Below, piece after piece: positions 1 through 64,000 of a DNA stretch of 64,000 nt. The stretch's first letter is position 1, and the number at the start of each line of letters is the position of its first letter. A program made the translations under genes and the position numbers. A model generated the notes under the pieces. The model ran no database searches and was not told where the DNA came from. It saw nothing but the letters and a program-made list of their open reading frames with translations. The stretch spans positions 1 through 64,000 of the forward strand of contig QHSP01000032.1 in NCBI GenBank assembly GCA_003220495.1, read 5' to 3'. The DNA is from Candidatus Rokuibacteriota bacterium (GTDB taxonomy: Bacteria; Methylomirabilota; Methylomirabilia; Rokubacteriales; CSP1-6).

Positions 1-95
1 CGATCGCGAAAGGCCGGGTCGAGATAGTGATCGTAGAGGTCCGAGGGCTCGATCACGTGAAGATCGCTGTCGAGGACACGGAAGCCGGCTTTCAT
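1..95 (-). CDS. Amidohydrolase family protein (5' end only)
   Basis: Only about 31 codons are visible because the gene runs off the window edge. The readable N-terminus is MKAGFRVLDSDLHVIEP, followed by a Tyr/Asp-rich stretch. The D-x-D-x-H-V-x-E-P signature at residues 9-17 is the first metal-binding strand of the Amidohydrolase_2 (PF04909) superfamily, metal-dependent TIM-barrel hydrolases or decarboxylases. The ATG at 95-93 overlaps the TGA of the upstream M20 peptidase gene (94-92), so the two are probably translationally coupled in one operon. The substrate cannot be told from this fragment. Confidence 0.75.
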   Translation of the reverse strand, partial: MKAGFRVLDSDLHVIEPSDLYDHYLDPAFRD

Positions 96-1513
96 TTCGC
101 TCTCCCCGTGTGGTCGGCGATGACCTGCGCGACGCACGCGGTCACCTTGGCGCCGGTCGGCAGGTGGAGGAACTCGTTCGGTCCGTGGGCGTTCGAGCCC
201 GGGCCCATCGCCCCGGTGATGAGGAACTGGGCCTGCGGGAAGCGCTCGCCGAGCATGCTCATGAACGGAATCGAGCCGCCGAGGCCCGCGAACATCGCGG
301 GCTTGCCGAAATAGCTGGCCGACGCGCGCTGGATCGACTCGAGCAGCTTCGGATCCGTCGCCAGCGCGTTCCAGCCGTTGCCGGCGTCGCCATAGGTGTC
401 GAGGGTGACGCGCGCGCCGTAGGGCGGATCGGCCTCGAGAATCTCCTTGAGCCGGCGTACCGCGCGGCCGGCCTCGCACGTCGGCGGCAGCCGGAGCGAG
501 AGCTTGAGCGATGTCTTCGGGCGGAGCACGTTGCCCCCGTCGGCGGGCAACGGAAGCCCGGCGGCGCCGGTGATCGCGAGCGCGGGCCGCCACGTGTTGT
601 TCAGGATCAGCTCGTAGGCATCGGTGCTGATCGGCCGACCGCCCGGCGGGAACGGAAAGCGATCGTAGATCTCGGTGCCGAGCACCTTCGCCACCTCGCG
701 CGCCTCGGCGATCCGCTCGCGTGGGATCTCGACGTGGAAGTCGCGCGGGAGGATCTCGCCCGTCCGCGAGTCCTCGATGCGATCGAGCAGCTGGCGCAGG
801 ACGCGGAAGCTCGAGGCCACGATGCCGCTGGCCGCGCCGGAGTGCACGCCCTCCGTGAGCACCTCGGCCGTGAGGACGCCGCCGACCACGCCGCGGAGCG
901 AGGTCGTGCCCCAGAGCTGCTCGTAGTTGCCGCAGCCCGAGTCGAGGCACACGACCAGGCTCGGCGTGCCGAGCTTCGCCTTGAGCGCGTCGACGTAGTA
1001 GGGCAGGTCCGCGCTCCCGCTCTCCTCGCACGCCTCGATGAGCACGACGCAGCGCGCGTGGCGCGCCCGCTGCTCCTGTAGCGCCTGGATCGCGGTGAGC
1101 GCGGCGAAGGTGGCGTAGCCGTCGTCGCCGACGCCGCGGCCGTAGAGCTTGTCGCCGCGGCGCACCGGCGTCCAGGGCCCGGTGCCCTCGGCCCAGCCGA
1201 CCATCTCCGGCTGCTTGTCCAGGTGGCCGTAGAGCAGCACCGTGTCGGCGCCGGTGCCGGGCGCTTCCATGAAGATCACGGGGGTGCGCCCCTCGAGCCG
1301 GACGACCTCGATGTGGAGTCCCTCGATCGGCCGCTCGCTGGCCCAGCCGCGCAAGAGCTCGACCGCACGGTCGATGTGGCCGTGCTCACGCCACTGAGCG
1401 TCGAACATCGGCGACTTTGCGGGAATCTTGACGTACTCGTGGAGGGTGGGAACGATGCTCTGATCCCAAGTCTTCTGGACGAAGTCGCGGATCTTACCGG
1501 AGTCGAGCGCCAT
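92..1513 (-). CDS. M20 family metallopeptidase (dipeptidase-like)
   Basis: This 473-residue protein is a di-zinc M20 peptidase of the CNDP/ArgE-DapE clan, a cytosolic hydrolase of dipeptides or N-acyl amino acids. The conserved ligands are visible: GHLD at residues 96-99 (H97, D99), GVGDDG around D130, the catalytic Glu pair in ACEESGS (E163/E164), a further Asp in CLDSG, and a C-terminal NAHGPNEF motif carrying the last His. Length matches full M20 enzymes with the inserted dimerisation domain between roughly residues 205 and 400. It starts 9 nt after a small zinc-ribbon gene and overlaps the amidohydrolase start by ATGA, so the three form an operon. Substrate is not assignable; a carnosinase-like dipeptidase is most likely. 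Confidence 0.9.
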   Translation of the reverse strand: MALDSGKIRDFVQKTWDQSIVPTLHEYVKIPAKSPMFDAQWREHGHIDRAVELLRGWASERPIEGLHIEVVRLEGRTPVIFMEAPGTGADTVLLYGHLDKQPEMVGWAEGTGPWTPVRRGDKLYGRGVGDDGYATFAALTAIQALQEQRARHARCVVLIEACEESGSADLPYYVDALKAKLGTPSLVVCLDSGCGNYEQLWGTTSLRGVVGGVLTAEVLTEGVHSGAASGIVASSFRVLRQLLDRIEDSRTGEILPRDFHVEIPRERIAEAREVAKVLGTEIYDRFPFPPGGRPISTDAYELILNNTWRPALAITGAAGLPLPADGGNVLRPKTSLKLSLRLPPTCEAGRAVRRLKEILEADPPYGARVTLDTYGDAGNGWNALATDPKLLESIQRASASYFGKPAMFAGLGGSIPFMSMLGERFPQAQFLITGAMGPGSNAHGPNEFLHLPTGAKVTACVAQVIADHTGRAK

Positions 1514-1522
1514 CGGCGGTCC

Positions 1523-1798
1523 TCAGGAGGCGATGCGGAGGCCGGAACGAATCTCCCAGAGCTCCTGAAGCTCGAGCGGCGCGTCGGCGATCCGCGCGAG
1601 CTTGCCGCAGAGGCGACAGTGGATGAACGCCGGCTCGCGGCCGACGTACGTGCTGTCGCACTTGGGGCACCGAGCCTGGGGCGCGGCGAGAAATCGCTTG
1701 GCCGTCCGCTGCAGGGTGTGCTCGGGAGTGATACGGATGACGGTGGCGGGGACGGTCTCGACTTTCCGTTTCACGCGTTTCGCTTTAGCCAGCTTCAT
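1523..1798 (-). CDS. Small zinc-ribbon protein
   Basis: A 91-residue protein with a strongly basic N-terminus (many Lys/Arg in the first 17 residues) and one zinc ribbon formed by CPKC and CRLC pairs 14-17 residues apart. No catalytic domain is present; the ribbon may bind nucleic acid or a partner protein, but no function is assigned. It is the first gene of the minus-strand operon with the M20 peptidase. A TACAAT hexamer on the minus strand (1815-1810), 11 nt before the ATG, may be its promoter and lies back to back with that of the LLM oxidoreductase in a 33-bp divergent spacer. Confidence 0.7.
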   Translation of the reverse strand: MKLAKAKRVKRKVETVPATVIRITPEHTLQRTAKRFLAAPQARCPKCDSTYVGREPAFIHCRLCGKLARIADAPLELQELWEIRSGLRIAS

Positions 1799-1831
1799 GG
1801 GCGAAGGTCATTGTAGCGTATCTTTGGCCGA

Positions 1832-2866
1832 ATGAGGGTCGGCGTAGTCCTGGACGGGCGGCGGTCGGCCGCCGAGATCGCCGAGCTCGCGGGCCTGGCC
1901 GAGACACACGGGTTTTCCCACGTATGGCTCTCGGGCGGCGCCCGAACGAAGGACCATTTCGTGCGCCTGGCGCTGGCGGCCGCCGCGACGCGGCGGATCC
2001 GGCTCGGCCCGATCGCGGTGAGCCCGTTCGAGATGCATCCCGTGCACATCGGCCTGGCGCTCCTGACGCTCGACGAGATCGCGCCGGGCCGCGCGTGTCT
2101 GGTGCTCGGCGCCGGCGGCGACCTGGCGGCGACGCTCGAGCCGCCGGCGCGCGGCCGTGTGGACGCGGTCGAAGAATGCCTCGACATTCTTCGCGCCCAG
2201 GCCGCGGGTGGCGAGATCAACTACGCCGGTGCGCACTATCGCGTGACCGGACTCTTCTCGCCGTGGAGCCGCGTCGCGATGGATCGGCTCTATCTCGGCG
2301 CCAATCGCCCGCGGATGCTGCGGCTCGGCGCGCGCAAGGCCGACGGCGTGATGGTGACCGACATGCCGCTCGCCTACCTCGGCGGGCTCATCGCGCGGAT
2401 CCGCGCCGAGCTCGCCGCGGCCCGGCGAGAGCCGAGCGCGTTCGTGCTGAGCAACTGGTTCGTGTGGAACGTCCAGGAAACACGCGCGGAAGCCGAGCGC
2501 CTGGCCCGCCGCCAGCTCGCGTTTCGCCTCTATTACATCCGCGACGTCGCGTCCTCGATCGGCCTCGGCGAGGCGGAGGCCCGCGAGCTTGCGGAAAAGC
2601 AGCCCCAGATGCTGCGCGCGATCTTCAGTGGCGGGGAGCCGTGGGCGCCGGCGCCGCCCGTCGCCGAGCGCCTGATCGAGCATTTGACCTTGACCTCCGA
2701 TCGCCGGGGCCTCGAGGGGTGCGTCGGGCGCCTCCTGGAGTTCGAGCGGCTGGGACTCACGGAGATCGCGCTGGCTCCGCACGGCGACCCCGCCGCCGCG
2801 ATCGAGCTGATCGGCTCCGCCGTGATCCCCACGGTCGACCGCGAGCGAGCTTCCCGCGTTCCGTGA
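1832..2866 (+). CDS. LLM class flavin-dependent oxidoreductase
   Basis: A 344-residue luciferase-like monooxygenase/F420-dependent reductase-type TIM barrel. Family signs are the N-terminal strand MRVGVVLDGR, the early helix AELAGLAETHGFSHVWLS, the segment RRIRLGPIAVSPFEMHPV, and GRACLVLGAGG before helix 4. These proteins use FMN or F420 for oxidation or reduction of small organics; cofactor and substrate cannot be deduced here. The ATG is preceded at 7 nt by TATCTT (1819-1824) with no purine-rich ribosome site, which suggests a leaderless transcript. It is followed 68 nt later by a VOC gene on the same strand. Confidence 0.85.
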   Translation: MRVGVVLDGRRSAAEIAELAGLAETHGFSHVWLSGGARTKDHFVRLALAAAATRRIRLGPIAVSPFEMHPVHIGLALLTLDEIAPGRACLVLGAGGDLAATLEPPARGRVDAVEECLDILRAQAAGGEINYAGAHYRVTGLFSPWSRVAMDRLYLGANRPRMLRLGARKADGVMVTDMPLAYLGGLIARIRAELAAARREPSAFVLSNWFVWNVQETRAEAERLARRQLAFRLYYIRDVASSIGLGEAEARELAEKQPQMLRAIFSGGEPWAPAPPVAERLIEHLTLTSDRRGLEGCVGRLLEFERLGLTEIALAPHGDPAAAIELIGSAVIPTVDRERASRVP

Positions 2867-2934
2867 CTGGCGGCCCGCGCATGGCGTATCCTGTCGTCGC
2901 CCGTCCGGTGCCAGGGGGGCCCAACGGAGGACGC

Positions 2935-3306
2935 ATGATCAAGCTCGACCACCTGACGATCGCGGTGACCGACTGCGAGAAGTCGCGCAACTGGTACATC
3001 GAGACACTCGGGCTCAAGCTCGAGTTCGAGATTCCAGAGCGGCGCACCTCGGCCGTGCAGGACGAGTTCGGCTTCACGCTGTTCCTCGCCGAGACGCCCG
3101 GGGGCCCGGGGCGGCCAAGCTGCGTTCTGACGTTCCAGGTCAGCGACGTCGAGGCCAAGCATCGCCAGCTGGTGGCCGCCGGCGTGCAGTTCGTCCATCC
3201 GCCGCAGAAGACGTTCTGGGGCTACGGGGCCGATCTGAAGGATCCCGACGGCTATCACATCTGGTTGTGGGATGAGAAGACGATGCGGGAGAAGGGCGAG
3301 GTGTGA
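2935..3306 (+). CDS. VOC family protein (glyoxalase/dioxygenase fold)
   Basis: A 123-residue single-chain vicinal-oxygen-chelate protein with two beta-alpha-beta-beta-beta modules. Visible signs are KLDHLTIAVTD at the N-terminus (the first metal His), ETLGLKLEFE, and the C-terminal DPDGYHIWLWDE typical of the second module. Such proteins isomerise, cleave or sequester small metabolites with a divalent metal; the substrate is unknown. The start at 2935 is chosen because GGAGG sits 5 nt upstream; an in-frame ATG at 2881 would add 18 residues with no recognisable homology. Its TGA overlaps the GTG of the methyltransferase gene (GTGTGA). Confidence 0.85.
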   Translation: MIKLDHLTIAVTDCEKSRNWYIETLGLKLEFEIPERRTSAVQDEFGFTLFLAETPGGPGRPSCVLTFQVSDVEAKHRQLVAAGVQFVHPPQKTFWGYGADLKDPDGYHIWLWDEKTMREKGEV

Positions 3307-3983
3307 GCGCCGAGCCGGTCGCGTCGCGCTGGGACTCCGAGTACCGCGCGGGCCGTTATGTCGCGGAGCGCCCGCTACCGTTCGTCGACCAGATCCTCTC
3401 CACGTTGCGAGCCCGCCCTGGCGCGATGGCCGGTGTCGGGCTCTACGTCGGCTGCGGCAACGGCCGCAACTACGTGCCGCTCGTTGACGCCGGGCTCGAC
3501 CTTCACGGGATCGACGTGTCGCGAGAGGCGCTCGATCAGCTCATCGCGCGCCGCGCCGCCCTGACGCCACGGCTCGCGTGCGTGGATTTTCGAGCGCTCG
3601 AGATCACGTCGCGCTACGACTATCTCATCGCGATTCAAGTCTTCCAGCACGGCGCGCAGATCGACGCGCACGAGTACTTCGCGCGGACCGCCGCGGTGCT
3701 GAAGGCGGGCGGGCTCTTCTTCCTGCGCGTGAACTCGGCGTCGACCGCGGTCTATCTTCGGCACACGATCGTGGATCGCAACGACTTCGGAGGGCTGACG
3801 GTCCGCTACGACGAAGGGCCGAAGAGCGGGCTCTGCGTCCACTTCTACTCGCGCGAAGAGCTCGTCGAGCTGGCGGGCGATCGGTTCCGTCTCCTGGTCG
3901 GGCCACGCGAGGACGTGACCCTACGAACGCCGCCGAAGACGGGCAGCTGGTCGCAGTGGGAAGCGGTCTGGCAGAAGACCTAG
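3303..3983 (+). CDS. Class I SAM-dependent methyltransferase
   Basis: A 226-residue Rossmann-fold methyltransferase. SAM motif I is LYVGCGNGRN (about residues 46-55), motif II ends in the acidic GIDVSREAL, and a motif IV-like strand is YDYLIAIQVFQH. The C-terminal half carries KAGGLFFLRV (motif VI) and an aromatic tail. The acceptor is unknown; small-molecule enzymes of this size include thiopurine/tellurite-type and ubiquinone-type methyltransferases. The GTG start overlaps the VOC stop codon, so the two genes are translationally coupled. Transcription here meets a minus-strand terminator just beyond the stop. Confidence 0.85.
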   Translation: MSAEPVASRWDSEYRAGRYVAERPLPFVDQILSTLRARPGAMAGVGLYVGCGNGRNYVPLVDAGLDLHGIDVSREALDQLIARRAALTPRLACVDFRALEITSRYDYLIAIQVFQHGAQIDAHEYFARTAAVLKAGGLFFLRVNSASTAVYLRHTIVDRNDFGGLTVRYDEGPKSGLCVHFYSREELVELAGDRFRLLVGPREDVTLRTPPKTGSWSQWEAVWQKT

Positions 3984-3987
3984 CGAG

Positions 3988-4024
3988 ACAAAAAACTGAG
4001 GCCACGCCGCCAGCCGGCGTGGCC
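3988..4024 (-). terminator. Intrinsic terminator of the DUF1344-type gene
   Basis: A perfect 10-bp stem (4000-4009 with 4015-4024, GGCCACGCCG/CGGCGTGGCC) with a 5-nt loop is followed, on the minus strand, by TCAG and a run of six T (3995-3990). Polarity fits the minus-strand gene ending at 4053; the plus strand has no T run after the stem. Confidence 0.8.
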
Positions 4025-4052
4025 CCGGTGCTGCGATCGACCGTGGTCTGAG

Positions 4053-4349
4053 TTAGTCCCCGGCCTGAATCGACTTCAGCGGGTCGGTGCTGCCGTCCAG
4101 GCCAACACGGGGATGCAGCTCGATGACGACCTTCTTGTCACCCTTCGACTCGTACGCCGCCTCGACGTAGCTACCGGGCGACACGGTGGCTTCCTGGCCC
4201 TCGGTGACCCAGAGGCGCGTGCCGTCCTCCAGGACGATCGTATGGTTCCTGGTGTCCATCGACCGGATCGTTCCCTGCATCTCCGCGGCCGCCGCGGTGA
4301 GCGAAAGGCCGAGCGTCAGTGCCAGCGCCAATCCCAACGTCTTCCTCAT
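4053..4349 (-). CDS. Small secreted DUF1344-type protein
   Basis: A 98-residue protein with a Sec signal peptide (MRKTLGLALALTLGLSL, cleavage near AAAA-E) and a small beta-barrel-like domain of the type annotated DUF1344: GTIRSMDTRNHTIVLEDG, then VTEGQ, then SYVEAAYE. It is likely periplasmic; function is unknown. The ATG at 4349 is chosen because AAGGAG lies about 9 nt upstream; a longer frame would need a TTG. It has its own sigma-54-type promoter (4389-4404), two tandem dyads further upstream and a terminator downstream, and it lies directly after an operon encoding a sigma-54 activator. This makes it a likely target of that activator. Confidence 0.8.
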   Translation of the reverse strand: MRKTLGLALALTLGLSLTAAAAEMQGTIRSMDTRNHTIVLEDGTRLWVTEGQEATVSPGSYVEAAYESKGDKKVVIELHPRVGLDGSTDPLKSIQAGD

Positions 4350-4388
4350 CAGTGATCTCCTTCGCAAAATGGGTCACCTAGAGGTAAG

Positions 4389-4404
4389 GCAATTGGCGTG
4401 CCGG
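4389..4404 (-). promoter_or_regulatory. Sigma-54 (-24/-12) promoter
   Basis: On the minus strand the sequence reads GGCACG, CCAA, TTGCC, with the -24 GG (4402-4401) and -12 GC (4390-4389) separated by exactly 10 nt. It matches the RpoN consensus TGGCACG-N4-TTGC except for the first T. Expected transcription start is near 4378, about 29 nt before the ATG of the DUF1344-type gene. Confidence 0.8.
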
Positions 4405-4475
4405 ATCGAGATGATCCCGATGCGTCGATTCCGCGTGGACTTGGCCGCCACCCGCGCGTTTTCAGGGGCCGATTC

Positions 4476-4511
4476 ACCGTGGCAGAATGCCACACCGTGG
4501 CGAAGCGCCAC
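4476..4511. promoter_or_regulatory. Tandem dyads, candidate enhancer for the NtrC-type regulator
   Basis: Two 15-bp dyads, GTGGCA-GAA-TGCCAC (4479-4493) and GTGGCG-AAG-CGCCAC (4497-4511), lie 18 bp apart centre to centre inside a near-perfect 18-bp direct repeat starting CACCGTGGC. Their centres are about 108 and 126 nt upstream of the predicted sigma-54 start, the usual location for activator binding sites. Assignment to the adjacent regulator is inference. Confidence 0.65.
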
Positions 4512-4523
4512 AGCGCGCCGGTC

Positions 4524-5263
4524 TCAACGGGGCCGGTAGCTGTTCAATCCAGAATCCACGAGGAACCGGGCGATCAGGGGCGCCGGAATGACCGTCGTCT
4601 CGCCCGCCACCGGCACCTCGAGCACTCGCTCCTTCATCTCCGGAATCGCCACCTTCGCCGTGCGGTAGCTCTCGACGATCGCGACCAGCTCGCCGGTCTG
4701 CGCGTCGAAGACGCCGCCGCCGCTCGATCCGTAGCTCACCGTGGCGCTCACCATCCGCGGCGGTCCGGCCACCGGAAGCTCCCCCGCGGGCGCGTCGATC
4801 TGGCTGACGACGCCTCGCACCACGGTGAACCGCTGACCCCACGGGAACGAGACGAGGAGGATTTCGTCGCCGAGCGTCGTGGCCATCTTCAGACGGGCCG
4901 GGGCGACGTCGGCATATTCGGTCTCGATGATGGCGAGGTCCCGGTCGCCGCTCACGAACGCGATCGTCGCCGGCGCCATACTGGTCTGGCCCGCCAGGCG
5001 CACGTACAGCTGCTGCGGGCGAGAGGGCTCGAGGAAATGCCGGGCGGTGGCGATCCACATGCGCCGCGACGCGAAATGCGTCGCGACGACAACGCCGGAC
5101 GCCGCGCGGCTGACGCCGGACTCGTGCTCGGACTTGAGCTGCACCGTCGAGGCGAGGATGCCTCGGATCAGGTCGCCGCGATCGGGGGGGCGGTCCGGGG
5201 GTCTGGGCGGAGAGGCGCAACCGGCTCCCGCGAGGACGAGCCCAGCCAGCGCGAGCGTGTATC

Positions 5264-5267
<4 letters not shown>
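4524..5267 (-). CDS. Trypsin-like serine protease lipoprotein
   Basis: A 247-residue protein with a lipoprotein signal (LAGLVLAGAGC, Cys17), so probably tethered to a membrane on its periplasmic side. A chymotrypsin-fold (S1C/HtrA-like) triad can be read: His in TARHFL, Asp in GDRDLAI, Ser in YGSSGGGV. No PDZ domain follows, so it is shorter than DegP/HtrA. Start is GTG at 5267, overlapping the TGA of the response-regulator gene (GTGA). As third gene of the kinase/regulator operon it may generate or relay an envelope signal; that role is inference. Confidence 0.85.
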
Positions 5268-6624
<1,357 letters not shown>

Positions 6625-6628
<4 letters not shown>

Positions 6629-8154
6629 CCTTCGGCCCTCAAGGGCGGAAGGCAGACGCGGAAGACGCTGCCGCTGCCCTGGTCGCTGTCGACCTCGATC
6701 CGGCCCTTGTGCTCGCGCACGATCTCGGCGGTGATGAAGAGGCCGAGCCCGGTACCGTGTCCGCCTTCCTTCGTCGAGAAGAACGGCTCGAAGATGTGCT
6801 TGCGGTCGGCCGGCGAGATGCCGAGACCCGTGTCGGCGATCGCGATCTCGACTTCGTCCTGGCCCGGCCGGCTCCGGGTCGTCATCTCGACGCGCCCGTC
6901 GTGCGGGGTGGCGTCGATCGCGTTGGTGAGGAGGTTGAGAATCACCTGCTGAAGCTGGTCGCGCTGGCCGAGGACCGTGGGCAGCCCGGGCTCGGTCCGG
7001 ACCTCGAGGGTGAGCCGGGCGCGCGCGAGCCCCGGGCGGACCAGCTCGGCCGTGTCCCGAGCCAGCGCGTTGAGGTCGACCGCCGTCGGCTCGCTGGGCA
7101 CGCGCCGTGTGGCGTCGAGGAGCCGGCTGATGATCTCGATGACGCGCGCCACCTGGGTCTCGATGACGCCGAGACGCCGCGTGACGTCCTCGGACACGAG
7201 GGCCGGCGGCAGGTCCTTGCGGAGCAGCTCCAGATGTCCCGCGACAGAATGCAGCGGCGTGCCGACCTCGTGGGCGACTTCGGCCATGACCCGCCCCGAG
7301 AGCGCCAGCCGCTCGGCGTGGCTCAGCCGCCGCTGCATCTCGTAGAGCAGCACGTTCAGCTGCTCCACCTGGCGGACCCGGTGGTCGAGCTCGCCGGTCG
7401 CTTCGGCGATCCGCGTCCGGAGCTCCTCGCTGAACCGCTCGATGCGCGCCACCATTTCGTTGAAGTGCTTGGCGAGCACACCGAACTCGTCCGTGGTCGT
7501 TACCGCGACCGGAGCGGGCGCTCCGTCGTCCGCGGCCGCGGAGATCGCGTCCATGAAGCGCCGGATCGGGCGGTCCACGACGAACTGGATGGCGCCGGTC
7601 ATCAGGACGCCCATCAGCACCAGCGACGCGCCGGCGAGGGTGAGCGCCCAGAACTGGATCCGTCCGATCAGCTCGTCGGAGCGCTGCGCGGAGAACTTCA
7701 CGGCGACCGCTCCCGCCACCGCGCCCTCGAGCGTGATCGGGGCCATCACCTCCCAGTGATGCGCCGTTCCCCTGCTGACGGCTCGCGAGATGACGCGACC
7801 ACGCTGGACATCCTCGGCGTCGCTCCAGTTGAACGACAGCTGGCTTCGCGGCTCGTTCGACGCGACGAGCGTCATCCCGTCCGCGTCGAAGGTGAGGACG
7901 TCGAGCTGGAGCACGCTGGTACGAATCTCGAGCAGGCGCACGATGAGCTGGTGGAGCGCCGGACCGCTTTCGAGCTCGCGGCCGCGCCCGATGGCGGCCG
8001 CCACCTCACGCGCGTAGACGATCGCGCGATTTTGCAGATCCTCCTCGATCGCGCGCCGGGCGAGGCCGAGGCTGACCCAGGTGAACCCCGAGGAGACGGC
8101 GAGGATGACCAGGGTGCTGAAGAGGGTGAGCTTGTGGCGGACGCTGAGGCGCAA
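6625..8154 (-). CDS. Sensor histidine kinase
   Basis: A 509-residue membrane kinase. Two transmembrane segments (about 9-32 and 167-193) flank a periplasmic sensor of about 135 residues; a HAMP region (about 190-250) and coiled coil follow. HisKA contains the phosphorylation site H295 in [10 protein letters not shown]. The HATPase domain has the N box [10 protein letters not shown]1 DTGLGIS, F box FEPFFSTK and G2 GHGTGLGL. The start is TTG at 8154 with GAGGGG upstream. It forms a coupled operon with the NtrC-type regulator and the protease lipoprotein. The stimulus is unknown; the sensor region has no recognisable fold. Confidence 0.95.
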
Positions 8155-8332
8155 ACGGCCCCTCGCCCGTCAGCCTACGGCGACGATCAGGCGCTCTCCG
8201 CGGCAGCCGTGGAGCGACGGGGAATCGGGGATCACAGCCCGGGACGGTAGCACGCCCCGCCGGCGCTCGGCAACGCGGCCCCCGGGATGCGCCATCTCCC
8301 TGGTAAAATCGAAACACCAGGAGGACGCGACC

Positions 8333-9001
8333 ATGTGGGGTTCCCGAGCGAAGCTGGCGATGCCGTCGAAGGACAAGGCGCTTCCGGGCCGGACCGAGCG
8401 CATGCGGGTGCCCGCCGCGCATTTCGTGAATCGTCGTCCGCTGACGGCGCCGTTTCCCGCCGGGCTCGAGACGGCCATGTTCGGCCTGGGCTGCTTCTGG
8501 GGCGCCGAGCGCAAGTTCTGGGAGGCGCCGGGCGTGTTCACGACGGCGGTCGGCTACGCCGCCGGCTTCACCCCAAATCCGACCTATGAAGAGGTGTGCA
8601 GCGGTCTCACCGGCCACAACGAGGTCGTGCTGGTGGTCTTCGATCCCAAGCGCATCAGCTACGACGGCATCCTCAAAGGCTTCTGGGAAAGCCACGATCC
8701 GACCCAGGGGATGCGTCAGGGCAACGACGTGGGCACACAGTATCGCTCGGGGATCTACGTCTACACGTCGGAGCAGCGCCGCCGGGCCGAGGCGTCGCGC
8801 GACGCGTATCAGAGCCTGCTGGCGAAAGCCGGCTACGGGCCGATCACCACGGAGATCCTCGAGGCGCCGGAGTTCTACTACGCCGAGGACTATCACCAGC
8901 AGTATCTCGCCAAGAACCCCGGCGGCTACTGCGGGTTGGGCGGCACCGGCGTCGCGTGTCCGACCGGGCTCGCCGAGGCCGCGAGCCGCGGCGCGTCCTA
9001 G
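8333..9001 (+). CDS. msrA: Peptide-methionine (S)-S-oxide reductase MsrA
   Basis: A 222-residue thiol enzyme that reduces methionine-S-sulfoxide in proteins. The catalytic motif GCFWG (about residues 51-55) contains the nucleophilic Cys; the family segments [24 protein letters not shown] and the C-terminal YHQQYL are all present. [13 protein letters not shown] near the end offers candidate resolving cysteines. The ATG is preceded by AGGAGG about 10 nt upstream, so this gene is leadered. No MsrB is fused or adjacent. It faces the convergent molybdenum hydroxylase gene with a gap of only 10 nt. Confidence 0.95.
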
Positions 9002-9011
9002 CCCGCGCTCG

Positions 9012-11327
9012 CTAGCGTCCCTTCAACGCCTGCCAGACGCGCTCCGGGCGCAGCGGCATATCCAGATGCCGCACGCCGAAGGGGCGGAGCGCGTCGACGA
9101 CCGCGTTGACGATCGCGGGCGTCGCGCCGATCGTGGCCGCCTCGCCGATACCCTTGGCGCCCATCGGGTTGCGGGGCGACGGCGTCACCGTCTGATCGGT
9201 CTTGAACGACGGCAGATCGTCCGCGTGGGGGACCGGATAGTCCATGAGCGTGCCGGTCACGAGCTGCCCGTCCGCGCCATAGACCAGCTCCTCGAGCAGC
9301 GCCTGGGCGATGCCTTGCGCGAGGCCGCCGTGCACCTGCCCGGCCACGAGGATCGGGCTGATCCGCACGCCGCAGTCGTCGACCGAGATGAAGTCGCGCA
9401 CCGTGACGCGGCCGGTCTCGCGATCGGCTTCCACCACCGCGACGTGGGCGCCGAACGGGTAGACGAGCGCCGGCGGCCGGAAGAACTCGGTCGACTCGAG
9501 CCCTGATTCGATCCCGTCGGGCAGCCCCTCGCCGTAGGCGCGCGCCGCGATCGCATCCAGGGTGAGCGCCTTGTCGGGCACGCCCTTCACCTGATAGCGG
9601 CCGTCGTTGAGCACGATATCGGCCTCGGCCGCTTCGAGCATGTGGGCCGCGAGGCGCCGCGCCTTGGCCTGGACCTTGAGCGCCGCGCCCATGATGGCCG
9701 AGCCGCCGACCACCAGGCTGCGGCTCCCACCGGTGCCGTTGCCCATCGGCGTGTTCAGGGTGTCGCCGTGCCGCACCACGATCTTGTCGAAGGGCACGCC
9801 GAGATGGTCGGACAGGATCTGCGCGAACGAGGTCTCGTGCCCCTGCCCGTGCGCCGAGGTGCCGGTGTACGCGGTGACGGTGCCGCCGGGCTCCACGCGG
9901 ACCACCGCGCTCTCGAACGGGCCGAAGCCACACATCTCGACATAACAGGACATGCCGATGCCCAGGAGCTTGCGGTCCTGGCGCTGCTGGCGCTCCTTCT
10001 GCTCCGCGCGGAGCTTCGCGTAGCCGGCGAGCTCGAGCGCCTTCGTGAGCGCGCGGTCGTACTCGCCGCTGTCGTAGTGCTGGCCGGTCGGCGCCTGGTA
10101 GGGAAACGCGCTCGGCGGAATGAAGTTCTTGCGCCGCACCTCTTCGGGCGTGCGGCCGAGCTCGGCCGCGATCAGGTCGATCAGGCGCTCGAGATAGTAC
10201 GCGGCTTCCGGGCGCCCGGCGCCGCGATAGGCGGCGACGCTCGTCGAGTTGGTGAAGACGCACGTGGACTGCAGGTCGACGTTCGTGAACTTGTAGACGC
10301 CGACGCCCATGCTCAAGGTGAGGTCGGGGATGAACGTGAAGACCGGGTAGGCGCCGATGTCCGCGGTCACCCGCATGCGGAGCGCCGTGATGGTGCCGTC
10401 GTCCTCGACCGCGGCCTCGAGATCGGTGACCTGGGCGCGTCCGTGCGTGGTCGCCATCATGTGCTCGAGCCGTGTCTCGGTCCAGCGAAGCGGCATCCGG
10501 TAGAGCCGCGCGAGCGCGGCGACGGTCGCGTCCTCGGGATAGCAGCCGAACTTCACGCCGAACCCGCCGCCCACCTCCGGCGCGATCACGCGGATCAGGT
10601 TCTGCGGCATGCCGAGCGCCGTCGCCAGATCGTTGCGCAAGCCGTGGGGCGCCTGGTTCGTCGCCCAGACGACGAGGCCGCCCGAGGTTGCATCGGGCGC
10701 GGCCAGGACCGCGCGCCCTTCCATCGGAACGCCGCAGAGCCGCTGGCTGACCATGCGCTGCTTCACGACGCGCTTGGCCTTGGCGAACGCGGCGTCCGGG
10801 TCGCCGGACTTGATCGGGGTCTGGTGCTCGATGTTGCCGGGCGCGTCGTCGTGGAGTTGCGGCGCGCCCTTCGCCATCGCCTGGAACACGTCGGCGACCG
10901 CGGGCAGCGGCTCCCAGTCGACGACCACGTCCGCGGCGGCGTCGACGGCGACCTCTTCCGACGTCGCGATGACCGCGGCGACGGCCTCGCCGACGTGCCG
11001 CACGCGATCCACCGAGAGCGGATAGTGCTTGCGCCCGACGTTGGCCGCCGCGTCCCCGCTCCCCCCCTCGCCGGCGCCGGCCAGCGGCAGCGCCGCGCAG
11101 AGCTTGCGGATGTCGTTGCCGGTGACCACCTTGAAGACGCCCGGACGGCGCAGCGCCGGCGCGGCGTCGATCCGACGGATGCGCGCATGCGCGTGCGGGC
11201 TCCGGACGAACGCGACGTAGTGCATGCCCGGCAGCGCCAGGTCGCCCACGTAGCTCGAGGTGCCCGTGATCAGGCGGGGATCTTCCTTGCGCTTGACTTC
11301 CGCTCCCATCAGTCGTGGAGTCGCCAT
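9012..11327 (-). CDS. Molybdopterin-binding hydroxylase large subunit (CoxL/XDH-like)
   Basis: A 771-residue molybdenum hydroxylase large subunit. The N-terminal domain has [16 protein letters not shown] and [21 protein letters not shown]; the Mo-binding half has [11 protein letters not shown], the loop [22 protein letters not shown] and [12 protein letters not shown], which includes the catalytic Glu. AYRGAGR is the signature used for form II CoxL-like proteins rather than true CO dehydrogenase (AYXCSFR), so CO oxidation should not be assumed. No FAD (CoxM) or 2Fe-2S (CoxS) subunit is adjacent. It is divergent from the phospholipase gene across 18 bp; TATTCT (11341-11336) 8 nt before the ATG may be its -10. 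Confidence 0.92.
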
Positions 11328-11334
11328 GGTCAGT

Positions 11335-11341
11335 TAGAATA
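11335..11341. promoter_or_regulatory. Overlapping divergent -10 elements
   Basis: The 18-bp spacer between two divergent genes contains TAGAAT on the plus strand (11335-11340), 5 nt before the ATG at 11346, and TATTCT on the minus strand (11341-11336), 8 nt before the ATG at 11327. There is no room for a leader or ribosome-binding site on either side, so both transcripts would be leaderless or nearly so. Confidence 0.45.
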
Positions 11342-11345
11342 CCGC

Positions 11346-12737
11346 ATGCGCGGTCGCCGTCCAGGGCTCGTCGGCGTGGTGTTCTTGGGCCTCATCCTGA
11401 GCGCGTGCGCCGCCGGAGGCTCCGGCGCCGCCGAGCCGGTCGACCCCCAGCGCGCGCCGATCGATCACATCATCGTGCTGTTCCTCGAGAACCGCGCGTT
11501 CGACCATCTCTTCGGAACCTATCCGGGCGCCGAGGGGCTCGCCGGCTACCGCGGCCGGCAGGCCGACAAGAATGGCATCGCGTACGGGACGCTCCCGGCG
11601 CCGCTCGGGCGCGACGGCAAGCCCGATTCGCGCTTCCCCGCCGATCCGCCGAACGCGCCGTTCGCGATGCAGAAGTTCGTCGCGCCGTTCGATCTGACCA
11701 ATAACCCGATCCACCGCTTCTATCACATGCAGCGGCAATACGGCGCCGGCGCCGACGGCCTTCCGATGGGGAAGTGGGTGGCGGAAGGAACGAGCGGCGG
11801 CACCACCATGGGGTACTTCGATCGCTTTGCGAGCCCGGCGCAGTGGAAGCTCGCCGACGAGTTCGTGCTCCTCGATCACTGGTTTCAGGGCATCCACGGC
11901 GGGTCGTTCGCGAATCACTTCTATCTGATCTCTGGGGGGCTTGCGCGGTATCCGGACGCGCCGGCCGAGGAACGCGCAGCCGGGATCCGACCCGACGGCC
12001 GAGTCGATAAGGACGGCGAGGTCGACCCGGACGGGTGGGTCGTCAACAATCTCGATCCGCCCTATCCGCCGCAGCGAGTGAATCTCATTCTTCGCGCGCC
12101 GCAGACCGCGCCGACGATCGCGGACCGACTCGACGCCGCCCGCATCACCTGGGCCTGGTACGCGACCGGATGGGGCGGCGGCGCCGACGCGGTGAAGCAG
12201 GGGCTCGTGCCGCACCACAACCCGTTCCAGTACGTGAAACGCATCATGGAGACCCCGGAGGGGCTCGCGCACATTCGCGACGCGTCGGACTTCAGCCGCG
12301 CGCTGCGCGAGGGTGGTCTGCCATCGGTCGCGTTCGTGAAGCCGCACGCGAAGGACAACGCGCACGCCGCCTCCTCGACGGTCGGGGCGGGCGACCGCTG
12401 GATCGCCGAGATGGTGCGCGAGGTGATGGCCAGCCGCTACTGGCGCCGAGTCGCGATCGTGATCACCTACGACGAGGGCGGCGGCTGGTTCGATCACGTG
12501 AGACCGCCGGTCGTGGACGGCTTCGGCCTGGGGACGCGCGTGCCCGCCTTGATCGTGTCGCCCTACGCGAAGCGCGGCTTCATCGGCCGCCGCGAGTACG
12601 ATCACGCCTCCGTGCTGAAGCTGATCGAGTGGCGCTTCGGCCTGCCGCCCCTGACCGATCGCGACCGCCGGGCCGCCGCGCCGCTCGAGGCGTTCGACTT
12701 CACCCAGGCGCCCCGCGCGCCGGTGAGCGTGCCGTGA
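11346..12737 (+). CDS. Phospholipase C / phosphoesterase-family lipoprotein
   Basis: A 463-residue protein with a lipoprotein signal peptide (VFLGLILSAC, lipobox LSAC) and a PF04185 phosphoesterase domain in the alkaline-phosphatase superfamily. The metal-site motif DHIIVLFLENRAFDHLFG appears near residue 40, and YDEGGGWFDHV near the C-terminus carries further ligands. Relatives are bacterial phospholipases C and acid phosphatases, so a periplasmic or surface phosphodiesterase is likely. The protein lacks the two C-terminal domains of Pseudomonas PlcH. Start at 11346 is dictated by the signal peptide. An esterase gene follows 25 nt later on the same strand. Confidence 0.88.
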   Translation: MRGRRPGLVGVVFLGLILSACAAGGSGAAEPVDPQRAPIDHIIVLFLENRAFDHLFGTYPGAEGLAGYRGRQADKNGIAYGTLPAPLGRDGKPDSRFPADPPNAPFAMQKFVAPFDLTNNPIHRFYHMQRQYGAGADGLPMGKWVAEGTSGGTTMGYFDRFASPAQWKLADEFVLLDHWFQGIHGGSFANHFYLISGGLARYPDAPAEERAAGIRPDGRVDKDGEVDPDGWVVNNLDPPYPPQRVNLILRAPQTAPTIADRLDAARITWAWYATGWGGGADAVKQGLVPHHNPFQYVKRIMETPEGLAHIRDASDFSRALREGGLPSVAFVKPHAKDNAHAASSTVGAGDRWIAEMVREVMASRYWRRVAIVITYDEGGGWFDHVRPPVVDGFGLGTRVPALIVSPYAKRGFIGRREYDHASVLKLIEWRFGLPPLTDRDRRAAAPLEAFDFTQAPRAPVSVP

Positions 12738-12762
12738 GCGATCGACAGCCGAGGGCCTGACC

Positions 12763-13449
12763 GTGGCCGACCAGCTGGAAGCGATCGAGATCGAGACCAC
12801 CGTGTCGCCCATCGCCAGCATCATCTGGATGCACGGGCTCGGGGCCGACGGCCACGACTTCGTGGACATCGTGCCCGAGCTCGGCCTTCCGGCGCGCCCG
12901 GGCGTGCGGTTCGTGTTTCCCCACGCGCCGATGCGGCCGGTGACGATCAACGGCGGCTACGTGATGCGCGCCTGGTATGACATTCGCGACGCCGGCGGCG
13001 TGCGGCGCGAGGATCCCGCCGGCGTGCGCGCCTCTCAGAAGTCGATCGAGGCGCTGATCCAGCGCGAGAAGGAGCGCGGCGTTCCGGCGTCGGCGATCGT
13101 GCTCGCGGGATTCTCGCAGGGCGGGGCGATGGCGCTGCACACGGGCCTCCGCCATGGTGAGCGGCTGGCCGGCGTCATGGCGCTCTCGTGCTCGCTCCCG
13201 CTCGCCGACACACTCGCCGTCGAGGCCGCGCCCGCCAACCGCGACGTCCCGATCTTCATGGCACACGGCACCCGCGATCCGACGATCCCGATGGCTCGCG
13301 CGCTGCGCGCGCGGGAGACGCTCACGGGGCTCGGCTATCGTGTGGAATGGCGCGAGTACTCGATGCCGCATTCCGTGTGCCCGGAGGAGATTCGCGACAT
13401 CGCCACCTGGCTCGGCCGGGTTCTCGGTACGGCGACCCCGACTCGTTGA
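12763..13449 (+). CDS. Carboxylesterase/phospholipase-like alpha/beta hydrolase
   Basis: A 228-residue enzyme of the Abhydrolase_2 family (bacterial carboxylesterase/acyl-protein-thioesterase type). The oxyanion strand IIWMHGLGADGHDF, the nucleophile elbow GFSQGGAMA (Ser), Asp in HGTRDPTIP and His in SMPHSV make a complete triad in the expected order. It is probably cytosolic because no signal peptide is visible. The GTG start lies 25 nt after the phospholipase gene and the two are likely cotranscribed, so hydrolysis of acyl esters released from lipids is a reasonable but unproven role. Confidence 0.88.
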   Translation: MADQLEAIEIETTVSPIASIIWMHGLGADGHDFVDIVPELGLPARPGVRFVFPHAPMRPVTINGGYVMRAWYDIRDAGGVRREDPAGVRASQKSIEALIQREKERGVPASAIVLAGFSQGGAMALHTGLRHGERLAGVMALSCSLPLADTLAVEAAPANRDVPIFMAHGTRDPTIPMARALRARETLTGLGYRVEWREYSMPHSVCPEEIRDIATWLGRVLGTATPTR

Positions 13450-13670
13450 CAGAACACGCGTACGGCGGTTGACTGGACTCGACGGGAGGCAAGGCGCCGC
13501 CTCCTGGTCTGGGTGTTAACCCCGTGGAGAGAACTATGGAGATACCACCGGGCTCGAGTGGCGTGCCGCTGGTGGTCCGCCGCTGGTGGCGCGCCTAGTC
13601 TAGTGTCGTAAGCCAGAGTCCCGGCGCAAGTCGGGACGCGCAGCCTCGATGCTGCGCATGAACCATACGG

Positions 13671-13706
13671 CGCTCGGGAGCGGCGCACCGGTCCCGCTCC
13701 CGAGCG
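13671..13706. terminator. Strong hairpin between convergent genes
   Basis: A 13-bp perfect stem (13671-13683 with 13694-13706, CGCTCGGGAGCGG and its complement) with a 10-nt loop lies 5 nt beyond the stop of the minus-strand UdgX gene. No T run follows on either strand, so if it ends transcription it is atypical. A weaker GTCCCG/CGGGAC hairpin lies near 13618-13636. The rest of the 261-bp gap 13450-13710 shows nothing else. Confidence 0.45.
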
Positions 13707-13710
13707 TTCG

Positions 13711-14670
13711 CTAGGCTTGCGCGACCTTCTGGAGATCCTCGAGCAGCATCGCGTAGAGCTCCGCTTGCTGTGTCTCGGTCTCGCCGCGCAGCACGGCCGA
13801 GGGGTGGTAGGTCGCGATCGTCTTCGGCGCCCAGCGTGTCGCGGCGAAGCGGCCGCGGTCCTTCGTGATCCGGAACGTGTCGCCGAAGATCGCGCGCGCA
13901 GCGGTGGCCCCGAGGCAGACGAGGATGTCCGGCTTGATCAGAGTCAGCTCGGCCTCGAGCCACGGCCGGCAGGCCTGGAGCTCGGTAGCCCGCGGGGTCT
14001 GGTGGATCCGGCGCTTGCCGCGCTGCTCGAACTTGAAGTGCTTGACCGCGTTGGTGACGTAGACGTTCTCGCGCTCCAGACCTGCTTCGGCCAGCGCCCG
14101 GTCGAACACCTCGCCGGCGGGTCCGACGAACGGCGCGCCTTGCCGATCCTCCTGATCTCCCGGCTGCTCGCCCACGAACACGATGCGCGCATCGGCCGAG
14201 CCGCGGCCGAATACGGTCTGGGTCGCCTGGCGGTAGAGGTCGCAGCCGGTGCAGCGCGCGGCCGCAGCGCGGAGCTCGCCAAGGCCCGCGCCGGCGGGAA
14301 CGAGCCGCGCGGCGCCGTCCCCGTCGGGCCCGGCCGCTTTCGGCGTGAGAAGCCCGTGGAGGCGCTGAATTCCAGGATCGTGCGGGTCCTTGAGCAGATC
14401 GCGATGCTCGTGGACGAGCCGCCACAGCACGTCGTAGAGGATTTGCCAGCGTGCGGGATCGGAGGCCGCCGCGGCCTGACGCGCCAGCTCCAGGAATTGC
14501 CGCGGCACTTTGACCGCGCCGGACGACGTCGGTTCGTGGGGCAGCGACGGCTGCCGCGCGTTCGAAGCCTCCCGCCAGCGCACCTGTGCGGGCGGCGTTT
14601 CGTCTCGAAGGAGCGCGCGCGCGGCCGCTTGCCAGCTCTCGAACGTCGGCTCGATCTCGATCGTTTTCAC
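13711..14670 (-). CDS. udgX: UdgX-type uracil-DNA glycosylase
   Basis: A 319-residue protein whose C-terminal 190 residues are a family 4-like Fe-S uracil-DNA glycosylase. Fe-S cysteines are C140, C143 and probably C234 and C252; motif A is GEQPGDQED (167-175) with PFVGPAG; the distal motif is YHPSAVLR. The diagnostic UdgX insert KRRIH (219-223) is present. In Mycobacterium UdgX the His of this loop attacks the sugar and leaves the enzyme covalently bound to the abasic site, so H223 is the predicted nucleophile. The first 115 residues look like a shortened form of the DUF4130-type region often fused to UdgX. The GTG start overlaps the upstream gene stop by GTGA. Confidence 0.9.
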   Translation of the reverse strand: MKTIEIEPTFESWQAAARALLRDETPPAQVRWREASNARQPSLPHEPTSSGAVKVPRQFLELARQAAAASDPARWQILYDVLWRLVHEHRDLLKDPHDPGIQRLHGLLTPKAAGPDGDGAARLVPAGAGLGELRAAAARCTGCDLYRQATQTVFGRGSADARIVFVGEQPGDQEDRQGAPFVGPAGEVFDRALAEAGLERENVYVTNAVKHFKFEQRGKRRIHQTPRATELQACRPWLEAELTLIKPDILVCLGATAARAIFGDTFRITKDRGRFAATRWAPKTIATYHPSAVLRGETETQQAELYAMLLEDLQKVAQA

Positions 14671-14999
14671 CGCTTGCGGTCCCGGCCGAAAAACCCGTCT
14701 TTGGGCCGCGCGTGGGCGTGGAAATGGTCGGGGATGTTGCGCATGTGACCGTCGACCCAGAACTCGCCGAGCTGCGCCGTGGCGACCTCGCGCAGGCGCT
14801 CGCGCATGTGCGCGACGTGCGATTCCGGAGGGGTCGTGCCGTGGAAACGCCACACCACCATCGGTGTCTCGCAGATCTCGCATTCGGCGATCCAGCAGAT
14901 ATCGTCTTCGAAGAACCACGGCGTCAGCTTCAGGGCGCGGCAGAGGTCGCAGTCTTTGACACGGGTGAGCTCGGGACCGGCCGGAATGGGCGTGCTCAT
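14667..14999 (-). CDS. Conserved small HIT-like protein, two CxxC pairs
   Basis: A 110-residue protein with CDLC at residues 17-20, CEIC around residue 41 and a C-terminal histidine cluster IPDHFHAHAR. The spaced histidines recall the H-x-H-x-H of HIT proteins and the cysteines suggest a structural zinc, but the order and size differ from true HIT hydrolases, so the assignment is tentative. It is translationally coupled (GTGA) to the UdgX gene, hinting at a shared role in nucleotide or DNA-damage metabolism; this is inference from gene order only. Confidence 0.65.
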   Translation of the reverse strand: MSTPIPAGPELTRVKDCDLCRALKLTPWFFEDDICWIAECEICETPMVVWRFHGTTPPESHVAHMRERLREVATAQLGEFWVDGHMRNIPDHFHAHARPKDGFFGRDRKR

Positions 15000-15032
15000 G
15001 CCCCATACCCTACCGCAACCTCACCGGCGCGA

Positions 15033-16205
15033 TCATCCGTTGCGAACGCGGGACGGCGCCACCAGGAGACCGAGGGCCGCCAGGACGAGCGCGCCCGCCA
15101 GGAGCCAGAACACGGGCTCGTAGCCGCCGAGCGCCACCTGCAGGAGCGCGGCCGCGAACGGCGCGACCGCGCGCGCGCCGTTGGCTCCGAGCGCGATGGC
15201 GCCGCTGATCGACCCGTAGTGGCGCGGTCCGAAGATCTCGGCGATGGTCGTCGCCCGCGCCAGGGTGGCCATGCCGTTGGCCGCGCCGAGCATGACGACC
15301 ATCGGCGCCAGGGTGCCGAGCCGCCGCACCAGAGCCAGCTGCGCCAGCGCCACCGCCTGGAAGACGAAGATGCCGACCGTGAGCGTCCGGTGACCGAAGC
15401 GGGCGACGAGCGGGCCGAAGACGACTCGCGCCGGCAGCTGCATCGCGCCCATCCAGCCGATCATCGCCGCGACGAGCGTGGGTGAGTAGCCGCGGTCGCT
15501 CAGATACGGGATGAGATGGACGGTGACGGTGTTCGTCGTGAAGTTGCTGGCCAGGAACGCGAGCCCCAGCACCCAGAACACTCCGGTCTTCGCGGCGGCG
15601 CCGAGCGTCAGTCCCGGCACCTCGGCGGTGGTGCCCGATGCCGCGCTCCGCCCGGCGGCGCGCGGCGGAGGCCGCAGGACCAGCGCGTGGATCGGAATCG
15701 TCGGGATCGCGAGGATCAGCGCGAGCGCGGTGAGCGTCCCGCGCCAGCCGAGCCGCCCCACCAGCCATGCCTCGAACGGCATGAAGATCGTGCTGGCGAG
15801 CGCCGCGACGAGCGTCACGACGAGCAGGGCGCGGTCGCGGTCTTTCAGGGGGAACCAGCCGACGATCGCCGCGAAGGCGGGCTCGTAGAGCGTCGCCGCC
15901 ATCGCGAGACCCATGAGGGCCCAGACGGCGTAGAGCGCGCCGAGGCTCTCGATCCGCGACCACACCAGGAGCAGCGCCGTGGCCAGACAAGAGCCGAGCG
16001 TCATCACGCCCCGGGCGCCGTGACGATCGATCCAGCGCCCGACGGGCAGCGCGGCGAGCGCGGAGGTCAGGAGCCCGATCGAGAGCGCGCCGGTGAGCTG
16101 GACGCGGGAGTAGCCGAGCCCGGCTTCCATTGGCCGCAGCATGACCGGGAAGCCGTAGTAGAGGATGCCCCACGACACCGTCTCGGTGATCGAGAGGCTG
16201 GCCAC
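15033..16205 (-). CDS. MFS transporter
   Basis: A major-facilitator permease of at least 390 residues with about 12 hydrophobic helices. The loop 2-3 signature appears as GRWIDRHGARGVM, and a central basic/proline loop (about residues 178-195) separates the two halves. The substrate is unknown; relatives are mostly monocarboxylate/oxalate-type exporters. The GTG at 16205 falls inside the first helix: in-frame codons upstream read PSVYYGWIVVASL, typical of MFS N-termini, and extend to a possible CTG start at 16244 with GAGA before it. No ATG, GTG or TTG exists upstream in frame, so the real start is probably non-standard. A thioesterase gene ends about 26 nt before that CTG. Confidence 0.85.
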   Translation of the reverse strand: MASLSITETVSWGILYYGFPVMLRPMEAGLGYSRVQLTGALSIGLLTSALAALPVGRWIDRHGARGVMTLGSCLATALLLVWSRIESLGALYAVWALMGLAMAATLYEPAFAAIVGWFPLKDRDRALLVVTLVAALASTIFMPFEAWLVGRLGWRGTLTALALILAIPTIPIHALVLRPPPRAAGRSAASGTTAEVPGLTLGAAAKTGVFWVLGLAFLASNFTTNTVTVHLIPYLSDRGYSPTLVAAMIGWMGAMQLPARVVFGPLVARFGHRTLTVGIFVFQAVALAQLALVRRLGTLAPMVVMLGAANGMATLARATTIAEIFGPRHYGSISGAIALGANGARAVAPFAAALLQVALGGYEPVFWLLAGALVLAALGLLVAPSRVRNG

Positions 16206-16269
16206 GACGATCCAGCCGTAGTAGACGCTCGGGAAGGCGATCAGCGCGATCTCGCGGCTCGAGGCTGGC

Positions 16270-16707
16270 TCAGCGGCCGTCCGGCGACGACGTCCGAAGG
16301 ATCATGCACGTGCTCACGGCGTGGGCCACGAGCGTGTCGCTCGCATCGACCACGTCGCATTCGACGAGCCCGAGCGTGCGCCCGGCGTTCTTCACGCGGG
16401 CGCGCGCCGAGATGCGGCCCGTGCGAACCGCGCGCAGGAAGTTCACCTTCATCTCGACCGTCGTGTAGCTCTCGCCCTCACCGAGGGTCGTCATGTAGGC
16501 CCAGCCCATCGCGGCGTCGGCAACCGCGGCGAGGATACCGCCTTGTACGGTGCCCATCGGGTTTCCGTGCGAGGCGGTCGCGTCGAGCTCGACGCGCGCC
16601 TCGCCCGTCGCGAACGACGCGAGCCGCATGCCGAGCAAGGTGGCCGCTGCCGGCGGCGGGGCCTCGCCTCGCAGCATCGCCTCCATGCCGTCCAGCATCT
16701 TCGCCAT
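16270..16707 (-). CDS. PaaI-family hotdog thioesterase
   Basis: A 145-residue hotdog-fold acyl-CoA thioesterase. The PaaI/YbgC-like core is ASHGNPMGTVQGGILAAVAD, with the Gly-Gly before the long helix and a nearby catalytic Asp. It probably hydrolyses aromatic or medium-chain acyl-CoA in the cytosol. Start ATG 16707 is chosen because GGGGCGGAG lies just upstream; an earlier start would add a basic stretch foreign to the family. It is read with the MFS gene, so export of a free acid made by the thioesterase is conceivable. Confidence 0.85.
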   Translation of the reverse strand: MAKMLDGMEAMLRGEAPPPAAATLLGMRLASFATGEARVELDATASHGNPMGTVQGGILAAVADAAMGWAYMTTLGEGESYTTVEMKVNFLRAVRTGRISARARVKNAGRTLGLVECDVVDASDTLVAHAVSTCMILRTSSPDGR

Positions 16708-17080
16708 CGCTCCGCCCCTTTTGCTCGATCCGACTCGCCGCCGGCGAAGCGCCTCGCTCGAGAGCCGTCGCGCCTGCAGGCGCGTCACTCTAGGCGCCCG
16801 CGCCCGTCGCCGTCAACCGGAGGGCGCGGGCCCGCGTCGATCGGCGAGACGTGGCGCGCAACGTGTCGATCCGGAGCGCCCCATCGCGGCGCGCCCGACC
16901 ACACCGCGATCTTGCTCGTGTGGGGCCGTGCGCTGGCGGCGCCGTCGCCCCGACGCGCCGGCGCCCGAGGCCCGCTGAGCGCTCCATCTTCGCGGCGCCT
17001 GGAGGCCTGGGTGATACGATCGTCTGCGGTGCGCGCCGCGGGCCGTCGCGGGCGGGGGCTCCGCCGACCGAGGCGCGATC
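16708..17080. other. Non-coding gap with a leader repeat copy
   Basis: This 373-bp divergent spacer has only GC-driven open frames without recognisable domains. Its right end (17030-17079) holds one copy of the dispersed leader repeat. GATACGAT near 17013 may be a -10 element for the pilin-like gene. Nothing else is recognised. Confidence 0.5.
17030..17079 (+). repeat. Dispersed leader repeat, copy C (diverged)
   Basis: Contains GGGCCGTCGCGGGCGGGG, then CTCCGCCGACCGAGGCGCG, clearly related to the copies at 37560 and 55261 in the same orientation. It ends immediately before the ATG of the pilin-like gene at 17081. Confidence 0.6.
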
Positions 17081-17443
17081 ATGAACATGATGAAAGAGCG
17101 CGGGTTCGGCTACATCGAGATCGTCATCGTGGTCGCGGTGGTGGCGGTCGCCGGATTCCTCCTGATGCAGTACTTCACCTCGACCGCGAAGACGGTCGAG
17201 AAGATGCAGCAAGACCGTCCGCTCGCGCGCACCAAGCTCGCCGCCGATCAGGCGACCTTGACGTCGGTACAGGGGCTCCTGCGAAACTATCAGGCCGAGA
17301 AGGGCCAGTATCCGGCCGACAAGGCCACGGTGATCGGCCTGCTCGCCTCGCCGCCACGGTTCCAGTGCCCGGGCAACGACTTCGAGTACGACCCCGCCAC
17401 GGGCGCGCTCGGCCTCACGATCAACGACGACTCGCGCTGCTGA
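17081..17443 (+). CDS. Type IV pilin-like protein
   Basis: A 120-residue protein with a class III (prepilin) leader: MNMMKERG, then FGYIEIVIVVAVVAVAGFLL. Cleavage would follow Gly8, giving Phe at +1 and the conserved Glu at +5, then a hydrophobic helix. The mature domain has a long amphipathic helix (residues 38-70) and ends FQCPGNDFEY...DSRC with two cysteines that could form the D-loop disulfide. It is probably a minor pilin or pseudopilin; no other pilus or type II secretion gene is nearby. A copy of the dispersed GC-rich repeat occupies its immediate upstream region. It is followed by glnS in the same direction. Confidence 0.7.
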   Translation: MNMMKERGFGYIEIVIVVAVVAVAGFLLMQYFTSTAKTVEKMQQDRPLARTKLAADQATLTSVQGLLRNYQAEKGQYPADKATVIGLLASPPRFQCPGNDFEYDPATGALGLTINDDSRC

Positions 17444-17504
17444 CCTGACGTGGCTGCCGCGCGCGGCCCGCGCGTGAGAGCGGGAATCGGCGCGGCGCTT
17501 GCGT

Positions 17505-17510
17505 TACACT
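17505..17510 (+). promoter_or_regulatory. Candidate -10 of glnS
   Basis: TACACT followed by 7 nt and the ATG at 17518, with no Shine-Dalgarno in between. The same hexamer and spacing precede the MBL-fold gene at 63594. Confidence 0.45.
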
Positions 17511-17517
17511 CAACGGG

Positions 17518-19194
17518 ATGAGCGAGGAGCCGAGAGAAAAGCCCAGTAACTTCATCCGGGACATCATCCTGGAGCACAACGCCAGCGGGCGATTCGGCGG
17601 CAACGTGATCACGCGGTTTCCGCCGGAGCCCAACGGCTATCTGCACATCGGTCACGCCCAGGCGATCTCGATCGACTTCGGACTGGCGCGTGAGTTCGGC
17701 GGCCGCTGCCACTTGCGGTTCGACGACACCAACCCGACCAAGGAGAGCCAGGAGTACGTCGACTCGATCATCGACACCGTGCGCTGGCTCGGCTACGACT
17801 GGGGCCAGCATCTCTACTACGCGAGCGACTACTTCGAGCAGCTCTACGCGTGGGCGGTGCAGCTCATCAAAGCCGGCAACGCGTACGTCGACGATCTGAC
17901 GCAGGAGCAGATCTCGGAGTACCGCGGGACGCTGACCGAGCCGGGACGCGAGAGCCCGTACCGCAATCGCTCGGTCGAGGAGAACCTCGACCTGTTCGCG
18001 CGCATGCGCGCGGGCGAGTACGACGACGGCACCAAGACCCTGCGCGCGAAGATCGACATGGCCTCGGGCAACATCAACCTGCGCGATCCCGTCATGTACC
18101 GGATCCGCAAGGCATCGCACCATCGCACGGGCGATGCCTGGTGCATCTATCCGATGTACGACTGGGCGCACGGCCAGTCGGACTCGATCGAGGGCATCAC
18201 GCATTCGATCTGCACGCTCGAGTACGAGGACCACCGGCCGCTCTACGATTGGTACCTCGACCAGCTCGGCGTGCACCATCCGCAGCAGATCGAGTTCGCG
18301 CGCTTGAGCGTGTCGCACATCATCACGTCCAAGCGGAAGCTGCTCGAGCTGGTCCAGCAGGGGATCGTCTCCGGCTGGGACGACCCGCGCATGCCGACGC
18401 TGGCGGGCTTGCGCCGCCGTGGTTACACCCCGGAAGCCATCCGCGACTTCACCGAGCGCGTCGGCACCGCCAAGGCCGCCAAGGTCGTGGACATCGCGCT
18501 CCTCGAGCATTGTCTGCGCGAGGATCTCAACCGTCGCGCCGAGCGGCGTATGGCCGTGCTGCGGCCCCTCAAGCTGGTGATCGAGAACTATCCCGAGGGA
18601 CAGGTGGAGGCGATGGAGGCGGTGAACAACCCGGAGGATCCGGCGGCCGGCACCCGGAAGGTGCCGTTCTCCCGCGTCCTCTATATCGAGCAGGACGATT
18701 TTCGCGACCCGGCGCCGCCGAAGTATTTCCGGCTCTCGCCCGGCGCCGAGGTCCGCCTGCGCTATGCCTACATCGTGAAGTGTACCGGGGTCGAGCGCGA
18801 CAGCGCGGGGCAGGTGACGACGGTGCGCGGCACCTACGATCCGGACTCGCGCGGCGGCGACTCGCGCGGGCGGCGAGTGAAGGGGACCATCCACTGGGTG
18901 TCGGCGTCCCATTCGATCCCGGCCGAGGTGCGGCTCTACGACCATCTCTTCGCCGCGCCCAGGCCCGACGACGCCGACGACTGGCACACCGCGCTGAGCC
19001 CGAGCTCGCTCGAGGTCGTGCGCAGCGCGCGCCTGGAGCCGGCGCTCGCGGGTTCCGACCGCGGCTCCCGCTTCCAGTTCGAGCGTCAGGGCTACTTCTG
19101 CGTCGACGAGCGCGACTCCTCGCCGTCGCAGCTGGTGTTCAACCGCAGCGTGGGGCTTCGCGACACGTGGGCCAAGATCGAGAGCAAAGGGTAG
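17518..19194 (+). CDS. glnS: Glutaminyl-tRNA synthetase
   Basis: A 558-residue class I aminoacyl-tRNA synthetase charging tRNA-Gln. The HIGH motif is in [12 protein letters not shown] (about residue 40), FDDTNP follows, and the KMSKS equivalent is IITSKRKL. The C-terminal beta-barrel anticodon-binding domains are complete, and length matches E. coli GlnRS (554). GlnRS phylogeny favours the glutamine- over glutamate-specific reading because of the FDDTNPTKE signature. Presence of GlnRS implies direct Gln-tRNA charging. TACACT at 17505-17510 with only 7 nt before the ATG and no Shine-Dalgarno suggests leaderless translation. A cupin gene follows 7 nt after the stop. Confidence 0.97.
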
Positions 19195-19201
19195 GAGAAC
19201 C

Positions 19202-19720
19202 ATGAGCTCAGTCGAGTCCGCGAGAGGCCGCGCGACCGTGATTCAGCCGAACGAGGGTGATTCCTTCTGGCAGCCCGTGCCGGCCAACGGCCACGCCGAT
19301 CCCAAGCTCACGCCCGCGAACACGCGGTACGGCGAGCTCTCGATGGGCTACCAGACCATCGCGCCGCGCAGCCGCGTGCGCGAGCACTCGCACGGCGACC
19401 AGATCGAGCTGCAGATCTGCTTCCGCGGGCGCGGCCGCGTCGTGGTCGACGGCGTGAGCCATCCGCTGGTGCCGGGCACCGCATGCTTCCTCGGCTACGA
19501 CGTCAAGCACGAGATCATCAACGAGACCGACGAGGAGCTCGTGATGCTCTGGCTCGTGTCGCCGGCGGGGCTCGAGAACTTCTTCCGAGCGATCGGCCGG
19601 CCGCGCACGCCGGGTGAGGCCGCGCCCGCGCCGTTCGCGCGACCTGAGAACGTCGTCGAGATCGAACGCGCCTCCGGGATGACCTACACGCACCCCAAGC
19701 CGGCCGCGCCCGAGCGCTAA
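19202..19720 (+). CDS. Cupin-domain protein
   Basis: A 172-residue single-cupin protein. Motif 1 reads HSHGDQIELQICFRGRG (two His, Glu as candidate metal ligands) and motif 2 ends PGTACFLGYDVKHEI with the last His. It is likely a metal-binding enzyme or sensor of a small ligand; the substrate is unknown. AGGAG sits about 7 nt before the ATG. It lies between glnS and a GHKL ATPase with gaps of 7 and 14 nt, so cotranscription is likely. Confidence 0.8.
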   Translation: MSSVESARGRATVIQPNEGDSFWQPVPANGHADPKLTPANTRYGELSMGYQTIAPRSRVREHSHGDQIELQICFRGRGRVVVDGVSHPLVPGTACFLGYDVKHEIINETDEELVMLWLVSPAGLENFFRAIGRPRTPGEAAPAPFARPENVVEIERASGMTYTHPKPAAPER

Positions 19721-19734
19721 CCTGGGCCCCGCCG

Positions 19735-21315
19735 GTGGGCGAGACGCGGGTCGATCTCCTGCACCTTCTCGAGGACCTGCGCGACGCATATCCCGGCTCG
19801 ACCGAGGCGACGATCCTCACCGAGATCGTCGCCAACGCGCTCGACTCGGGCGCGACGACGATCGCCGTCTCGACTGACCCGGTCGCGCCGGCGCTCACCA
19901 TCGTGGACGACGGCGCCGGCATGCGCCGGCGCGAGCTGGCGCGCTATCACGACGTCGCCGCCAGCGCCAAGGCGCGCGGCGCCGGTATCGGCTTCGCGGG
20001 CGTCGGGATCAAGATCGCGCTTCTGATCTGCGCGGAGGTCATCACCGAGACACGTCGGGGAAAGCATCCCGTCGCGTCGTCGTGGCGGCTGGCGTCGCGC
20101 AACAGGGCCCCGTGGCGCTGGATCCCGCCGGAGGGGCGCGTGACGGAACGTGGGACCGCGGTGCGGCTCGTTCCGGAGAGCGCGCTGTCGCCGCTCGTCG
20201 ATCCCGGCTTCGTCGAGGGCGCGCTGCGCCGGGCGTTTCAGCCCCTCTTCGATCCGGCGCTCGCTCCGGTCCTGCGTCAATCGTATCCGCGCGGCGTCGT
20301 CTTCGTCCTGAACGGGCATGCGCTCGATCCTCACGGTGCGGAGGCGCCTGAGGTGGCGCCGCTCGCCATTCGCGTCGCGCGCAGGCGCCAGGCGGCCGGC
20401 GCGGGCTATCTCATGCGCTCCGCGGAACCGCTGCCCGAGGAGCTCCGCGGGGTCGCCGTCAGTACCTTCGGCAAGGTCATCCGGCGTGGCTGGGACTGGC
20501 TCGCGCTCGCGCCCGCGGCGGCCGACCGCGTCGCGGGCGTGATCGAGGTGCCGGCGCTCGCCGAGAGCCTGACCTTGAGCAAGGCGGATTTCATCCGCGC
20601 GGGCGCGCGCGGCGCGGTCTACCTCGCGTACCGGAAGGCGATCCAGGAGGCCGTCGCGCATCAGCTCACTCTCTGGGGCGACGCGGGTGAGCCGGCCGAG
20701 CGCGCCCGCCGTCGGGCCGCGCGCCCGGTCGAACGCGACCTCGAGGCCGTCCTCGCCGATCTGGCCGACGACTTCCCCCTCCTGGTGCCGCTGATCGAGC
20801 AGCGAGCCGGTGGCCAACGCCGGCTGCGGGCGGCCGGCCCCGGCTCCGGACCGCTCGGGCCGGGCGGCTCCTTACACGCACTGCCTGAAGCCGTACACGC
20901 ACTGCCTGAAGCCGTGGCCACCGACGCATCATCCGCGACGCCGGCGATCGAGGCGGCGATGGGCGCGGCGGCGCCGACGCCACCCGCGCAACCCGCGGCG
21001 GCGTCGGGCCACGTCGCCGAAGGTGCGCGTACGCGGAGGCCAGCCCGCTATGGGCTGAGCATCGGATTCGAGGCGCGCCCCGACGACTCAGAGCTCGGGC
21101 GCCTCGTCGAGTCGACCGTGTGGGTGAATGAAGCGCACCCCGCATACCGAAGGGCCGCCGCGTCGCGCTCGGAGGGCTACCACACGGCTCTCGCGGTCGC
21201 GCTGGCCCTGGCCCCGCTGGCCGTCGATCCGGCGAAGGAGCATGCTTTCATCACGGCGTTCCTGGCGAGCTGGGGCGCCGCCATCGAGCGGCGGAAGGGC
21301 CACACGCGGCGGTGA
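19735..21315 (+). CDS. GHKL (Hsp90/MORC-like) ATPase of unknown function
   Basis: A 526-residue protein with an N-terminal GHKL ATP-binding fold: N box EIVANALDSGA (N34), G1 DDGAGM (about 58-63), G2 GAGIGFAGVGIKIAL (82-96). No histidine-kinase, MutL or gyrase domain follows; residues 100-330 look like an S5-type domain plus helices, and 370-435 is an Ala/Pro-rich linker with two tandem VHALPEA units encoded by perfect 21-bp repeats. It has no signal peptide. GTG starts 14 nt after the cupin gene, and its stop overlaps the start of the triple-RidA gene (GTGA). Function is unknown; an ATP-driven clamp acting with the RidA protein is only a guess. Confidence 0.75.
   Translation: MGETRVDLLHLLEDLRDAYPGSTEATILTEIVANALDSGATTIAVSTDPVAPALTIVDDGAGMRRRELARYHDVAASAKARGAGIGFAGVGIKIALLICAEVITETRRGKHPVASSWRLASRNRAPWRWIPPEGRVTERGTAVRLVPESALSPLVDPGFVEGALRRAFQPLFDPALAPVLRQSYPRGVVFVLNGHALDPHGAEAPEVAPLAIRVARRRQAAGAGYLMRSAEPLPEELRGVAVSTFGKVIRRGWDWLALAPAAADRVAGVIEVPALAESLTLSKADFIRAGARGAVYLAYRKAIQEAVAHQLTLWGDAGEPAERARRRAARPVERDLEAVLADLADDFPLLVPLIEQRAGGQRRLRAAGPGSGPLGPGGSLHALPEAVHALPEAVATDASSATPAIEAAMGAAAPTPPAQPAAASGHVAEGARTRRPARYGLSIGFEARPDDSELGRLVESTVWVNEAHPAYRRAAASRSEGYHTALAVALALAPLAVDPAKEHAFITAFLASWGAAIERRKGHTRR
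20873..20914 (+). repeat. 21-bp tandem repeat, two perfect copies
   Basis: TACACGCACTGCCTGAAGCCG at 20873-20893 is repeated exactly at 20894-20914 inside the GHKL ATPase gene. It encodes two in-frame heptapeptides of the form VHALPEA in the interdomain linker, so copy-number change would keep the frame. Confidence 0.9.
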
Positions 21316-22664
21316 GCCCGGCCGGCGGCGGTGGCGATGCCGGCGGGAGCCGGCCGGCGATGGCGACGGAACGCGAAGGAATGGATACCCAAACGGGAAC
21401 GGGCTATTCTCCCCGCGTGCCGCGAATCGATATTCCCGTGCCCAGTATCCCGCAGCCGCTAGCGACCTACACGCCGGCGGCGCGCGCGGGCGACCTCGTG
21501 TTCGCGGCGGGCCACCTCGCGAGCGACTTCCAGCAGGGCGTCGCTCCCGAGGCGCGCCTGGACCCGGCGTTTCCCTACTACGGCTCGTCGATCAAGAGGC
21601 AGACGCGCTACGTGCTCGAAAATCTGAAGAAGACGTTCGAGGCGGCCGGCACAGCGCTGAGCCACGTCGTGAAGGCGCAGGTGTTTCTCACCGACCTCGT
21701 GCACTTCAACGGGTTCGACGAGGTCTGGCGGGAGTTCTTCCCGACGCCGCCGCCGCGGACGACGGTCGGCACGAGCGGGCTCCTGGTCCCCGGCTGTCTC
21801 GTCGAGGTCGACCTGACGGCCACGATGCCGAGGGCGGGGGGTCGCGTCGTGCAGTCGAGCGGCCCGCGGCCACTGGCGAATTACTCCGAGGCGGTGGTGG
21901 CGGGCGATCTCGTGTTCGCGGCGGGTCAGCTCGCCAGCGATTTCAAGACGGGCGTCCCGCGAGAAGCGCGCGTCGATCCGGCGTTTCCGTACTATGGGTC
22001 GGATATCAAGCGCCAGACCCGGTACGTTCTCGAGAATCTGGCGCGGACCTTCGAGGCGGCGGGGACGTCGCTGGATCGCGTCGTCAAGGCCCAGGTGTTC
22101 CACACGGACCTGAACAACTTCTTCGCGTTCGACGAGGTCTGGCGCGAGTTCTTTTCGACCCCGCCGCCGCGGACGACGGTCGGCACGACCGGGCTGCTGG
22201 TCAGAGACGCGCTGGTGGAAATCGATCTGATCGCGGCGCTGCCGTCGGCCCGAGTGCAGGCGGTCTCGGTGCCGGACATCCCCAGGCCGCTGGCGCACTA
22301 CACACCGGCGACGCGGGTCGGCGATCTCGTGTTCGCGGCCGGCCAGATCGCGAGCGATTACAGGACCGGCGTGCCGCGCGAAGCTCGCGTGGACCCGGCG
22401 TTTCCGTTCTACGGCTCGGATATCCAGCGTCAGACGCGGTATGTGCTGGAGAATCTGGCGAAGACGTTCAAGGCCGCTGGCACCTCGCTCGACCAGGTCG
22501 TCAAGGCGCAGGTGTTCCACACCGACCTCGCGAACTTCGCCGGCTTCAACGAGGCATGGCGAGAGTTCTTCCCCACCCCGCCGCCGCGCACCAGCGTGGG
22601 CACGACCGGGCTGCTGGTGCCCGGCACCCTGGTGGAGATCGACCTCATCGCGGCCACGCCCTGA
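21312..22664 (+). CDS. Triple RidA (YjgF/YER057c/UK114) fusion protein
   Basis: A 450-residue chain of three near-identical RidA domains (about residues 45-173, 183-311, 322-450) after a 44-residue unstructured N-terminus. Each repeats GDLVFAAG, ASDF/Y, RQTRYVLENL, VVKAQVF and PPPRTTVGT. The catalytic Arg equivalent to E. coli RidA R105 is present in all three (R149, R287, R426). RidA proteins are enamine/imine deaminases that work as homotrimers with active sites between subunits, so this chain could fold as one covalent trimer. The GTG at 21312 overlaps the ATPase stop; in-frame ATGs at 21360 and 21381 are alternatives. Confidence 0.88.
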   Translation: MSPAGGGGDAGGSRPAMATEREGMDTQTGTGYSPRVPRIDIPVPSIPQPLATYTPAARAGDLVFAAGHLASDFQQGVAPEARLDPAFPYYGSSIKRQTRYVLENLKKTFEAAGTALSHVVKAQVFLTDLVHFNGFDEVWREFFPTPPPRTTVGTSGLLVPGCLVEVDLTATMPRAGGRVVQSSGPRPLANYSEAVVAGDLVFAAGQLASDFKTGVPREARVDPAFPYYGSDIKRQTRYVLENLARTFEAAGTSLDRVVKAQVFHTDLNNFFAFDEVWREFFSTPPPRTTVGTTGLLVRDALVEIDLIAALPSARVQAVSVPDIPRPLAHYTPATRVGDLVFAAGQIASDYRTGVPREARVDPAFPFYGSDIQRQTRYVLENLAKTFKAAGTSLDQVVKAQVFHTDLANFAGFNEAWREFFPTPPPRTSVGTTGLLVPGTLVEIDLIAATP

Positions 22665-22689
22665 GCGGGCCGCGTGCGCGTCGAGCCGC

Positions 22690-23490
22690 TCAGCGGCCCT
22701 TGAACGACGGCGCGCGCTTCTCGACGAACGCCCGGATACCCTCGCGCGCATCCTCCGTCTCGGAGCAGACGTTCTGGGCGAACGTCTCGAACTCGAGCGC
22801 GCCGCGCAGATCGGTCTCCTCGCTGTGGTAGAGCGCGCGCTTGGCGAGCCGGATGGCGACCGGCGGACCCGAGGCGATCTTCCGCGCCAGCTCGTAAGCG
22901 GCCGGCATCAGCTCTTCGGGCGCGTAGACGGCGTTCACGATCCCGAGCCGCAGCGCCTCCTGTGCGTCGATGATCTCGCCGGTGAAGATGAGCTCGCACG
23001 CCTTGGCCATGCCGACCAGGCGCGGCAGGAAGTACGTCCCGCCCCAATCCGGATGGAGACCGCGCTTGACGAACGCCTGCGTGAACTTCGCGGCGGTCGA
23101 GGCCAGTCGAATGTCGCAGCCGAGCGCCAGGTTCATGCCGGCGCCGGCGGCGGCGCCGTTCACCGCGGCGATCACGGGTTTTGGCGCGTCGCGCATCGCC
23201 AGCAGCACGCGGTCGCGCAGCGGGGCAACCTTGTCCTCGAGTGGACGCGCCGGCGCGCGGCCCTCCTTGGAGTCGTTCATGGCCTTGACGTCGCCGCCGG
23301 CGCAGAAGCCCTTGCCGGCGCCCGTCACGACCAGCACACGAATCTCCGAGTCCTGGCTGGCCCGGAGGACTGCGTCGTAGAGATCGTCGCGCAAGGTGTC
23401 GCCCAGCGCGTTCAGGCGCTCCGGGCGGTTCAGGGTGAGCGTGGCGACGGCGTCCTTCACTTCGTAGATCAGGCACTTGTAGTCGGGCAT
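22690..23490 (-). CDS. Enoyl-CoA hydratase/isomerase family protein
   Basis: A 266-residue crotonase-fold enzyme. The oxyanion-hole segments are FCAGGDVKAM and AVNGAAAGAGM; the usual first catalytic Glu position is within ARPLEDKV..., while HPDWGGTYFLPRLVG carries Asp at the second catalytic position. Asp there is common in isomerases and in PaaG-like enzymes, so hydration versus isomerisation cannot be decided. The C-terminus FVEKRAPSFKGR is standard. AGGAGA lies before the ATG. The divergent nitroreductase starts 43 nt away. Confidence 0.9.
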   Translation of the reverse strand: MPDYKCLIYEVKDAVATLTLNRPERLNALGDTLRDDLYDAVLRASQDSEIRVLVVTGAGKGFCAGGDVKAMNDSKEGRAPARPLEDKVAPLRDRVLLAMRDAPKPVIAAVNGAAAGAGMNLALGCDIRLASTAAKFTQAFVKRGLHPDWGGTYFLPRLVGMAKACELIFTGEIIDAQEALRLGIVNAVYAPEELMPAAYELARKIASGPPVAIRLAKRALYHSEETDLRGALEFETFAQNVCSETEDAREGIRAFVEKRAPSFKGR

Positions 23491-23533
23491 GGTTCTCTCC
23501 TATACAGGGCCTTGAATATACCCCGGAGGGCAT

Positions 23534-24154
23534 ATGGACTTCTTCGATGTCGTGACCACGCAGCGCGCGATGAGACGCCTGAAGTCGGACGCCATTGCCG
23601 ACGATGTTCTGCGAAGGATCATGGACGCCGCCATCTGCGCGCCGAGCGGCGGCAACCGCCAGAACTGGAGCTTCGTGGTGGTCCGTGATCCCGCGAAGCG
23701 GGCGCGGCTCGGCGAGCTCTACCGCGAGGCGTGGGGCGAGCTGATGAAAGTGCCCTACTACGCCGGCGCGGCGAAGGAGCCGGCGGACAGCCAGGCGGGC
23801 AAGATGCTCGCCTCAGCCCGCCATCTGGCCGAGCACCTCGGCGAGGCGCCCGTCATCATCCTGGCCTGCGTGTCGCTCGATCCAGGCATCCAGGCGAGCC
23901 TGACCACCGGCGCGTCGATCTACCCGGCCGTGCAGAACATCATGCTGGCGGCGCGCGCCCTCGGCGTCGGGAGCTGCATCACGACCATCCACCGCTTCCG
24001 CGACGCCCGGGTGAAGGAGCTGCTCGCGATCCCGGCGGACGTCGAGACGGCGGCCCTGATCCCGCTGGGCTATCCGCTCGGAAAATTTGGGCGTCCGCCG
24101 CGCCGGCCGGTGCGCGAGGTGGCCTTCGCGGATCGTTGGGGCCGGGCGCTCTGA
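23534..24154 (+). CDS. Nitroreductase family protein
   Basis: A 206-residue FMN-dependent oxidoreductase. The FMN-phosphate motif is TTQRAMRRLKSD near the N-terminus; APSGGNRQNWSFVVV binds flavin; the C-terminal half has ASIYPAVQNIMLAARALGVGSC and PLGYPLGKFG. It probably reduces nitroaromatics, quinones or enones with NAD(P)H. CCGGAGGG lies 5 nt before the ATG and TATACC just before that could be its -10, so it is leadered unlike several neighbours. A GNAT gene follows after 16 nt with its own promoter. Confidence 0.92.
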   Translation: MDFFDVVTTQRAMRRLKSDAIADDVLRRIMDAAICAPSGGNRQNWSFVVVRDPAKRARLGELYREAWGELMKVPYYAGAAKEPADSQAGKMLASARHLAEHLGEAPVIILACVSLDPGIQASLTTGASIYPAVQNIMLAARALGVGSCITTIHRFRDARVKELLAIPADVETAALIPLGYPLGKFGRPPRRPVREVAFADRWGRAL

Positions 24155-24164
24155 TCCCTATAAT
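24136..24164 (+). promoter_or_regulatory. Near-consensus sigma-70 promoter, leaderless GNAT start
   Basis: TTGGGG (24136-24141), a 17-bp spacer and a perfect TATAAT (24159-24164) are followed by exactly 6 nt and the GTG start at 24171. Transcription is expected to begin at the start codon itself. The -35 box lies inside the end of the nitroreductase gene. Confidence 0.8.
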
Positions 24165-24170
24165 CGACAT

Positions 24171-24662
24171 GTGGCCAGTGTCGAGCGCGCAAGTCCTCAC
24201 TCGATTCGCGTCGCGGCGGCGAGCGACGCCGCGGTCATCGCGGACCTCATTCGGCGCGCGTTCGCGGCACAGCCGCGGCCGACCGACCCGCCGTCGAGTG
24301 CCCTGAAGGAGACCGCCGCCACCATCGCCGCGCACCTCGCGCGCGGCGGAGGCGCGGTGCTGGAGCGCGGAGGCGTCGTCGTCGGCGCCGTCCTGTGGGA
24401 AGTGGAGGAGGGCGCCCTCTACATCAGCCGCGTCTCGGTCGATCCGAATTACCGCAGGCAAGGCATCGCGCGTGCGCTGGTCGACGAAGCCGAGCGCGAG
24501 GCGCGCCGGCGCGGCCTACCCCGGATGACGCTCGGTGTGCGGCTCGAGCTCGAGGAGAATCGTCAGCTGTTCAGGTCGTGCGGCTTCGAGGATCTCGAGT
24601 TTCGCTGCCACGAGGGCTACACCGAGCCCACGTGGGTGCTGATGGAGCGCCGCCTCACCTAG
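24171..24662 (+). CDS. GNAT N-acetyltransferase
   Basis: A 163-residue Gcn5-related acetyltransferase. Motif A is ISRVSVDPNYRRQGIARALV, the acetyl-CoA pyrophosphate loop R-R-x-G-I-A; motif B-like LFRSCGFEDLEF follows. The acceptor amine is unknown. The GTG start at 24171 begins SIRVAAASDAA, the usual first strand, and sits 6 nt after a perfect TATAAT, so it is the best leaderless candidate in the window. Its TAG overlaps the stop of the convergent HD gene in the tetramer CTAG. Confidence 0.88.
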   Translation: MASVERASPHSIRVAAASDAAVIADLIRRAFAAQPRPTDPPSSALKETAATIAAHLARGGGAVLERGGVVVGAVLWEVEEGALYISRVSVDPNYRRQGIARALVDEAEREARRRGLPRMTLGVRLELEENRQLFRSCGFEDLEFRCHEGYTEPTWVLMERRLT

Positions 24663-25402
24663 AGATATTTCGTCGGGTGGTTCATCGTCCGCCACATGTG
24701 CGCCGATGGGCTCTGATCGAAGCCGAGCCCCTCTTTCGGCTGCTTGAAGTGGCGGCCGACGACGTCCGTGAACTCCTCGAGCTCGACGCGCACGTTTGGA
24801 TCGAACGCGTAGAGGTCGTTCACGGTGATGAGACGGCACGTCTCGTACCACTTGTGCTCGCGCGCGCGCCGGTAGGCTTCCTGAATGTGCGGCTCGGGTT
24901 GATAGTCCGCGCCGAACAGCCGGATGTAGGAGTCGGGGTACTTGTACCCGTACGACTCATCGGCGAAGAACCGCAATACCTGATGATGACGGATCGCCCA
25001 GCTCACTTCCTCGTCGACGTAGGGCTCGACGAGCTGAGCGCCCCAGTAGCCGTGGTCGCCGCGAATGAGTCCCATGACGGAGATATCGTGGAGCAGGCAC
25101 GCCAGCACGATCTTCTCGCTGACGCCGTTCTTCTGCGCGAGGCGCGCGCTCTGGAGCACGTGCGCGGAGGGCCCGAAGCGGAGCTTGTAGAAATCGAACA
25201 GGGTCGGCTTCTCGGGCATGCGGGGCAGCCGCGGATCGTGACCCATCATGTAGAGCTTGCCCTGGCTCTGCTGGGGCGGCAGCGGCTGTCGCGGATCACG
25301 CTCACCCGACGTATAAATCACCGACTTCACGACGATCCTGTCGAGCTCCTGGCTCATCGCGTGCTCGGCGGCCTCGGCCCGTTCCAGCGACGTCATCGCC
25401 AT
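24659..25402 (-). CDS. HD-domain protein
   Basis: A 247-residue HD-superfamily protein. The metal-binding HD pair is in CLLHDISVMG, with a further histidine pair IRHHQV downstream; a leading His may be that in SAHVLQ. Such proteins are phosphohydrolases on nucleotides or phosphodiesters; here the substrate is unknown. The sequence is rich in Tyr/Trp in its second half (YGYKYPDSYIRLFG). ATG at 25402 is chosen because GGAGGG lies 6 nt upstream; a longer frame to 25453 would add 17 residues. It converges on the GNAT gene with overlapping stop codons. Confidence 0.8.
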   Translation of the reverse strand: MAMTSLERAEAAEHAMSQELDRIVVKSVIYTSGERDPRQPLPPQQSQGKLYMMGHDPRLPRMPEKPTLFDFYKLRFGPSAHVLQSARLAQKNGVSEKIVLACLLHDISVMGLIRGDHGYWGAQLVEPYVDEEVSWAIRHHQVLRFFADESYGYKYPDSYIRLFGADYQPEPHIQEAYRRAREHKWYETCRLITVNDLYAFDPNVRVELEEFTDVVGRHFKQPKEGLGFDQSPSAHMWRTMNHPTKYL

Positions 25403-25459
25403 TGCGTCCCTCCGGGAAATCGAACGTTGCCACGATGATCGGTCTGGGGCCATCCACTG

Positions 25460-26323
25460 TCAAGCGACGCTCAGGCGAGTGAGGAGGGCCGCCGCGAAGC
25501 GATCGCCCGCGCCTGCGGCCAGCTGAAGCCCGAGGCCGGGCTCGTTGACCTCGACCTCCATGAGCAGGAGCCCACCATTCCGCCGCACGCCGTCGATTCG
25601 GGCGTAGAGGGGCTCGTTCGGGAGCATGCTCAGAAGGCGGGTCATGCTCACGATCGTGGCGTGGTCCAGCGCCGCCGCCTCCATCCGCCCGCCGTACTGG
25701 CTGTTCACGCGAAACTCGCCCGCGGCCGGAACGCGCCGGAGACCGTGAGAGAACGCCCCGCCGAGGAAGACGCCGGCGATCTCGCCCGCGGCCACCTCGT
25801 GAACGAACTCCTGGACGAGCACTCGCGGTGAGCGCGTGACGGCTCGGAGCCGCGCGAGGGCTTCCGCTTCCCGACCTCGCCACACCCGTTCCACGCCGAC
25901 ACCGCTGGCCCCGACCGTCGGCTTGATCACCGCCTCCGTCAGCGCCATTCGTTCGAGCGCGCCGGCCAGGACCGCGGCGTCGGCTTCGACGATCGCCGAG
26001 GCGGGGACCGGAGCGCCGCGAGCAGCGAGCTCGGTCAGGTAGCTTTTCTCGAGGTTCCATCGCACGAGCGCCGGCGCGTTGAAGGTGCGCGCGCCATCCA
26101 GGCGGTCGAGCCATCCACGGTAGTCGTCGAGCGCCTGGTGATAGTCCCAGGTCGCGCGAATGACGACGGCAGCCGAGTGGACGAAGGGCTCGTAGGGGCC
26201 GTTCCACGGCGCGCTCTCGACGCGGACCCCCCGCCGCTCGAGCGCGTCTGCGAGACAGCGATCGCTCGGGCTCAGCTCTGGCCAGGTGCGGCAGGTGGCG
26301 AGGACGATAGGGTCGTCGATCAG
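25460..26323 (-). CDS. ATP-grasp domain protein (RimK/glutathione synthetase-like)
   Basis: The full reading frame gives about 287 residues: an N-terminal pre-ATP-grasp domain (IVLATCRTWPELSPSD, then RATWDYHQ) and an ATP-grasp fold with RWNLEKSYL, AVIKPTVGASGVGV (ATP-binding Lys), LVQEFVHEV and MEVEVNEPGLGL (metal-binding Glu/Asn). Relatives are uncharacterised carboxylate-amine ligases. The first ATG/GTG in frame (26065) would delete the first 86 residues, which clearly match the family; the only suitable upstream codon is CTG at 26323, 5 nt after the SDR stop with GAGGA before it. So a CTG start or an upstream frameshift must be invoked. Confidence 0.72.
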   Translation of the reverse strand: MIDDPIVLATCRTWPELSPSDRCLADALERRGVRVESAPWNGPYEPFVHSAAVVIRATWDYHQALDDYRGWLDRLDGARTFNAPALVRWNLEKSYLTELAARGAPVPASAIVEADAAVLAGALERMALTEAVIKPTVGASGVGVERVWRGREAEALARLRAVTRSPRVLVQEFVHEVAAGEIAGVFLGGAFSHGLRRVPAAGEFRVNSQYGGRMEAAALDHATIVSMTRLLSMLPNEPLYARIDGVRRNGGLLLMEVEVNEPGLGLQLAAGAGDRFAAALLTRLSVA

Positions 26324-26328
26324 GGTCC

Positions 26329-26682
26329 TCAGGCCATGACCCAGCCGCCGTTGGGCTGGAGCACCTGGCCGACGTCTTCGACCTGCCCGAGGTGACGCAC
26401 CGGCAGCTCACCGATCCGGCGCGCCCGGTACTCGGGTGTCATGACCGCGCGGCTCATGTCGGTGTCGTCCACCTGGTCCGCTCGGGCGACGTCGGCCCGC
26501 ACGGCCTCGGCGCCCCGGCCGAGCTGCTCGATCTCGGCGACGACCTCCTTCGCTCCCGCGGCGCTCGCGTTGTAGTTGACCGCCACGTCCGCGTCCTCTC
26601 GCCCGAAGGCCAGGGCGATCGCGCGGCCGAAGCCGCGTCCTGCTCCGGTCAACAGCGCGACGCGCCTGTCCAGACGTCCCAT
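26329..26682 (-). pseudogene. SDR-family gene with two internal deletions
   Basis: The 117-residue frame is intact but the protein is not. It opens with a normal NAD(P)-binding TGAGRGFGRAIALAFG and runs to RADVARADQV, then jumps to DTDMSRAVMTPEYRARRIGELP, which in 250-residue SDRs lies after the active site. About 130 residues with the catalytic Ser-Tyr-Lys are missing. A second loss of about 14 residues joins VEDV directly to GQVLQPNGGWVMA, removing the LFLASD...YVTG segment. Both deletions are in frame, so a short protein may still be made, but it cannot be a dehydrogenase. It precedes the ATP-grasp gene by 5 nt. Confidence 0.8.
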
Positions 26683-26758
26683 GCGAGTATCCTCATGCTC
26701 GTGTTCGTCGTGTGATGCTTCGAGGGCTATACAGCGCGGTCGAAGGAGGTGTCAAGAC

Positions 26759-27292
26759 GTGCACGACCCCCGCGACCTCCTGACGAACGCTCGCATCGAG
26801 CTGGCGCGATATCCCCTGGTGCTCGAAGCCTTGCTGAACGGTCTCGCCGACGCCACGTGGCGAGCGCGCCCTGCTCCCGCCGAATGGGCGCCGGTCGAGA
26901 TCGTCTGTCACCTTCGCGACGAGGAGGTGGAGGACTTCGGCGCGCGGCTCCGCGTGGTGCTGGACGGCGGGGAGCGCTTCACGCCGATCGACCCGGAGCG
27001 CTGGGCGACCGAGCGTCGATATCTCGAGGACGACGGGCCGCGCGCACTTGCGGCCTTTCGCGAGCGGCGGGCGGCGAGTCTCGGCGCGCTGGTGACGGCG
27101 GTGCCGTCCCGCCTCACGGCCGTGGTGGCCCATCCGCGAACCGGCGGACTGTCGGGCCTGGACATTGCCGCTGCCTGGGTCGAGCACGACCGCCTGCACC
27201 TGACCCAGCTCAGCGCCACGCTCGCGCGCATCTGGGCGACGCGCTGGGCCCCGCTCCACACGGAGTACGCCGGGCCGATCCCGTATCCCTAG
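26759..27292 (+). CDS. DinB-family protein
   Basis: A 177-residue four-helix-bundle protein of the DinB/YfiT superfamily. The expected metal ligands are visible: His in VEIVCHLRDEE and the pair in VEHDRLHLTQL. Members are often thiol S-transferases (bacillithiol or mycothiol) or have unknown functions. GTG at 26759 is supported by GGAGG with 9-nt spacing (26745-26749); the same frame continues upstream without homology. Its TAG overlaps the stop of the convergent cyclase gene (CTAG). Confidence 0.8.
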   Translation: MHDPRDLLTNARIELARYPLVLEALLNGLADATWRARPAPAEWAPVEIVCHLRDEEVEDFGARLRVVLDGGERFTPIDPERWATERRYLEDDGPRALAAFRERRAASLGALVTAVPSRLTAVVAHPRTGGLSGLDIAAAWVEHDRLHLTQLSATLARIWATRWAPLHTEYAGPIPYP

Positions 27293-28221
27293 AACACGGC
27301 GAGCGGATTCGCCGGCGACCCCGTGCCTCCCACCACGCGCAGCGGCGACACGAGCAGCATGAACTCGTCGCACTGCTCCTCCACGCAGGCCTCGGCGAGC
27401 GGCTCGAGCAGCGCGTTGTCGACCAGCGCCACCCCGTACGCGAAGATCGCCGCGTGAACGGCCCACGGGATGTCGTAACCGATCGGCAGGTGATCGAGCA
27501 TGTCCCACACCAGCACGCTCACGTCGTGGTCGCGCAGGAACGGCAGGCACGACACGTGGAGCCCTGGACGCTGCTGCTGCATCGGGTTGAATGGACGACC
27601 GTACGGCCGCTCCGGATCCTGCGCCTGCCAGGCCTCGCGCCCAGAGTAAACACACACCGCGTCGCCGGGCTCGAGCTTGATTCCGCGCTTGGTGAGGATG
27701 TCGTCGAGCTCCCAGCCGTGCACGGGCGTGTCGTGCGTCACGCACGGAACGCCGCGATGTCGTGGGACGTCGAGCATGACGGCGCGGGTCATGATCCCCT
27801 CGGCCCAGTGCTCGACCGCTCCGAACCGCGCGCCTTCGAACGTGATCTCTTTCTTCGGGTCGCGCCCGTTCCACATCGCGTCGTCGTCCCAGGTGTGGCA
27901 GAGCGCGTCGATGTGGGTGGAGGCGATGCCGTGGTAGTAGATGCCGTAGTAGTCCGCGGAGAAGCCGCCCTTGCCCCGGGGGTGCGTGCGCATGAAGTGG
28001 TGGGCCGGCAGCGGATTGTTGGGTCCGGGGTCCTTGGGGAACGGCCGGCTCAGCGACACGCTGCGCCCGCTGCGGACCAGCCGGGCCGCGGCCGCGCGCT
28101 TGGCGGGCGTGATGAGGTTGATGGCGCCGCGCTGATCGTCCTTGCCCCAGCGGCCCCAGTTGCGGCGATCGCGGATCCAGCCGAGCACTTCCTGCTCCGT
28201 GGGTAGCTTGTGTTCGGGCAT
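27289..28221 (-). CDS. Cyclase family protein (kynurenine formamidase-like)
   Basis: A 310-residue protein of the cyclase/KynB superfamily (PF04199). The metal-binding signature is HGIASTHIDALCH (H-G-x-x-x-T-H-x-D), with ligands also expected from the upstream ADYYGIYY segment; other family marks are RGAINLITPAK, GVPCVTHDTP and LVDNALLEP. Similar large cyclases in soil bacteria have unknown substrates, often amides or esters of aromatic acids. ATG at 28221 follows GGGAGG. It is divergent from the SrkA-like kinase across about 49 bp. Confidence 0.85.
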   Translation of the reverse strand: MPEHKLPTEQEVLGWIRDRRNWGRWGKDDQRGAINLITPAKRAAAARLVRSGRSVSLSRPFPKDPGPNNPLPAHHFMRTHPRGKGGFSADYYGIYYHGIASTHIDALCHTWDDDAMWNGRDPKKEITFEGARFGAVEHWAEGIMTRAVMLDVPRHRGVPCVTHDTPVHGWELDDILTKRGIKLEPGDAVCVYSGREAWQAQDPERPYGRPFNPMQQQRPGLHVSCLPFLRDHDVSVLVWDMLDHLPIGYDIPWAVHAAIFAYGVALVDNALLEPLAEACVEEQCDEFMLLVSPLRVVGGTGSPANPLAVF

Positions 28222-28257
28222 CACGGCCTCCCAGGTGAATGTTTCCTGACGGCGCGC

Positions 28258-28263
28258 TATGGT
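28258..28263 (+). promoter_or_regulatory. Candidate -10 of the SrkA-like gene
   Basis: TATGGT followed by 7 nt and GTG at 28271. An ATG at 28259 lies within this hexamer, so if the promoter is real the protein starts at the GTG. Confidence 0.4.
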
Positions 28264-28270
28264 ATCAGGC

Positions 28271-29230
28271 GTGGCGGGGGAGCCCGGGGCGACGTTCTTC
28301 GCGCTGACCCCCGATCGCGTCCTGGACGCGGTCGAGGTCGGAGGTCTCCGCTGCACCGGTCGCTGCCTGCCGCTCCGCGCGTTCGAGAACCGCGTCTACG
28401 AGGTCGAGCTGGACGACGAGCGGCGGCTGGTCGTCAAGTTCTACCGGCCCGGTCGCTGGTCACGCGAGACGATTCTCGACGAGCACACGTTCCTGGCCGA
28501 TCTCACGGCCGCCGAGGTGCCGGCCGTCGCGCCGATCGACATCGGCACCGGCGCCACCCTCAGCGAGATCGAGGGAATCTACTACGCGGCGTTCCCGAAG
28601 GTGCGAGGGCGCTCGCTCGACGAGCTCGACGCGGAGAATCGTCGGCGGATCGGCCGGACCATCGGGCGGATGCACGCGGCGGGCGCCTCGCGCGACGCGC
28701 CGCACCGGCCGCGGGTCGACGTGAAGCGCTACATCGCCGAGCCGCTCGAGGTCCTGATGGCGGGGAGCTTCATTCCCGAGGGGCTGGCGTCGCGCTACCG
28801 GGACGTGGCGGTGCGCATCGCCGAGTTCGCGGCCAAGGTGCTGGCCACCGCGCGCGTCCAGCGCATCCACGGCGACCTGCACTGGGGCAACATCCTCTGG
28901 ACGCCCGATCCGCTGCTGGTCGATTTCGACGACTGTGTGGTCGGCCCGCCAGTGCAAGACATCTGGCTCCTCGCGCGCGGCAACTCCGAGGAGGCGCGAA
29001 AGCTTCGCGAGGATCTTCTAGAGGGCTACGAGCTCTTCCGCGAGTTCGATCGCTCGACCCTGGCTCTGTGCGAGCCGCTCCGCGCCATGCGGATCGTCTA
29101 CATGTCCGGCTGGATCGCGCGGCGCTGGTCCGATCCGTCGTTCCCCCCCGCCTTTCCGATGTTCCGCAATCACAACTACTGGAACCAGGAATACGAGGAG
29201 CTGGTGCAGATCGCGGAGGCGCTCGGCTGA
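28271..29230 (+). CDS. srkA: SrkA/YihE-like stress-response Ser/Thr kinase
   Basis: A 319-residue APH/choline-kinase-fold protein kinase very like E. coli SrkA (328 residues), a kinase that counters stress-induced death. Key motifs are VVKFYRPGRWS (ATP-binding Lys), the catalytic loop HGDLHWGNILW and the DFG-like LVDFDDCVVGPPVQDIWLL. The GTG at 28271 is preferred because TATGGT lies 7 nt upstream and the N-terminus then matches family length; ATG 28259 would overlap that hexamer. It is divergent from the cyclase gene and convergent with a secreted His-rich protein gene. Confidence 0.88.
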   Translation: MAGEPGATFFALTPDRVLDAVEVGGLRCTGRCLPLRAFENRVYEVELDDERRLVVKFYRPGRWSRETILDEHTFLADLTAAEVPAVAPIDIGTGATLSEIEGIYYAAFPKVRGRSLDELDAENRRRIGRTIGRMHAAGASRDAPHRPRVDVKRYIAEPLEVLMAGSFIPEGLASRYRDVAVRIAEFAAKVLATARVQRIHGDLHWGNILWTPDPLLVDFDDCVVGPPVQDIWLLARGNSEEARKLREDLLEGYELFREFDRSTLALCEPLRAMRIVYMSGWIARRWSDPSFPPAFPMFRNHNYWNQEYEELVQIAEALG

Positions 29231-29258
29231 CCGAGCGCCTGTCCGCCGGATGACGCGG

Positions 29259-29831
29259 CTACTTATCTCGGCCGTGACCTTTTCCGTGCCCCTCACCTTT
29301 TCCGTGCCCCTCATTGCCCGGGCCATTTCCTCGTCCAGGGCCGTCGCCGCGTCCAGAGCCATCGCCTCGTCCAAAGCCCTGAGGACCGCTGACGCGAGCC
29401 TCCTGGGGATCCCATCCGTGGTCCTTGCCACGGTCCTTCCACGCTCGCTTCTCGGCCCACCCGTGGCCCCACTCGTGCTCCCAGTGAGGCGGCGCCTCGT
29501 GCTGCCACTGCTTCCAGTGGCCGGGCGGAACGTGGTAATACCGCACCGGCACGAGGAGGACCGGCCGAGGGACGAACTGCGGAGCCACGAGGATCCACGG
29601 GCCGTCGTGTCGGCGGCTCACGTGCCAGCCGCTGTCGGCGTAGATCCAGTACTGGTTACTGTAGAAGAACACGTTCGCCGGCGCCGAGGGGGCATACTGC
29701 ACGGTCGCGACGCCTGGGACGACGACCAGTGGCGGCGGGGCCGGCAGGCGAATGCCGATATCGACGTGCACCTGAGCCGCGGCCGGCGCCGCGGAGACGA
29801 GCGCGAGAAGCGCCAGAAGTGCGTAGCGCAT
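29259..29831 (-). CDS. Secreted Trp/His-rich protein with Gly-Asp tail
   Basis: A 190-residue exported protein: signal peptide MRYALLALLALVSAAPAAA-Q, a Pro/Val-rich stretch, then an aromatic region (FFYSNQYWIYADSGWHVSRRHDGPW; HVPPGHWKQWQHEAPPHWEHEWGHGW) and a C-terminal low-complexity tail of GRGDGPGRGNGP- and GHGKG-type units. It resembles the YXWGXW/DUF3300-like small periplasmic proteins common in Gram-negative genomes; function is unknown. The tail is encoded partly by a perfect 18-bp tandem duplication at 29278-29313. It follows the MurC-like gene by 29 nt on the same strand. Confidence 0.7.
   Translation of the reverse strand: MRYALLALLALVSAAPAAAQVHVDIGIRLPAPPPLVVVPGVATVQYAPSAPANVFFYSNQYWIYADSGWHVSRRHDGPWILVAPQFVPRPVLLVPVRYYHVPPGHWKQWQHEAPPHWEHEWGHGWAEKRAWKDRGKDHGWDPQEARVSGPQGFGRGDGSGRGDGPGRGNGPGNEGHGKGEGHGKGHGRDK
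29278..29313 (-). repeat. 18-bp tandem duplication
   Basis: CCTTTTCCGTGCCCCTCA (plus-strand reading) occurs twice without mismatch at 29278-29295 and 29296-29313. On the coding strand it encodes the repeated Gly-His-Gly-Lys-Gly unit of the secreted protein. Looser repeats continue to about 29390. Confidence 0.9.
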
Positions 29832-29860
29832 TAGGAACCTCTCCTTCTTGAAGAGATCTC

Positions 29861-31228
29861 TTACAGGGAGCTGAGCACTGCACGCGCCAGGCGCGGCAGA
29901 TCGGGATCACGCGCGCCCATGATGAGCACCGTGTCGCCCGGCCGGGCCTCGCTCACCACCCACTGCCGAGCGGCCTCGTGGCCGCGCGCGTAACCGCAGT
30001 TGAGGGCGGCCGGCAGATCATCGGCCAGCATACGGCTCGAGATGTCCTTGGCGACCGTTCCACCGGCGTAGAAGATCTCGGCGTAGCAGAAGCGATCCTG
30101 CGGCCGGAGCAGAGTCGGGATCATCGCCCGCAGCTCGCCGCGCAGGAACCGCGCCGGTCCGAACCCGTGAGGCTGGAAGACGGCGACCACTCGCGCCGAC
30201 CCCGCCTGCGCCGTCGTGATGGCCGCTCGAATCTTCTCGCCGTTGTGCGCGTAGTCGTCCACGACGTGGATGTCGCGCGCCGTGGTGCCCACCAGCTCGA
30301 AGCGGCGCGCGACGCCCGGGAAGCGCGAGAGCAGGCCCACCACCAGATCGGCGTCGAGACCGATCTCGAGCGCGACCATCGCGGCGGCGGTGGCGTTCTC
30401 GAGGTTATGCAGACCGGGCTGCGGAATGTCCAGAGTCAGATCGTGTCCACCGTATCTCAGCACGCCCCGCGCACGGCGCGGCCCCACGCTGGTGACGCGG
30501 AGCCTCGCGTCGGCGTCCTGGGAGACGCCGTAGGTCGCGGCCTTGAATCGGCGGCCGAGCGCCGCCGCCTCGGGACAATCGGCGCCGACGAGCAGCCGCC
30601 CGCAGTTCCGCGCGAACGCGGTGAACTGTGGGCGCAGCGCGCTCAGCTCGTCGTGGTCGCGACTCACGTTGTGGATGACGCCGATCGCGGGGTGGTAGCC
30701 GACGAGTGTGCCGTCGGATTCGCACGCCTCGGCGACCGCGGGGCCTTCGGCCGGCCCGGCCACGAAGCAGCCGCCCGTGCCCTCGCCCACGAAATCCGCG
30801 CCGCCCAGCACCGTGGCCTTGACGCGGCCCTCACGCAGGAGCCAGCCGAGCATGCCGACGATGGTGCTCTTGCCGCTGGTGCCCGCGATCGCAACGCCCG
30901 GCGCGGCGGTGTTGACCACCTCGGCGAGCAGCTGCGGCCTCGGCAGGCAGTCGAGACCGAGCGCGCGCGCCGCGCGCAACTCGGGCGTGTCTGCTTCGAC
31001 GGCCGCCGAGTAGACCAGGCGATTGATCGCGGCCGTGACGGCCGTCCCGTCCTGCGGGGCCAGCTCGATGCCGACCCGGCGAAGCTGCGCAGCGATGTCC
31101 TGCTTCTTGCCCTGGTCGAACGCGCGATCGGATCCCTGCACGACGTGCCCGCGAGCCCGCATCAGGCACGCGAGCGGGCCCATGCCGGCGCCCGCGATGC
31201 CGGAGAAGTGATATCGAAGAACCGTCAC
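29861..31228 (-). CDS. MurC/Mpl-like Mur ligase
   Basis: A 455-residue Mur-ligase with all three domains. The N-terminal UDP-binding domain has YHFSGIAGAGMGPLACLM; the ATPase domain has GTSGKST instead of the GTHGKT of MurC/Mpl, and VIHNVSRDHDE; the C-terminal domain has DDYAHNGEKI and FQPHGFGPARFL. These mix MurC-like (FQPH) and MurE/CapB-like (YAHN) features, so canonical UDP-MurNAc:L-Ala ligation is not assured. The GTG start overlaps the stop of a polytopic membrane gene (GTGA), with a lytic transglycosylase upstream, pointing to wall metabolism or recycling. Cytosolic. Confidence 0.82.
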   Translation of the reverse strand: MTVLRYHFSGIAGAGMGPLACLMRARGHVVQGSDRAFDQGKKQDIAAQLRRVGIELAPQDGTAVTAAINRLVYSAAVEADTPELRAARALGLDCLPRPQLLAEVVNTAAPGVAIAGTSGKSTIVGMLGWLLREGRVKATVLGGADFVGEGTGGCFVAGPAEGPAVAEACESDGTLVGYHPAIGVIHNVSRDHDELSALRPQFTAFARNCGRLLVGADCPEAAALGRRFKAATYGVSQDADARLRVTSVGPRRARGVLRYGGHDLTLDIPQPGLHNLENATAAAMVALEIGLDADLVVGLLSRFPGVARRFELVGTTARDIHVVDDYAHNGEKIRAAITTAQAGSARVVAVFQPHGFGPARFLRGELRAMIPTLLRPQDRFCYAEIFYAGGTVAKDISSRMLADDLPAALNCGYARGHEAARQWVVSEARPGDTVLIMGARDPDLPRLARAVLSSL

Positions 31229-32430
31229 AGACTGACCTGCTTGCGCGGCTCCAGATGCATCGTCGTCTCCATGTCCCGCGACTCCGTCACCTCCTTGAGG
31301 CTCCGGAACGGAAGATTGAAGACGGGTCGCGACGCCGTCAGGATCATGGCGAAGTTCAGGGCCGCCCCCAGCAGATGCACGACCGGGAGGGCTAGCAGCT
31401 CAAGCATCTCATCGCTCTTGATGTGAAGCCAGTCGAGATCGCGCCGGAAGTCGTCCATGGCCAGCCGCCAGAACGGCTCCGAGCGCATGCTCGACGAGTG
31501 CGACTCGATGTCCGTGAGCGGCCGGCGCGCGATGATGGCCAGCATCGGCGGCGTTCCGTACTGACCGAACAGGAACCACGTGAGGCCCCGGACGCCGAGC
31601 CAGCCGACGACGGCCGTCGCCACCAGGGCACCGTTGCCTTTGGCCATCCACGGCATCGTCACCTCGACCACGCCCCGATACAAGAACATCACCTCGAAGA
31701 ATATCGCGAACAGCTCGATCCCGATGATCTGGGTGATGTACCGGGGGTTCTTCGTGCGCACGGCGTTCATCAGCGCCTGCACGCACGCGAAGCTCGCGAT
31801 CACGAGGGCCAGGACCATGACGTACAGGATCGGGATCGTGAAGCGCGAATCGTCCGAGCCGGAGAGGTCGTTCACCAGAGTCGTGATTCGCGGCTCGAGC
31901 GTATACGTGAAGACGGCGGCCTCGAGCGCGCACCAGAGGAGCAGGATTACGAACGCGAGCCACGGCACGCCGGGCTTGAAGTAGCCGCGCACCAGCATGC
32001 CCGACATGGCGGCCGGCGTCCCCACGACATCGCGGAGGAAGCCCATGACCAGCCGGACGGCCAGCCGCGAGATGCCGAGGGCCCACCCCAGCACGACGCC
32101 CGCGACGCGGACCATGCCTACCCAGTAGAGCCACACCGCCAACGCCGCGTCCCACCACGCGAGCAGGACCAGCGAGACGAAGCGAGTGCGACTCGAGCGG
32201 AAGGGCAGCGTGTAGACGGAGAGTCCGGTGGACCAGACGGCGACGACACCCAGGAGCACGGGAAACAGCAGAAACACGTACTTGAGCGCCGCCATCCAGC
32301 CGGGCTGAGCGTCGAAAAAGAAGCTCACGAGCGTTTGCTGCAGTACCGGAACCCAGGCGATCGGCGCCGCGACCAGCTCGGCCGGGCCGCGCCACGCCTC
32401 GGGAAGTTTGCCTATGATCCGATCAATCAT
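31225..32430 (-). CDS. Polytopic membrane protein of unknown function
   Basis: A 401-residue integral membrane protein with roughly 8-9 hydrophobic segments, including YVFLLFPVLLGVVAVWSTG, LAFVILLLWCALEAAVFTYT, IPILYVMVLALVIASFACV and a C-terminal LLALPVVHLLGAALNFAMIL. A soluble stretch with MRSEPFWRLAMDDFRRDLDW lies before the last helix. No known family was recognised. ATG 32430 is chosen because GGAGGG lies 6 nt upstream. Translational coupling to the Mur ligase and position downstream of a lytic transglycosylase suggest an envelope role, perhaps transport or anchoring of a wall precursor; this is inference. Confidence 0.72.
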   Translation of the reverse strand: MIDRIIGKLPEAWRGPAELVAAPIAWVPVLQQTLVSFFFDAQPGWMAALKYVFLLFPVLLGVVAVWSTGLSVYTLPFRSSRTRFVSLVLLAWWDAALAVWLYWVGMVRVAGVVLGWALGISRLAVRLVMGFLRDVVGTPAAMSGMLVRGYFKPGVPWLAFVILLLWCALEAAVFTYTLEPRITTLVNDLSGSDDSRFTIPILYVMVLALVIASFACVQALMNAVRTKNPRYITQIIGIELFAIFFEVMFLYRGVVEVTMPWMAKGNGALVATAVVGWLGVRGLTWFLFGQYGTPPMLAIIARRPLTDIESHSSSMRSEPFWRLAMDDFRRDLDWLHIKSDEMLELLALPVVHLLGAALNFAMILTASRPVFNLPFRSLKEVTESRDMETTMHLEPRKQVSL

Positions 32431-32525
32431 CTGACCCTCCTTCATACCCTGCCTGCGTGAGAGCCAATTCCAAAACTATTCCGACGCAAGACTCGCCTGG
32501 ACTGTGGGGGTGGATCCGGGGCGGT

Positions 32526-33368
32526 CTAGGGGCCCTGGCCGTTGGTGCGGCCGGACCATGGAGGCTCGCTCGAGCTGGCCCTGGACGGCGAGGCGGCGAC
32601 AGTGCGCTCGACCTTTGCCGGCGCCTGACGCTCGAGCGCCTGGCGCTCGGCCCAGGCCGAGCGCGGCGAGGTCGGCGCCAGAGACGGGGGCGACAACAAG
32701 GCGAAGTTGGGGTCGATCCGGGTCGTCGCCACCGGAATAACGGTCGCGTGCACGTGGCTGACCCGCGGCTGCGGGACGAGGTCCGACCGCCCGATGCGCC
32801 GCAAGATGCGGTTGACGTACCGCCGAGTCTCGCGGTACGGCGGTACGCCGCCGTACACCATGACGGCTTGCTCACCGGCATTGTAGGCCGCCAGCACGAG
32901 GGGCAGATTGCCGCGATAACGGTCCATCAGTCGGCGCAAGTGGCGCACGCCGCCTTCGATGTTCTCGTACGGGTCGAACGTGTCCGACACGCGAAGACTC
33001 GACGCCGTGTCCGGCATGAGCTGCATCAAGCCACGAGCGCCGCGCCGGGAGACCGCGCGCGGGTTGAACTCCGACTCGGCCTCGACGATCGCGGCCACCA
33101 GAATCGGCGGGATGTCGTAGCGCACGGCGACTTCTCGGATGTGTGCCTCGATCTCGACGATCTCCGTGATCTCGACGCTTGAATCGGTTGCTTCGACGGT
33201 CTCGCGCGCCATCCGCATGATCTCGGACTCCGGCTGATTCACCCGCGACCCGAAATAGCCGTACGCCGGGACGATCGTCAGGAGCAAGACTCCGAGCCCC
33301 AGCGCGTGGCGCGCGAGCGGCGAGAGCGGGTCTCGCTCGAGGCGTCGGATCGTCGCTTTCGCGTCCAA
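32526..33368 (-). CDS. Membrane-anchored lytic transglycosylase (SLT domain)
   Basis: A 280-residue protein with a single N-terminal transmembrane anchor (about residues 22-42), a short acidic linker and an SLT goose-lysozyme-like domain: ILVAAIVEAESEFNPRAVS (catalytic Glu in the second E of EAESEF), GARGLMQLMPDTA, and LVLAAYNAGEQAV. It cleaves peptidoglycan glycan strands to anhydro-muropeptides in the periplasm. The C-terminal 75 residues are Ser/Pro/Arg-rich and disordered. TTG at 33368 with GGAGGAAATTCC upstream is the best start. It is first in the cluster with the membrane protein and MurC-like ligase, 95 nt apart. Confidence 0.88.
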   Translation of the reverse strand: MDAKATIRRLERDPLSPLARHALGLGVLLLTIVPAYGYFGSRVNQPESEIMRMARETVEATDSSVEITEIVEIEAHIREVAVRYDIPPILVAAIVEAESEFNPRAVSRRGARGLMQLMPDTASSLRVSDTFDPYENIEGGVRHLRRLMDRYRGNLPLVLAAYNAGEQAVMVYGGVPPYRETRRYVNRILRRIGRSDLVPQPRVSHVHATVIPVATTRIDPNFALLSPPSLAPTSPRSAWAERQALERQAPAKVERTVAASPSRASSSEPPWSGRTNGQGP

Positions 33369-33595
33369 GGAATTTCCTCCGGGTTTGTTGCCTGGCGAGC
33401 GGCATTCTGGATGGGTCTTTTGCGCAGCACCCTTCAAGAACGCAACCCCAATGCCAGGAGCCAGCATTGACAAAGACTAGATTTATTCGGTCGATGCACG
33501 GCACCGCGACGCCCCGGGCACTGACGGAGCCCGTCAATGAGGCGACACGAGCGTGTCATCCGGTCTCCGGCAATTTCCGGAAGCCTGGATCGCGC

Positions 33596-33919
33596 CTAAG
33601 CGCGACGAAGGACGCCCCGGCTCGAAGCCGGGCTTGCCTCGACGCCACCCCAGCTGCGAAGCCCGAGATTCGCGCATTCGATGAAGCAATCCAGAGCGGT
33701 CGTCAGCTCCGCACGACTATTCGGCTTGACGATCTCGAGGGTGACGTCGTTGCCGGTGAACACCGCGTTGGCCACGCGAAGGACACTCGAGCTCGCGTGG
33801 CCCTTGAACGTGGCGATCCAGCTCTGGTCGGGCGCTCGGTTCACCCGGAATCGGACGAAGACGCGGTTGTCGGAACGCTTCTCCTCGAACGTGGGATCGC
33901 TGACACGCATGATCGGCAT
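33596..33919 (-). CDS. Hypothetical protein
   Basis: A 107-residue frame with no recognised domain. It is rich in predicted beta strands (NRVFVRFRVNRAP, WIATFKGHA, NDVTLEIVK) and has cysteines only in the C-terminal third. Codon use is somewhat less GC-biased than neighbours. It sits alone between the lytic transglycosylase (227 bp away) and the tartrate dehydrogenase gene (258 bp away, divergent). Whether it is expressed is uncertain; the 5' side lacks a clear ribosome site. Confidence 0.5.
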   Translation of the reverse strand: MPIMRVSDPTFEEKRSDNRVFVRFRVNRAPDQSWIATFKGHASSSVLRVANAVFTGNDVTLEIVKPNSRAELTTALDCFIECANLGLRSWGGVEASPASSRGVLRRA

Positions 33920-34177
33920 GACGACTCCCAGCTTGCGCGACGACCGTGACGTCCGAGCCCTTCGCCCGGCAAGCTCAGCGCGAGAACGCGAAGCGTCTGG
34001 CGCCGAGCCCGAGTGAACGATGCTGTGCTGCGACGATCGAAGGCCTACCGGGTGGTAGGAAACGCGAAACCCGAGACCACGAGGTATCGAAACACAGGAC
34101 CGCGAGTGTGTCTAGTGGCGCTTTCTTGATACGCTAGGGCTCCGTTTCTCACGAATGAGAGCGCACGGAGGGCCTCG

Positions 34178-35251
34178 ATGAAGCACCGCATTGCGGCGAT
34201 TCCCGGCGACGGCATCGGCAAAGAAGTCGTCCCGGAAGGCATGCGCGTCCTCGACGCCGCCGGCCGCCGGTTCGGGTTCGAGATCGAATGGACGACGTTC
34301 GACTGGAGCTGCGAGCGCTACACGGAAACCGGTCGCATGATGCCCGAGGACGGCCTCGACCGGCTCCGACCGTTCGAAGCGATCTTCCTCGGGGCGGTGG
34401 GTTTCCCGGGCGTGCCGGACCACGTCTCGCTCTGGGGGCTTCTGATCCCGATCCGGCGCGGGTTTCATCAGTACGTGAACTTACGGCCCGTGCGGCTGCT
34501 CAAGGGCGTCAAGTCGCCGCTCGCCGGCCGCGGGCCCGCCGACATCGACATGCTGATCGTCCGAGAGAACAACGAGGGCGAGTACTCGGAGATCGGTGGG
34601 CGGCTCTACCGCGGAACGCCGGAGGAGCTCGCCGTGCAGCAGTCGGTCTTCACCCGCAAGGGTTGCGACCGCATCATGCGCTACGCGTTCGAGCGGGCGA
34701 TGCATCGGCCGCGCCGCCACGTGACGTCGGCGACCAAATCGAACGGCATCATCCACAGCATGCCGTACTGGGACGAGCGGTTCGCGGCCATCGCGAAGGA
34801 GTATCCGTCGGTGAAGACCGCTCAGTATCACATCGACATCCTGACGGCCCACTTCGTCCAGCACCCGGACTGGTTCGACATCGTCGTCGGCTCGAACCTC
34901 TTCGGCGACATCCTCTCCGATCTCGGTCCGGCGATCGCCGGCTCGATCGGGCTGGCGCCGGGCGGGAACATCAATCCCGAGAAGGAGTATCCGTCGATGT
35001 TCGAGCCCGTCCACGGCTCGGCTCCGGACATCGCAGGCAAGGGCGTGGCCAATCCGATCGCGCAGATCTGGACCGGCGCGATGATGCTCGAGCACCTCGA
35101 TCACCCCGATGCGGCACGCGCCGTGGTCGCCGCGGTCGAGCGGCTGGTCGAGGAGGGCAAGACCTTGACGCGCGATCTCGGCGGCCGGGCGTCGACGAGC
35201 GAGGTCGGGCAAGCGATCGCGGGGCTCCTCGAGCCGAGACGGCCCGTGTGA
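34178..35251 (+). CDS. dmlA: Tartrate/D-malate dehydrogenase
   Basis: A 357-residue NAD-dependent beta-decarboxylating dehydrogenase of the isopropylmalate/isocitrate family, closest in motif to TtuC/DmlA. Signs are AAIPGDGIGKEVVPEG, the substrate loop ANLRP-like QYVNLRPVRLL, ENNEGEYSEIGG (in place of the RENTEG of IDH/IPMDH), the Lys in TSATKSNGI, the metal site GDILSDLGPAIAGSIG and EPVHGSAPDIAGKG. It would oxidise D-malate or tartrate. GGAGGG precedes the ATG. Its TGA overlaps the GTG of the following gene (GTGTGA). Confidence 0.92.
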   Translation: MKHRIAAIPGDGIGKEVVPEGMRVLDAAGRRFGFEIEWTTFDWSCERYTETGRMMPEDGLDRLRPFEAIFLGAVGFPGVPDHVSLWGLLIPIRRGFHQYVNLRPVRLLKGVKSPLAGRGPADIDMLIVRENNEGEYSEIGGRLYRGTPEELAVQQSVFTRKGCDRIMRYAFERAMHRPRRHVTSATKSNGIIHSMPYWDERFAAIAKEYPSVKTAQYHIDILTAHFVQHPDWFDIVVGSNLFGDILSDLGPAIAGSIGLAPGGNINPEKEYPSMFEPVHGSAPDIAGKGVANPIAQIWTGAMMLEHLDHPDAARAVVAAVERLVEEGKTLTRDLGGRASTSEVGQAIAGLLEPRRPV

Positions 35252-35883
35252 ACTTCTTTGGCCACAGCGTGCTGGCGGTCCGGCGGAGCGGCGATCCGGC
35301 CTTCGTGCTCGGCTCGATGCTCCCCGATTTCGCCACGATGATCCGGGCGCGTCCGCCGGGCACGGAACACGCCGACATCGAATCCGGGATGCAATTCCAC
35401 TGGCGGACCGACGAGGTCTTCCACCGCTCGCCGGCGTTCCGGGCGCTCACTCACCAGGCGGTCGTCTGGTTGTCGTCGCGAGGGGTTCGGAGCGGCAGCG
35501 CGCTCGCGGTCGCGCACGTCGGCGTCGAGGTCCTGCTCGATGCCGCGCTGTCCGGCGACGAACGCGCGCAGCGCGCGTATCGAGCGGCCCTCGAGGGCGC
35601 CGCCAGGGAAGAGCTCGGGCGTTATGTGAGCTGGGCGTCGGAGGCGCAGCGGGATCGCTTCGACACGCTGCGCGAGCGGCTGCTCGGCCGCGGCGCGATC
35701 ACGGACGATATCGCTCCGGAGACCGTTGCCGAGCGCCTCCGGTCGGCGCTGGCCGACCGCCCGCGCCTTTCGCTCGACGATACCTCGGTTCAGGCCGTCC
35801 GCGACTGGGCGCGCGTCGCCCGCGCCGACATCTCAGCCAGCGCAATCCCTCTAGTCCAACACCTGGCCGCCCAGCTCCTCTAA
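35248..35883 (+). CDS. Uncharacterised protein resembling ACP phosphodiesterase
   Basis: A 211-residue all-helical protein opening MNFFGHSVLAVRR, then DPAFVLGSMLPDF, and FHRSPAFRAL, His/Asp patterns that recall the AcpH-type HD-like [acyl-carrier-protein] phosphodiesterases (F/N-x-H...L-G-x-x-x-x-D...H). The match is partial, so the family is tentative. Translation is coupled to the dehydrogenase gene by GTGTGA. It ends 37 nt before the convergent thiolase gene. Confidence 0.6.
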   Translation: MNFFGHSVLAVRRSGDPAFVLGSMLPDFATMIRARPPGTEHADIESGMQFHWRTDEVFHRSPAFRALTHQAVVWLSSRGVRSGSALAVAHVGVEVLLDAALSGDERAQRAYRAALEGAAREELGRYVSWASEAQRDRFDTLRERLLGRGAITDDIAPETVAERLRSALADRPRLSLDDTSVQAVRDWARVARADISASAIPLVQHLAAQLL

Positions 35884-35920
35884 CCGCGCACCCACTCCCG
35901 GGCTTCACGACGAGCCTGTT

Positions 35921-37090
35921 TCAGCGGCTCCCTTCGTTCGACAGGACGAGCGTGCCCGCGGCGCTCAGCATTCCTCCCATGCCATTCACCAGCGACATCC
36001 TGGCGTTCGGCACCTGCCGCGCACCGCACTCGCCGCGGAGCTGTCGCGTCGCCTCGATGATCGGGAAGATGCCGTACATGCCGCTGTGCGTGTAGGAGAG
36101 GCCGCCGCCGTTCGTGTTGATCGGGAGCTTGCCGCCCGGCGTCGAGCGTCCCTCGGCGAAGAAGTGGACGCCCTCGCCGCGTTTGGCGAGCCCGAGGGCC
36201 TCGAGCATGAGCGGCGGGCCCGAGGTGAAGGCGTCGTAGAGCATGATGTGATCGAAGTCGGTCGACTTCACGCCCGCCATCGCGAAGGCCTTCGCACCCG
36301 AGCGTTGGGTGGCCTCGCTGAACGTGAGATTGCGCATCTGCGTGAGCATGACGTGCTCGCTGCCCTCGCCGGCGCCCCGCACGTAGACCGGCTTCTTCGC
36401 GCAGTCCTTCGCCCGATCGGCGCGCGTCAGGATGACGGCCCCGCCGGCGTCGGTGACGAGGCAGATGTTCAGGATATTGAACGGCCAGACGACCGGCCGC
36501 GAGTCGAGCACGTCCTTCACGGTGAGGGGCTCGCGGTTGCGCGCCTTGGGATTCAGCGCGGCCCACTTCCGCGTCGAAACCGCGACCTGCGCCCACTGCT
36601 CGAGTGTCGTGCCGTACTCGTGCATGTGCCGGGTCGTGATCAGCCCGAAGTAGGTCGGCGCGCCCCCGAAGCCGTAAGGGAACTCGAACTGGCCGGGTAG
36701 CGCCGTGTCGCGCCGCGGCGACACGCCGACGCCCGAGCGTCCGGACTCGCCGTGGCACACGACCGCGACGTCGCAGAGCCCGTGGTAGAGCGCCACCATC
36801 GCGTGCCCGACCATGATGATGAACGAGCAGCCTCCGACAGTCGTGCCGTCGACGTAGCGCGGGACGACCCCGATCGCCTCGCCGATGGTCGCGGGCGAGT
36901 GCTGGCCGGCGGTGAAGACGCCGTCGATCTCGGACACCTTGATCCCGGCGTCGCGCGCGGCGTTGGTGATGGCCTCGACGTGCAGGGTGAGCTGGCTCTT
37001 GCCCGGCAAGGTGCCGATCTCGTCGCTCTCGTCGACGCCGACGATGCCGACCGCGTTGCTGAGCTCTCGCATCCGCGCGAGGTCGCTCAT
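35921..37090 (-). CDS. Thiolase-family protein (non-decarboxylating, lipid-transfer type)
   Basis: A 389-residue thiolase-superfamily protein. The SCP-x/UPF-type signs are VGVDESDE near the N-terminus, a Cys position in TVGGCSFIIMVGHAM, YDAFTSGPPLMLEALG, INTNGGGLSYTHSG and LVNGMGGMLSAAGTL. The nucleophilic Cys is plausible at GGCS; the C-terminal His is in THSG. Such proteins pair with DUF35 partners in degradation of steroids or branched CoA esters, usually as retro-aldolase or thiolase complexes. ATG at 37090 follows GGGAGG and overlaps the stop of the DUF35 gene. Confidence 0.87.
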   Translation of the reverse strand: MSDLARMRELSNAVGIVGVDESDEIGTLPGKSQLTLHVEAITNAARDAGIKVSEIDGVFTAGQHSPATIGEAIGVVPRYVDGTTVGGCSFIIMVGHAMVALYHGLCDVAVVCHGESGRSGVGVSPRRDTALPGQFEFPYGFGGAPTYFGLITTRHMHEYGTTLEQWAQVAVSTRKWAALNPKARNREPLTVKDVLDSRPVVWPFNILNICLVTDAGGAVILTRADRAKDCAKKPVYVRGAGEGSEHVMLTQMRNLTFSEATQRSGAKAFAMAGVKSTDFDHIMLYDAFTSGPPLMLEALGLAKRGEGVHFFAEGRSTPGGKLPINTNGGGLSYTHSGMYGIFPIIEATRQLRGECGARQVPNARMSLVNGMGGMLSAAGTLVLSNEGSR

Positions 37091-37512
37091 CGCGCACCTC
37101 CCACCGGACGGAACATCGGCAGGCTGATCTCGTCCGTGAGCTTCTCGAAGCAGACCTCGACCGGCATGTCGCAGCGGATCTGCTTCGGATCCGGCGCGAT
37201 GCCGACCAGATTGCTGAGCAGGCGCGGCCCTTCCTCGAGCTCGACCATCGCCAGCACCACCGGCGTCTTCACCTTGAACGCCTTGTTCAGGATCTGGTGC
37301 GCGATCTCGAACGAGAACAGGCGGCCCCGGCCGCTCGCCTGCACCCAGCCGATGTCCCGCGAAGCGCAGAACGGACACGACACGCGCGGGTACATGAACG
37401 GCTTGCCGCACGCGCGGCACTTGGTGATCATCAACTTGCCCTCGCGCGCGCCTTCCCAGTAGGGGCGGCACTCGGGCGTGATCGGCGTCGGGAGCGGGCG
37501 TTCGAGGTCCAT
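37087..37512 (-). CDS. Zn-ribbon OB-fold (DUF35) partner protein
   Basis: A 141-residue DUF35 protein: a rubredoxin-like zinc ribbon (CRACGKP and CPFC, about residues 33-50) followed by an OB fold (LFSFEIAHQILNKAFK ... VVLAMVELEEGPRLLSN). These proteins bind acyl-CoA and form complexes with thiolase or MaoC partners. The gene is coupled to the thiolase gene by ATGA, as is usual for functional pairs. ATG at 37512 begins the family-typical MDLERPLPTP. Confidence 0.9.
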   Translation of the reverse strand: MDLERPLPTPITPECRPYWEGAREGKLMITKCRACGKPFMYPRVSCPFCASRDIGWVQASGRGRLFSFEIAHQILNKAFKVKTPVVLAMVELEEGPRLLSNLVGIAPDPKQIRCDMPVEVCFEKLTDEISLPMFRPVGGAR

Positions 37513-37559
37513 GGGCGAGGATTCTACACGCAAGCTGGGGTAAAGTACCGCCCCGAGGT

Positions 37560-37610
37560 GCACGCTGCAGGCCGTCGCGGGGCTGGGGATCCCGCCGGTC
37601 GAGGCGCGCC
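37560..37610 (+). repeat. Dispersed leader repeat, copy A
   Basis: Carries GCTGCAGGCCGTCGCGGGGC, then TGGGGATCCCGCCGG and GAGGCGCGCC, nearly identical over its first 30 bp to the copy at 55261. It lies 17 bp before the ATG of the M24 gene, just upstream of its GAGGAGGAG ribosome site; TAAAGT at 37541-37546 could start a transcript through it. Confidence 0.7.
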
Positions 37611-37627
37611 TAGAGGAGGAGACCCCG

Positions 37628-38935
37628 ATGGCCCGGAAGCAGGATACGCCGAAGCCCCGGCCCGTGACTGCCGACGACGTGGATCCCCGTTATCGTTGGG
37701 ACCGACCTCTCCAGGCGCCCGGACACACGCAGGTGGATTTCGAGGAGCGTGTGGACTTCCGGCGCCTGCACGCCTATCGGCTGGGCCGCGCGCGCCAGGC
37801 GCTGGCGCGATCGGGGCTCGGCGCGATCCTCGTCTTCGACCAGTACAACATCCGCTATCTCTCGGGCACCGTCATCGGCGAATGGGCGCGCGACAAGCTC
37901 ACGCGCTGGTGCCTGCTGACGGGGACCGGAGAGCCGTGGGTGTGGGATTTCGGCTCGGCCGCGCGGCACCACCGGCTCTATACGCCGCAGATCCCCGCGC
38001 GCCAGTCGCTCGCGGGCATGGTGGGGATGCGCGGCGCGGTCTCGCCGAAGGCCGGGCTCTTCCAGAAGGCGGCCGTCGAGATCCGCGACATCCTCCGCGC
38101 CGAGGGCGTTGCCGGCATGCCGCTCGGCATCGACCTGGTGGAGCCGCCGTTCCTGTTCGCGCTCCAGGAGCTCGGGGTCGAGGTGCGCGACGGTCAGCAG
38201 GTGCTCCTCGAGGCGCGGATGCTCAAGAGCCAGGACGAGCTGACCCTGCTCAACATGGCGGCGGCGATGGTCGACGGCGTCTACCAGGACATCTTCGAGG
38301 CGCTCAAGCCCGGGGCGCGCGAGAACGAGATCGTCGGGCTCGCCACCAAGCGTCTCTACGAGATGGGCTCGGACTGCGTCGAGGCGATCAACGCCATCTC
38401 GGGCGAGCGCTGCAGCCCGCACCCGCACAACTTCACCGACCGGATCATCCGGCCGGGCGATCAGGCGTTCTTCGACATCATCATGTCGTTCGTCGGCTAT
38501 CGGACCTGCTACTACCGCACCTTCAGCGTGGGGCGCGCGACGAAGCCGCAGATCGCCGCCTACAAGAAGGCGCGCGAGTGGATGGACGAGGCGATCGCGC
38601 TCATCAAGCCCGGTGTGGCTACCGACAAGATCGCGCGCGCGTTTCCGAAGGCGCAGGAGATCGGTTTCGACAGCGAGATGGCCGCCTTCGGTCTCAACTT
38701 CTGTCACGGCATCGGTCTCGGGCTCCACGAGCGGCCGATCATCAGCCGCTTGAACGCGTTCGACGATCCGATGGAGCTGCAGGCGGGCATGATGTTCGCG
38801 GTCGAGACGTACTGCCCGGCGACCGACGGCATGTCCGCCGCCCGGATCGAGGAAGAAGTCATCGTGACGCCGAGCGGCGCCCAGATCATCACGCTCTTCC
38901 CGGCCGACGAGCTTCCGATCGCCAACCGCTACTAG
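37628..38935 (+). CDS. M24-family (pita-bread) hydrolase with altered metal site
   Basis: A 435-residue creatinase/aminopeptidase-P-fold protein. Residues 50-200 are the N-terminal domain and 225-435 the pita-bread domain. The five metal ligands of M24 should be D, D, H, E, E: D283 (FFDII), H360 (CHGIGLGLHE), Glu in AVETY and Glu in RIEEEV are present, but the second Asp, 11 residues after the first, is Cys294 (GYRTCYYRTF). Peptidase activity is therefore uncertain; non-peptidase M24 proteins such as creatinase and DMSP lyase DddP exist. GAGGAGGAG precedes the ATG. An alpha/beta hydrolase follows after 20 nt. Confidence 0.85.
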   Translation: MARKQDTPKPRPVTADDVDPRYRWDRPLQAPGHTQVDFEERVDFRRLHAYRLGRARQALARSGLGAILVFDQYNIRYLSGTVIGEWARDKLTRWCLLTGTGEPWVWDFGSAARHHRLYTPQIPARQSLAGMVGMRGAVSPKAGLFQKAAVEIRDILRAEGVAGMPLGIDLVEPPFLFALQELGVEVRDGQQVLLEARMLKSQDELTLLNMAAAMVDGVYQDIFEALKPGARENEIVGLATKRLYEMGSDCVEAINAISGERCSPHPHNFTDRIIRPGDQAFFDIIMSFVGYRTCYYRTFSVGRATKPQIAAYKKAREWMDEAIALIKPGVATDKIARAFPKAQEIGFDSEMAAFGLNFCHGIGLGLHERPIISRLNAFDDPMELQAGMMFAVETYCPATDGMSAARIEEEVIVTPSGAQIITLFPADELPIANRY

Positions 38936-38955
38936 CGACAGCCGAGGTCCACATC

Positions 38956-39726
38956 ATGGCGCGAGCGACCCTGAACGGCATCGAGATCGACTACGCGGTG
39001 GGCGGTCGCGGGCGCTCGGTGATCCTGAGCCACGGCTACGGCGCGACCGGGCGCATGTGGGACGGTCAGCGCCGGACGCTCGGCGACCGCTACCGGCTGA
39101 TCACGTGGGACATGCGCGGCCACGGCCAGACCGAGAGCCCGGACGATCCGGCGCGCTACTCGACGGAGCTCACGGTGGCCGACATGCGCGCGCTGCTCGC
39201 CTCGCTCGGCGTGAGCCGCGCGGTGGTCGGCGGGCTCTCGCTCGGCGGCTATATGTCGCTGGCGTTCTACCTGACCTACCCCGAGATGGTCGAGGCGCTG
39301 ATCATCTGCGACTCGGGGCCGGGCTACCGCAACGCCGAGGCCCGCAACGCGTGGAACCAGCGCGCCCGCGAGCGCGCCGCGGCCCTCGAGGCGCGCGGGC
39401 TCGAGGCGCTCGGTGGCCGCAGTCGCGAGGTGCGCGACGCGCTCGGCCATCACAAGAGCGCCCAGGGGCTCGCGCACGCCGCGCGCGGCATGCTGGCGCA
39501 ACAAGATGCGCATGTGATCGACGGCCTGGCGTCGATCCGCGTGCCGACGCTGGTCGTGGTGGGTGACCAGGACACGCCGTTCCTGGCGCCATGCGAGTAC
39601 ATGGCGAAGAAGATCCCGGGCGCGCGGTTCGAGGTCATCGCCGGCGCCGGCCACGCCTCCAACCTCGATCAGCCGGAGGCTTTCGACCGCGCGCTGTTGA
39701 GCTTCCTCGACTCGCTGCCGGCCTGA
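38956..39726 (+). CDS. Alpha/beta hydrolase
   Basis: A 256-residue alpha/beta hydrolase. Strand-loop VILSHGYGATGRMW is the oxyanion region, WDMRGHGQTESPDD follows, the nucleophile elbow is GGLSLGGYM, Asp lies in VVGDQDTPF and His in AGAGHASNLDQP. The set resembles 3-oxoadipate enol-lactonase or MhpC-type enzymes, but the substrate is not assigned. GAGG before the ATG and 20-nt spacing suggest cotranscription with the M24 gene. Confidence 0.9.
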   Translation: MARATLNGIEIDYAVGGRGRSVILSHGYGATGRMWDGQRRTLGDRYRLITWDMRGHGQTESPDDPARYSTELTVADMRALLASLGVSRAVVGGLSLGGYMSLAFYLTYPEMVEALIICDSGPGYRNAEARNAWNQRARERAAALEARGLEALGGRSREVRDALGHHKSAQGLAHAARGMLAQQDAHVIDGLASIRVPTLVVVGDQDTPFLAPCEYMAKKIPGARFEVIAGAGHASNLDQPEAFDRALLSFLDSLPA

Positions 39727-39768
39727 GCCCGCCGCCCGTCGATCGGCAGGCCTGATCGCGAATCGGTC

Positions 39769-40950
39769 TCAACGCCCCGGACCCAACAGGGCGGCGTAGA
39801 TATCCTCGAGGCGCCCGGCCTGAACCTTCGCGTCATGGTGGCGCTCGACGTGGGCGCGCCCGCGGCGTCCCATCGGCTCCCACACGTGGGGCTCGGTCAC
39901 GAGGCGCTCGAGATTCTGCGCGAGCGCGTCGACATCCCGCTCGGGGCTCAGGAGCGCGCTCTCCCCGTCGACGACCACCTCGGGGATGTCAGCGTGGGTG
40001 GAGGCGACGACGGGCATACCCGTCGCCGCGGCCTCGATGATCGAAACCGGTGCTCCGCCCTCGCTGTCGCCGTCGCGAGCGGTGACGCTCGGGCTCAGGA
40101 AGATGTGGTGCTCGAGGAGCAGCTTCTGGAAGACCGAATATGGCTGAAAGCCGACCCAATTCACCGCAGAGCTCGGCTGGTCGACGAGGGCCAGGATCTC
40201 ACGCTTCTCCTCCTCGTCCCCGACCTTGCCGGTGCTGTCTCCGATGAGCGTCACCTGGAGTCCTGGGTGCCGTCGGCGCACCCGGTAGACTGCACGTAGC
40301 GCGTCGGGGATCCCCTTTTTCTCACGGAATGTGCCGGCGATGAGGATCTTGACGACCCCGGAGGCGTCCGGCCGGCGCACGGCGAAAGGCAGCGTGTTGA
40401 GCGGGACTCCCAGGCGATGGACGATCACCTTTTCGGGCGGACACCCCAAGGCGAGGAGCGTGCGGCGCATCGCCGTACCTTCGGCGAGGAACGCGTCCCC
40501 TTCGGTGAAAAGCCGCCGATAGCGTTCTCGCCACACGGGATCACGTGCGAGCTGAGTCGCGTCAGACCCGTAGAAGCTCGTGACCATCGGCAGGCCGACG
40601 GCTCGCCGCACGTCGAGCATTTCGGCCCCAGTCGGGCCGAAATGCGCGTGGATCAGACACGCGCGTTGCCGACGCAGCACGCGCGTGAAGAATACCGGCC
40701 GCAACCCGTGACGCCGTCGCCCCCGAAGACCGAGCCAGACCTTTCGCGCGTTCCCCAGATCGCGGTACGCGTAGAGCCGCGAAAACGGGAACACATCGAG
40801 ATTCTCGGTTTGCTCGGTGACGACGATCGGCGTGTGCCGAGTCATGTTGACCAGGGGAGAGTGTATCCAGCTGCCCGTGCGGAACAGATACGAGGACACG
40901 AAATGAGCGACCACCGGAAGGCATTTCCCGCCTTCGGTCGCACCGCTCAC
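39769..40950 (-). CDS. Family 4 glycosyltransferase
   Basis: A 393-residue GT-B glycosyltransferase. N-domain segments include IHAHFGPTGAEML and SFYGSDATQLARD; the C-domain has VKILIAGTFREKKGIPDALRA and the E-x7-E donor motif EGGAPVSIIEAAATGMPVVAS. Relatives build colanic-acid-like or other surface polysaccharides. GTG 40950 is chosen because it directly follows the flippase remnant stop with AGGGG upstream; a longer frame to 41007 would overlap that remnant. It is the last gene of a small polysaccharide locus. Confidence 0.87.
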   Translation of the reverse strand: MSGATEGGKCLPVVAHFVSSYLFRTGSWIHSPLVNMTRHTPIVVTEQTENLDVFPFSRLYAYRDLGNARKVWLGLRGRRRHGLRPVFFTRVLRRQRACLIHAHFGPTGAEMLDVRRAVGLPMVTSFYGSDATQLARDPVWRERYRRLFTEGDAFLAEGTAMRRTLLALGCPPEKVIVHRLGVPLNTLPFAVRRPDASGVVKILIAGTFREKKGIPDALRAVYRVRRRHPGLQVTLIGDSTGKVGDEEEKREILALVDQPSSAVNWVGFQPYSVFQKLLLEHHIFLSPSVTARDGDSEGGAPVSIIEAAATGMPVVASTHADIPEVVVDGESALLSPERDVDALAQNLERLVTEPHVWEPMGRRGRAHVERHHDAKVQAGRLEDIYAALLGPGR

Positions 40951-40957
40951 CGCCCGC

Positions 40958-41173
40958 TTACCCCTGGTTGCCACCCGGCGACCGGACCTCACGCATTGCC
41001 TCGGCATTGGTCAACCAGAGCCACGCCCCGTAGGACACGACCCCGGTCGCGACGCTCAGCGCCAGGACTACGTGCGCTTCGGTATATGCGACCAGCCCCG
41101 CCATCAGCACCGGGCCGAGAAGGACGCCGCGTAGCGATCGAACGAGGTCCGGAAATGGTCCCTGGCTTCCGAA
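40958..41173 (-). pseudogene. Wzx-type flippase remnant (C-terminal end)
   Basis: In the same frame as the aminotransferase and directly after its TGA, about 71 sense codons read FGSQGPFPDLVRSLRGVL, then LGPVLMAGLVAYTEAHVV, LALSVATGVVSYGAWLW and a short polar end before TAA at 40960-40958. Two hydrophobic helices separated as in the last pair of polysaccharide flippases are visible. There is no start codon of its own and more than 400 residues of a normal Wzx are absent, so this is a truncated relic. Assignment to Wzx is by pattern and context. Confidence 0.55.
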
Positions 41174-42328
41174 TCAGACACCGACGCAGACCTGGTTGAC
41201 CGCGGCGATGACGTCTTCGACGTCTTGATCGCTGAGCTTGGCCGAGAATGGGAGCGACAGGGTCCGGGCTCCGATCCACTCCGCGTTCGGGAAGTCGCCC
41301 GGCTTGAAACCGAAGGTTTGGCGGTAATAGTGATGCAGATGGACCGCAGTGTAGTGAACACCGGTGCCCACGTTCCGCCGAATCAGCTCGTTCAGCACCT
41401 CGTCACGACTCTTGCCGATCGCCTCGGTCTTCAGGAGGATCGTGTAGAGGTGTCGCCCGTGGACTGTTCCGGGCTCGACCGGCGCGGGCCGCACCACCGG
41501 AAGGGTTTCGAACGCCTGGTCGTATCGCGCCCAGATTGCCTGGCGCCGCGCCGCGTTCCGCCCGATGCGCGCCAGCTGGTGGAGGCCCAGTGCCGCCTGC
41601 AGATCGGTCATGTTGTACTTGAAGCCGGGGACACGCGCCTCGTAGTGCTTGTAGCCATCGTCGGAAAACCGCCGCCATGCGTCCATGCTGAGCCCGTGGA
41701 GCGCGTACATCTTGAGCTTCGCGGCGAGCTCGGCATCGGCGGTCGTGATCATGCCGCCTTCGGCGGTCGTGACGTTCTTGGTCGCATAGAAACTGAAGCA
41801 CGTCAGGTCCCCGATGGTGCCGATCTTGCGGCCGTGATACGCGGCCTCGATCGCGTGCGCGGCGTCCTCGATCAAGAGGAGGCCATGCTGGCGTGCGAGC
41901 GCCTCGATCGCGTCCATGCGGCAGGGGCGGCCGGCGAAGTGGACCGGCAAGATGGCCCGGGTGCGGGGCGTGATCGCGGTCGCGATCAGCGCGGGATCGA
42001 TGTTGCCGGTGTCCGGCTCGACGTCCACGAACACGGGACGCGCCCCGGTGTGGACGACCGCGTTCGCCGTCGCGCAAAATGTCATCGGGGTCGTGATGAC
42101 CTCGTCGCCGGGGCCAACGCCCGACACGAGCATGGCGAGATGCAAGGCCGCGGTGCAGGAGCTTACGGCCACGGCCTCCGCGGACCCGATGTACTTCTTG
42201 AAGTGCTCCTCGAAGCGCGCGACTCGCGGCCCCGTGCCTATCCAGCCAGACCGGAGCGTCGCCACGATCTCATCGATCTCCTCCTTCTCGATAAGCGGAC
42301 TCCCGAACACCAGGAAATCCTTCCGCAT
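41174..42328 (-). CDS. DegT/DnrJ/EryC1/StrS aminotransferase
   Basis: A 384-residue PLP aminotransferase of the sugar-nucleotide type. The PLP Lys is in FSFYATKNVTTAEGG; AVSSCTAALHLA and IEDAAHAIEAAYHGR bind the cofactor; the C-terminal NVGTGVHYTAVHLHHYY is typical of enzymes acting on nucleotide-linked keto sugars. It would make an amino sugar for a surface glycan. ATG at 42328 follows GGAGAG. Downstream lie a flippase relic and a glycosyltransferase, so it is probably the remaining biosynthetic step of an eroded locus. Confidence 0.92.
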   Translation of the reverse strand: MRKDFLVFGSPLIEKEEIDEIVATLRSGWIGTGPRVARFEEHFKKYIGSAEAVAVSSCTAALHLAMLVSGVGPGDEVITTPMTFCATANAVVHTGARPVFVDVEPDTGNIDPALIATAITPRTRAILPVHFAGRPCRMDAIEALARQHGLLLIEDAAHAIEAAYHGRKIGTIGDLTCFSFYATKNVTTAEGGMITTADAELAAKLKMYALHGLSMDAWRRFSDDGYKHYEARVPGFKYNMTDLQAALGLHQLARIGRNAARRQAIWARYDQAFETLPVVRPAPVEPGTVHGRHLYTILLKTEAIGKSRDEVLNELIRRNVGTGVHYTAVHLHHYYRQTFGFKPGDFPNAEWIGARTLSLPFSAKLSDQDVEDVIAAVNQVCVGV

Positions 42329-42514
42329 AGGGCGCTCTCCTGCTCCGGTTTCCGGAGTTGTTGTCAGATGATCCCGGTAACTTCCTCCCTGTCGTCGTCG
42401 TCCGTTGTGGATGGTGACAAGGTAGGCGAAACCACGCAATGACCAACCGGTTGAATACCTGATTGGGACCCGGGAATCCCTGGATGACTCGACCATGGCC
42501 GCTTCTGGCGCGGC

Positions 42515-43705
42515 TCATCCGCGCGGCAGCCCGAGCACCCGCTCGCCGATGATGTTGCGCTGGATCTCGCTCGTACCGGCCGAGATCGTGTATTGGCGCG
42601 CGGCGAGCACGCGGTTGAACCACCGCGGCGCGTCCGCCACGGTCGACGAGGGCTGATTCACGAGCACGTGCATGCCCAGGATCTCGCCGGCGGCGTCGGC
42701 GATCCGCACGCCGAGCTCGGAGCCGCTGAGCTTCAGCACCGATCCCTCGGGCCCGGGAGGCTCGCCGCGCAGCTGGCGGGTGAGGCTCCGCAGACGCGTG
42801 TACTTGAGCGCCTCGGACTCGATGGCGAGCTGAGCCAGTCGCTGCCGGATCGCCGGATGATCCCACCCGGGCCGCCCGTCGATCTCCACCTGTCGCGCCA
42901 GATCGATCAGCCGCGCGATCTGAGCCGTGTGGCTGCGCCCGCCGGCCGAGTGACGCTCGTACATGAGCGTGGTCGTCGAGACCTTCCAACCCTGGTTGAC
43001 CGGCCCGAGCAGGTTCGCCTTCGGTACGACGACGTCCGTGAAGAAGACCTCGTTGAAGTGGTGGTGCCCCGTCATCAGCACGAGAGGACGCACGCTGACA
43101 CCCGGCGTCGTCATCGGGACGAGCAGGCAGCTGATCCCCTGGTGCTTCGGCGCGTCGGGATTCGTTCGGACGAGCAAGATGATCCAGTGGGCGAAGTGCG
43201 CGCCCGACGTCCACACCTTCTGGCCGTTGACGACGAAGTGGTCGCCCTGGTCGACGGCGCGCGTCCGGAGGCTCGCTAGATCGGAGCCGGCACCCGGTTC
43301 GGAGAAGCCCTGGCACCAGATCTCGTCGGCGTTGAGGATCGCGGGCAGGTGGCGGCGCTTCTGCTCCTCGGTGCCCCAGTGGATGAGGGTCGGCCCGACC
43401 AGGCTCAACCCCATGTTCCCCGGCAGCACGGGCGCGCGGGCGGCGGTGTACTCCTCGTCCCAGATGACGCGCTCGATCAGCCCAGCGTCGCGGCCGCCGT
43501 ACTCTTTGGGCCAGGTGATGCCGACCCAGCCCGCCGCGTGCATCTTCTTTTGCCAGATGCGGCGGCGCTCGAAGGTCTCGCGATCGGACGCGACACGGTC
43601 GTCGGAGGCGTCGTCCAAGCACAGCTCCGGCGGGAGACTCGCGGCGAGCCAGTCGCGGAATTCCTTGCGAAAGCTCTCGTGCTCGGTGGCGAACTCGAAA
43701 TCCAT
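42515..43705 (-). CDS. Acyl-CoA dehydrogenase
   Basis: A 396-residue FAD-dependent acyl-CoA dehydrogenase with the N-terminal, middle and C-terminal domains. Signature 1 reads WCQGFSEPGAGSDLA, signature 2 region is ISAGTSEIQRNIIGERVLG. The catalytic base position in the C-terminal domain is not obvious, as in several FadE-type enzymes. It probably oxidises a branched or cyclic acyl-CoA. It stands alone; its upstream side is a dead insertion sequence, which may have altered its promoter. Confidence 0.92.
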   Translation of the reverse strand: MDFEFATEHESFRKEFRDWLAASLPPELCLDDASDDRVASDRETFERRRIWQKKMHAAGWVGITWPKEYGGRDAGLIERVIWDEEYTAARAPVLPGNMGLSLVGPTLIHWGTEEQKRRHLPAILNADEIWCQGFSEPGAGSDLASLRTRAVDQGDHFVVNGQKVWTSGAHFAHWIILLVRTNPDAPKHQGISCLLVPMTTPGVSVRPLVLMTGHHHFNEVFFTDVVVPKANLLGPVNQGWKVSTTTLMYERHSAGGRSHTAQIARLIDLARQVEIDGRPGWDHPAIRQRLAQLAIESEALKYTRLRSLTRQLRGEPPGPEGSVLKLSGSELGVRIADAAGEILGMHVLVNQPSSTVADAPRWFNRVLAARQYTISAGTSEIQRNIIGERVLGLPRG

Positions 43706-43792
43706 GGCGGATGCGCAACGAGGCTAGTCGGCGAGCCCGACGCTGTCAAGGGCCCGCATCGACTCAAAACTTCGGTTACCGAAGGAGGGATC

Positions 43793-43815
43793 GTAACTCA
43801 GAAGTCACGGTTACC
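43793..43815 (+). repeat. Left terminal inverted repeat of the IS
   Basis: Reads GTAACTCAGAAGTCACGG then TTACC; pairs with 45488-45510 at 18 of 23 positions. Confidence 0.75.
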
Positions 43816-43836
43816 AATTCCGGCGGGGAGGGATCC

Positions 43837-45476
43837 GTGACACGAGCCAGCTTGCGCGAGTACGCTGCCGTCCAGCGGTTGCGGTACCAGCAGGCCACTC
43901 GAGCGGAGAAGCACCACCTGTTAGACGAGATCGTGGCCGTGACGGGGCTCCACCGCAAGGCCGCTATCCGGCTACTGCGGCGAGCGCCGCGAGCCCGGCC
44001 GATACCGGGGCCCGGCGGCCGGCCGCGGGCTTACGGACCCGAGGTCGCAGCCGCGGCGGAAGTGTTGTGGCAAGCCAGTGGCCGGATCGGGGCCCATCGC
44101 CTGCAGCCCTTTATCCCCGAGCTGCTAGACCGGCTCGTCGTCTGGGGCGAGCTCACGGTCAGCCCCGACGTCGAGAAACGCCTGCGGCAGATCAGTCGGC
44201 CGACGCTGGCCCGCGTGCTGGAGCCGGCGCGGGCCCAGTTTCCCCTGCGTGGCGCCACCATCACGCGGCCGAGTCACCTGTTGCGTCAGGAGATCCCGGT
44301 CCGCACGTTCACGGATTGGGATGATGCCCGGCCGGGCTTCCTGGAAATCGATCTGGTCGCGCACTGTGGCAGCAGCCCCGAGGGCGTCTATCTCTGTACG
44401 CTCTGCGCCGTCGACATCACGACGGCGTGGATCGAGCTGGACGCGGTCTGGGGCAAGAATCAGGAGCGCGTGGGCAGCGCCGTGCATCGCGTGCGCGAGC
44501 GCTTGCCGGTGCCCCTGGTGGGCCTCGACAGCGCGTGCTATGAGTGTTTCGTCAAGCGCGAAATGCCGACCTGAGGCCGCGCACTCTCTTCGACTGTGAG
44601 CGGCGAACGACCGAGTGATGCCATCGTTTCGGGGGATACCACCATGGCGGCCCCGTCATCGATCGTTCATCCTGAGGCAAATGTGCGATCGGTTTTGCAT
44701 CGGTCCCCGAGCGTACGAGCTTCTGCCGCCATCATCGTGCCCCGTTGGGCGGTCCGATCGAGTAGCAATTCCGGGATGGCCCCTCCGCGGGGCTCCCAAC
44801 GAGCCTCATTCGGACTCAATGCCCGAGGGAACGACTCCCGAGGCGGCGTCGATCGTCAGGCATGTGGGCCCCTCCTTCGTGTCTGGGCAGACGCGAGAAG
44901 GGATAACCCGAACAGGGCGGCGATGTCGCCTCCCTCTTTCGCATACCCTCATACTCGACAATGGCAGCGAGTTCATCAACCACCATCTCTTGGCGTGGTG
45001 TCGGCGGTATCGCATCACGTTCACCCGCAGCCGTGCCTGGAAAAAGAACGACAGTGCTCACGTCGAGCAGAAGAACGGCGCCATCGTGCGCCACCTCATC
45101 GGCTATGATCGTTTCGTCTCCAAGGCCGGCCTTTGCCCAACTCCAGCGCGTCTACGACTTGGTGCGGCTGCACATCAACTTCTTTCAGCCCGTGCAGAAG
45201 CTCGTGACGAAGACACGCCAGGGCGCGCGCACGCATCGTATCTACGATCGCGCGCAGACCCCGGACCAGCGGCTCTGCGCCGCCGGCGTCCTGGCGCCCG
45301 CCAAACGTGAGGAGCTTGATCGGCTCTACCAGACGCTGAATCCGCTCCGCCTGCGGCGCGACCTCGATGCGGCCCTCGAACGGCTCTGGCCCCTCGCGCC
45401 GTCTGATCCGCGCCGCGCCCAGGGGAATACCGAGGTCGCCACCCCTTCGCTGAAGTCCTCGCCTGGAGGCTCGTAG
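43837..45476 (+). pseudogene. DDE transposase gene, interrupted and frameshifted
   Basis: The GTG at 43837 opens a good frame (SLREYAAVQRLRYQQATRA; HTH-like LHRKAAIRLLRR) with the first catalytic Asp in FLEIDLVAHCG. At 44530 the frame runs into foreign sequence. Coding resumes at LDNGSEFINHHLLAW (second Asp) and HVEQKNGAI (Glu) near 44954-45090. A single extra base around 45121-45127 then shifts the frame (VSK to PAFAQLQRVYDL), after which it continues to TAG at 45476. Removing about 424-430 bp and one base restores one protein of about 400 residues. Family assignment (ISNCY-like, integrase core) is from motif pattern. Confidence 0.8.
44531..44960. mobile_element. ~430-bp insertion inside the transposase gene, MITE-like
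   Basis: CTCGACA occurs on both sides (44524-44530 and 44954-44960), as a 7-bp target duplication would. Near the ends are TATGAGTGTT (44539-44548) and, inverted, TACCCTCATA (44944-44953), an 8-of-10 match. The interior has no recognisable coding capacity and looks less GC-rich than the surroundings. If the native protein read LDSDNG, the insert would be 424 bp without a duplication. Confidence 0.5.
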
Positions 45477-45487
45477 GCGATGGCGCC

Positions 45488-45510
45488 GGTAACCCTCAGT
45501 TATGAGTTCC
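45488..45510 (-). repeat. Right terminal inverted repeat of the IS
   Basis: The complement reads GGAACTCATAACTGAGGG then TTACC; inverted relative to 43793-43815. The following stretch to 45689 has no gene. Confidence 0.75.
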
Positions 45511-45689
45511 TACGGGGCCCGCGACACGGCGATCGGGCTTCTCGAGCGGCGCGCGGCGCCGAACGCTCCTGCGCGCGGCACGTACCGCCGATTTCGCCGC
45601 GCCGCGCGCTCGACCGCCGCGTTCGCGCAAAATTTTCTCGATCGAGCGCGCATTCGAGCCGGACGCTCGCGGTGAAATCGAATTCACTC

Positions 45690-45718
45690 TTGAATGTTCA
45701 CGAGCAGGAGTGTAGAGT
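45690..45718 (+). promoter_or_regulatory. Sigma-70-type promoter
   Basis: TTGAAT (45690-45695), a 17-bp spacer and TAGAGT (45713-45718) lie upstream of the coiled-coil protein gene. The transcript would have a leader of about 40 nt to ATG 45767 or about 135 nt to ATG 45860. Confidence 0.55.
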
Positions 45719-45766
45719 CCGCTTCGATCACGCTCGAGGAAGCCGGGAGAACGTAGCGACACCGTA

Positions 45767-46495
45767 ATGCATCTCTTGCTCCTCCGTTCGCTGTTCCGGG
45801 AGATGATCCCCGACCTCGCCGGACCCGCGCCCACGGCGGACGAACCGAACCGAGGCGGCATGACGCGCTATCTGATTGTCGTCGCGCGGACGGAACCGGC
45901 GGTCTACGAGCATCTCCGCAATCGTCACCTCGGCGACGCCAAGGTCCGGGTGATGCTCGACCGTCGCGGCGCGGTCGAGTACGACTCGTCAGAGCCACCG
46001 CCGGTCGACCGTCGCCGCCGTCGGTCGTCGCTCATGACCGGGGCATCACACGAGCTGGTCGCGCTCGCGTCGGAGATGACCGCCGAGACCCCGACGCCTA
46101 AACCGCAACCCCGTGCTCGCCACGAGGAGGCACCACGCCAGATGAGCCAGATCGAGACCGTCGACGACGCGCAGCGGACTACCCGCTGGCTCGCTGAGAG
46201 CCAGTATCAGCTCAGCCATGTGATTCCGTCGCTGGTCGAGGAGCGCGACCGCCTGCGTCGCGCGCTCGAATCGCGTGAACAGGAGTGCGAGCGGCTCGGC
46301 GGCGAGCTCGGCGAGCTTCGCCGCATCCACGGCTCGCTCCAGAGTGAGCTCGATGCGCTCCGGGGAGAGCGCACGGCGGTGGCCGAGGCCTTCGGCGGCG
46401 TCGTGGACATGCTCGGGCAGATGCATCGGCCCCTGGCCGACATCGCGCGGCGCCTGCAGACGACGCCACCGGTTCCCGTCTCGCGGCAGGACTAG
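45767..46495 (+). CDS. Uncharacterised coiled-coil protein
   Basis: A 242-residue protein with no known domain. Residues 32-65 form a compact strand-helix-strand unit (MTRYLIVVARTEPAVYEHLRNRHLG, split here only for description: strand TRYLIVVAR, helix EPAVYEHLRN, strand KVRVMLDRRG). A disordered Pro/Arg linker follows, then a coiled coil from about 148 to 212 (LVEERDRLRRALESREQE, LGGELGELRRIHGSLQSE). ATG 45860, preceded by GAGGCGG, gives 211 residues starting at the folded unit and may be the real start. It precedes the NYN/OST-HTH gene in the same direction by 165 bp. Confidence 0.6.
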   Translation: MHLLLLRSLFREMIPDLAGPAPTADEPNRGGMTRYLIVVARTEPAVYEHLRNRHLGDAKVRVMLDRRGAVEYDSSEPPPVDRRRRRSSLMTGASHELVALASEMTAETPTPKPQPRARHEEAPRQMSQIETVDDAQRTTRWLAESQYQLSHVIPSLVEERDRLRRALESREQECERLGGELGELRRIHGSLQSELDALRGERTAVAEAFGGVVDMLGQMHRPLADIARRLQTTPPVPVSRQD

Positions 46496-46647
46496 CGTTC
46501 GCGTCTCCCGCGCGCGACGCGGGGGCGTGAACCGGCGGGAACGAGGGGTTCTTCCGCATCGCTGGAGGGACGTCGCGGGCGTCTTCTTCGTCGGTCGAGT
46601 CGGCGGCCACGCCGCCCGCGCGTGTGGCCGGTCGGCGGCGCGTCCCG

Positions 46648-46653
46648 TATGAT
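46648..46653 (+). promoter_or_regulatory. Candidate -10, leaderless start of the NYN gene
   Basis: TATGAT then exactly 6 nt then ATG 46660; no ribosome-binding site lies between. Same geometry as the TATAAT-6-GTG of the GNAT gene. Confidence 0.55.
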
Positions 46654-46659
46654 GCGAGC

Positions 46660-47787
46660 ATGGAACGAACCAGCACCGGTCGACCTCGCCGACGCCGTGC
46701 CAGGAAGACGGCGGTCCCCGTCGAGGTCGCCTCCGCCAGCCCTGAGCCGCTCCCGCCGCCCATCGTCGAGCCCGAGCCCCAACTTTCTCTGCCGGTCGTC
46801 GCGCCCGAGCCTGTCTTCGCCGCGCGCGTCCCGCCGCCGGCGCCCGAGCGGCTTCGGCCCACGAACCGTCATGCGATCTTCTTCGACGTCGAGAACACCA
46901 GCAACCCCGCGCACATCGAACGAGTGGTCGGACGTCTCGCCATCGATCACGTGGGCCGGAGTACCGAATTCTTCGCCGTCGGCAACTGGCGCGTGATCGG
47001 TCACGAGACGGGGCGCGTGCTCGCCCGATTCGGCGCCCAGCTCCTCCACAGCGCGCCATCCACCGGCGTCCGCGACTGGAGCGATCTCCGGATCGCCGTG
47101 AGCGCGGGTGTGTGGCTCGCCGGGGCGCGCCCGGGCGACGTACTCGAGATCGTGTCTGACGACCGCGCCTTCGACGCGGTGGGCGACGTCGCCGCGGCGC
47201 TCGGCATTACCTTTCATCGGCTCACCGCCCGGACGCTCTCGGGCGCGCCGCCGGCGGAGTCGAGTCGCCCCGCGCCTGGAGCTGACCGTAGCCAGCGTCG
47301 TGGGCGCCGGGGCCGACGTGGCGGGCGCCCGAGCGCGTCGGAGATCGAGCCGCGCCGGGTCGACGCGGTCCGTCACGCGCCGGCGCCGGCGCCCGCCGGC
47401 TCCGACGAAGCGCACAGCGCGCCGCACGATGAGCTCGTGCTCGTCGTGCGCGAGCTCGCGGAGCGCTCACCCAACGGCGCGGTGCTCATCGACAACGTCG
47501 CGCGCACACTCAAGGCGCGCGGCTTCAGCCGACCGGCCGGGTCGCCGCGGCTCGTGACCCGGCTGCGGCGCATCAAGGAGCTGTCGGTGAGCCCGACGGG
47601 GATGATCTCGCTGGTACCCGGCGCGATGATCCGCGCCGAGGCCGCGCCGCCGCCCGCGCCATCCGTCGAGGAGATGCCCGAGGTCGAGCCAGTGCCGACA
47701 CCCGCCGCGGCTCCGAGGCGAGGCCGCCGGCGCTCGCGGCGCGGCGGACGTGGCCGGCGTCGCTCGGTTCCGGCCGCGGGCGCCTGA
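46660..47787 (+). CDS. NYN-domain putative RNase with OST-HTH/LOTUS-like domain
   Basis: A 375-residue protein. Residues 70-200 form a PIN-like NYN nuclease domain with the acidic residues expected for metal binding: D76 in IFFDVENTSN, Asp in WSDLRIAVSAG and the pair in IVSDDRAFD. Residues 250-315 (ELVLVVRELAERSP, VARTLKARGFS, LVTRLRRI) look like the winged-helix OST-HTH/LOTUS fold that binds RNA. N- and C-terminal tails are Pro-rich and Arg-rich, the latter RRGRRRSRRGGRGRRR. It is probably an RNA-processing or decay enzyme; targets are unknown. TATGAT sits 6 nt before the ATG, so it may be leaderless. Confidence 0.82.
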   Translation: MERTSTGRPRRRRARKTAVPVEVASASPEPLPPPIVEPEPQLSLPVVAPEPVFAARVPPPAPERLRPTNRHAIFFDVENTSNPAHIERVVGRLAIDHVGRSTEFFAVGNWRVIGHETGRVLARFGAQLLHSAPSTGVRDWSDLRIAVSAGVWLAGARPGDVLEIVSDDRAFDAVGDVAAALGITFHRLTARTLSGAPPAESSRPAPGADRSQRRGRRGRRGGRPSASEIEPRRVDAVRHAPAPAPAGSDEAHSAPHDELVLVVRELAERSPNGAVLIDNVARTLKARGFSRPAGSPRLVTRLRRIKELSVSPTGMISLVPGAMIRAEAAPPPAPSVEEMPEVEPVPTPAAAPRRGRRRSRRGGRGRRRSVPAAGA

Positions 47788-47824
47788 GCCGGGCCGGCAC
47801 CGGCCGCCAGCGGTCTCTTCCGCC

Positions 47825-48703
47825 TCAGGACACCAGAATCGCTTTCGCGCGGTCGCGGATCGCGTCCGGCAACGGCGTCGGCCGCCTCGCGTCCATGTCG
47901 AGATGCACGCCCAGCTGCTCGAGCGTGGCGACGCGCTCGTCCGTGCGCTCGTTGGTCATCACGTGCAGCAGGCGCATCGAGGAGTTGCCGACGTGGACGA
48001 GCGCCGACCGCACGCGGATCGGGTCGCCCGGCCTGAGCACGCCGTCGAGCTCCAGCTGGAATTCGAAGGTCGAGAAGCCCCGGTGCTCGTTCCGCATGTA
48101 GCCCGGGGTGATCCCGAACACCGCGGTCGCGTGGCCGTTGGCGGCCGAGAAGCGATGGATGTAGTGCATCAGGGCGACCTGGCCCAGGACGTCGACCTCG
48201 TCCGGCTTGACCGTGTCGCGCGAGCTCTCGTGGAAGCCGTCGAGCCCGCTCGGCCTCGGGCGGCGCTCGCGGGCGGGGACGTCCCACTCGACCCGCCGCT
48301 GCTCGGCCGCGCGTCGCTGCACCGCCAGGAGGGGCCGGGCCGCGTGGCGCCGTGCGTCCACGTGGCGGACGCGCTGCTCGACGGTCGTGCAGACGTCGCC
48401 GGTCTCGGAATTGAAGAGCTTGTGTCCGAGCACGAGGGAATCCCGCTCGACTGCGACGACCCCGCTCTCGACGTGCATGATGTCGCCGACCCGCAGCTCG
48501 CGGACGTAGCGCACGTAGCAATCGGCGGTGACGCAGAGGCGCCCGCGGCGCCGGGTATAGGCGGCGCCGAGCCCGAGCGAATCGAGCAAGACGAGCGTGG
48601 CGTCGCCGAGCCGGGCGAAATAGAACGCGACCGTCAGGTGGTCGTTGTGGTCGACCTCCCAGCGGTAGACGATCCCGCGGTACGTCTCGAGCCAGTCGTT
48701 CAC
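47825..48703 (-). CDS. Double-hotdog acyl-CoA thioesterase-like protein
   Basis: A 292-residue protein made of two hotdog (4HBT-like) units: the first about residues 8-120 (YRWEVDHNDHLTVAFYFARLGDA), the second about 165-285 (DTVKPDEVDVLGQVALMHYIHRF). Both begin with the D-x-x-G/N-H-L/V-motif of YbgC-type thioesterases, where the Asp is catalytic. Acyl chain preference is unknown. It is transcribed alone, convergent with the NYN gene and divergent from the MASE1 gene. Confidence 0.8.
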   Translation of the reverse strand: MNDWLETYRGIVYRWEVDHNDHLTVAFYFARLGDATLVLLDSLGLGAAYTRRRGRLCVTADCYVRYVRELRVGDIMHVESGVVAVERDSLVLGHKLFNSETGDVCTTVEQRVRHVDARRHAARPLLAVQRRAAEQRRVEWDVPARERRPRPSGLDGFHESSRDTVKPDEVDVLGQVALMHYIHRFSAANGHATAVFGITPGYMRNEHRGFSTFEFQLELDGVLRPGDPIRVRSALVHVGNSSMRLLHVMTNERTDERVATLEQLGVHLDMDARRPTPLPDAIRDRAKAILVS

Positions 48704-48867
48704 GATGTCTCCCTCCTCGAGGCGATGGGTGACGCTGGTCCGGCGATCCGAGTAAGCCTACACGAGTCGGCCCCGGCCGGGCGCCGAGTGTTAAGCTGGT
48801 GATATCGGAATCGGTTGAACGACGCGGGCTGCAGGGGCCCGACAGCAGCGTCGGAACGGGTCGGGCG

Positions 48868-50424
48868 ATGGCCGAACTTCGAAAACGGCTCGCGTTGTGG
48901 CAGCTGGCCCTCCTGACGCTGGCGTACTTCGCCGCGGGCAAATTCGGCCTCGCCCTGGCCGTCGTCAACGCAAGCGTGTCACCGGTATGGCCGCCGACCG
49001 GGATCGCGTTCGCGTCGTTCCTGCTGCTGGGACCGCGCGTCTGGCCCGCCATCTTCGTCGGCGCGTTTCTCGTGAACGTCACCACCACGGGCTCGGTCGC
49101 GACCTCGATCGGTATCGCGATCGGCAACACCCTCGAAGGCCGGCTGGGCGCTGATCTGGTGCAGCTGTTCGCGAACGGCCGCGGTGTCTTCAACCGCGCG
49201 CGCGACGTCTTCAAGTTCGTCGTGCTGGGCGGACTGTTCAGCACGACCGTGAGCGCGACGATCGGCGTGAGCAGCCTGACGCTCGGCGGCTACGCCCACT
49301 GGCGCGAGTACCCCGCGATCTGGTTCACGTGGTGGCTCGGCGACGCCGTGGGCGCGCTGATCGTCGGGCCCGTCCTGGTGCTGTGGAGCGTGCGCGGCGG
49401 CGTTCCGCGAAGCCTGGCGCGTCGGCTCGAGGGGGTCGGTCTGTTCGCGACGGTGGTGGCGGTCGGCGCCCTGGTGTTCTTTGGGTTCGTCGGTCAGCCG
49501 CTCACGTTTCTCTGCGTGCCGCCCCTGGTCTGGGCCGCGTTTCGTTTCGGGCGGCGAGAGACGGCGGCCGCGATCGCGATCCTGTCAGGGCTGGCGATCG
49601 GGGGAACCGTCCGCGGCCTGGGTCCGTTCGCCGACGGCCCGCCGAACGAGGCGTTGCTGCTCTTGCAGGCGTTCCTCGGCACGATGGCGGTGATGAGCAT
49701 CCTGATCGCCGCGGTCGTGGCGGAACGGAAGCGAGACGAGGCGGCGCTGGCGCACCTGGCGTCCATCGTGGAATTCTCCGACGACGCCATCGTGAGCGGC
49801 ACGCTCGAGGGCGTCGTCACGAGCTGGAACGCCGGCGCCGAGCGGCTGTACGGCTACTCGGCCGCGGAGGCCGTCGGCCGACCGATCTCCATCATCATTC
49901 CGCCCGATCACCCCAACGAGCTGCTCCGCGTCCTGGCCCGGCTCAAGCGCGGCGAACACATCCAGCCCTACGAGACCGCGCGGCTCCGGAAGGACGGCAC
50001 GCGCGTCCAGGTGTCGCTCGCGATCTCCCCACTGCGGAGCCCGTCGGGCGCCGTCATCGGCGCGTCCGCGATCGGCCGCGACATCACCGAGAAGAAGCGC
50101 GCTGACTCGGCGCTGCGCGAGGCGGCGACCCTCAGGTCGGTCACGAGCCTGGCGGTGGCCGCCGCTCACGAGATCAACAATCCGCTGACCGTCGTGTCGG
50201 GCGAGCTCCAGCTGCTCTCCCGGGAGGTTGGAGCCCGCTGGGGCAGCCGGCTCGCGCCGATGCTCGAGGCGCTCGAGCGGATCCGGGAGGTCGTCATGCG
50301 GATGAACCAGATCACCCGGCTCGTGCCCGCGGAGCGCCAGCGCCACCTTCCCGAAATGCTCGATCTCGGGAAATCGAGCGGACGCGCGGAGCCGCCCGAC
50401 GACGACCCCGAGCGGACGCCCTAG
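48868..50424 (+). CDS. MASE1-PAS-HisKA protein lacking a catalytic ATPase domain
   Basis: A 518-residue membrane sensor. Residues 1-290 are a MASE1 domain with about eight helices ([35 protein letters not shown]). A PAS domain follows (about 300-415: [28 protein letters not shown]) and then a HisKA-like dimerisation helix with H434 in [13 protein letters not shown]. The chain ends 85 residues later without the N, G1 or G2 boxes of a HATPase. It cannot autophosphorylate alone; it may be a phosphotransfer partner or a truncated kinase. A GTG at 48799 would add 23 residues. Its TAG overlaps the aldo/keto reductase stop (CTAG). Confidence 0.82.
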
Positions 50425-51404
50425 ATGTGCACGCCCTTCATCTGCGCTTCGGGATAGCGGGTGCCGGCGGCGGCACCGGACGGGATCGCCGCCGCGATCC
50501 GCTCGGCGTCACGCGCGTCGAGGCGCAGAGAGGCGGCCTTCACGTTCTCCTCGAGCCGCTCCTTGCGTTTCGTGCCCGGGATGGGAACGATGTCCGGGCC
50601 CTGCGCCAGGAGCCACGCGAGCGCCAGCTGACCCGGCGTGCAGCCCTTTTCCTTCGCGATCGGCTCGATCCGGCGCACGAGCTCGAGGTTCTTGGCGAAG
50701 TTGGCTTCCTGGAAGCGCGGGTGATCGCGCCGCCGATCGTCCGACGGGATTTCGCCGAGGCTCCCGACGCGGCCGGTGAGCCAGCTGCGCCCGAGCGGTG
50801 AGTAGGCGACGAACGAGATGCCGAGCTCGCGCAGGGTCGGAAGGATCCCCTCCGCCTCGACTCGATAGAGCAGCGAGAACTCGCTCTGCAGCGCGCTGAG
50901 CGGGTGGATCCGGTGTGCGCGCCGGACGGTCGCGGGCGCCGCCTCGCAGAGGCCGATGTAGCGCACCTTGCCCTGCTCGATCAGCCGCTTCATGGCGCCC
51001 ACCGTGTCCTCGATCGACACGGTCGGGTCGACACGATGCTGATAATAGAGGTCGATCACGTCGATTCCCAGGCGCTTCAGGCTCGCGTCGCAGGCCTGGA
51101 CCACGTAGTCGGGTCGGCCGTTGACCGTCATGCGGCCCTCGGGCGTCCGGAATTGACCGAACTTGGTCGCGACCACCACCTGATCCCGCCGTCCCCGGAT
51201 GGCCCGGCCCAGGAGCTCCTCGTTGTGGCCGAAGCCGTACATGTCCGACGAATCGAGGAAATTCACGCCCAGGTCGAGTGCCTTGTGGACCACGTCGATC
51301 GACTGCGCGTCGTCGTGCTTGCCGTACGTGCCCGACATCGACATGCATCCCAGGCCGAGCGCCGGCACCGAGAGCGAGCTGTGGCCGAGCTGGCGGTGTT
51401 CCAT
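50421..51404 (-). CDS. Aldo/keto reductase
   Basis: A 327-residue NADPH-dependent TIM-barrel oxidoreductase of the AKR7/AKR13-like group. The catalytic tetrad is visible: Asp and Tyr in [15 protein letters not shown], Lys in VVATKFG, His in [13 protein letters not shown] is bound by [16 protein letters not shown]. It reduces aldehydes or ketones; the physiological substrate is not evident. ATG at 51404 stands 88 bp from the divergent GAF gene. Confidence 0.93.
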
Positions 51405-51480
51405 GGACGCCCCCTTTGTTCGAGAACGATGTCGCGCGATTCTACACCACCGAGCCGCGGGGTCGGCTGGTGCGCCTTGC

Positions 51481-51486
51481 TACAAT
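51481..51486 (+). promoter_or_regulatory. Candidate -10, leaderless start of the GAF gene
   Basis: TACAAT then exactly 6 nt then ATG 51493; no Shine-Dalgarno and no clear -35. Confidence 0.55.
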
Positions 51487-51492
51487 AGCCCC

Positions 51493-53934
51493 ATGCTTGG
51501 ATCCCCCCGCGGGCTACTGGAGCGCTCGGCCGACCTTCAGGCCGCGCTCAAGACCGACCCGAGCAGCTTTCCGTTCAAGAGCGAGCTGAGCCTCGCGCCG
51601 CTGCTCGCCTTCTGGGGCAAGAAGTTCGGCGACGACACCTCCGCCAAGGGGGTGTTCGTCCGAACGGTCCGCGAGCAGATCAAGCAGGTGCCGGAGCTCC
51701 TGAATCCGATCACCGACCTGAGCGTGATCGAGCGCCATCGCCCGCTGGTCGACGTGCTCATGGCCGGCATCTTCCCGCCGGCATTCTTCGAGCAAGAGTT
51801 CACGGCCGTCCTGGTCCCGTTCCTGCTGAAGAGCTTCTACGCCACGCCGCCGTTCGAGCGGCTCCTGCGCGCCGAGGACGGCTCGCTGCGCGGCCGCGTG
51901 AACCTCGACGCGACGATGATCAGCGCGATGCGGATCTTCTTCGCCTACGCGCTCGTGCTGGAGCGGGTCTACGGGGTGAAGCTCGACGTCGACTATCCGC
52001 TGATCCTCACCGCCACCGACCCTGACACCGGCCTCGACCGCCACTTCAAGATGGAGTTCGACTGGCGGTTCGTCGAGGTGGAGCCCGTCGGCCCCGTGCC
52101 GGCGCTGACCGACGCGATGCGGCGGCGACTGCACGGCGAACTCTTCGAGACGGCGATGTTCCGTGAAGTCCTGCCGGCCGACCGCTTCGTGTTCCGGGGA
52201 TTCACGATCTTCAGGGCGATCGAGGTCACGGACCAGGAAGTGCTGTCCTCGCTCGAGCGCGATTTGATCGACAAGGAGTCGATCGTCTCGCACACGCGCT
52301 TCAAGGCGCTCCAGGACAAGCTCCGGACGCTCTTCAGGCGGCCCGAGCTGCGCTTCGGGCTGGCCGCCCTCGACGGCGACCAGGTGCTCGTCCTCAACTA
52401 CGGCGCCGAGTGCGAGCACGCCTGCATCTTCGCCGATTCGCGCCACCACACGGTCGAGGAATTCCGCGGATCCGTCTACGAGCGCGCCGTCCAGCAGGGG
52501 GGCCCGCTCATCGTCGAAGACCTCGCCGAGATGCCCGGGCGCACGCCGGCGGACGACGAGATCATCGAGTGGGGGCTGCGCAACATCATCGTGGCGCCGC
52601 TCTTCTACCAGGACCGTGTGATCGGCACGCTCGAGCTCGGCTCGCCGCGGCCCGGCGACCTGGACTGGACGCATCTGCCGAAGCTCATGCAGATCCTGCC
52701 GCTCTTCTCGATGGCCGTCCAGCGCAGCATGGAGGAGCTGAACGCGCGCATCCAGGCGTTCATCAAGGAGAAGTGCACGGCGATCCACCCGGTGGTCGAG
52801 TGGCGCTTCCGCAAGGCCGTGCTGAAGGGGATCGAGAGCCATGCCGAGGACGTCGACGATGCGGTGGTCGAGATGGAGCCGATCGTGTTCGAGCGGATCT
52901 ACCCGCTCTACGCGCTCTCCGACATCCGCGGGTCCTCGATCCAGCGGAGCCTCGCGATCCAGACGGACCTCCTGGCGCAGCTCAAGCTCGCGCGCGACGT
53001 CGTCCGCTGGGCGCACGACGCGCGGCCGCTGCCCGGCCTGCACGAGCTGCTGTACCGCATCGACAAGCACGCGGCCAAGATCGAGACGAACCTCAACTCG
53101 GGCGACGAGGTCTCGATCATCGCGTTCCTCCGATCCGACGTGGAGTCGCTGTTCGACCACCTCCAGACCTTCGGGCCCGGCGTGCGCGAGCGGATCGAGG
53201 CGTACCGGGCCGCGCTCGATCCGCACATCGGGACCGTGTACGACCGGCGCCGGCTGTTCGAGGAGAGCGTGACCCGCATCGCCGACGGGATCTCGTCGTA
53301 CCTCGACCTCGAGGAGCAGACCGCGCAGACGATGTTCCCGCACTACTTCGAGAAGCAGAAGACGGACGGGGTGGACCATCAGATCTACGTCGGCGCCTCG
53401 CTGCTCGAGGACGGCAAGTTCGACCCGCTGTACCTCAAGAGCCTCCGCCTCTGGCAGCTCATGGTGACGTGTGGCGTGGCGCTGAAGGTGAATCGGCTCA
53501 AGGACAAGCTGCCCGTCCCGCTCGAGGTGACGCACCTGGTCCTGGTCCAGCACGCGCCGCTGTCGATCCGCTTCCGGTTCGACGAGAAGCGGTTCGACGT
53601 GGACGGCGCGTACGACATCCGCTACGAGATCGTCAAGAAGCGGATCGACAAGGCCGTCATCAAGGGCACCGCCGAGCGGATCACGCAGCCCGGGAAGGTC
53701 GCGATCGTTTACTCGCACCCCGCCGAGGGCCACGAATACCGCGGCTACATCGAATATCTGCAGTCGCTCGGCTACTTCACCGGCGAAGTCGAGGACGTCG
53801 AGCTCGAGGAGCTGCAGGGCGTGCACGGCCTGCGCGCGCTCCGGGTCACCATCGACCTGCGCAACCCGCGGATCGATCGCCGCATCGCCCTCGGCGATCT
53901 TCAGCCCGCGATCCCCAACCCCTCGCGCAACTGA
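51493..53934 (+). CDS. Large GAF-domain protein of unknown function
   Basis: An 813-residue soluble protein. A GAF domain lies at about 270-415 (RRPELRFGLAALDGDQVLVL, then LFYQDRVIGTLELGSPRPGDL). The N-terminal 260 residues are helical (ELSLAPLLAFWGKKFGDD; AVLVPFLLKSFYATPPFERLL) and the C-terminal 400 residues mix helices with a final alpha/beta unit (LEVTHLVLVQHAPLSIRFRF). No output domain (kinase, GGDEF, HTH) is seen. Proteins of this layout occur in several phyla without known roles. TACAAT ends 6 nt before the ATG, so a leaderless start is likely. Confidence 0.8.
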   Translation: MLGSPRGLLERSADLQAALKTDPSSFPFKSELSLAPLLAFWGKKFGDDTSAKGVFVRTVREQIKQVPELLNPITDLSVIERHRPLVDVLMAGIFPPAFFEQEFTAVLVPFLLKSFYATPPFERLLRAEDGSLRGRVNLDATMISAMRIFFAYALVLERVYGVKLDVDYPLILTATDPDTGLDRHFKMEFDWRFVEVEPVGPVPALTDAMRRRLHGELFETAMFREVLPADRFVFRGFTIFRAIEVTDQEVLSSLERDLIDKESIVSHTRFKALQDKLRTLFRRPELRFGLAALDGDQVLVLNYGAECEHACIFADSRHHTVEEFRGSVYERAVQQGGPLIVEDLAEMPGRTPADDEIIEWGLRNIIVAPLFYQDRVIGTLELGSPRPGDLDWTHLPKLMQILPLFSMAVQRSMEELNARIQAFIKEKCTAIHPVVEWRFRKAVLKGIESHAEDVDDAVVEMEPIVFERIYPLYALSDIRGSSIQRSLAIQTDLLAQLKLARDVVRWAHDARPLPGLHELLYRIDKHAAKIETNLNSGDEVSIIAFLRSDVESLFDHLQTFGPGVRERIEAYRAALDPHIGTVYDRRRLFEESVTRIADGISSYLDLEEQTAQTMFPHYFEKQKTDGVDHQIYVGASLLEDGKFDPLYLKSLRLWQLMVTCGVALKVNRLKDKLPVPLEVTHLVLVQHAPLSIRFRFDEKRFDVDGAYDIRYEIVKKRIDKAVIKGTAERITQPGKVAIVYSHPAEGHEYRGYIEYLQSLGYFTGEVEDVELEELQGVHGLRALRVTIDLRNPRIDRRIALGDLQPAIPNPSRN

Positions 53935-53958
53935 CGGTCGGCCGGGCGCGCCGCGCGC

Positions 53959-55248
53959 TCAGCCGCGCGGCTTCAACCGGTCGCGCGTGACGCCTTCCGC
54001 CAGCAGCGCGTCCACCTCCGCGCTCGAGAACCCGAGCTCGCCGAGGATCGCGCGCGTCTCCGACCCGAACGGCGCGGTCGCCTGAGCCGGGACGAACCCG
54101 CCGCCGTCCATCCCGAGCGGCGGCGCCAGGACGCGCACGGGGCCGAGGACCGGATGGGTCAGGTCGTGGAGCATCCCGTTGGCGAGCGGCTGCTCGTCGT
54201 CCAGGAGCTCGAGCGGCAGCTTGACGCCGGCCGCCGGCACGCCGGCCGCCTCGAGCGTGGTCTGCCATTCAGCCGTGGTGCGCGTCGCCACGATCGCCTC
54301 GACGCGCCGGCGGAGCGCCAGGTAGTGCTCGACCTCTTTCGGCCGGTCGACGATCGGCCGATCCAGGGCGTCGTCGCTCAGCCCGACGGCTCGGATGAAC
54401 GCGCGCCGAAGCGCCGGGCTCCCGCACGCGATGGCAAGGGCGGCGTCTCGGGTCGCGTAGGTGCGGTAGTAGACGTTGACCGTGCCCGGAGGCCGGATCT
54501 GCGGCGTGAGCGCCGCCTGCTCCGCGTACGGCCGCCCGGCCGCGCGGAGCTCCGCGAGCCGGGCGCGCACGGCGGTGTGAGTCGCGCGATCGGCCGAGTC
54601 GATGCGCACCATGTTGTTGTTCTGGACCACGAGCGCGGCCATCAGGAGCGACGCGTCGACCTCGCCGCCGCGGCCGGTGCTCGCCCGGCGCAGCAGCGCC
54701 GAGGCGACGCCGAACGCGAGCGTCATCGCGCACATGTAGTCGACGACCGGATTCTCGCCGCCGGTCGGCACCCCGTCGCTGACATTGCCGCCCGCCGCGA
54801 GCAGACCGCTCCGCGCCTGCACCACGAGATCCATCCCGGCCAGCGGCGCGGCCGGCCCGCGGCGGCCGAACGCGCTGACGTTGCCGACGACGAGGCGCGG
54901 GAAACGCGGCGCGAGGCTCGGCCAGTCGAGGCCGAGCTCGGCGGCCAGCCCGGGGCGGAAGTTCGTCAGCACGACGTCGGCCCGCGCGAGCAGGCGCTCG
55001 ACGACGCGCGCCGACGCGGGATGCCGGAGATCGAGCGGCAGCGAATGCTTGCCGCGGTTCCGGGAGAGAAAGTGACGGGTCTCGCCGGGCGCCAGCGGCG
55101 CCAGCTGGCGCACCGGATCGCCCTCGACCGACTCGATCTTGATGACGTGCGCGCCGCCCTCGGAGAGGACCTGCGCGCAGAAGGGGACGGCGATGAACTG
55201 GCCGAACTCGACGACCTCGATGCCGGCGAACGGTTGCGCGTTGTCCAT
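53959..55248 (-). CDS. CaiB/BaiF class III CoA-transferase
   Basis: A 429-residue family III CoA-transferase. It opens PFAGIEVVEFGQFIAVPFCAQ, followed by GADVIKIE-like GGAHVIKIES and the RNRGKHSLPLDL segment; the catalytic Asp is in GMDLVVQARSGLL. It moves CoA between carboxylic acids or acts as a racemase. Start ATG 55248 gives the standard N-terminus. It lies between the GAF gene (convergent) and a HAD gene (divergent), with a copy of the dispersed repeat in the divergent spacer. Confidence 0.92.
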   Translation of the reverse strand: MDNAQPFAGIEVVEFGQFIAVPFCAQVLSEGGAHVIKIESVEGDPVRQLAPLAPGETRHFLSRNRGKHSLPLDLRHPASARVVERLLARADVVLTNFRPGLAAELGLDWPSLAPRFPRLVVGNVSAFGRRGPAAPLAGMDLVVQARSGLLAAGGNVSDGVPTGGENPVVDYMCAMTLAFGVASALLRRASTGRGGEVDASLLMAALVVQNNNMVRIDSADRATHTAVRARLAELRAAGRPYAEQAALTPQIRPPGTVNVYYRTYATRDAALAIACGSPALRRAFIRAVGLSDDALDRPIVDRPKEVEHYLALRRRVEAIVATRTTAEWQTTLEAAGVPAAGVKLPLELLDDEQPLANGMLHDLTHPVLGPVRVLAPPLGMDGGGFVPAQATAPFGSETRAILGELGFSSAEVDALLAEGVTRDRLKPRG

Positions 55249-55260
55249 GGCGTGGCAGCG

Positions 55261-55311
55261 CGCGCTGCAGGCCGTCGCGGGGCTGGGGCCCCGCCGGACG
55301 ACGCGCGCTCC
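55261..55311 (+). repeat. Dispersed leader repeat, copy B
   Basis: Shares CGCTGCAGGCCGTCGCGGGG and CTGGGG with copy A at 37560, then CCCGCCGG and a GCGCG end. It lies about 50 bp before the ATG of the HAD gene; TATGTT near 55339 may be the -10 of that gene. Confidence 0.7.
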
Positions 55312-55359
55312 TGGGCGGTAGCGTAGCCGTGAATTTGCTATGTTCCAAGGGGCCTGATC

Positions 55360-56013
55360 ATGCAGACGATCGCGGCGGTGGTCTTCGACATCGGCGGCGT
55401 GGTGCAGGACTCGCCGCTCCACGCCATCGCGCGCTACGAGCGGGAGCGCGGCATCGAGGCCAACGCGATCAACCACGTGGTCGTCGCGACGGGTGAGCGG
55501 GGCGCCTGGGCGAGGCTCGAGCGCGGCGAGCTGACGATCGAGACGTTCTACGCGCACTTCGAGGCCGACTGCCGCGCGCAGAATCTCGTCGTCGACGCAC
55601 ACCACCTCATGGCGAAGATCGGCGAGGCAAGCGTGCCGCGCCCGCGCATGCTCGAAGCGATCCGGCGAATCCGCGCGGGCGGTCGCCGTGTCGCCGCCCT
55701 CACGAACAACTGGCTGACCGACACGCCGAGGCGAGGGCCGCGCGGCGAGCAGACGACGCGCGCGCGCCTCGACCCGCACTTCGACGTCTTCGTCGAGTCG
55801 GCGGTGGTCGGCCTTCGCAAGCCCGATCCACGGATCTACGCGCTCGTCTGCGAGAAGCTCGGTGTGGAGCCGCCACGGGTCGCGTTTCTGGACGACATCG
55901 GCCGCAACCTCAAGCCGGCGCGGGAGCTCGGAATGGCGACGATCAAGGTCGACGAACCGGATCAGGCGCTGCGCGAGCTCGGGGCGCTGCTCGGCCTCGA
56001 CCTCGTCTCCTGA
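55360..56013 (+). CDS. HAD-family hydrolase
   Basis: A 217-residue haloacid-dehalogenase-like phosphatase. Motif I is VVFDIGGVVQ: the first Asp is present but the usual second Asp (DxD) is Gly, as in the epoxide hydrolase N-domain/ACAD10 subgroup. Motif II is ALTNNW, motif III the Lys in GLRKPDPRIY, motif IV FLDDIGRNL. The Asp-to-Gly change is normal for that subgroup and may reduce phosphatase activity. AAGGGG precedes the ATG. Copy B of the dispersed repeat lies in its upstream region. Confidence 0.88.
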   Translation: MQTIAAVVFDIGGVVQDSPLHAIARYERERGIEANAINHVVVATGERGAWARLERGELTIETFYAHFEADCRAQNLVVDAHHLMAKIGEASVPRPRMLEAIRRIRAGGRRVAALTNNWLTDTPRRGPRGEQTTRARLDPHFDVFVESAVVGLRKPDPRIYALVCEKLGVEPPRVAFLDDIGRNLKPARELGMATIKVDEPDQALRELGALLGLDLVS

Positions 56014-56046
56014 CGGCGGAGCAGGGTCTCCGGACCGCGGCCGCGG

Positions 56047-58098
56047 TCAGAAGCGAAGACGCACCCCGCCGCGGACCATGAACGGCTCGCCGATCGAGAT
56101 GACCCCGTCGGTGGTCCGCCCGGTCGTGTAGACGCGATCGAAGATGTTCTCGGCGGCGACGTAGAGCTCGACGTTCCTGGTGATCGCGCGCGAGACCATG
56201 GCGTCCATCACGAAGTAGCCGCCGAGCGGCAGCGTATTCAGATCGTCCTCGTACTGCGGTCCGATGTAGCGCGCCGTCACCGACGCATCGAACCAGGACG
56301 GCCGGGAGAAGCGCACGGTGGCGGTGACACTGTTCTCGGGCACCTGCGCCAGCCGGTTCCCCTCGAGGCCGGGCTGCTGGGGCGCGTTCACGACGCGTGC
56401 GTCCACGAAGAGGTAGCTCACGAGGAATCGCCAATCGCGGGCCGGACGCAGCTCCAGCTCGGTCTCGAAGCCGCGGATGCGCGCGAGGTCGAGGTTTTGG
56501 CGCTGCCGGCACGTCGTCCCGGCCGGGCAGTCGGGGAGACGCGAGGTGAGCGTCACGTTCGCGACCAGATCGTGCACGTCGTTCCAGTAGCCGGTGATCC
56601 GTCCCTCGAACGGCCCCCAGCGCTGCTGGACGCCGAGCTCGCCGCCCGTGAGCTGCTCGGGCCGGAGCGACTCGTTGGCGACGGTCACGTCGCTGCGGAC
56701 GCGGAAGACCCGGTACTGCTCGTTGAGCGTGGGGACGCGGAAGCTCTGATAGGCGGAGGCGCGCAGGTCGGTGGTGGGCGTCGCGTGGTAGAGCGCGGCG
56801 ACGCGTCCGCTCGGGATGACGCGCTCGATGTCGTTGAAGGTCTGCTCGGCCGGGACGCCGGCCGCGGGCGGCGTGTCGTGGCGCGTGCCGTCGTAGCTGT
56901 ACCAGTAGTCGCCGCGGACACCGCCGACGAGCTCGAGCGCCGGGATCGGCGTGTACACGTCCTGCAGGAAGATGCCGCCGATGAATTGCTGGCCGCCGGC
57001 GTCGCGCGTGCGGACGAAGGCGCCCGCGTTATACACGCGCTCGTCGGTCTCGCCCTTCACCCAGCGCGCGTCGCCGCCGGCGGAAAGCAGGTTCGTGCCG
57101 AAGCGGTGGCTCCACTGGAGCCCGCCGCCGGCGGAGGTGCTCGGCACCCGCTGATCGAGCGCCAGCGTCTCCGAGCTCCGGTTGGCCGCCTGGTTGGAGA
57201 ACGTGCTGCGGAACTCCTGCGTGTCGGCGAAGGCCACGAAGCGCCACTCGCCTTCGTCGAGCGTGCCGAGCCGTCCGCCGATCGCTCCGGAGCCGGTGCC
57301 GGTGTGATTGATCTGGAGCGGCGTGCCGTTGTTGCGCGCCTCGTAGAAGTAGGAGCCGGAGACGAAGAGCGCCGCCTCGGGCGTCGCCACGAGCTCGACC
57401 CGGCCGTTGAAGGTCGAGTGGTTCGAATCGGCTTCGATGTCGATCGACCCTCGGCGCGACTTCTTGACGACGTCGTAGCCGCCGGTGCTGAAGTAGTTGC
57501 CTTCGAGCGAGATCCGGAACGGTCCCTCGACGTCCTGCAGCAGGAGGTCGAAGTTCATGGTCTCGTTCGTGCCGTAGGTCGCATCGAAGAGCACCGCGCG
57601 CTCGGTGGGCCGGCGGCTGATGACCTGCACGACGCCTCCGAGCGCGTAGTTGCCCCAGACGCTTGAGCCGCCGCCCCGGACCACCTCGATCTGATCGATG
57701 CCTAGCATCGGCATGCGACCCCAATAAACCCAGCCGCCGAACGGATCGTTGGCCGGCACGCCGTCGACCAGCACGAGCGCGCGGCTGGTCCCGCTCGGGC
57801 CGATGCCGCGAAGCGAGAGCCCTTGCGTGGTCGGGTGCGTGACGAGGCTCGAGGAGCGCCGGAAGAGGCTGAAGCCCGGCACCTGCCGGAGGAGGTCGTC
57901 GACGGTCTGGCTGGCCGAGTGCTGGATGTCGTCGCGCGTGAGAACCGTCACGCTCGCCGGCGCGTCGCCGGCCTTCTGCTCCATGCGGGTCACCGTGACC
58001 ACGACCGGTTCGAGGCGGGTCGCGTCGTCGGGCGCCTGCGCCGCGGCCGGGGACGCCGCGACGAGGCCGAAGAGCAGCGCCGCGAGCCGCCGCGTCAC
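56047..58098 (-). CDS. TonB-dependent outer-membrane receptor
   Basis: A 683-residue TonB-dependent transporter. A signal peptide (RRLAALLFGLVAASPAAA) precedes a TonB box EPVVVTVTR; the plug has VDDLLRQVPGFSLFRR, TTQGLSLRGIGPSGTSRALVL split by normal family spacing, and IEVVRGGGSSVWG; the 22-strand barrel ends in the terminal Phe of GGVRLRF. BtuB/CirA-like in layout; ligand unknown, and no cobalamin riboswitch is seen in the short upstream spacer. GTG at 58098 is chosen for the signal peptide with GGAG upstream; the frame stays open for 57 more codons without homology. Its presence indicates an outer membrane. Confidence 0.9.
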   Translation of the reverse strand: MTRRLAALLFGLVAASPAAAQAPDDATRLEPVVVTVTRMEQKAGDAPASVTVLTRDDIQHSASQTVDDLLRQVPGFSLFRRSSSLVTHPTTQGLSLRGIGPSGTSRALVLVDGVPANDPFGGWVYWGRMPMLGIDQIEVVRGGGSSVWGNYALGGVVQVISRRPTERAVLFDATYGTNETMNFDLLLQDVEGPFRISLEGNYFSTGGYDVVKKSRRGSIDIEADSNHSTFNGRVELVATPEAALFVSGSYFYEARNNGTPLQINHTGTGSGAIGGRLGTLDEGEWRFVAFADTQEFRSTFSNQAANRSSETLALDQRVPSTSAGGGLQWSHRFGTNLLSAGGDARWVKGETDERVYNAGAFVRTRDAGGQQFIGGIFLQDVYTPIPALELVGGVRGDYWYSYDGTRHDTPPAAGVPAEQTFNDIERVIPSGRVAALYHATPTTDLRASAYQSFRVPTLNEQYRVFRVRSDVTVANESLRPEQLTGGELGVQQRWGPFEGRITGYWNDVHDLVANVTLTSRLPDCPAGTTCRQRQNLDLARIRGFETELELRPARDWRFLVSYLFVDARVVNAPQQPGLEGNRLAQVPENSVTATVRFSRPSWFDASVTARYIGPQYEDDLNTLPLGGYFVMDAMVSRAITRNVELYVAAENIFDRVYTTGRTTDGVISIGEPFMVRGGVRLRF

Positions 58099-58170
58099 CG
58101 GGCTCCGAGCACGCGCTGCGAGGGCGTCGTCGGCATCGTCGGCCGAGCATGCTACACACGGGGCGCAGTC

Positions 58171-58199
58171 TTGACAAGCCGAGGGCCGGGACGTATCGT
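58171..58199 (+). promoter_or_regulatory. Sigma-70-type promoter of the dehydrogenase cluster
   Basis: A perfect TTGACA (58171-58176), 17-bp spacer and TATCGT (58194-58199), about 57 nt before the ATG at 58256. A TACAAT at 58212-58217 has no matching -35 and is less likely. Confidence 0.65.
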
Positions 58200-58255
58200 C
58201 CGCCCGCCAAGTACAATCCGTTCCCGACCGTTCATCGACCCAAAGGGAGGCCCTC

Positions 58256-59464
58256 ATGCCGCGCATCACCCTGACATTGCTCGTGGTCGCCGTGGCCCTC
58301 GTGCTCGGGTTCGGGCCGCTCGTCCAGGCTCAGCAGCCCGCGCCGCCGCCGACCTGGAAGCAGGGCCAGCCGCCGTCGATGGCGGACTCGCCCCTGGCGC
58401 CGATCGCGCAGCCGCCGGGACCCAAGGCGCCCGGCGAGATCCCGGTCGACAAGATCAAGGTCCCGGCCGGATTCAAGGTGGCGCTGTGGGCGAGCGGGAT
58501 CAACAACGCGCGGGTGATGACCTGGGGCGACAGGGGCACCCTGTTCGTATCGAGCCGCGTCGCCGGCAACGTCTACGCCGTCCTCGACAAGGGCAGCACG
58601 CGCGAGGTGAAGGTGATCGCCAAGGGGCTCAACATGCCCAACGGCGTCGCGTTCAAGAACGGCACGCTCTACATCGCCGAGATCTCGCGGATCACCAAGA
58701 TGGTCGGGATCGAAGATAAGCTCGACAACCCGCCGCCGATGGACGTCGTCTACGAGACGCTGCCGAAGGATCTGCCGCACGGCTGGAAGTACCTGGCCTT
58801 CGGACCCGACGGCAAGCTCTACTTCAACATCGGCGCGCCGTGCAACATCTGCATCCCGCCCGACACCCACGCCAACATCTCGCGCGTCAACGCCGACGGC
58901 ACCGGCTTCGAGTACGTCGCGCACGGCGTGCGCAACAGCGTGGGCTTCGACTGGCACCCGGTGACGAAGGAGCTCTACTTCGCGACGCACGCCCGCGACT
59001 GGCTGGGCGAAGATATGCCGAGCGATCGCTTCGACGTCGCGTCGAAGAAGGGCCTGCACTTCGGCTTCCCCTATTGCCACCAGGGCGACATCCTCGATCC
59101 CGAGTTCGGCAAGGGGAAGAGCTGCAACGACTACGTGAAACCGCTTCTCAAGACCGGACCGCACGTCGCGGGCAACGGCGTCGAGTTCTATACCGGCTCG
59201 ATGTTCCCGTCCGAGTATCAGAACCGCGCGTTCCTCGCGCAGCGGGGCTCGTGGAACCGCACGCAGAAGATCGGCTTCCGGGTGATGATGGTCACGCTGG
59301 ATGCGAAGGGCGGCGTCGCGAAGTACGAGCCGTTCGCCGAAGGCTGGCTCCAGGGCGATCAGGTCTGGGGCCGCCCGGTCTACACGCAGCAGATGAAGGA
59401 CGGCTCGCTCCTGATCGCCGACGACTACGCGGGCGCGATCTACCGCGTCAGCTACCAGCGCTGA
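58256..59464 (+). CDS. PQQ-dependent sugar dehydrogenase-like (sorbosone type) protein
   Basis: A 402-residue secreted six-bladed beta-propeller. The signal peptide runs MPRITLTLLVVAVALVLGF to AQA/Q. Blades contain VPAGFKVALWASG, MPNGVAFKNGTLYIAE, LAFGPDGKLYFNIG, VGFDWHPVTKELYFA and DGSLLIADDYAGAIYRV, as in aldose sugar/L-sorbosone dehydrogenases, where PQQ and calcium bind centrally. A CNICIPP pair may form a disulfide. Its stop overlaps the start of a dihaem cytochrome c gene, the natural electron acceptor. GGGAGG precedes the ATG and a good promoter lies upstream. Confidence 0.88.
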   Translation: MPRITLTLLVVAVALVLGFGPLVQAQQPAPPPTWKQGQPPSMADSPLAPIAQPPGPKAPGEIPVDKIKVPAGFKVALWASGINNARVMTWGDRGTLFVSSRVAGNVYAVLDKGSTREVKVIAKGLNMPNGVAFKNGTLYIAEISRITKMVGIEDKLDNPPPMDVVYETLPKDLPHGWKYLAFGPDGKLYFNIGAPCNICIPPDTHANISRVNADGTGFEYVAHGVRNSVGFDWHPVTKELYFATHARDWLGEDMPSDRFDVASKKGLHFGFPYCHQGDILDPEFGKGKSCNDYVKPLLKTGPHVAGNGVEFYTGSMFPSEYQNRAFLAQRGSWNRTQKIGFRVMMVTLDAKGGVAKYEPFAEGWLQGDQVWGRPVYTQQMKDGSLLIADDYAGAIYRVSYQR

Positions 59465-60072
59465 GGCGCGCTCGCACGCTCGCCGGCGCCTCGGTCGCCG
59501 CCGCGCTTCTGGCGGTGGCGGCCGCGGCGCCCGCGCGGGCCGCCGACCTCGAGGCCGGGCGGCAAAAATCCGAGCCGTGCAAGGCTTGCCACGGCGCCGA
59601 CGGCAACGCGTCGATTCCGGGGACGCCCTCGCTCGCCGGGCAGCCGGTCTTCTTCACCCACTGGCAGCTCATCAAGTTCCGCGACGGGCGCCGGAAGGAT
59701 CCACAGATGACGCCCTTCGCCGCGAACCTCACCGACGCGGACATGGCCGACCTGGCCGCCTTCTATGCGGCGCAGCGCCCGACGCCGCGTCCGGCCGTGA
59801 CCGATCCGCCGAAGGTCGCCGCGGGCCAGGAGCTCGCCCAGCAGCACCACTGCGTCTCCTGCCACCGGCCGGGCCTCGTCGGTCACGAGCAGATTCCGCG
59901 CCTGGCGGGTCAGGACCTCGCCTATCTCGTGAAGCTCCTCCGCGCATTCAAGGCGCAGACGGCGGGAGATCTCGACGGCACGATGACCACCGCGGCCCAG
60001 CCGCTCAGCGAGGAGGACATCCAGAACCTGGCGCACTATATGGCGACTTTGCCCCCGACGCCGTCGCGCTGA
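59461..60072 (+). CDS. Dihaem cytochrome c (c4-like)
   Basis: About 203 residues with a signal peptide (LAGASVAAALLAVAAAAPARA) and two class I cytochrome c domains: haem sites CKACH (C40-H44) and CVSCH (C131-H135), with candidate axial Met in PQMTPF and TMTTAAQPL. Periplasmic electron carrier, probably accepting electrons from the PQQ dehydrogenase encoded just upstream. There is no ATG, GTG or TTG in frame at the 5' end; the only sensible start is CTG at 59461, which overlaps the dehydrogenase stop as CTGA, in the same way other genes here use ATGA/GTGA. Confidence 0.85.
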   Translation: MRRARTLAGASVAAALLAVAAAAPARAADLEAGRQKSEPCKACHGADGNASIPGTPSLAGQPVFFTHWQLIKFRDGRRKDPQMTPFAANLTDADMADLAAFYAAQRPTPRPAVTDPPKVAAGQELAQQHHCVSCHRPGLVGHEQIPRLAGQDLAYLVKLLRAFKAQTAGDLDGTMTTAAQPLSEEDIQNLAHYMATLPPTPSR

Positions 60073-60178
60073 TTGGCCCTGTCGGCGCCCCGTCCAATGG
60101 CTCTTTTCCCGGTCGCCCGCACCGTGTACACAAGGATGGAGCGCCAACCCTGAGCACGGCGCCGCCCGGAGGAAGCGT

Positions 60179-62212
60179 ATGAGAACCGAGCACCCGAGTG
60201 TCTGTCCGCTCGATTGTCCCGACACGTGCAGCCTGACCGTCACCGTCGAGGACGAGAAGATCGTCTCGATCCGCGGCTCGCGCGCGAACCCCTACACGGC
60301 GGGCGTCCTCTGCGCGAAAGTGCCCGAGGCGTATCCGGGCTTCGTCCATGGCGAGGGGCGTATCAAGACGCCGCTTCGCCGGACGGGCGCCAAGGGCGAG
60401 GGCCGCTTCGAGCGCATCACGTGGTCCCAGGCGCTCGACATCGTCCACGAGCGGTTCACGGCCGTGATCGCCGCGCACGGCCCGCAGGCGATCCTGCCGC
60501 TGAATTATGCGGGGCCGCACGGAATGCTCGCCGGGGGCTCGATGGATCTGCGGTTCTTCCATCGGCTCGGCGCCAGCCTGCTCGACCGCCGTCCGCTCTG
60601 CGGCGGCATCCGCACCGAGGCCTGGGTGGGCACCTTCGGTCCCACGCCCGGCGTCCGGCCCGAGCAGGCCGAGCACTCGAAGCTGATCGTGGCGTGGGGC
60701 AGCAACGTGACGTGGTCGAACTTACACGTCGTGCCGATCATCAACCGCGCGCGCCGCGCGGGCGCCAAGCTCGTCGTCGTCGACACGCGGCGCACGAAGA
60801 TCGCCGAGCAGGCCGATCTCCACATCGCGCTCCGGCCGGGGACGGACGTGATCCTCGCGTGGGCGATGGCCGCCGACCTCGAGCGGCGGGGCGGCCTCGA
60901 CCGCGCGTTCATCGAGCGCCACGTGGCCGGCTTCGAGGACTACATGGCGCTCGCGCGCCGCTACACCCTGGCGGACGCGGCGCGGATCTGCGGCGTGGAC
61001 GAGCGGCTCGTGAGCCAGTTCGCCGAGTGGTACCGGACGATCTCGCCTGCGGTGATCACCGTCGGCAACGGGCTCGAGCGCAACCGGAATGGCGGCAGCG
61101 GCATCCGCGCGGTCTTCGCGCTGCCCGCGCTCGCCGGAAAGTTCGGCGTGCCGGGCGGCGGCCTCATCAACGGCGCGGGATTCGCGTTCCCGAAGACGCC
61201 CGCGCGACTCGGGCGCCCGGACTTCGTCCCGGTCGGCACGCGCCTGATCAACATCATCGACGTCGGCCGTCATCTGAACGACGCGAGCATGTCGCCGCCG
61301 ATCAAGGCGCTCTTCATCTACAACCACAATCCCGTGGTGGTGCACCCCGAGCAGAACGTCCTGCGCCGCGGCCTCGGGCGCGAGGATCTCTTCGTGGTCG
61401 GGTCGGACGTGGTGATGACCGACAGCCTCGCCTACGCGGACGTCGTGTTGCCGGCCAGCAGCCACTTCGAGCACGCCGACCTGTTCGCGGCGTACGGGAC
61501 CCACTGGCTCCAGCGCGCCGACCGGGTGATCCCGCCCCAGGGCGAGGCGCTGCCCAACACCGAGATCTTCCGACGGCTCGCCGCGCGCTTCGGGTTCGAC
61601 GACCCGGCGTTCCGCGCCAGCGATGCCGAGCTGATGGACGACGCGCTCGACGGGGCCGACCCGCGCATGGGCGGCAAGCGGCCGAGCGCGATCCCGCTCG
61701 ATCGCGCGACGCCGATGACCGTCGGCGGCGGCGGCGAAGAAGCGATCCTGTTCAAGAACGTGTTTCCGAAGACGGCGTCGGGCAAGGTCGAGCTCGCGTC
61801 GCCCTATCTCGAGGGGAAGTACGGCGCGCGCCTGCCGAGCTGGCGGCCGGTCCCGTCGTCCTATCCACTGACGTTGATCTCGCCGGCCTCGGACCAGCGC
61901 ATCACGTCGACCTTCGGCGGGCTCCACGTCGCCGACGGCGCGCCGCCGCTCGAGATGCACCCGGACGACGCCCGGGCGAGGAACCTGCGCGACGGCATGC
62001 GCGTGCGCGTGTGGAACGATCTCGGCGAGGTCCGGCTGCCGCTCCGGGTCACCGATATCATCCCGCGCGGCGTGGTCTGCACGCTGAAGGGCGCGTGGAT
62101 GGCAACGAGCGACAATGGTCAGACGATCTCGGCGCTGTGCCCGGCCGATCACGCCGACATTTCCGAGGGTGCCTGCTACAACGACGCGCGCGTCGAGGTG
62201 GCGGCACCCTGA
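60179..62212 (+). CDS. Molybdopterin oxidoreductase (DMSO reductase family)
   Basis: A 677-residue bis-MGD molybdo/tungsto-enzyme. The N-terminal 4Fe-4S site is CPLDCPDTCSL with a fourth Cys in GVLCAK. The segment RRPLCGGIRTEAW contains a Cys at about the position that ligates Mo in Nap/Fdh-like enzymes, but that role is not proven. MGD-binding signs are KLIVAWGSNVTWSN and the C-terminal HPDDARARNLRDG domain. No Tat signal is visible, so it is cytosolic. Close groups include acetylene hydratase-like and uncharacterised hydroxylases; substrate unknown. GGAGGAA precedes the ATG. A small conserved gene follows by 10 nt. Confidence 0.9.
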   Translation: MRTEHPSVCPLDCPDTCSLTVTVEDEKIVSIRGSRANPYTAGVLCAKVPEAYPGFVHGEGRIKTPLRRTGAKGEGRFERITWSQALDIVHERFTAVIAAHGPQAILPLNYAGPHGMLAGGSMDLRFFHRLGASLLDRRPLCGGIRTEAWVGTFGPTPGVRPEQAEHSKLIVAWGSNVTWSNLHVVPIINRARRAGAKLVVVDTRRTKIAEQADLHIALRPGTDVILAWAMAADLERRGGLDRAFIERHVAGFEDYMALARRYTLADAARICGVDERLVSQFAEWYRTISPAVITVGNGLERNRNGGSGIRAVFALPALAGKFGVPGGGLINGAGFAFPKTPARLGRPDFVPVGTRLINIIDVGRHLNDASMSPPIKALFIYNHNPVVVHPEQNVLRRGLGREDLFVVGSDVVMTDSLAYADVVLPASSHFEHADLFAAYGTHWLQRADRVIPPQGEALPNTEIFRRLAARFGFDDPAFRASDAELMDDALDGADPRMGGKRPSAIPLDRATPMTVGGGGEEAILFKNVFPKTASGKVELASPYLEGKYGARLPSWRPVPSSYPLTLISPASDQRITSTFGGLHVADGAPPLEMHPDDARARNLRDGMRVRVWNDLGEVRLPLRVTDIIPRGVVCTLKGAWMATSDNGQTISALCPADHADISEGACYNDARVEVAAP

Positions 62213-62222
62213 GGACGAGCCC

Positions 62223-62801
62223 ATGACCCCACCCGTCGATCCCAACGCGGTCCTGATGACCGGCGAGAACTCGTTCATCCGCCTGAGCCACGACGGCGGC
62301 AAGACCCAGTCGGACCGCTTCAGCCACTGGCGCGTGCTGTGGTGTCCCTCGGGCGCCGGCCACGTGCTGTTCGCCCAGAGCGAGCTCAGCCCCGGCCAGC
62401 TGCGCATCTTCAGCGACAACGCCGCGGTGGCGCGCTGGCTCCAGCGGACGATCGAGACCTTGCTGTTTCCCGCGTTCGCCGACACGAACGCGCCCGTGAT
62501 CACCGCGGAGTTCGGGCGCTCGGGCGACCCGCGCTCGACCGCGGTGGAAACCGTGGTCTCCGGCGCCGACCGGATCCGCCTGACCTGGTACGACTGCCTC
62601 GAGCCGTTCGTGCTCAACGCGCCGCCCGGCTTCAATAACCGCCCGATCGGCGTGTTCAGCACGTTCTTCCCCGCGCGCTCGGCGCAGGTCGAGTGGAACG
62701 GCCGCGTCGCGACCGGCCAGCCCTGGGCGGAGACGCGCGGCGACCGGCAGGCCTCGAGCGCGTGCTTGGCGTGGTCGGAGACCTGGGTGAAGCCGCGCTG
62801 A
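62223..62801 (+). CDS. Hypothetical protein following the molybdopterin oxidoreductase
   Basis: A 192-residue soluble protein without recognised family: beta-rich N-terminus (SFIRLSHDGGKT; WRVLWCPSGAGHVLFAQSE), a helix AAVARWLQRTIETLLFP and a second beta-rich half ending AWSETWVKP. No signal peptide or metal motif is apparent. The 10-nt gap after the oxidoreductase stop and GACGAG before the ATG suggest cotranscription, so it may be an accessory protein of that enzyme; this is inference. Confidence 0.7.
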   Translation: MTPPVDPNAVLMTGENSFIRLSHDGGKTQSDRFSHWRVLWCPSGAGHVLFAQSELSPGQLRIFSDNAAVARWLQRTIETLLFPAFADTNAPVITAEFGRSGDPRSTAVETVVSGADRIRLTWYDCLEPFVLNAPPGFNNRPIGVFSTFFPARSAQVEWNGRVATGQPWAETRGDRQASSACLAWSETWVKPR

Positions 62802-62862
62802 TCGTGCCGTGACGGCGCAGTCGTAGTCGAAAAAACGCTCAGATCTCTCCGCCGCGTCACGT

Positions 62863-62868
62863 TATCGT
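62863..62868 (+). promoter_or_regulatory. Candidate -10, leaderless start
   Basis: TATCGT then exactly 6 nt then GTG 62875; no ribosome site. Confidence 0.45.
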
Positions 62869-62874
62869 GGTCTC

Positions 62875-63234
62875 GTGGCGCCCGCGACTCGAATCCGAAT
62901 CATCTCGTGCCCGCCGGGCGAAGCGCCTCTCTCCGTGCGGCTGGCGTGGGTCGGTCTCGAGCTACCGCTGGCGCCCCGACGCTCCAGCCGTCAGCTCGCG
63001 ATGACCTCCGGGGTTGTCTCCGCGCCGCGCGGGTGGTGGGAGCGCATCGCCGCGCTTTTCCTGGGTCGCTACGGCGTGCAGACCGGCTACGCGGTGAACG
63101 CGCGGGACGCCGTCGACCTGCTGCAGGCCAAGGACCCGACCGCCGCCGCGTGGTGGCGCCAGCACTGCGCCCACCTGCTCGACGGCAAGCGCTGGTTCCT
63201 CTTTCCTACCGCGGGGTGCGAAGAACGCGCCTGA
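62875..63234 (+). CDS. Hypothetical protein
   Basis: A 119-residue soluble protein with no recognised domain. It begins TRIRIISCPPGEAP and has two Trp-rich helices (GWWERIAALFLG; AAAWWRQHCAHLL). GTG at 62875 is preferred since TATCGT lies exactly 6 nt upstream. It ends 4 nt before the convergent stop of a small exported protein gene. Coding potential is supported by consistent third-position GC, but function is unknown. Confidence 0.55.
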   Translation: MAPATRIRIISCPPGEAPLSVRLAWVGLELPLAPRRSSRQLAMTSGVVSAPRGWWERIAALFLGRYGVQTGYAVNARDAVDLLQAKDPTAAAWWRQHCAHLLDGKRWFLFPTAGCEERA

Positions 63235-63237
63235 CCC

Positions 63238-63516
63238 TTACCTGTCGGCGATGCGGATCGCCGCCGGCCCGCCTTTGACCGCGATGCGCACGCCGGTGTC
63301 CCGCAAGGTGGTCCCGTCCAGGCTCAGGACCTGAATCTCCTTCTCGACCATGTCGATCACCGTCAAGGTGTCCGGCGGCGGGCTCTTCACGACCGTCGCG
63401 ACCCCGTTGACGAGCGTGACCTTGTTGTCGTTGGTCGACAGGAGCAGCTGCCCGTGAGTGATCGGAGCGGAGATGAGCACCTGGGCGAAGACGGTGGCGA
63501 GCCGCAACGCGTTCAT
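63238..63516 (-). CDS. Small exported protein
   Basis: A 92-residue protein with a signal-like N-terminus (MNALRLATVFAQVLISAP) and a beta-rich mature part: LLLSTNDNKVTLVNG, DTLTVIDMVEKEIQVLSLDG and GGPAAIRIADR. The latter pattern recalls fragments of YncE/SMP-30-like beta-propeller repeats, but only one or two blades would fit. GGAGGAGATTCT precedes the ATG, a strong ribosome site. Divergent from the MBL gene across 77 bp. Function unknown. Confidence 0.6.
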   Translation of the reverse strand: MNALRLATVFAQVLISAPITHGQLLLSTNDNKVTLVNGVATVVKSPPPDTLTVIDMVEKEIQVLSLDGTTLRDTGVRIAVKGGPAAIRIADR

Positions 63517-63580
63517 AGAATCTCCTCCCGTATGAGGACGGCGGCGCATAGAAGGTCAGGTTCGGCCCGCGAACGCAAGG

Positions 63581-63586
63581 TACACT
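63581..63586 (+). promoter_or_regulatory. Candidate -10 of the MBL-fold gene
   Basis: TACACT followed by 7 nt and ATG 63594, identical in sequence and spacing to that of glnS. Confidence 0.45.
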
Positions 63587-63593
63587 GCACCGC

Positions 63594-64000
63594 ATGACGC
63601 TCGACCATCCGTGGACGGAGCCGCCCGCGCCCGCCGAGATGCGCGCGGTCGCTCCCGGAATATACTGGCTGCGCATGCCGCTGCCGTTTCAGCTCAACCA
63701 CATCAACCTCTGGCTCCTCGAGGACGGCCCGGGCTGGACCATCGTCGACACCGGCGTCGGCCTCGACGACACGCGCGCCCTGTGGGAGCGCATCTTCACC
63801 TCGCACCTCCGCGGCCGCCCGGTGCAGCGCGTCCTCGTGACACATTTCCATCCCGATCACATGGGCAACGCGGGCTGGCTGACGGCGCGCTGGAACACCG
63901 AGCTCTGGTGCACGCAGGCCGAGTGGCTCTACGCGCAGTTCGCCTGGCGAAGCCGCGGAGCGGCCGACTTCGAGCCACGCCTGGCTCACTTCCGCCGCCA
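63594..64000 (+). CDS. MBL-fold metallo-hydrolase (5' part)
   Basis: The first 135 codons are present before the window ends. The metallo-beta-lactamase fold is evident from INLWLLEDGPGWTIVDTG and the zinc motif THFHPDHMGNAGWL (H-x-H-x-D-H). Relatives are glyoxalase II-like hydrolases or LACTB2-type RNases. No signal peptide is seen. TACACT sits 7 nt before the ATG without a Shine-Dalgarno. The C-terminal half and thus the subfamily are not visible. Confidence 0.85.
   Translation, partial: MTLDHPWTEPPAPAEMRAVAPGIYWLRMPLPFQLNHINLWLLEDGPGWTIVDTGVGLDDTRALWERIFTSHLRGRPVQRVLVTHFHPDHMGNAGWLTARWNTELWCTQAEWLYAQFAWRSRGAADFEPRLAHFRR

Follow-up and report, generated by a model that had tools for sequence, protein, structure and literature searches.

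The window analyzed here is a 64,000-nucleotide stretch (positions 1 to 64,000) of contig QHSP01000032.1 from a Candidatus Rokuibacteriota bacterium, a label also carried by the closest relatives of this genome; the source assembly comprises 5.98 Mb on 159 contigs. In the region of interest, an ATPase-domain gene is followed by a gene encoding three fused Rid domains (3x-Rid), an enoyl-CoA hydratase, and a nitroreductase. The protein encoded directly upstream of 3x-Rid (positions 19735–21315) is 526 amino acids long and contains a GHKL-type ATPase domain (PF13589); a gene of this type is likewise found upstream of 3x-Rid in L036 and L037, and downstream of it in L041.

The 3x-Rid gene, like all of its features described below, lies on the forward strand, at positions 21417–22664, and encodes 415 amino acids from a probable GTG start. 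At the DNA level it contains a direct repeat of 300 nt in three copies, spaced by 414 and 417 nt (138 and 139 codons), and Pfam PF01042 (Ribonuc_L-PSP) matches the protein three times, with a whole-protein E of 4.8e-78, far beyond chance. Together with a domain profile, these matches delimit Rid domain 1 (21435–21833), domain 2 (21849–22247), and domain 3 (22260–22661), all complete and of the YjgF/YER057c/UK114 type; their pairwise protein identities are 96/133, 97/132, and 102/132 (72–77%). The three closely similar RidA units at 138- and 139-codon intervals described in the first-pass annotation are thus confirmed, as is its observation that each unit keeps the equivalent of Escherichia coli Arg105 (codons 21756–21758, 22170–22172, and 22587–22589 in domains 1, 2, and 3, respectively). 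Each domain also keeps the equivalents of Tyr17 (21468–21470, 21882–21884, and 22299–22301), Glu120 (21804–21806, 22218–22220, and 22635–22637), and Gly31. All 42 domain copies examined, taken from 14 orthologues, have these four residues, whose columns are invariant in a shallow alignment of 13 sequences; three complete active sites are therefore expected. The combination of a PF01042 fold and an Arg105 equivalent places the domains in the Arg-bearing Rid group (RidA, Rid1–Rid3), in which the arginine of characterized RidA is essential for imine hydrolysis (PMC4433059). The RidA subfamily model TIGR00004 scores 215.1 bits against a cut-off of 106.25, a lenient comparison, as the score sums three domains.

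The gene was originally annotated as a 450-residue protein, and an open frame of that length does exist (21312–22664, forward strand), but its start is probably GTG 21417 rather than 21312. Starting at 21312, where the GTG overlaps the stop codon of the ATPase-domain gene, would add 35 codons that are not conserved; in most orthologues conservation begins 35 codons downstream of 21312, at the position of GTG 21417 (VPRID...). Orthologues L036 and L043 have an ATG at the matching position, L039 and L040 are 415-aa frames with a GTG there, and several orthologues show a purine-rich, Shine-Dalgarno-like stretch immediately 5' of it. Because no clear Shine-Dalgarno sequence was seen at the window copy's own GTG 21417, the assignment leans on this comparison. 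In the 35-codon extension, moreover, G+C does not follow the codon-position pattern seen in the remainder of the frame (0.67/0.49/0.89), the only frame with the expected pattern; an antisense ORF (21459–22751) and one further forward-strand frame overlap the gene and look like by-products of its high G+C content.

Same-architecture orthologues were identified in 11 of 95 Methylomirabilota genomes (including that of the window), all within one family-level group; 10 copies are nearly full-length and one is cut by a contig end. Beyond the phylum, co-linear three-domain proteins 60–66% identical to that of the window are present in at least five genomes (the Alphaproteobacteria Defluviicoccus and Beijerinckia sp. 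L45, one Betaproteobacterium, and two Acidimicrobiia), a lower bound because these were sampled by exact peptide patterns. A plasmid search returned no clear fused relatives, its joined matches resembling ordinary single Rid genes. One orthologue (L043:5968-7164; G007:C91) carries an in-frame deletion of approximately 27 codons in the loop and helix 1 region of domain 3, and is known from one assembly only.

With this distribution in hand, two alternatives to a genuine single-chain ring can be weighed, the more drastic being that the gene is an assembly artefact or a chance joining of single-domain genes, a concern that the first-pass annotation had itself raised. Fragmentation of the assembly into 159 contigs would be compatible with such an error, but the architecture recurs in 10 further Methylomirabilota genomes (one copy being the contig-end-cut one) and in the five genomes elsewhere, and synteny around 3x-Rid is conserved in several of them; we consider an artefact to be refuted by these co-linear orthologues and its probability negligible. 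The other alternative accepts the fusion and supposes that the rings are built from domains of different chains, as a domain-swapped or beads-on-a-string oligomer in which the chain acts as a linker or scaffold. Structure prediction, proposed at the outset as a check on the covalent-trimer idea, bears directly on this point. AlphaFold2 yielded confident whole-chain folds both for the window protein aligned with 12 orthologues (mean pLDDT 81, pTM 0.86) and for the Beijerinckia orthologue, 65% identical to it (mean pLDDT 79, pTM 0.84). For three domains of approximately 130 residues, such pTM values indicate that their mutual arrangement is confidently predicted, although the prediction may have been guided by known RidA trimers. 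In both models the inter-domain linkers have lower pLDDT (approximately 55–80), which would fit a swapped oligomer, and higher assemblies are plausible in view of 2-aminomuconate deaminase (AmnE), a hexamer of two trimers with an insertion at the equivalent place. Against swapping stand the high whole-chain pTM in two diverged orthologues and the resemblance of the model to single-chain chorismatases over its whole length, so that we regard this arrangement as improbable, if less remote than an artefact.

The chorismatase resemblance emerged from Foldseek and holds for both models: among the 50 PDB matches listed, the only ones spanning the whole chain are the chorismatases 4bps, 5ag3, and 5a3k (FkbO/Hyg5), at approximately 380 columns and TMq 0.48–0.52, versus 0.24–0.28 for single RidA chains. 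Chorismatases are single-chain proteins with a RidA-trimer-like build, which together with the fold match makes them a likely precedent for a pseudo-trimer. As single chains they match the predicted model over its whole length (TM about 0.5–0.64); unlike the window protein they act on chorismate, a different chemistry, and they are only 12–16% identical to it. Searches by sequence against Pfam, NCBIfam, and PDB found no chorismatase match, and the resemblance is one of fold only.

The whole-chain models and the chorismatase matches, together with three intact sites, support the proposal in the first-pass annotation that 3x-Rid could be a covalent trimer. We consider it likely that three Arg-bearing RidA-type domains, arranged head to tail, fold together into a single-chain pseudo-trimer whose presumed threefold ring geometry would place one catalytic cleft at each domain–domain interface (1/2, 2/3, and 3/1). 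In TdcF the catalytic clefts lie between adjacent subunits (PMC1884159), so a closed three-domain ring would hold three complete sites. The protein would probably hydrolyze imine or enamine intermediates, like RidA and RutC, the most likely substrates being reactive intermediates from the breakdown of an imported nitrogen compound.

The fused-trimer idea itself is already in the literature: Niehaus et al. 2015 named "3x-RidA" proteins, with three RidA domains fused in tandem, as "presumably covalently linked trimer units", citing EF_0115 of Enterococcus faecalis V583 (PMC4433059). The window gene adds a well-conserved example, and in its family every domain carries a loop insertion of 11 residues; with EF_0115 as published it shares the tandem fusion of three RidA domains. 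We found no later work on 3x-RidA in the open-access papers searched. RidA and TdcF share with the window domains their fold and the equivalents of Tyr17, Gly31, Arg105, and Glu120, but are homotrimers of chains of about 128 amino acids without the loop insertion. Among single-domain proteins, RutC (aminoacrylate deaminase; PDB 3v4d) gives the best fold match to the window model, and the NCBIfam RutC model matches the protein three times; RutC differs from it in being a single domain without the insertion. Membership in RutC was rejected, as the TIGR03610 equivalog cut-off is missed even with three domains (157.8 versus 169.1 bits), and the rut pyrimidine operon is absent among the neighbours of the window gene and of the orthologues examined.

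The inserted loop contains the motif DPAFPYYG in domains 1 (21561–21584) and 2 (21975–21998) and DPAFPFYG in domain 3 (22392–22415), as placed by alignment. The departure from classical RidA noted here in the first-pass annotation is real, each domain being 11 residues longer around this motif in alignment to 2dyy, but the insertion has a precedent in AmnE, whose loop Lp2, connecting strand 3 to helix 1, contains 11 extra residues (Ala49–Pro59; PMC6742747). Domain 1 aligns to AmnE (PDB 6izh) with almost no net gap (126 versus 125 residues), its loop corresponding in position to Lp2. Unlike the window protein, AmnE is a single-domain hexamer, with about 26% identity in its fold-search alignment to the model, and no 2-aminophenol catabolic operon genes, the context of AmnE, were found among the neighbours examined. 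In AmnE the insertion loop is required to join the two trimers (PMC6742747); by analogy, the loop of 3x-Rid could serve in pairing two pseudo-trimers.

The gene neighbourhood varies by lineage. No importer was found among the window gene's own neighbours, and its enoyl-CoA hydratase and nitroreductase neighbours recur within the genus. In L039, 3x-Rid lies within a complete operon for a branched-chain-amino-acid-type ABC importer, in the order solute-binding protein, 3x-Rid, two permeases, and two ATPases; in L040 it is followed by the same permeases and ATPases, and in L045 by a different ABC importer. Importer genes flank or lie close to 3x-Rid in L046, L047, and L048, and Mo-hydroxylase genes lie 5' of it in L046 and L047. 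The neighbours in L044 are housekeeping genes (RNase E and amidase). As importer permeases are abundant, with 78 matches in the window's genome, single adjacencies weigh little; their recurrence across lineages suggests a catabolic imine/enamine deaminase.

These contexts raise the alternative that 3x-Rid is not a general RidA-type detoxifier but a dedicated catabolic deaminase for one specific substrate linked to an imported nitrogen compound, comparable to RutC or AmnE. Importers and Mo-hydroxylases near orthologues of several lineages fit such a role, as do the insertion where AmnE carries one and the large set of Rid-domain matches in the window's genome (22), which would cover housekeeping needs. 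The missed RutC cut-off and the variation of contexts, including the housekeeping neighbours of L044, point the other way, and no substrate-specific RutC or transporter model scored above its cut-off. We consider this proposal nearly as probable as its negation; it sharpens the pseudo-trimer model and does not exclude it. A separate question is how the domains came to be so alike, which the first-pass annotation had attributed to recent triplication or ongoing gene conversion. The 72–77% protein identity among copies would agree with that, as would a tree of 42 domains from the window's 3x-Rid family (27 of them Rokubacterial), in which domains cluster by lineage across phyla; a single clade for all domains of a given position is rejected (p-AU 5.5e-7, 5.6e-5, and 3.7e-4 for domains 1, 2, and 3, respectively). 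However, the 27 domains from Rokubacteria fall together in a single group (97/94) inside which domains 1, 2, and 3 cluster by position, and orthologous domains across genomes are 82–84% identical in nucleotides, versus 75–78% for paralogous domains within a chain. This indicates that the triplication is older than the divergence of these Rokubacterial genomes. Third positions of the paralogues agree at about 62%, and no clear conversion tract was seen in 25-codon windows. Recent triplication or conversion was thus rejected at the Rokubacterial genus and family level, and we find it highly improbable for the window's lineage; a homogenizing or repeated-fusion signal appears only between phyla, where the pattern may reflect either a single fusion followed by old homogenization or several independent fusion events involving one domain type.

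A broader interpretation would draw these strands together: 3x-Rid would constitute a distinct multi-phylum family of catabolic imine deaminases belonging to ABC-importer operons, its domains kept alike by concerted evolution or repeated fusion, with the catalytic arginine lost from one, two, or all domains of related Rokubacterial 3x-Rid families. We advance this combination tentatively, and with less conviction than a dedicated catabolic role. As the core idea has been known since 2015, the result is less a surprise than a useful addition. Having a RidA ring in a single chain would nonetheless make it possible to mutate the active sites one at a time, an option that a homotrimer does not offer, and one could then ask if each works independently of the others. 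Rokubacterial 3x-Rid proteins with three, two, one, or no catalytic arginines offer a natural series for studying fused symmetric enzymes, and the importer-operon context is a testable lead toward the physiological substrate.

The search for other three-domain RidA proteins suggested in the first-pass annotation led, in addition to the orthologues, to two further Rokubacterial 3x-Rid families. One, about 40% identical to that of the window, comprises L054:6367-7677, L055:6265-7542, and L056:6907-8184. The Arg105 equivalent is present in two domains of L054 and only in domain 2 of L055 and L056; these proteins may show successive stages of active-site decay within a fused ring. In L054, the gene next after 3x-Rid encodes a solute-binding protein.

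The other family, about 27% identical, includes L058, L060, L061, and a second three-domain Rid protein of the window's own genome, L049:2961-4190 (G000:C158:7960-9189). Residue-by-residue reading found the Arg105 equivalent absent from every domain of all four; in L049 the position is occupied by Ala or Ser in all three domains. Matches to L049 also occur in nine further genomes belonging to its family-level group; two of these matches are fragmentary. The window's genome additionally contains a two-domain Rid frame followed by an overlapping single-domain frame (L050:2020-2892 and 2729-3295; G000:C150:19172-20294), which may be either a ring-completing 2+1 arrangement or a frameshifted triple.
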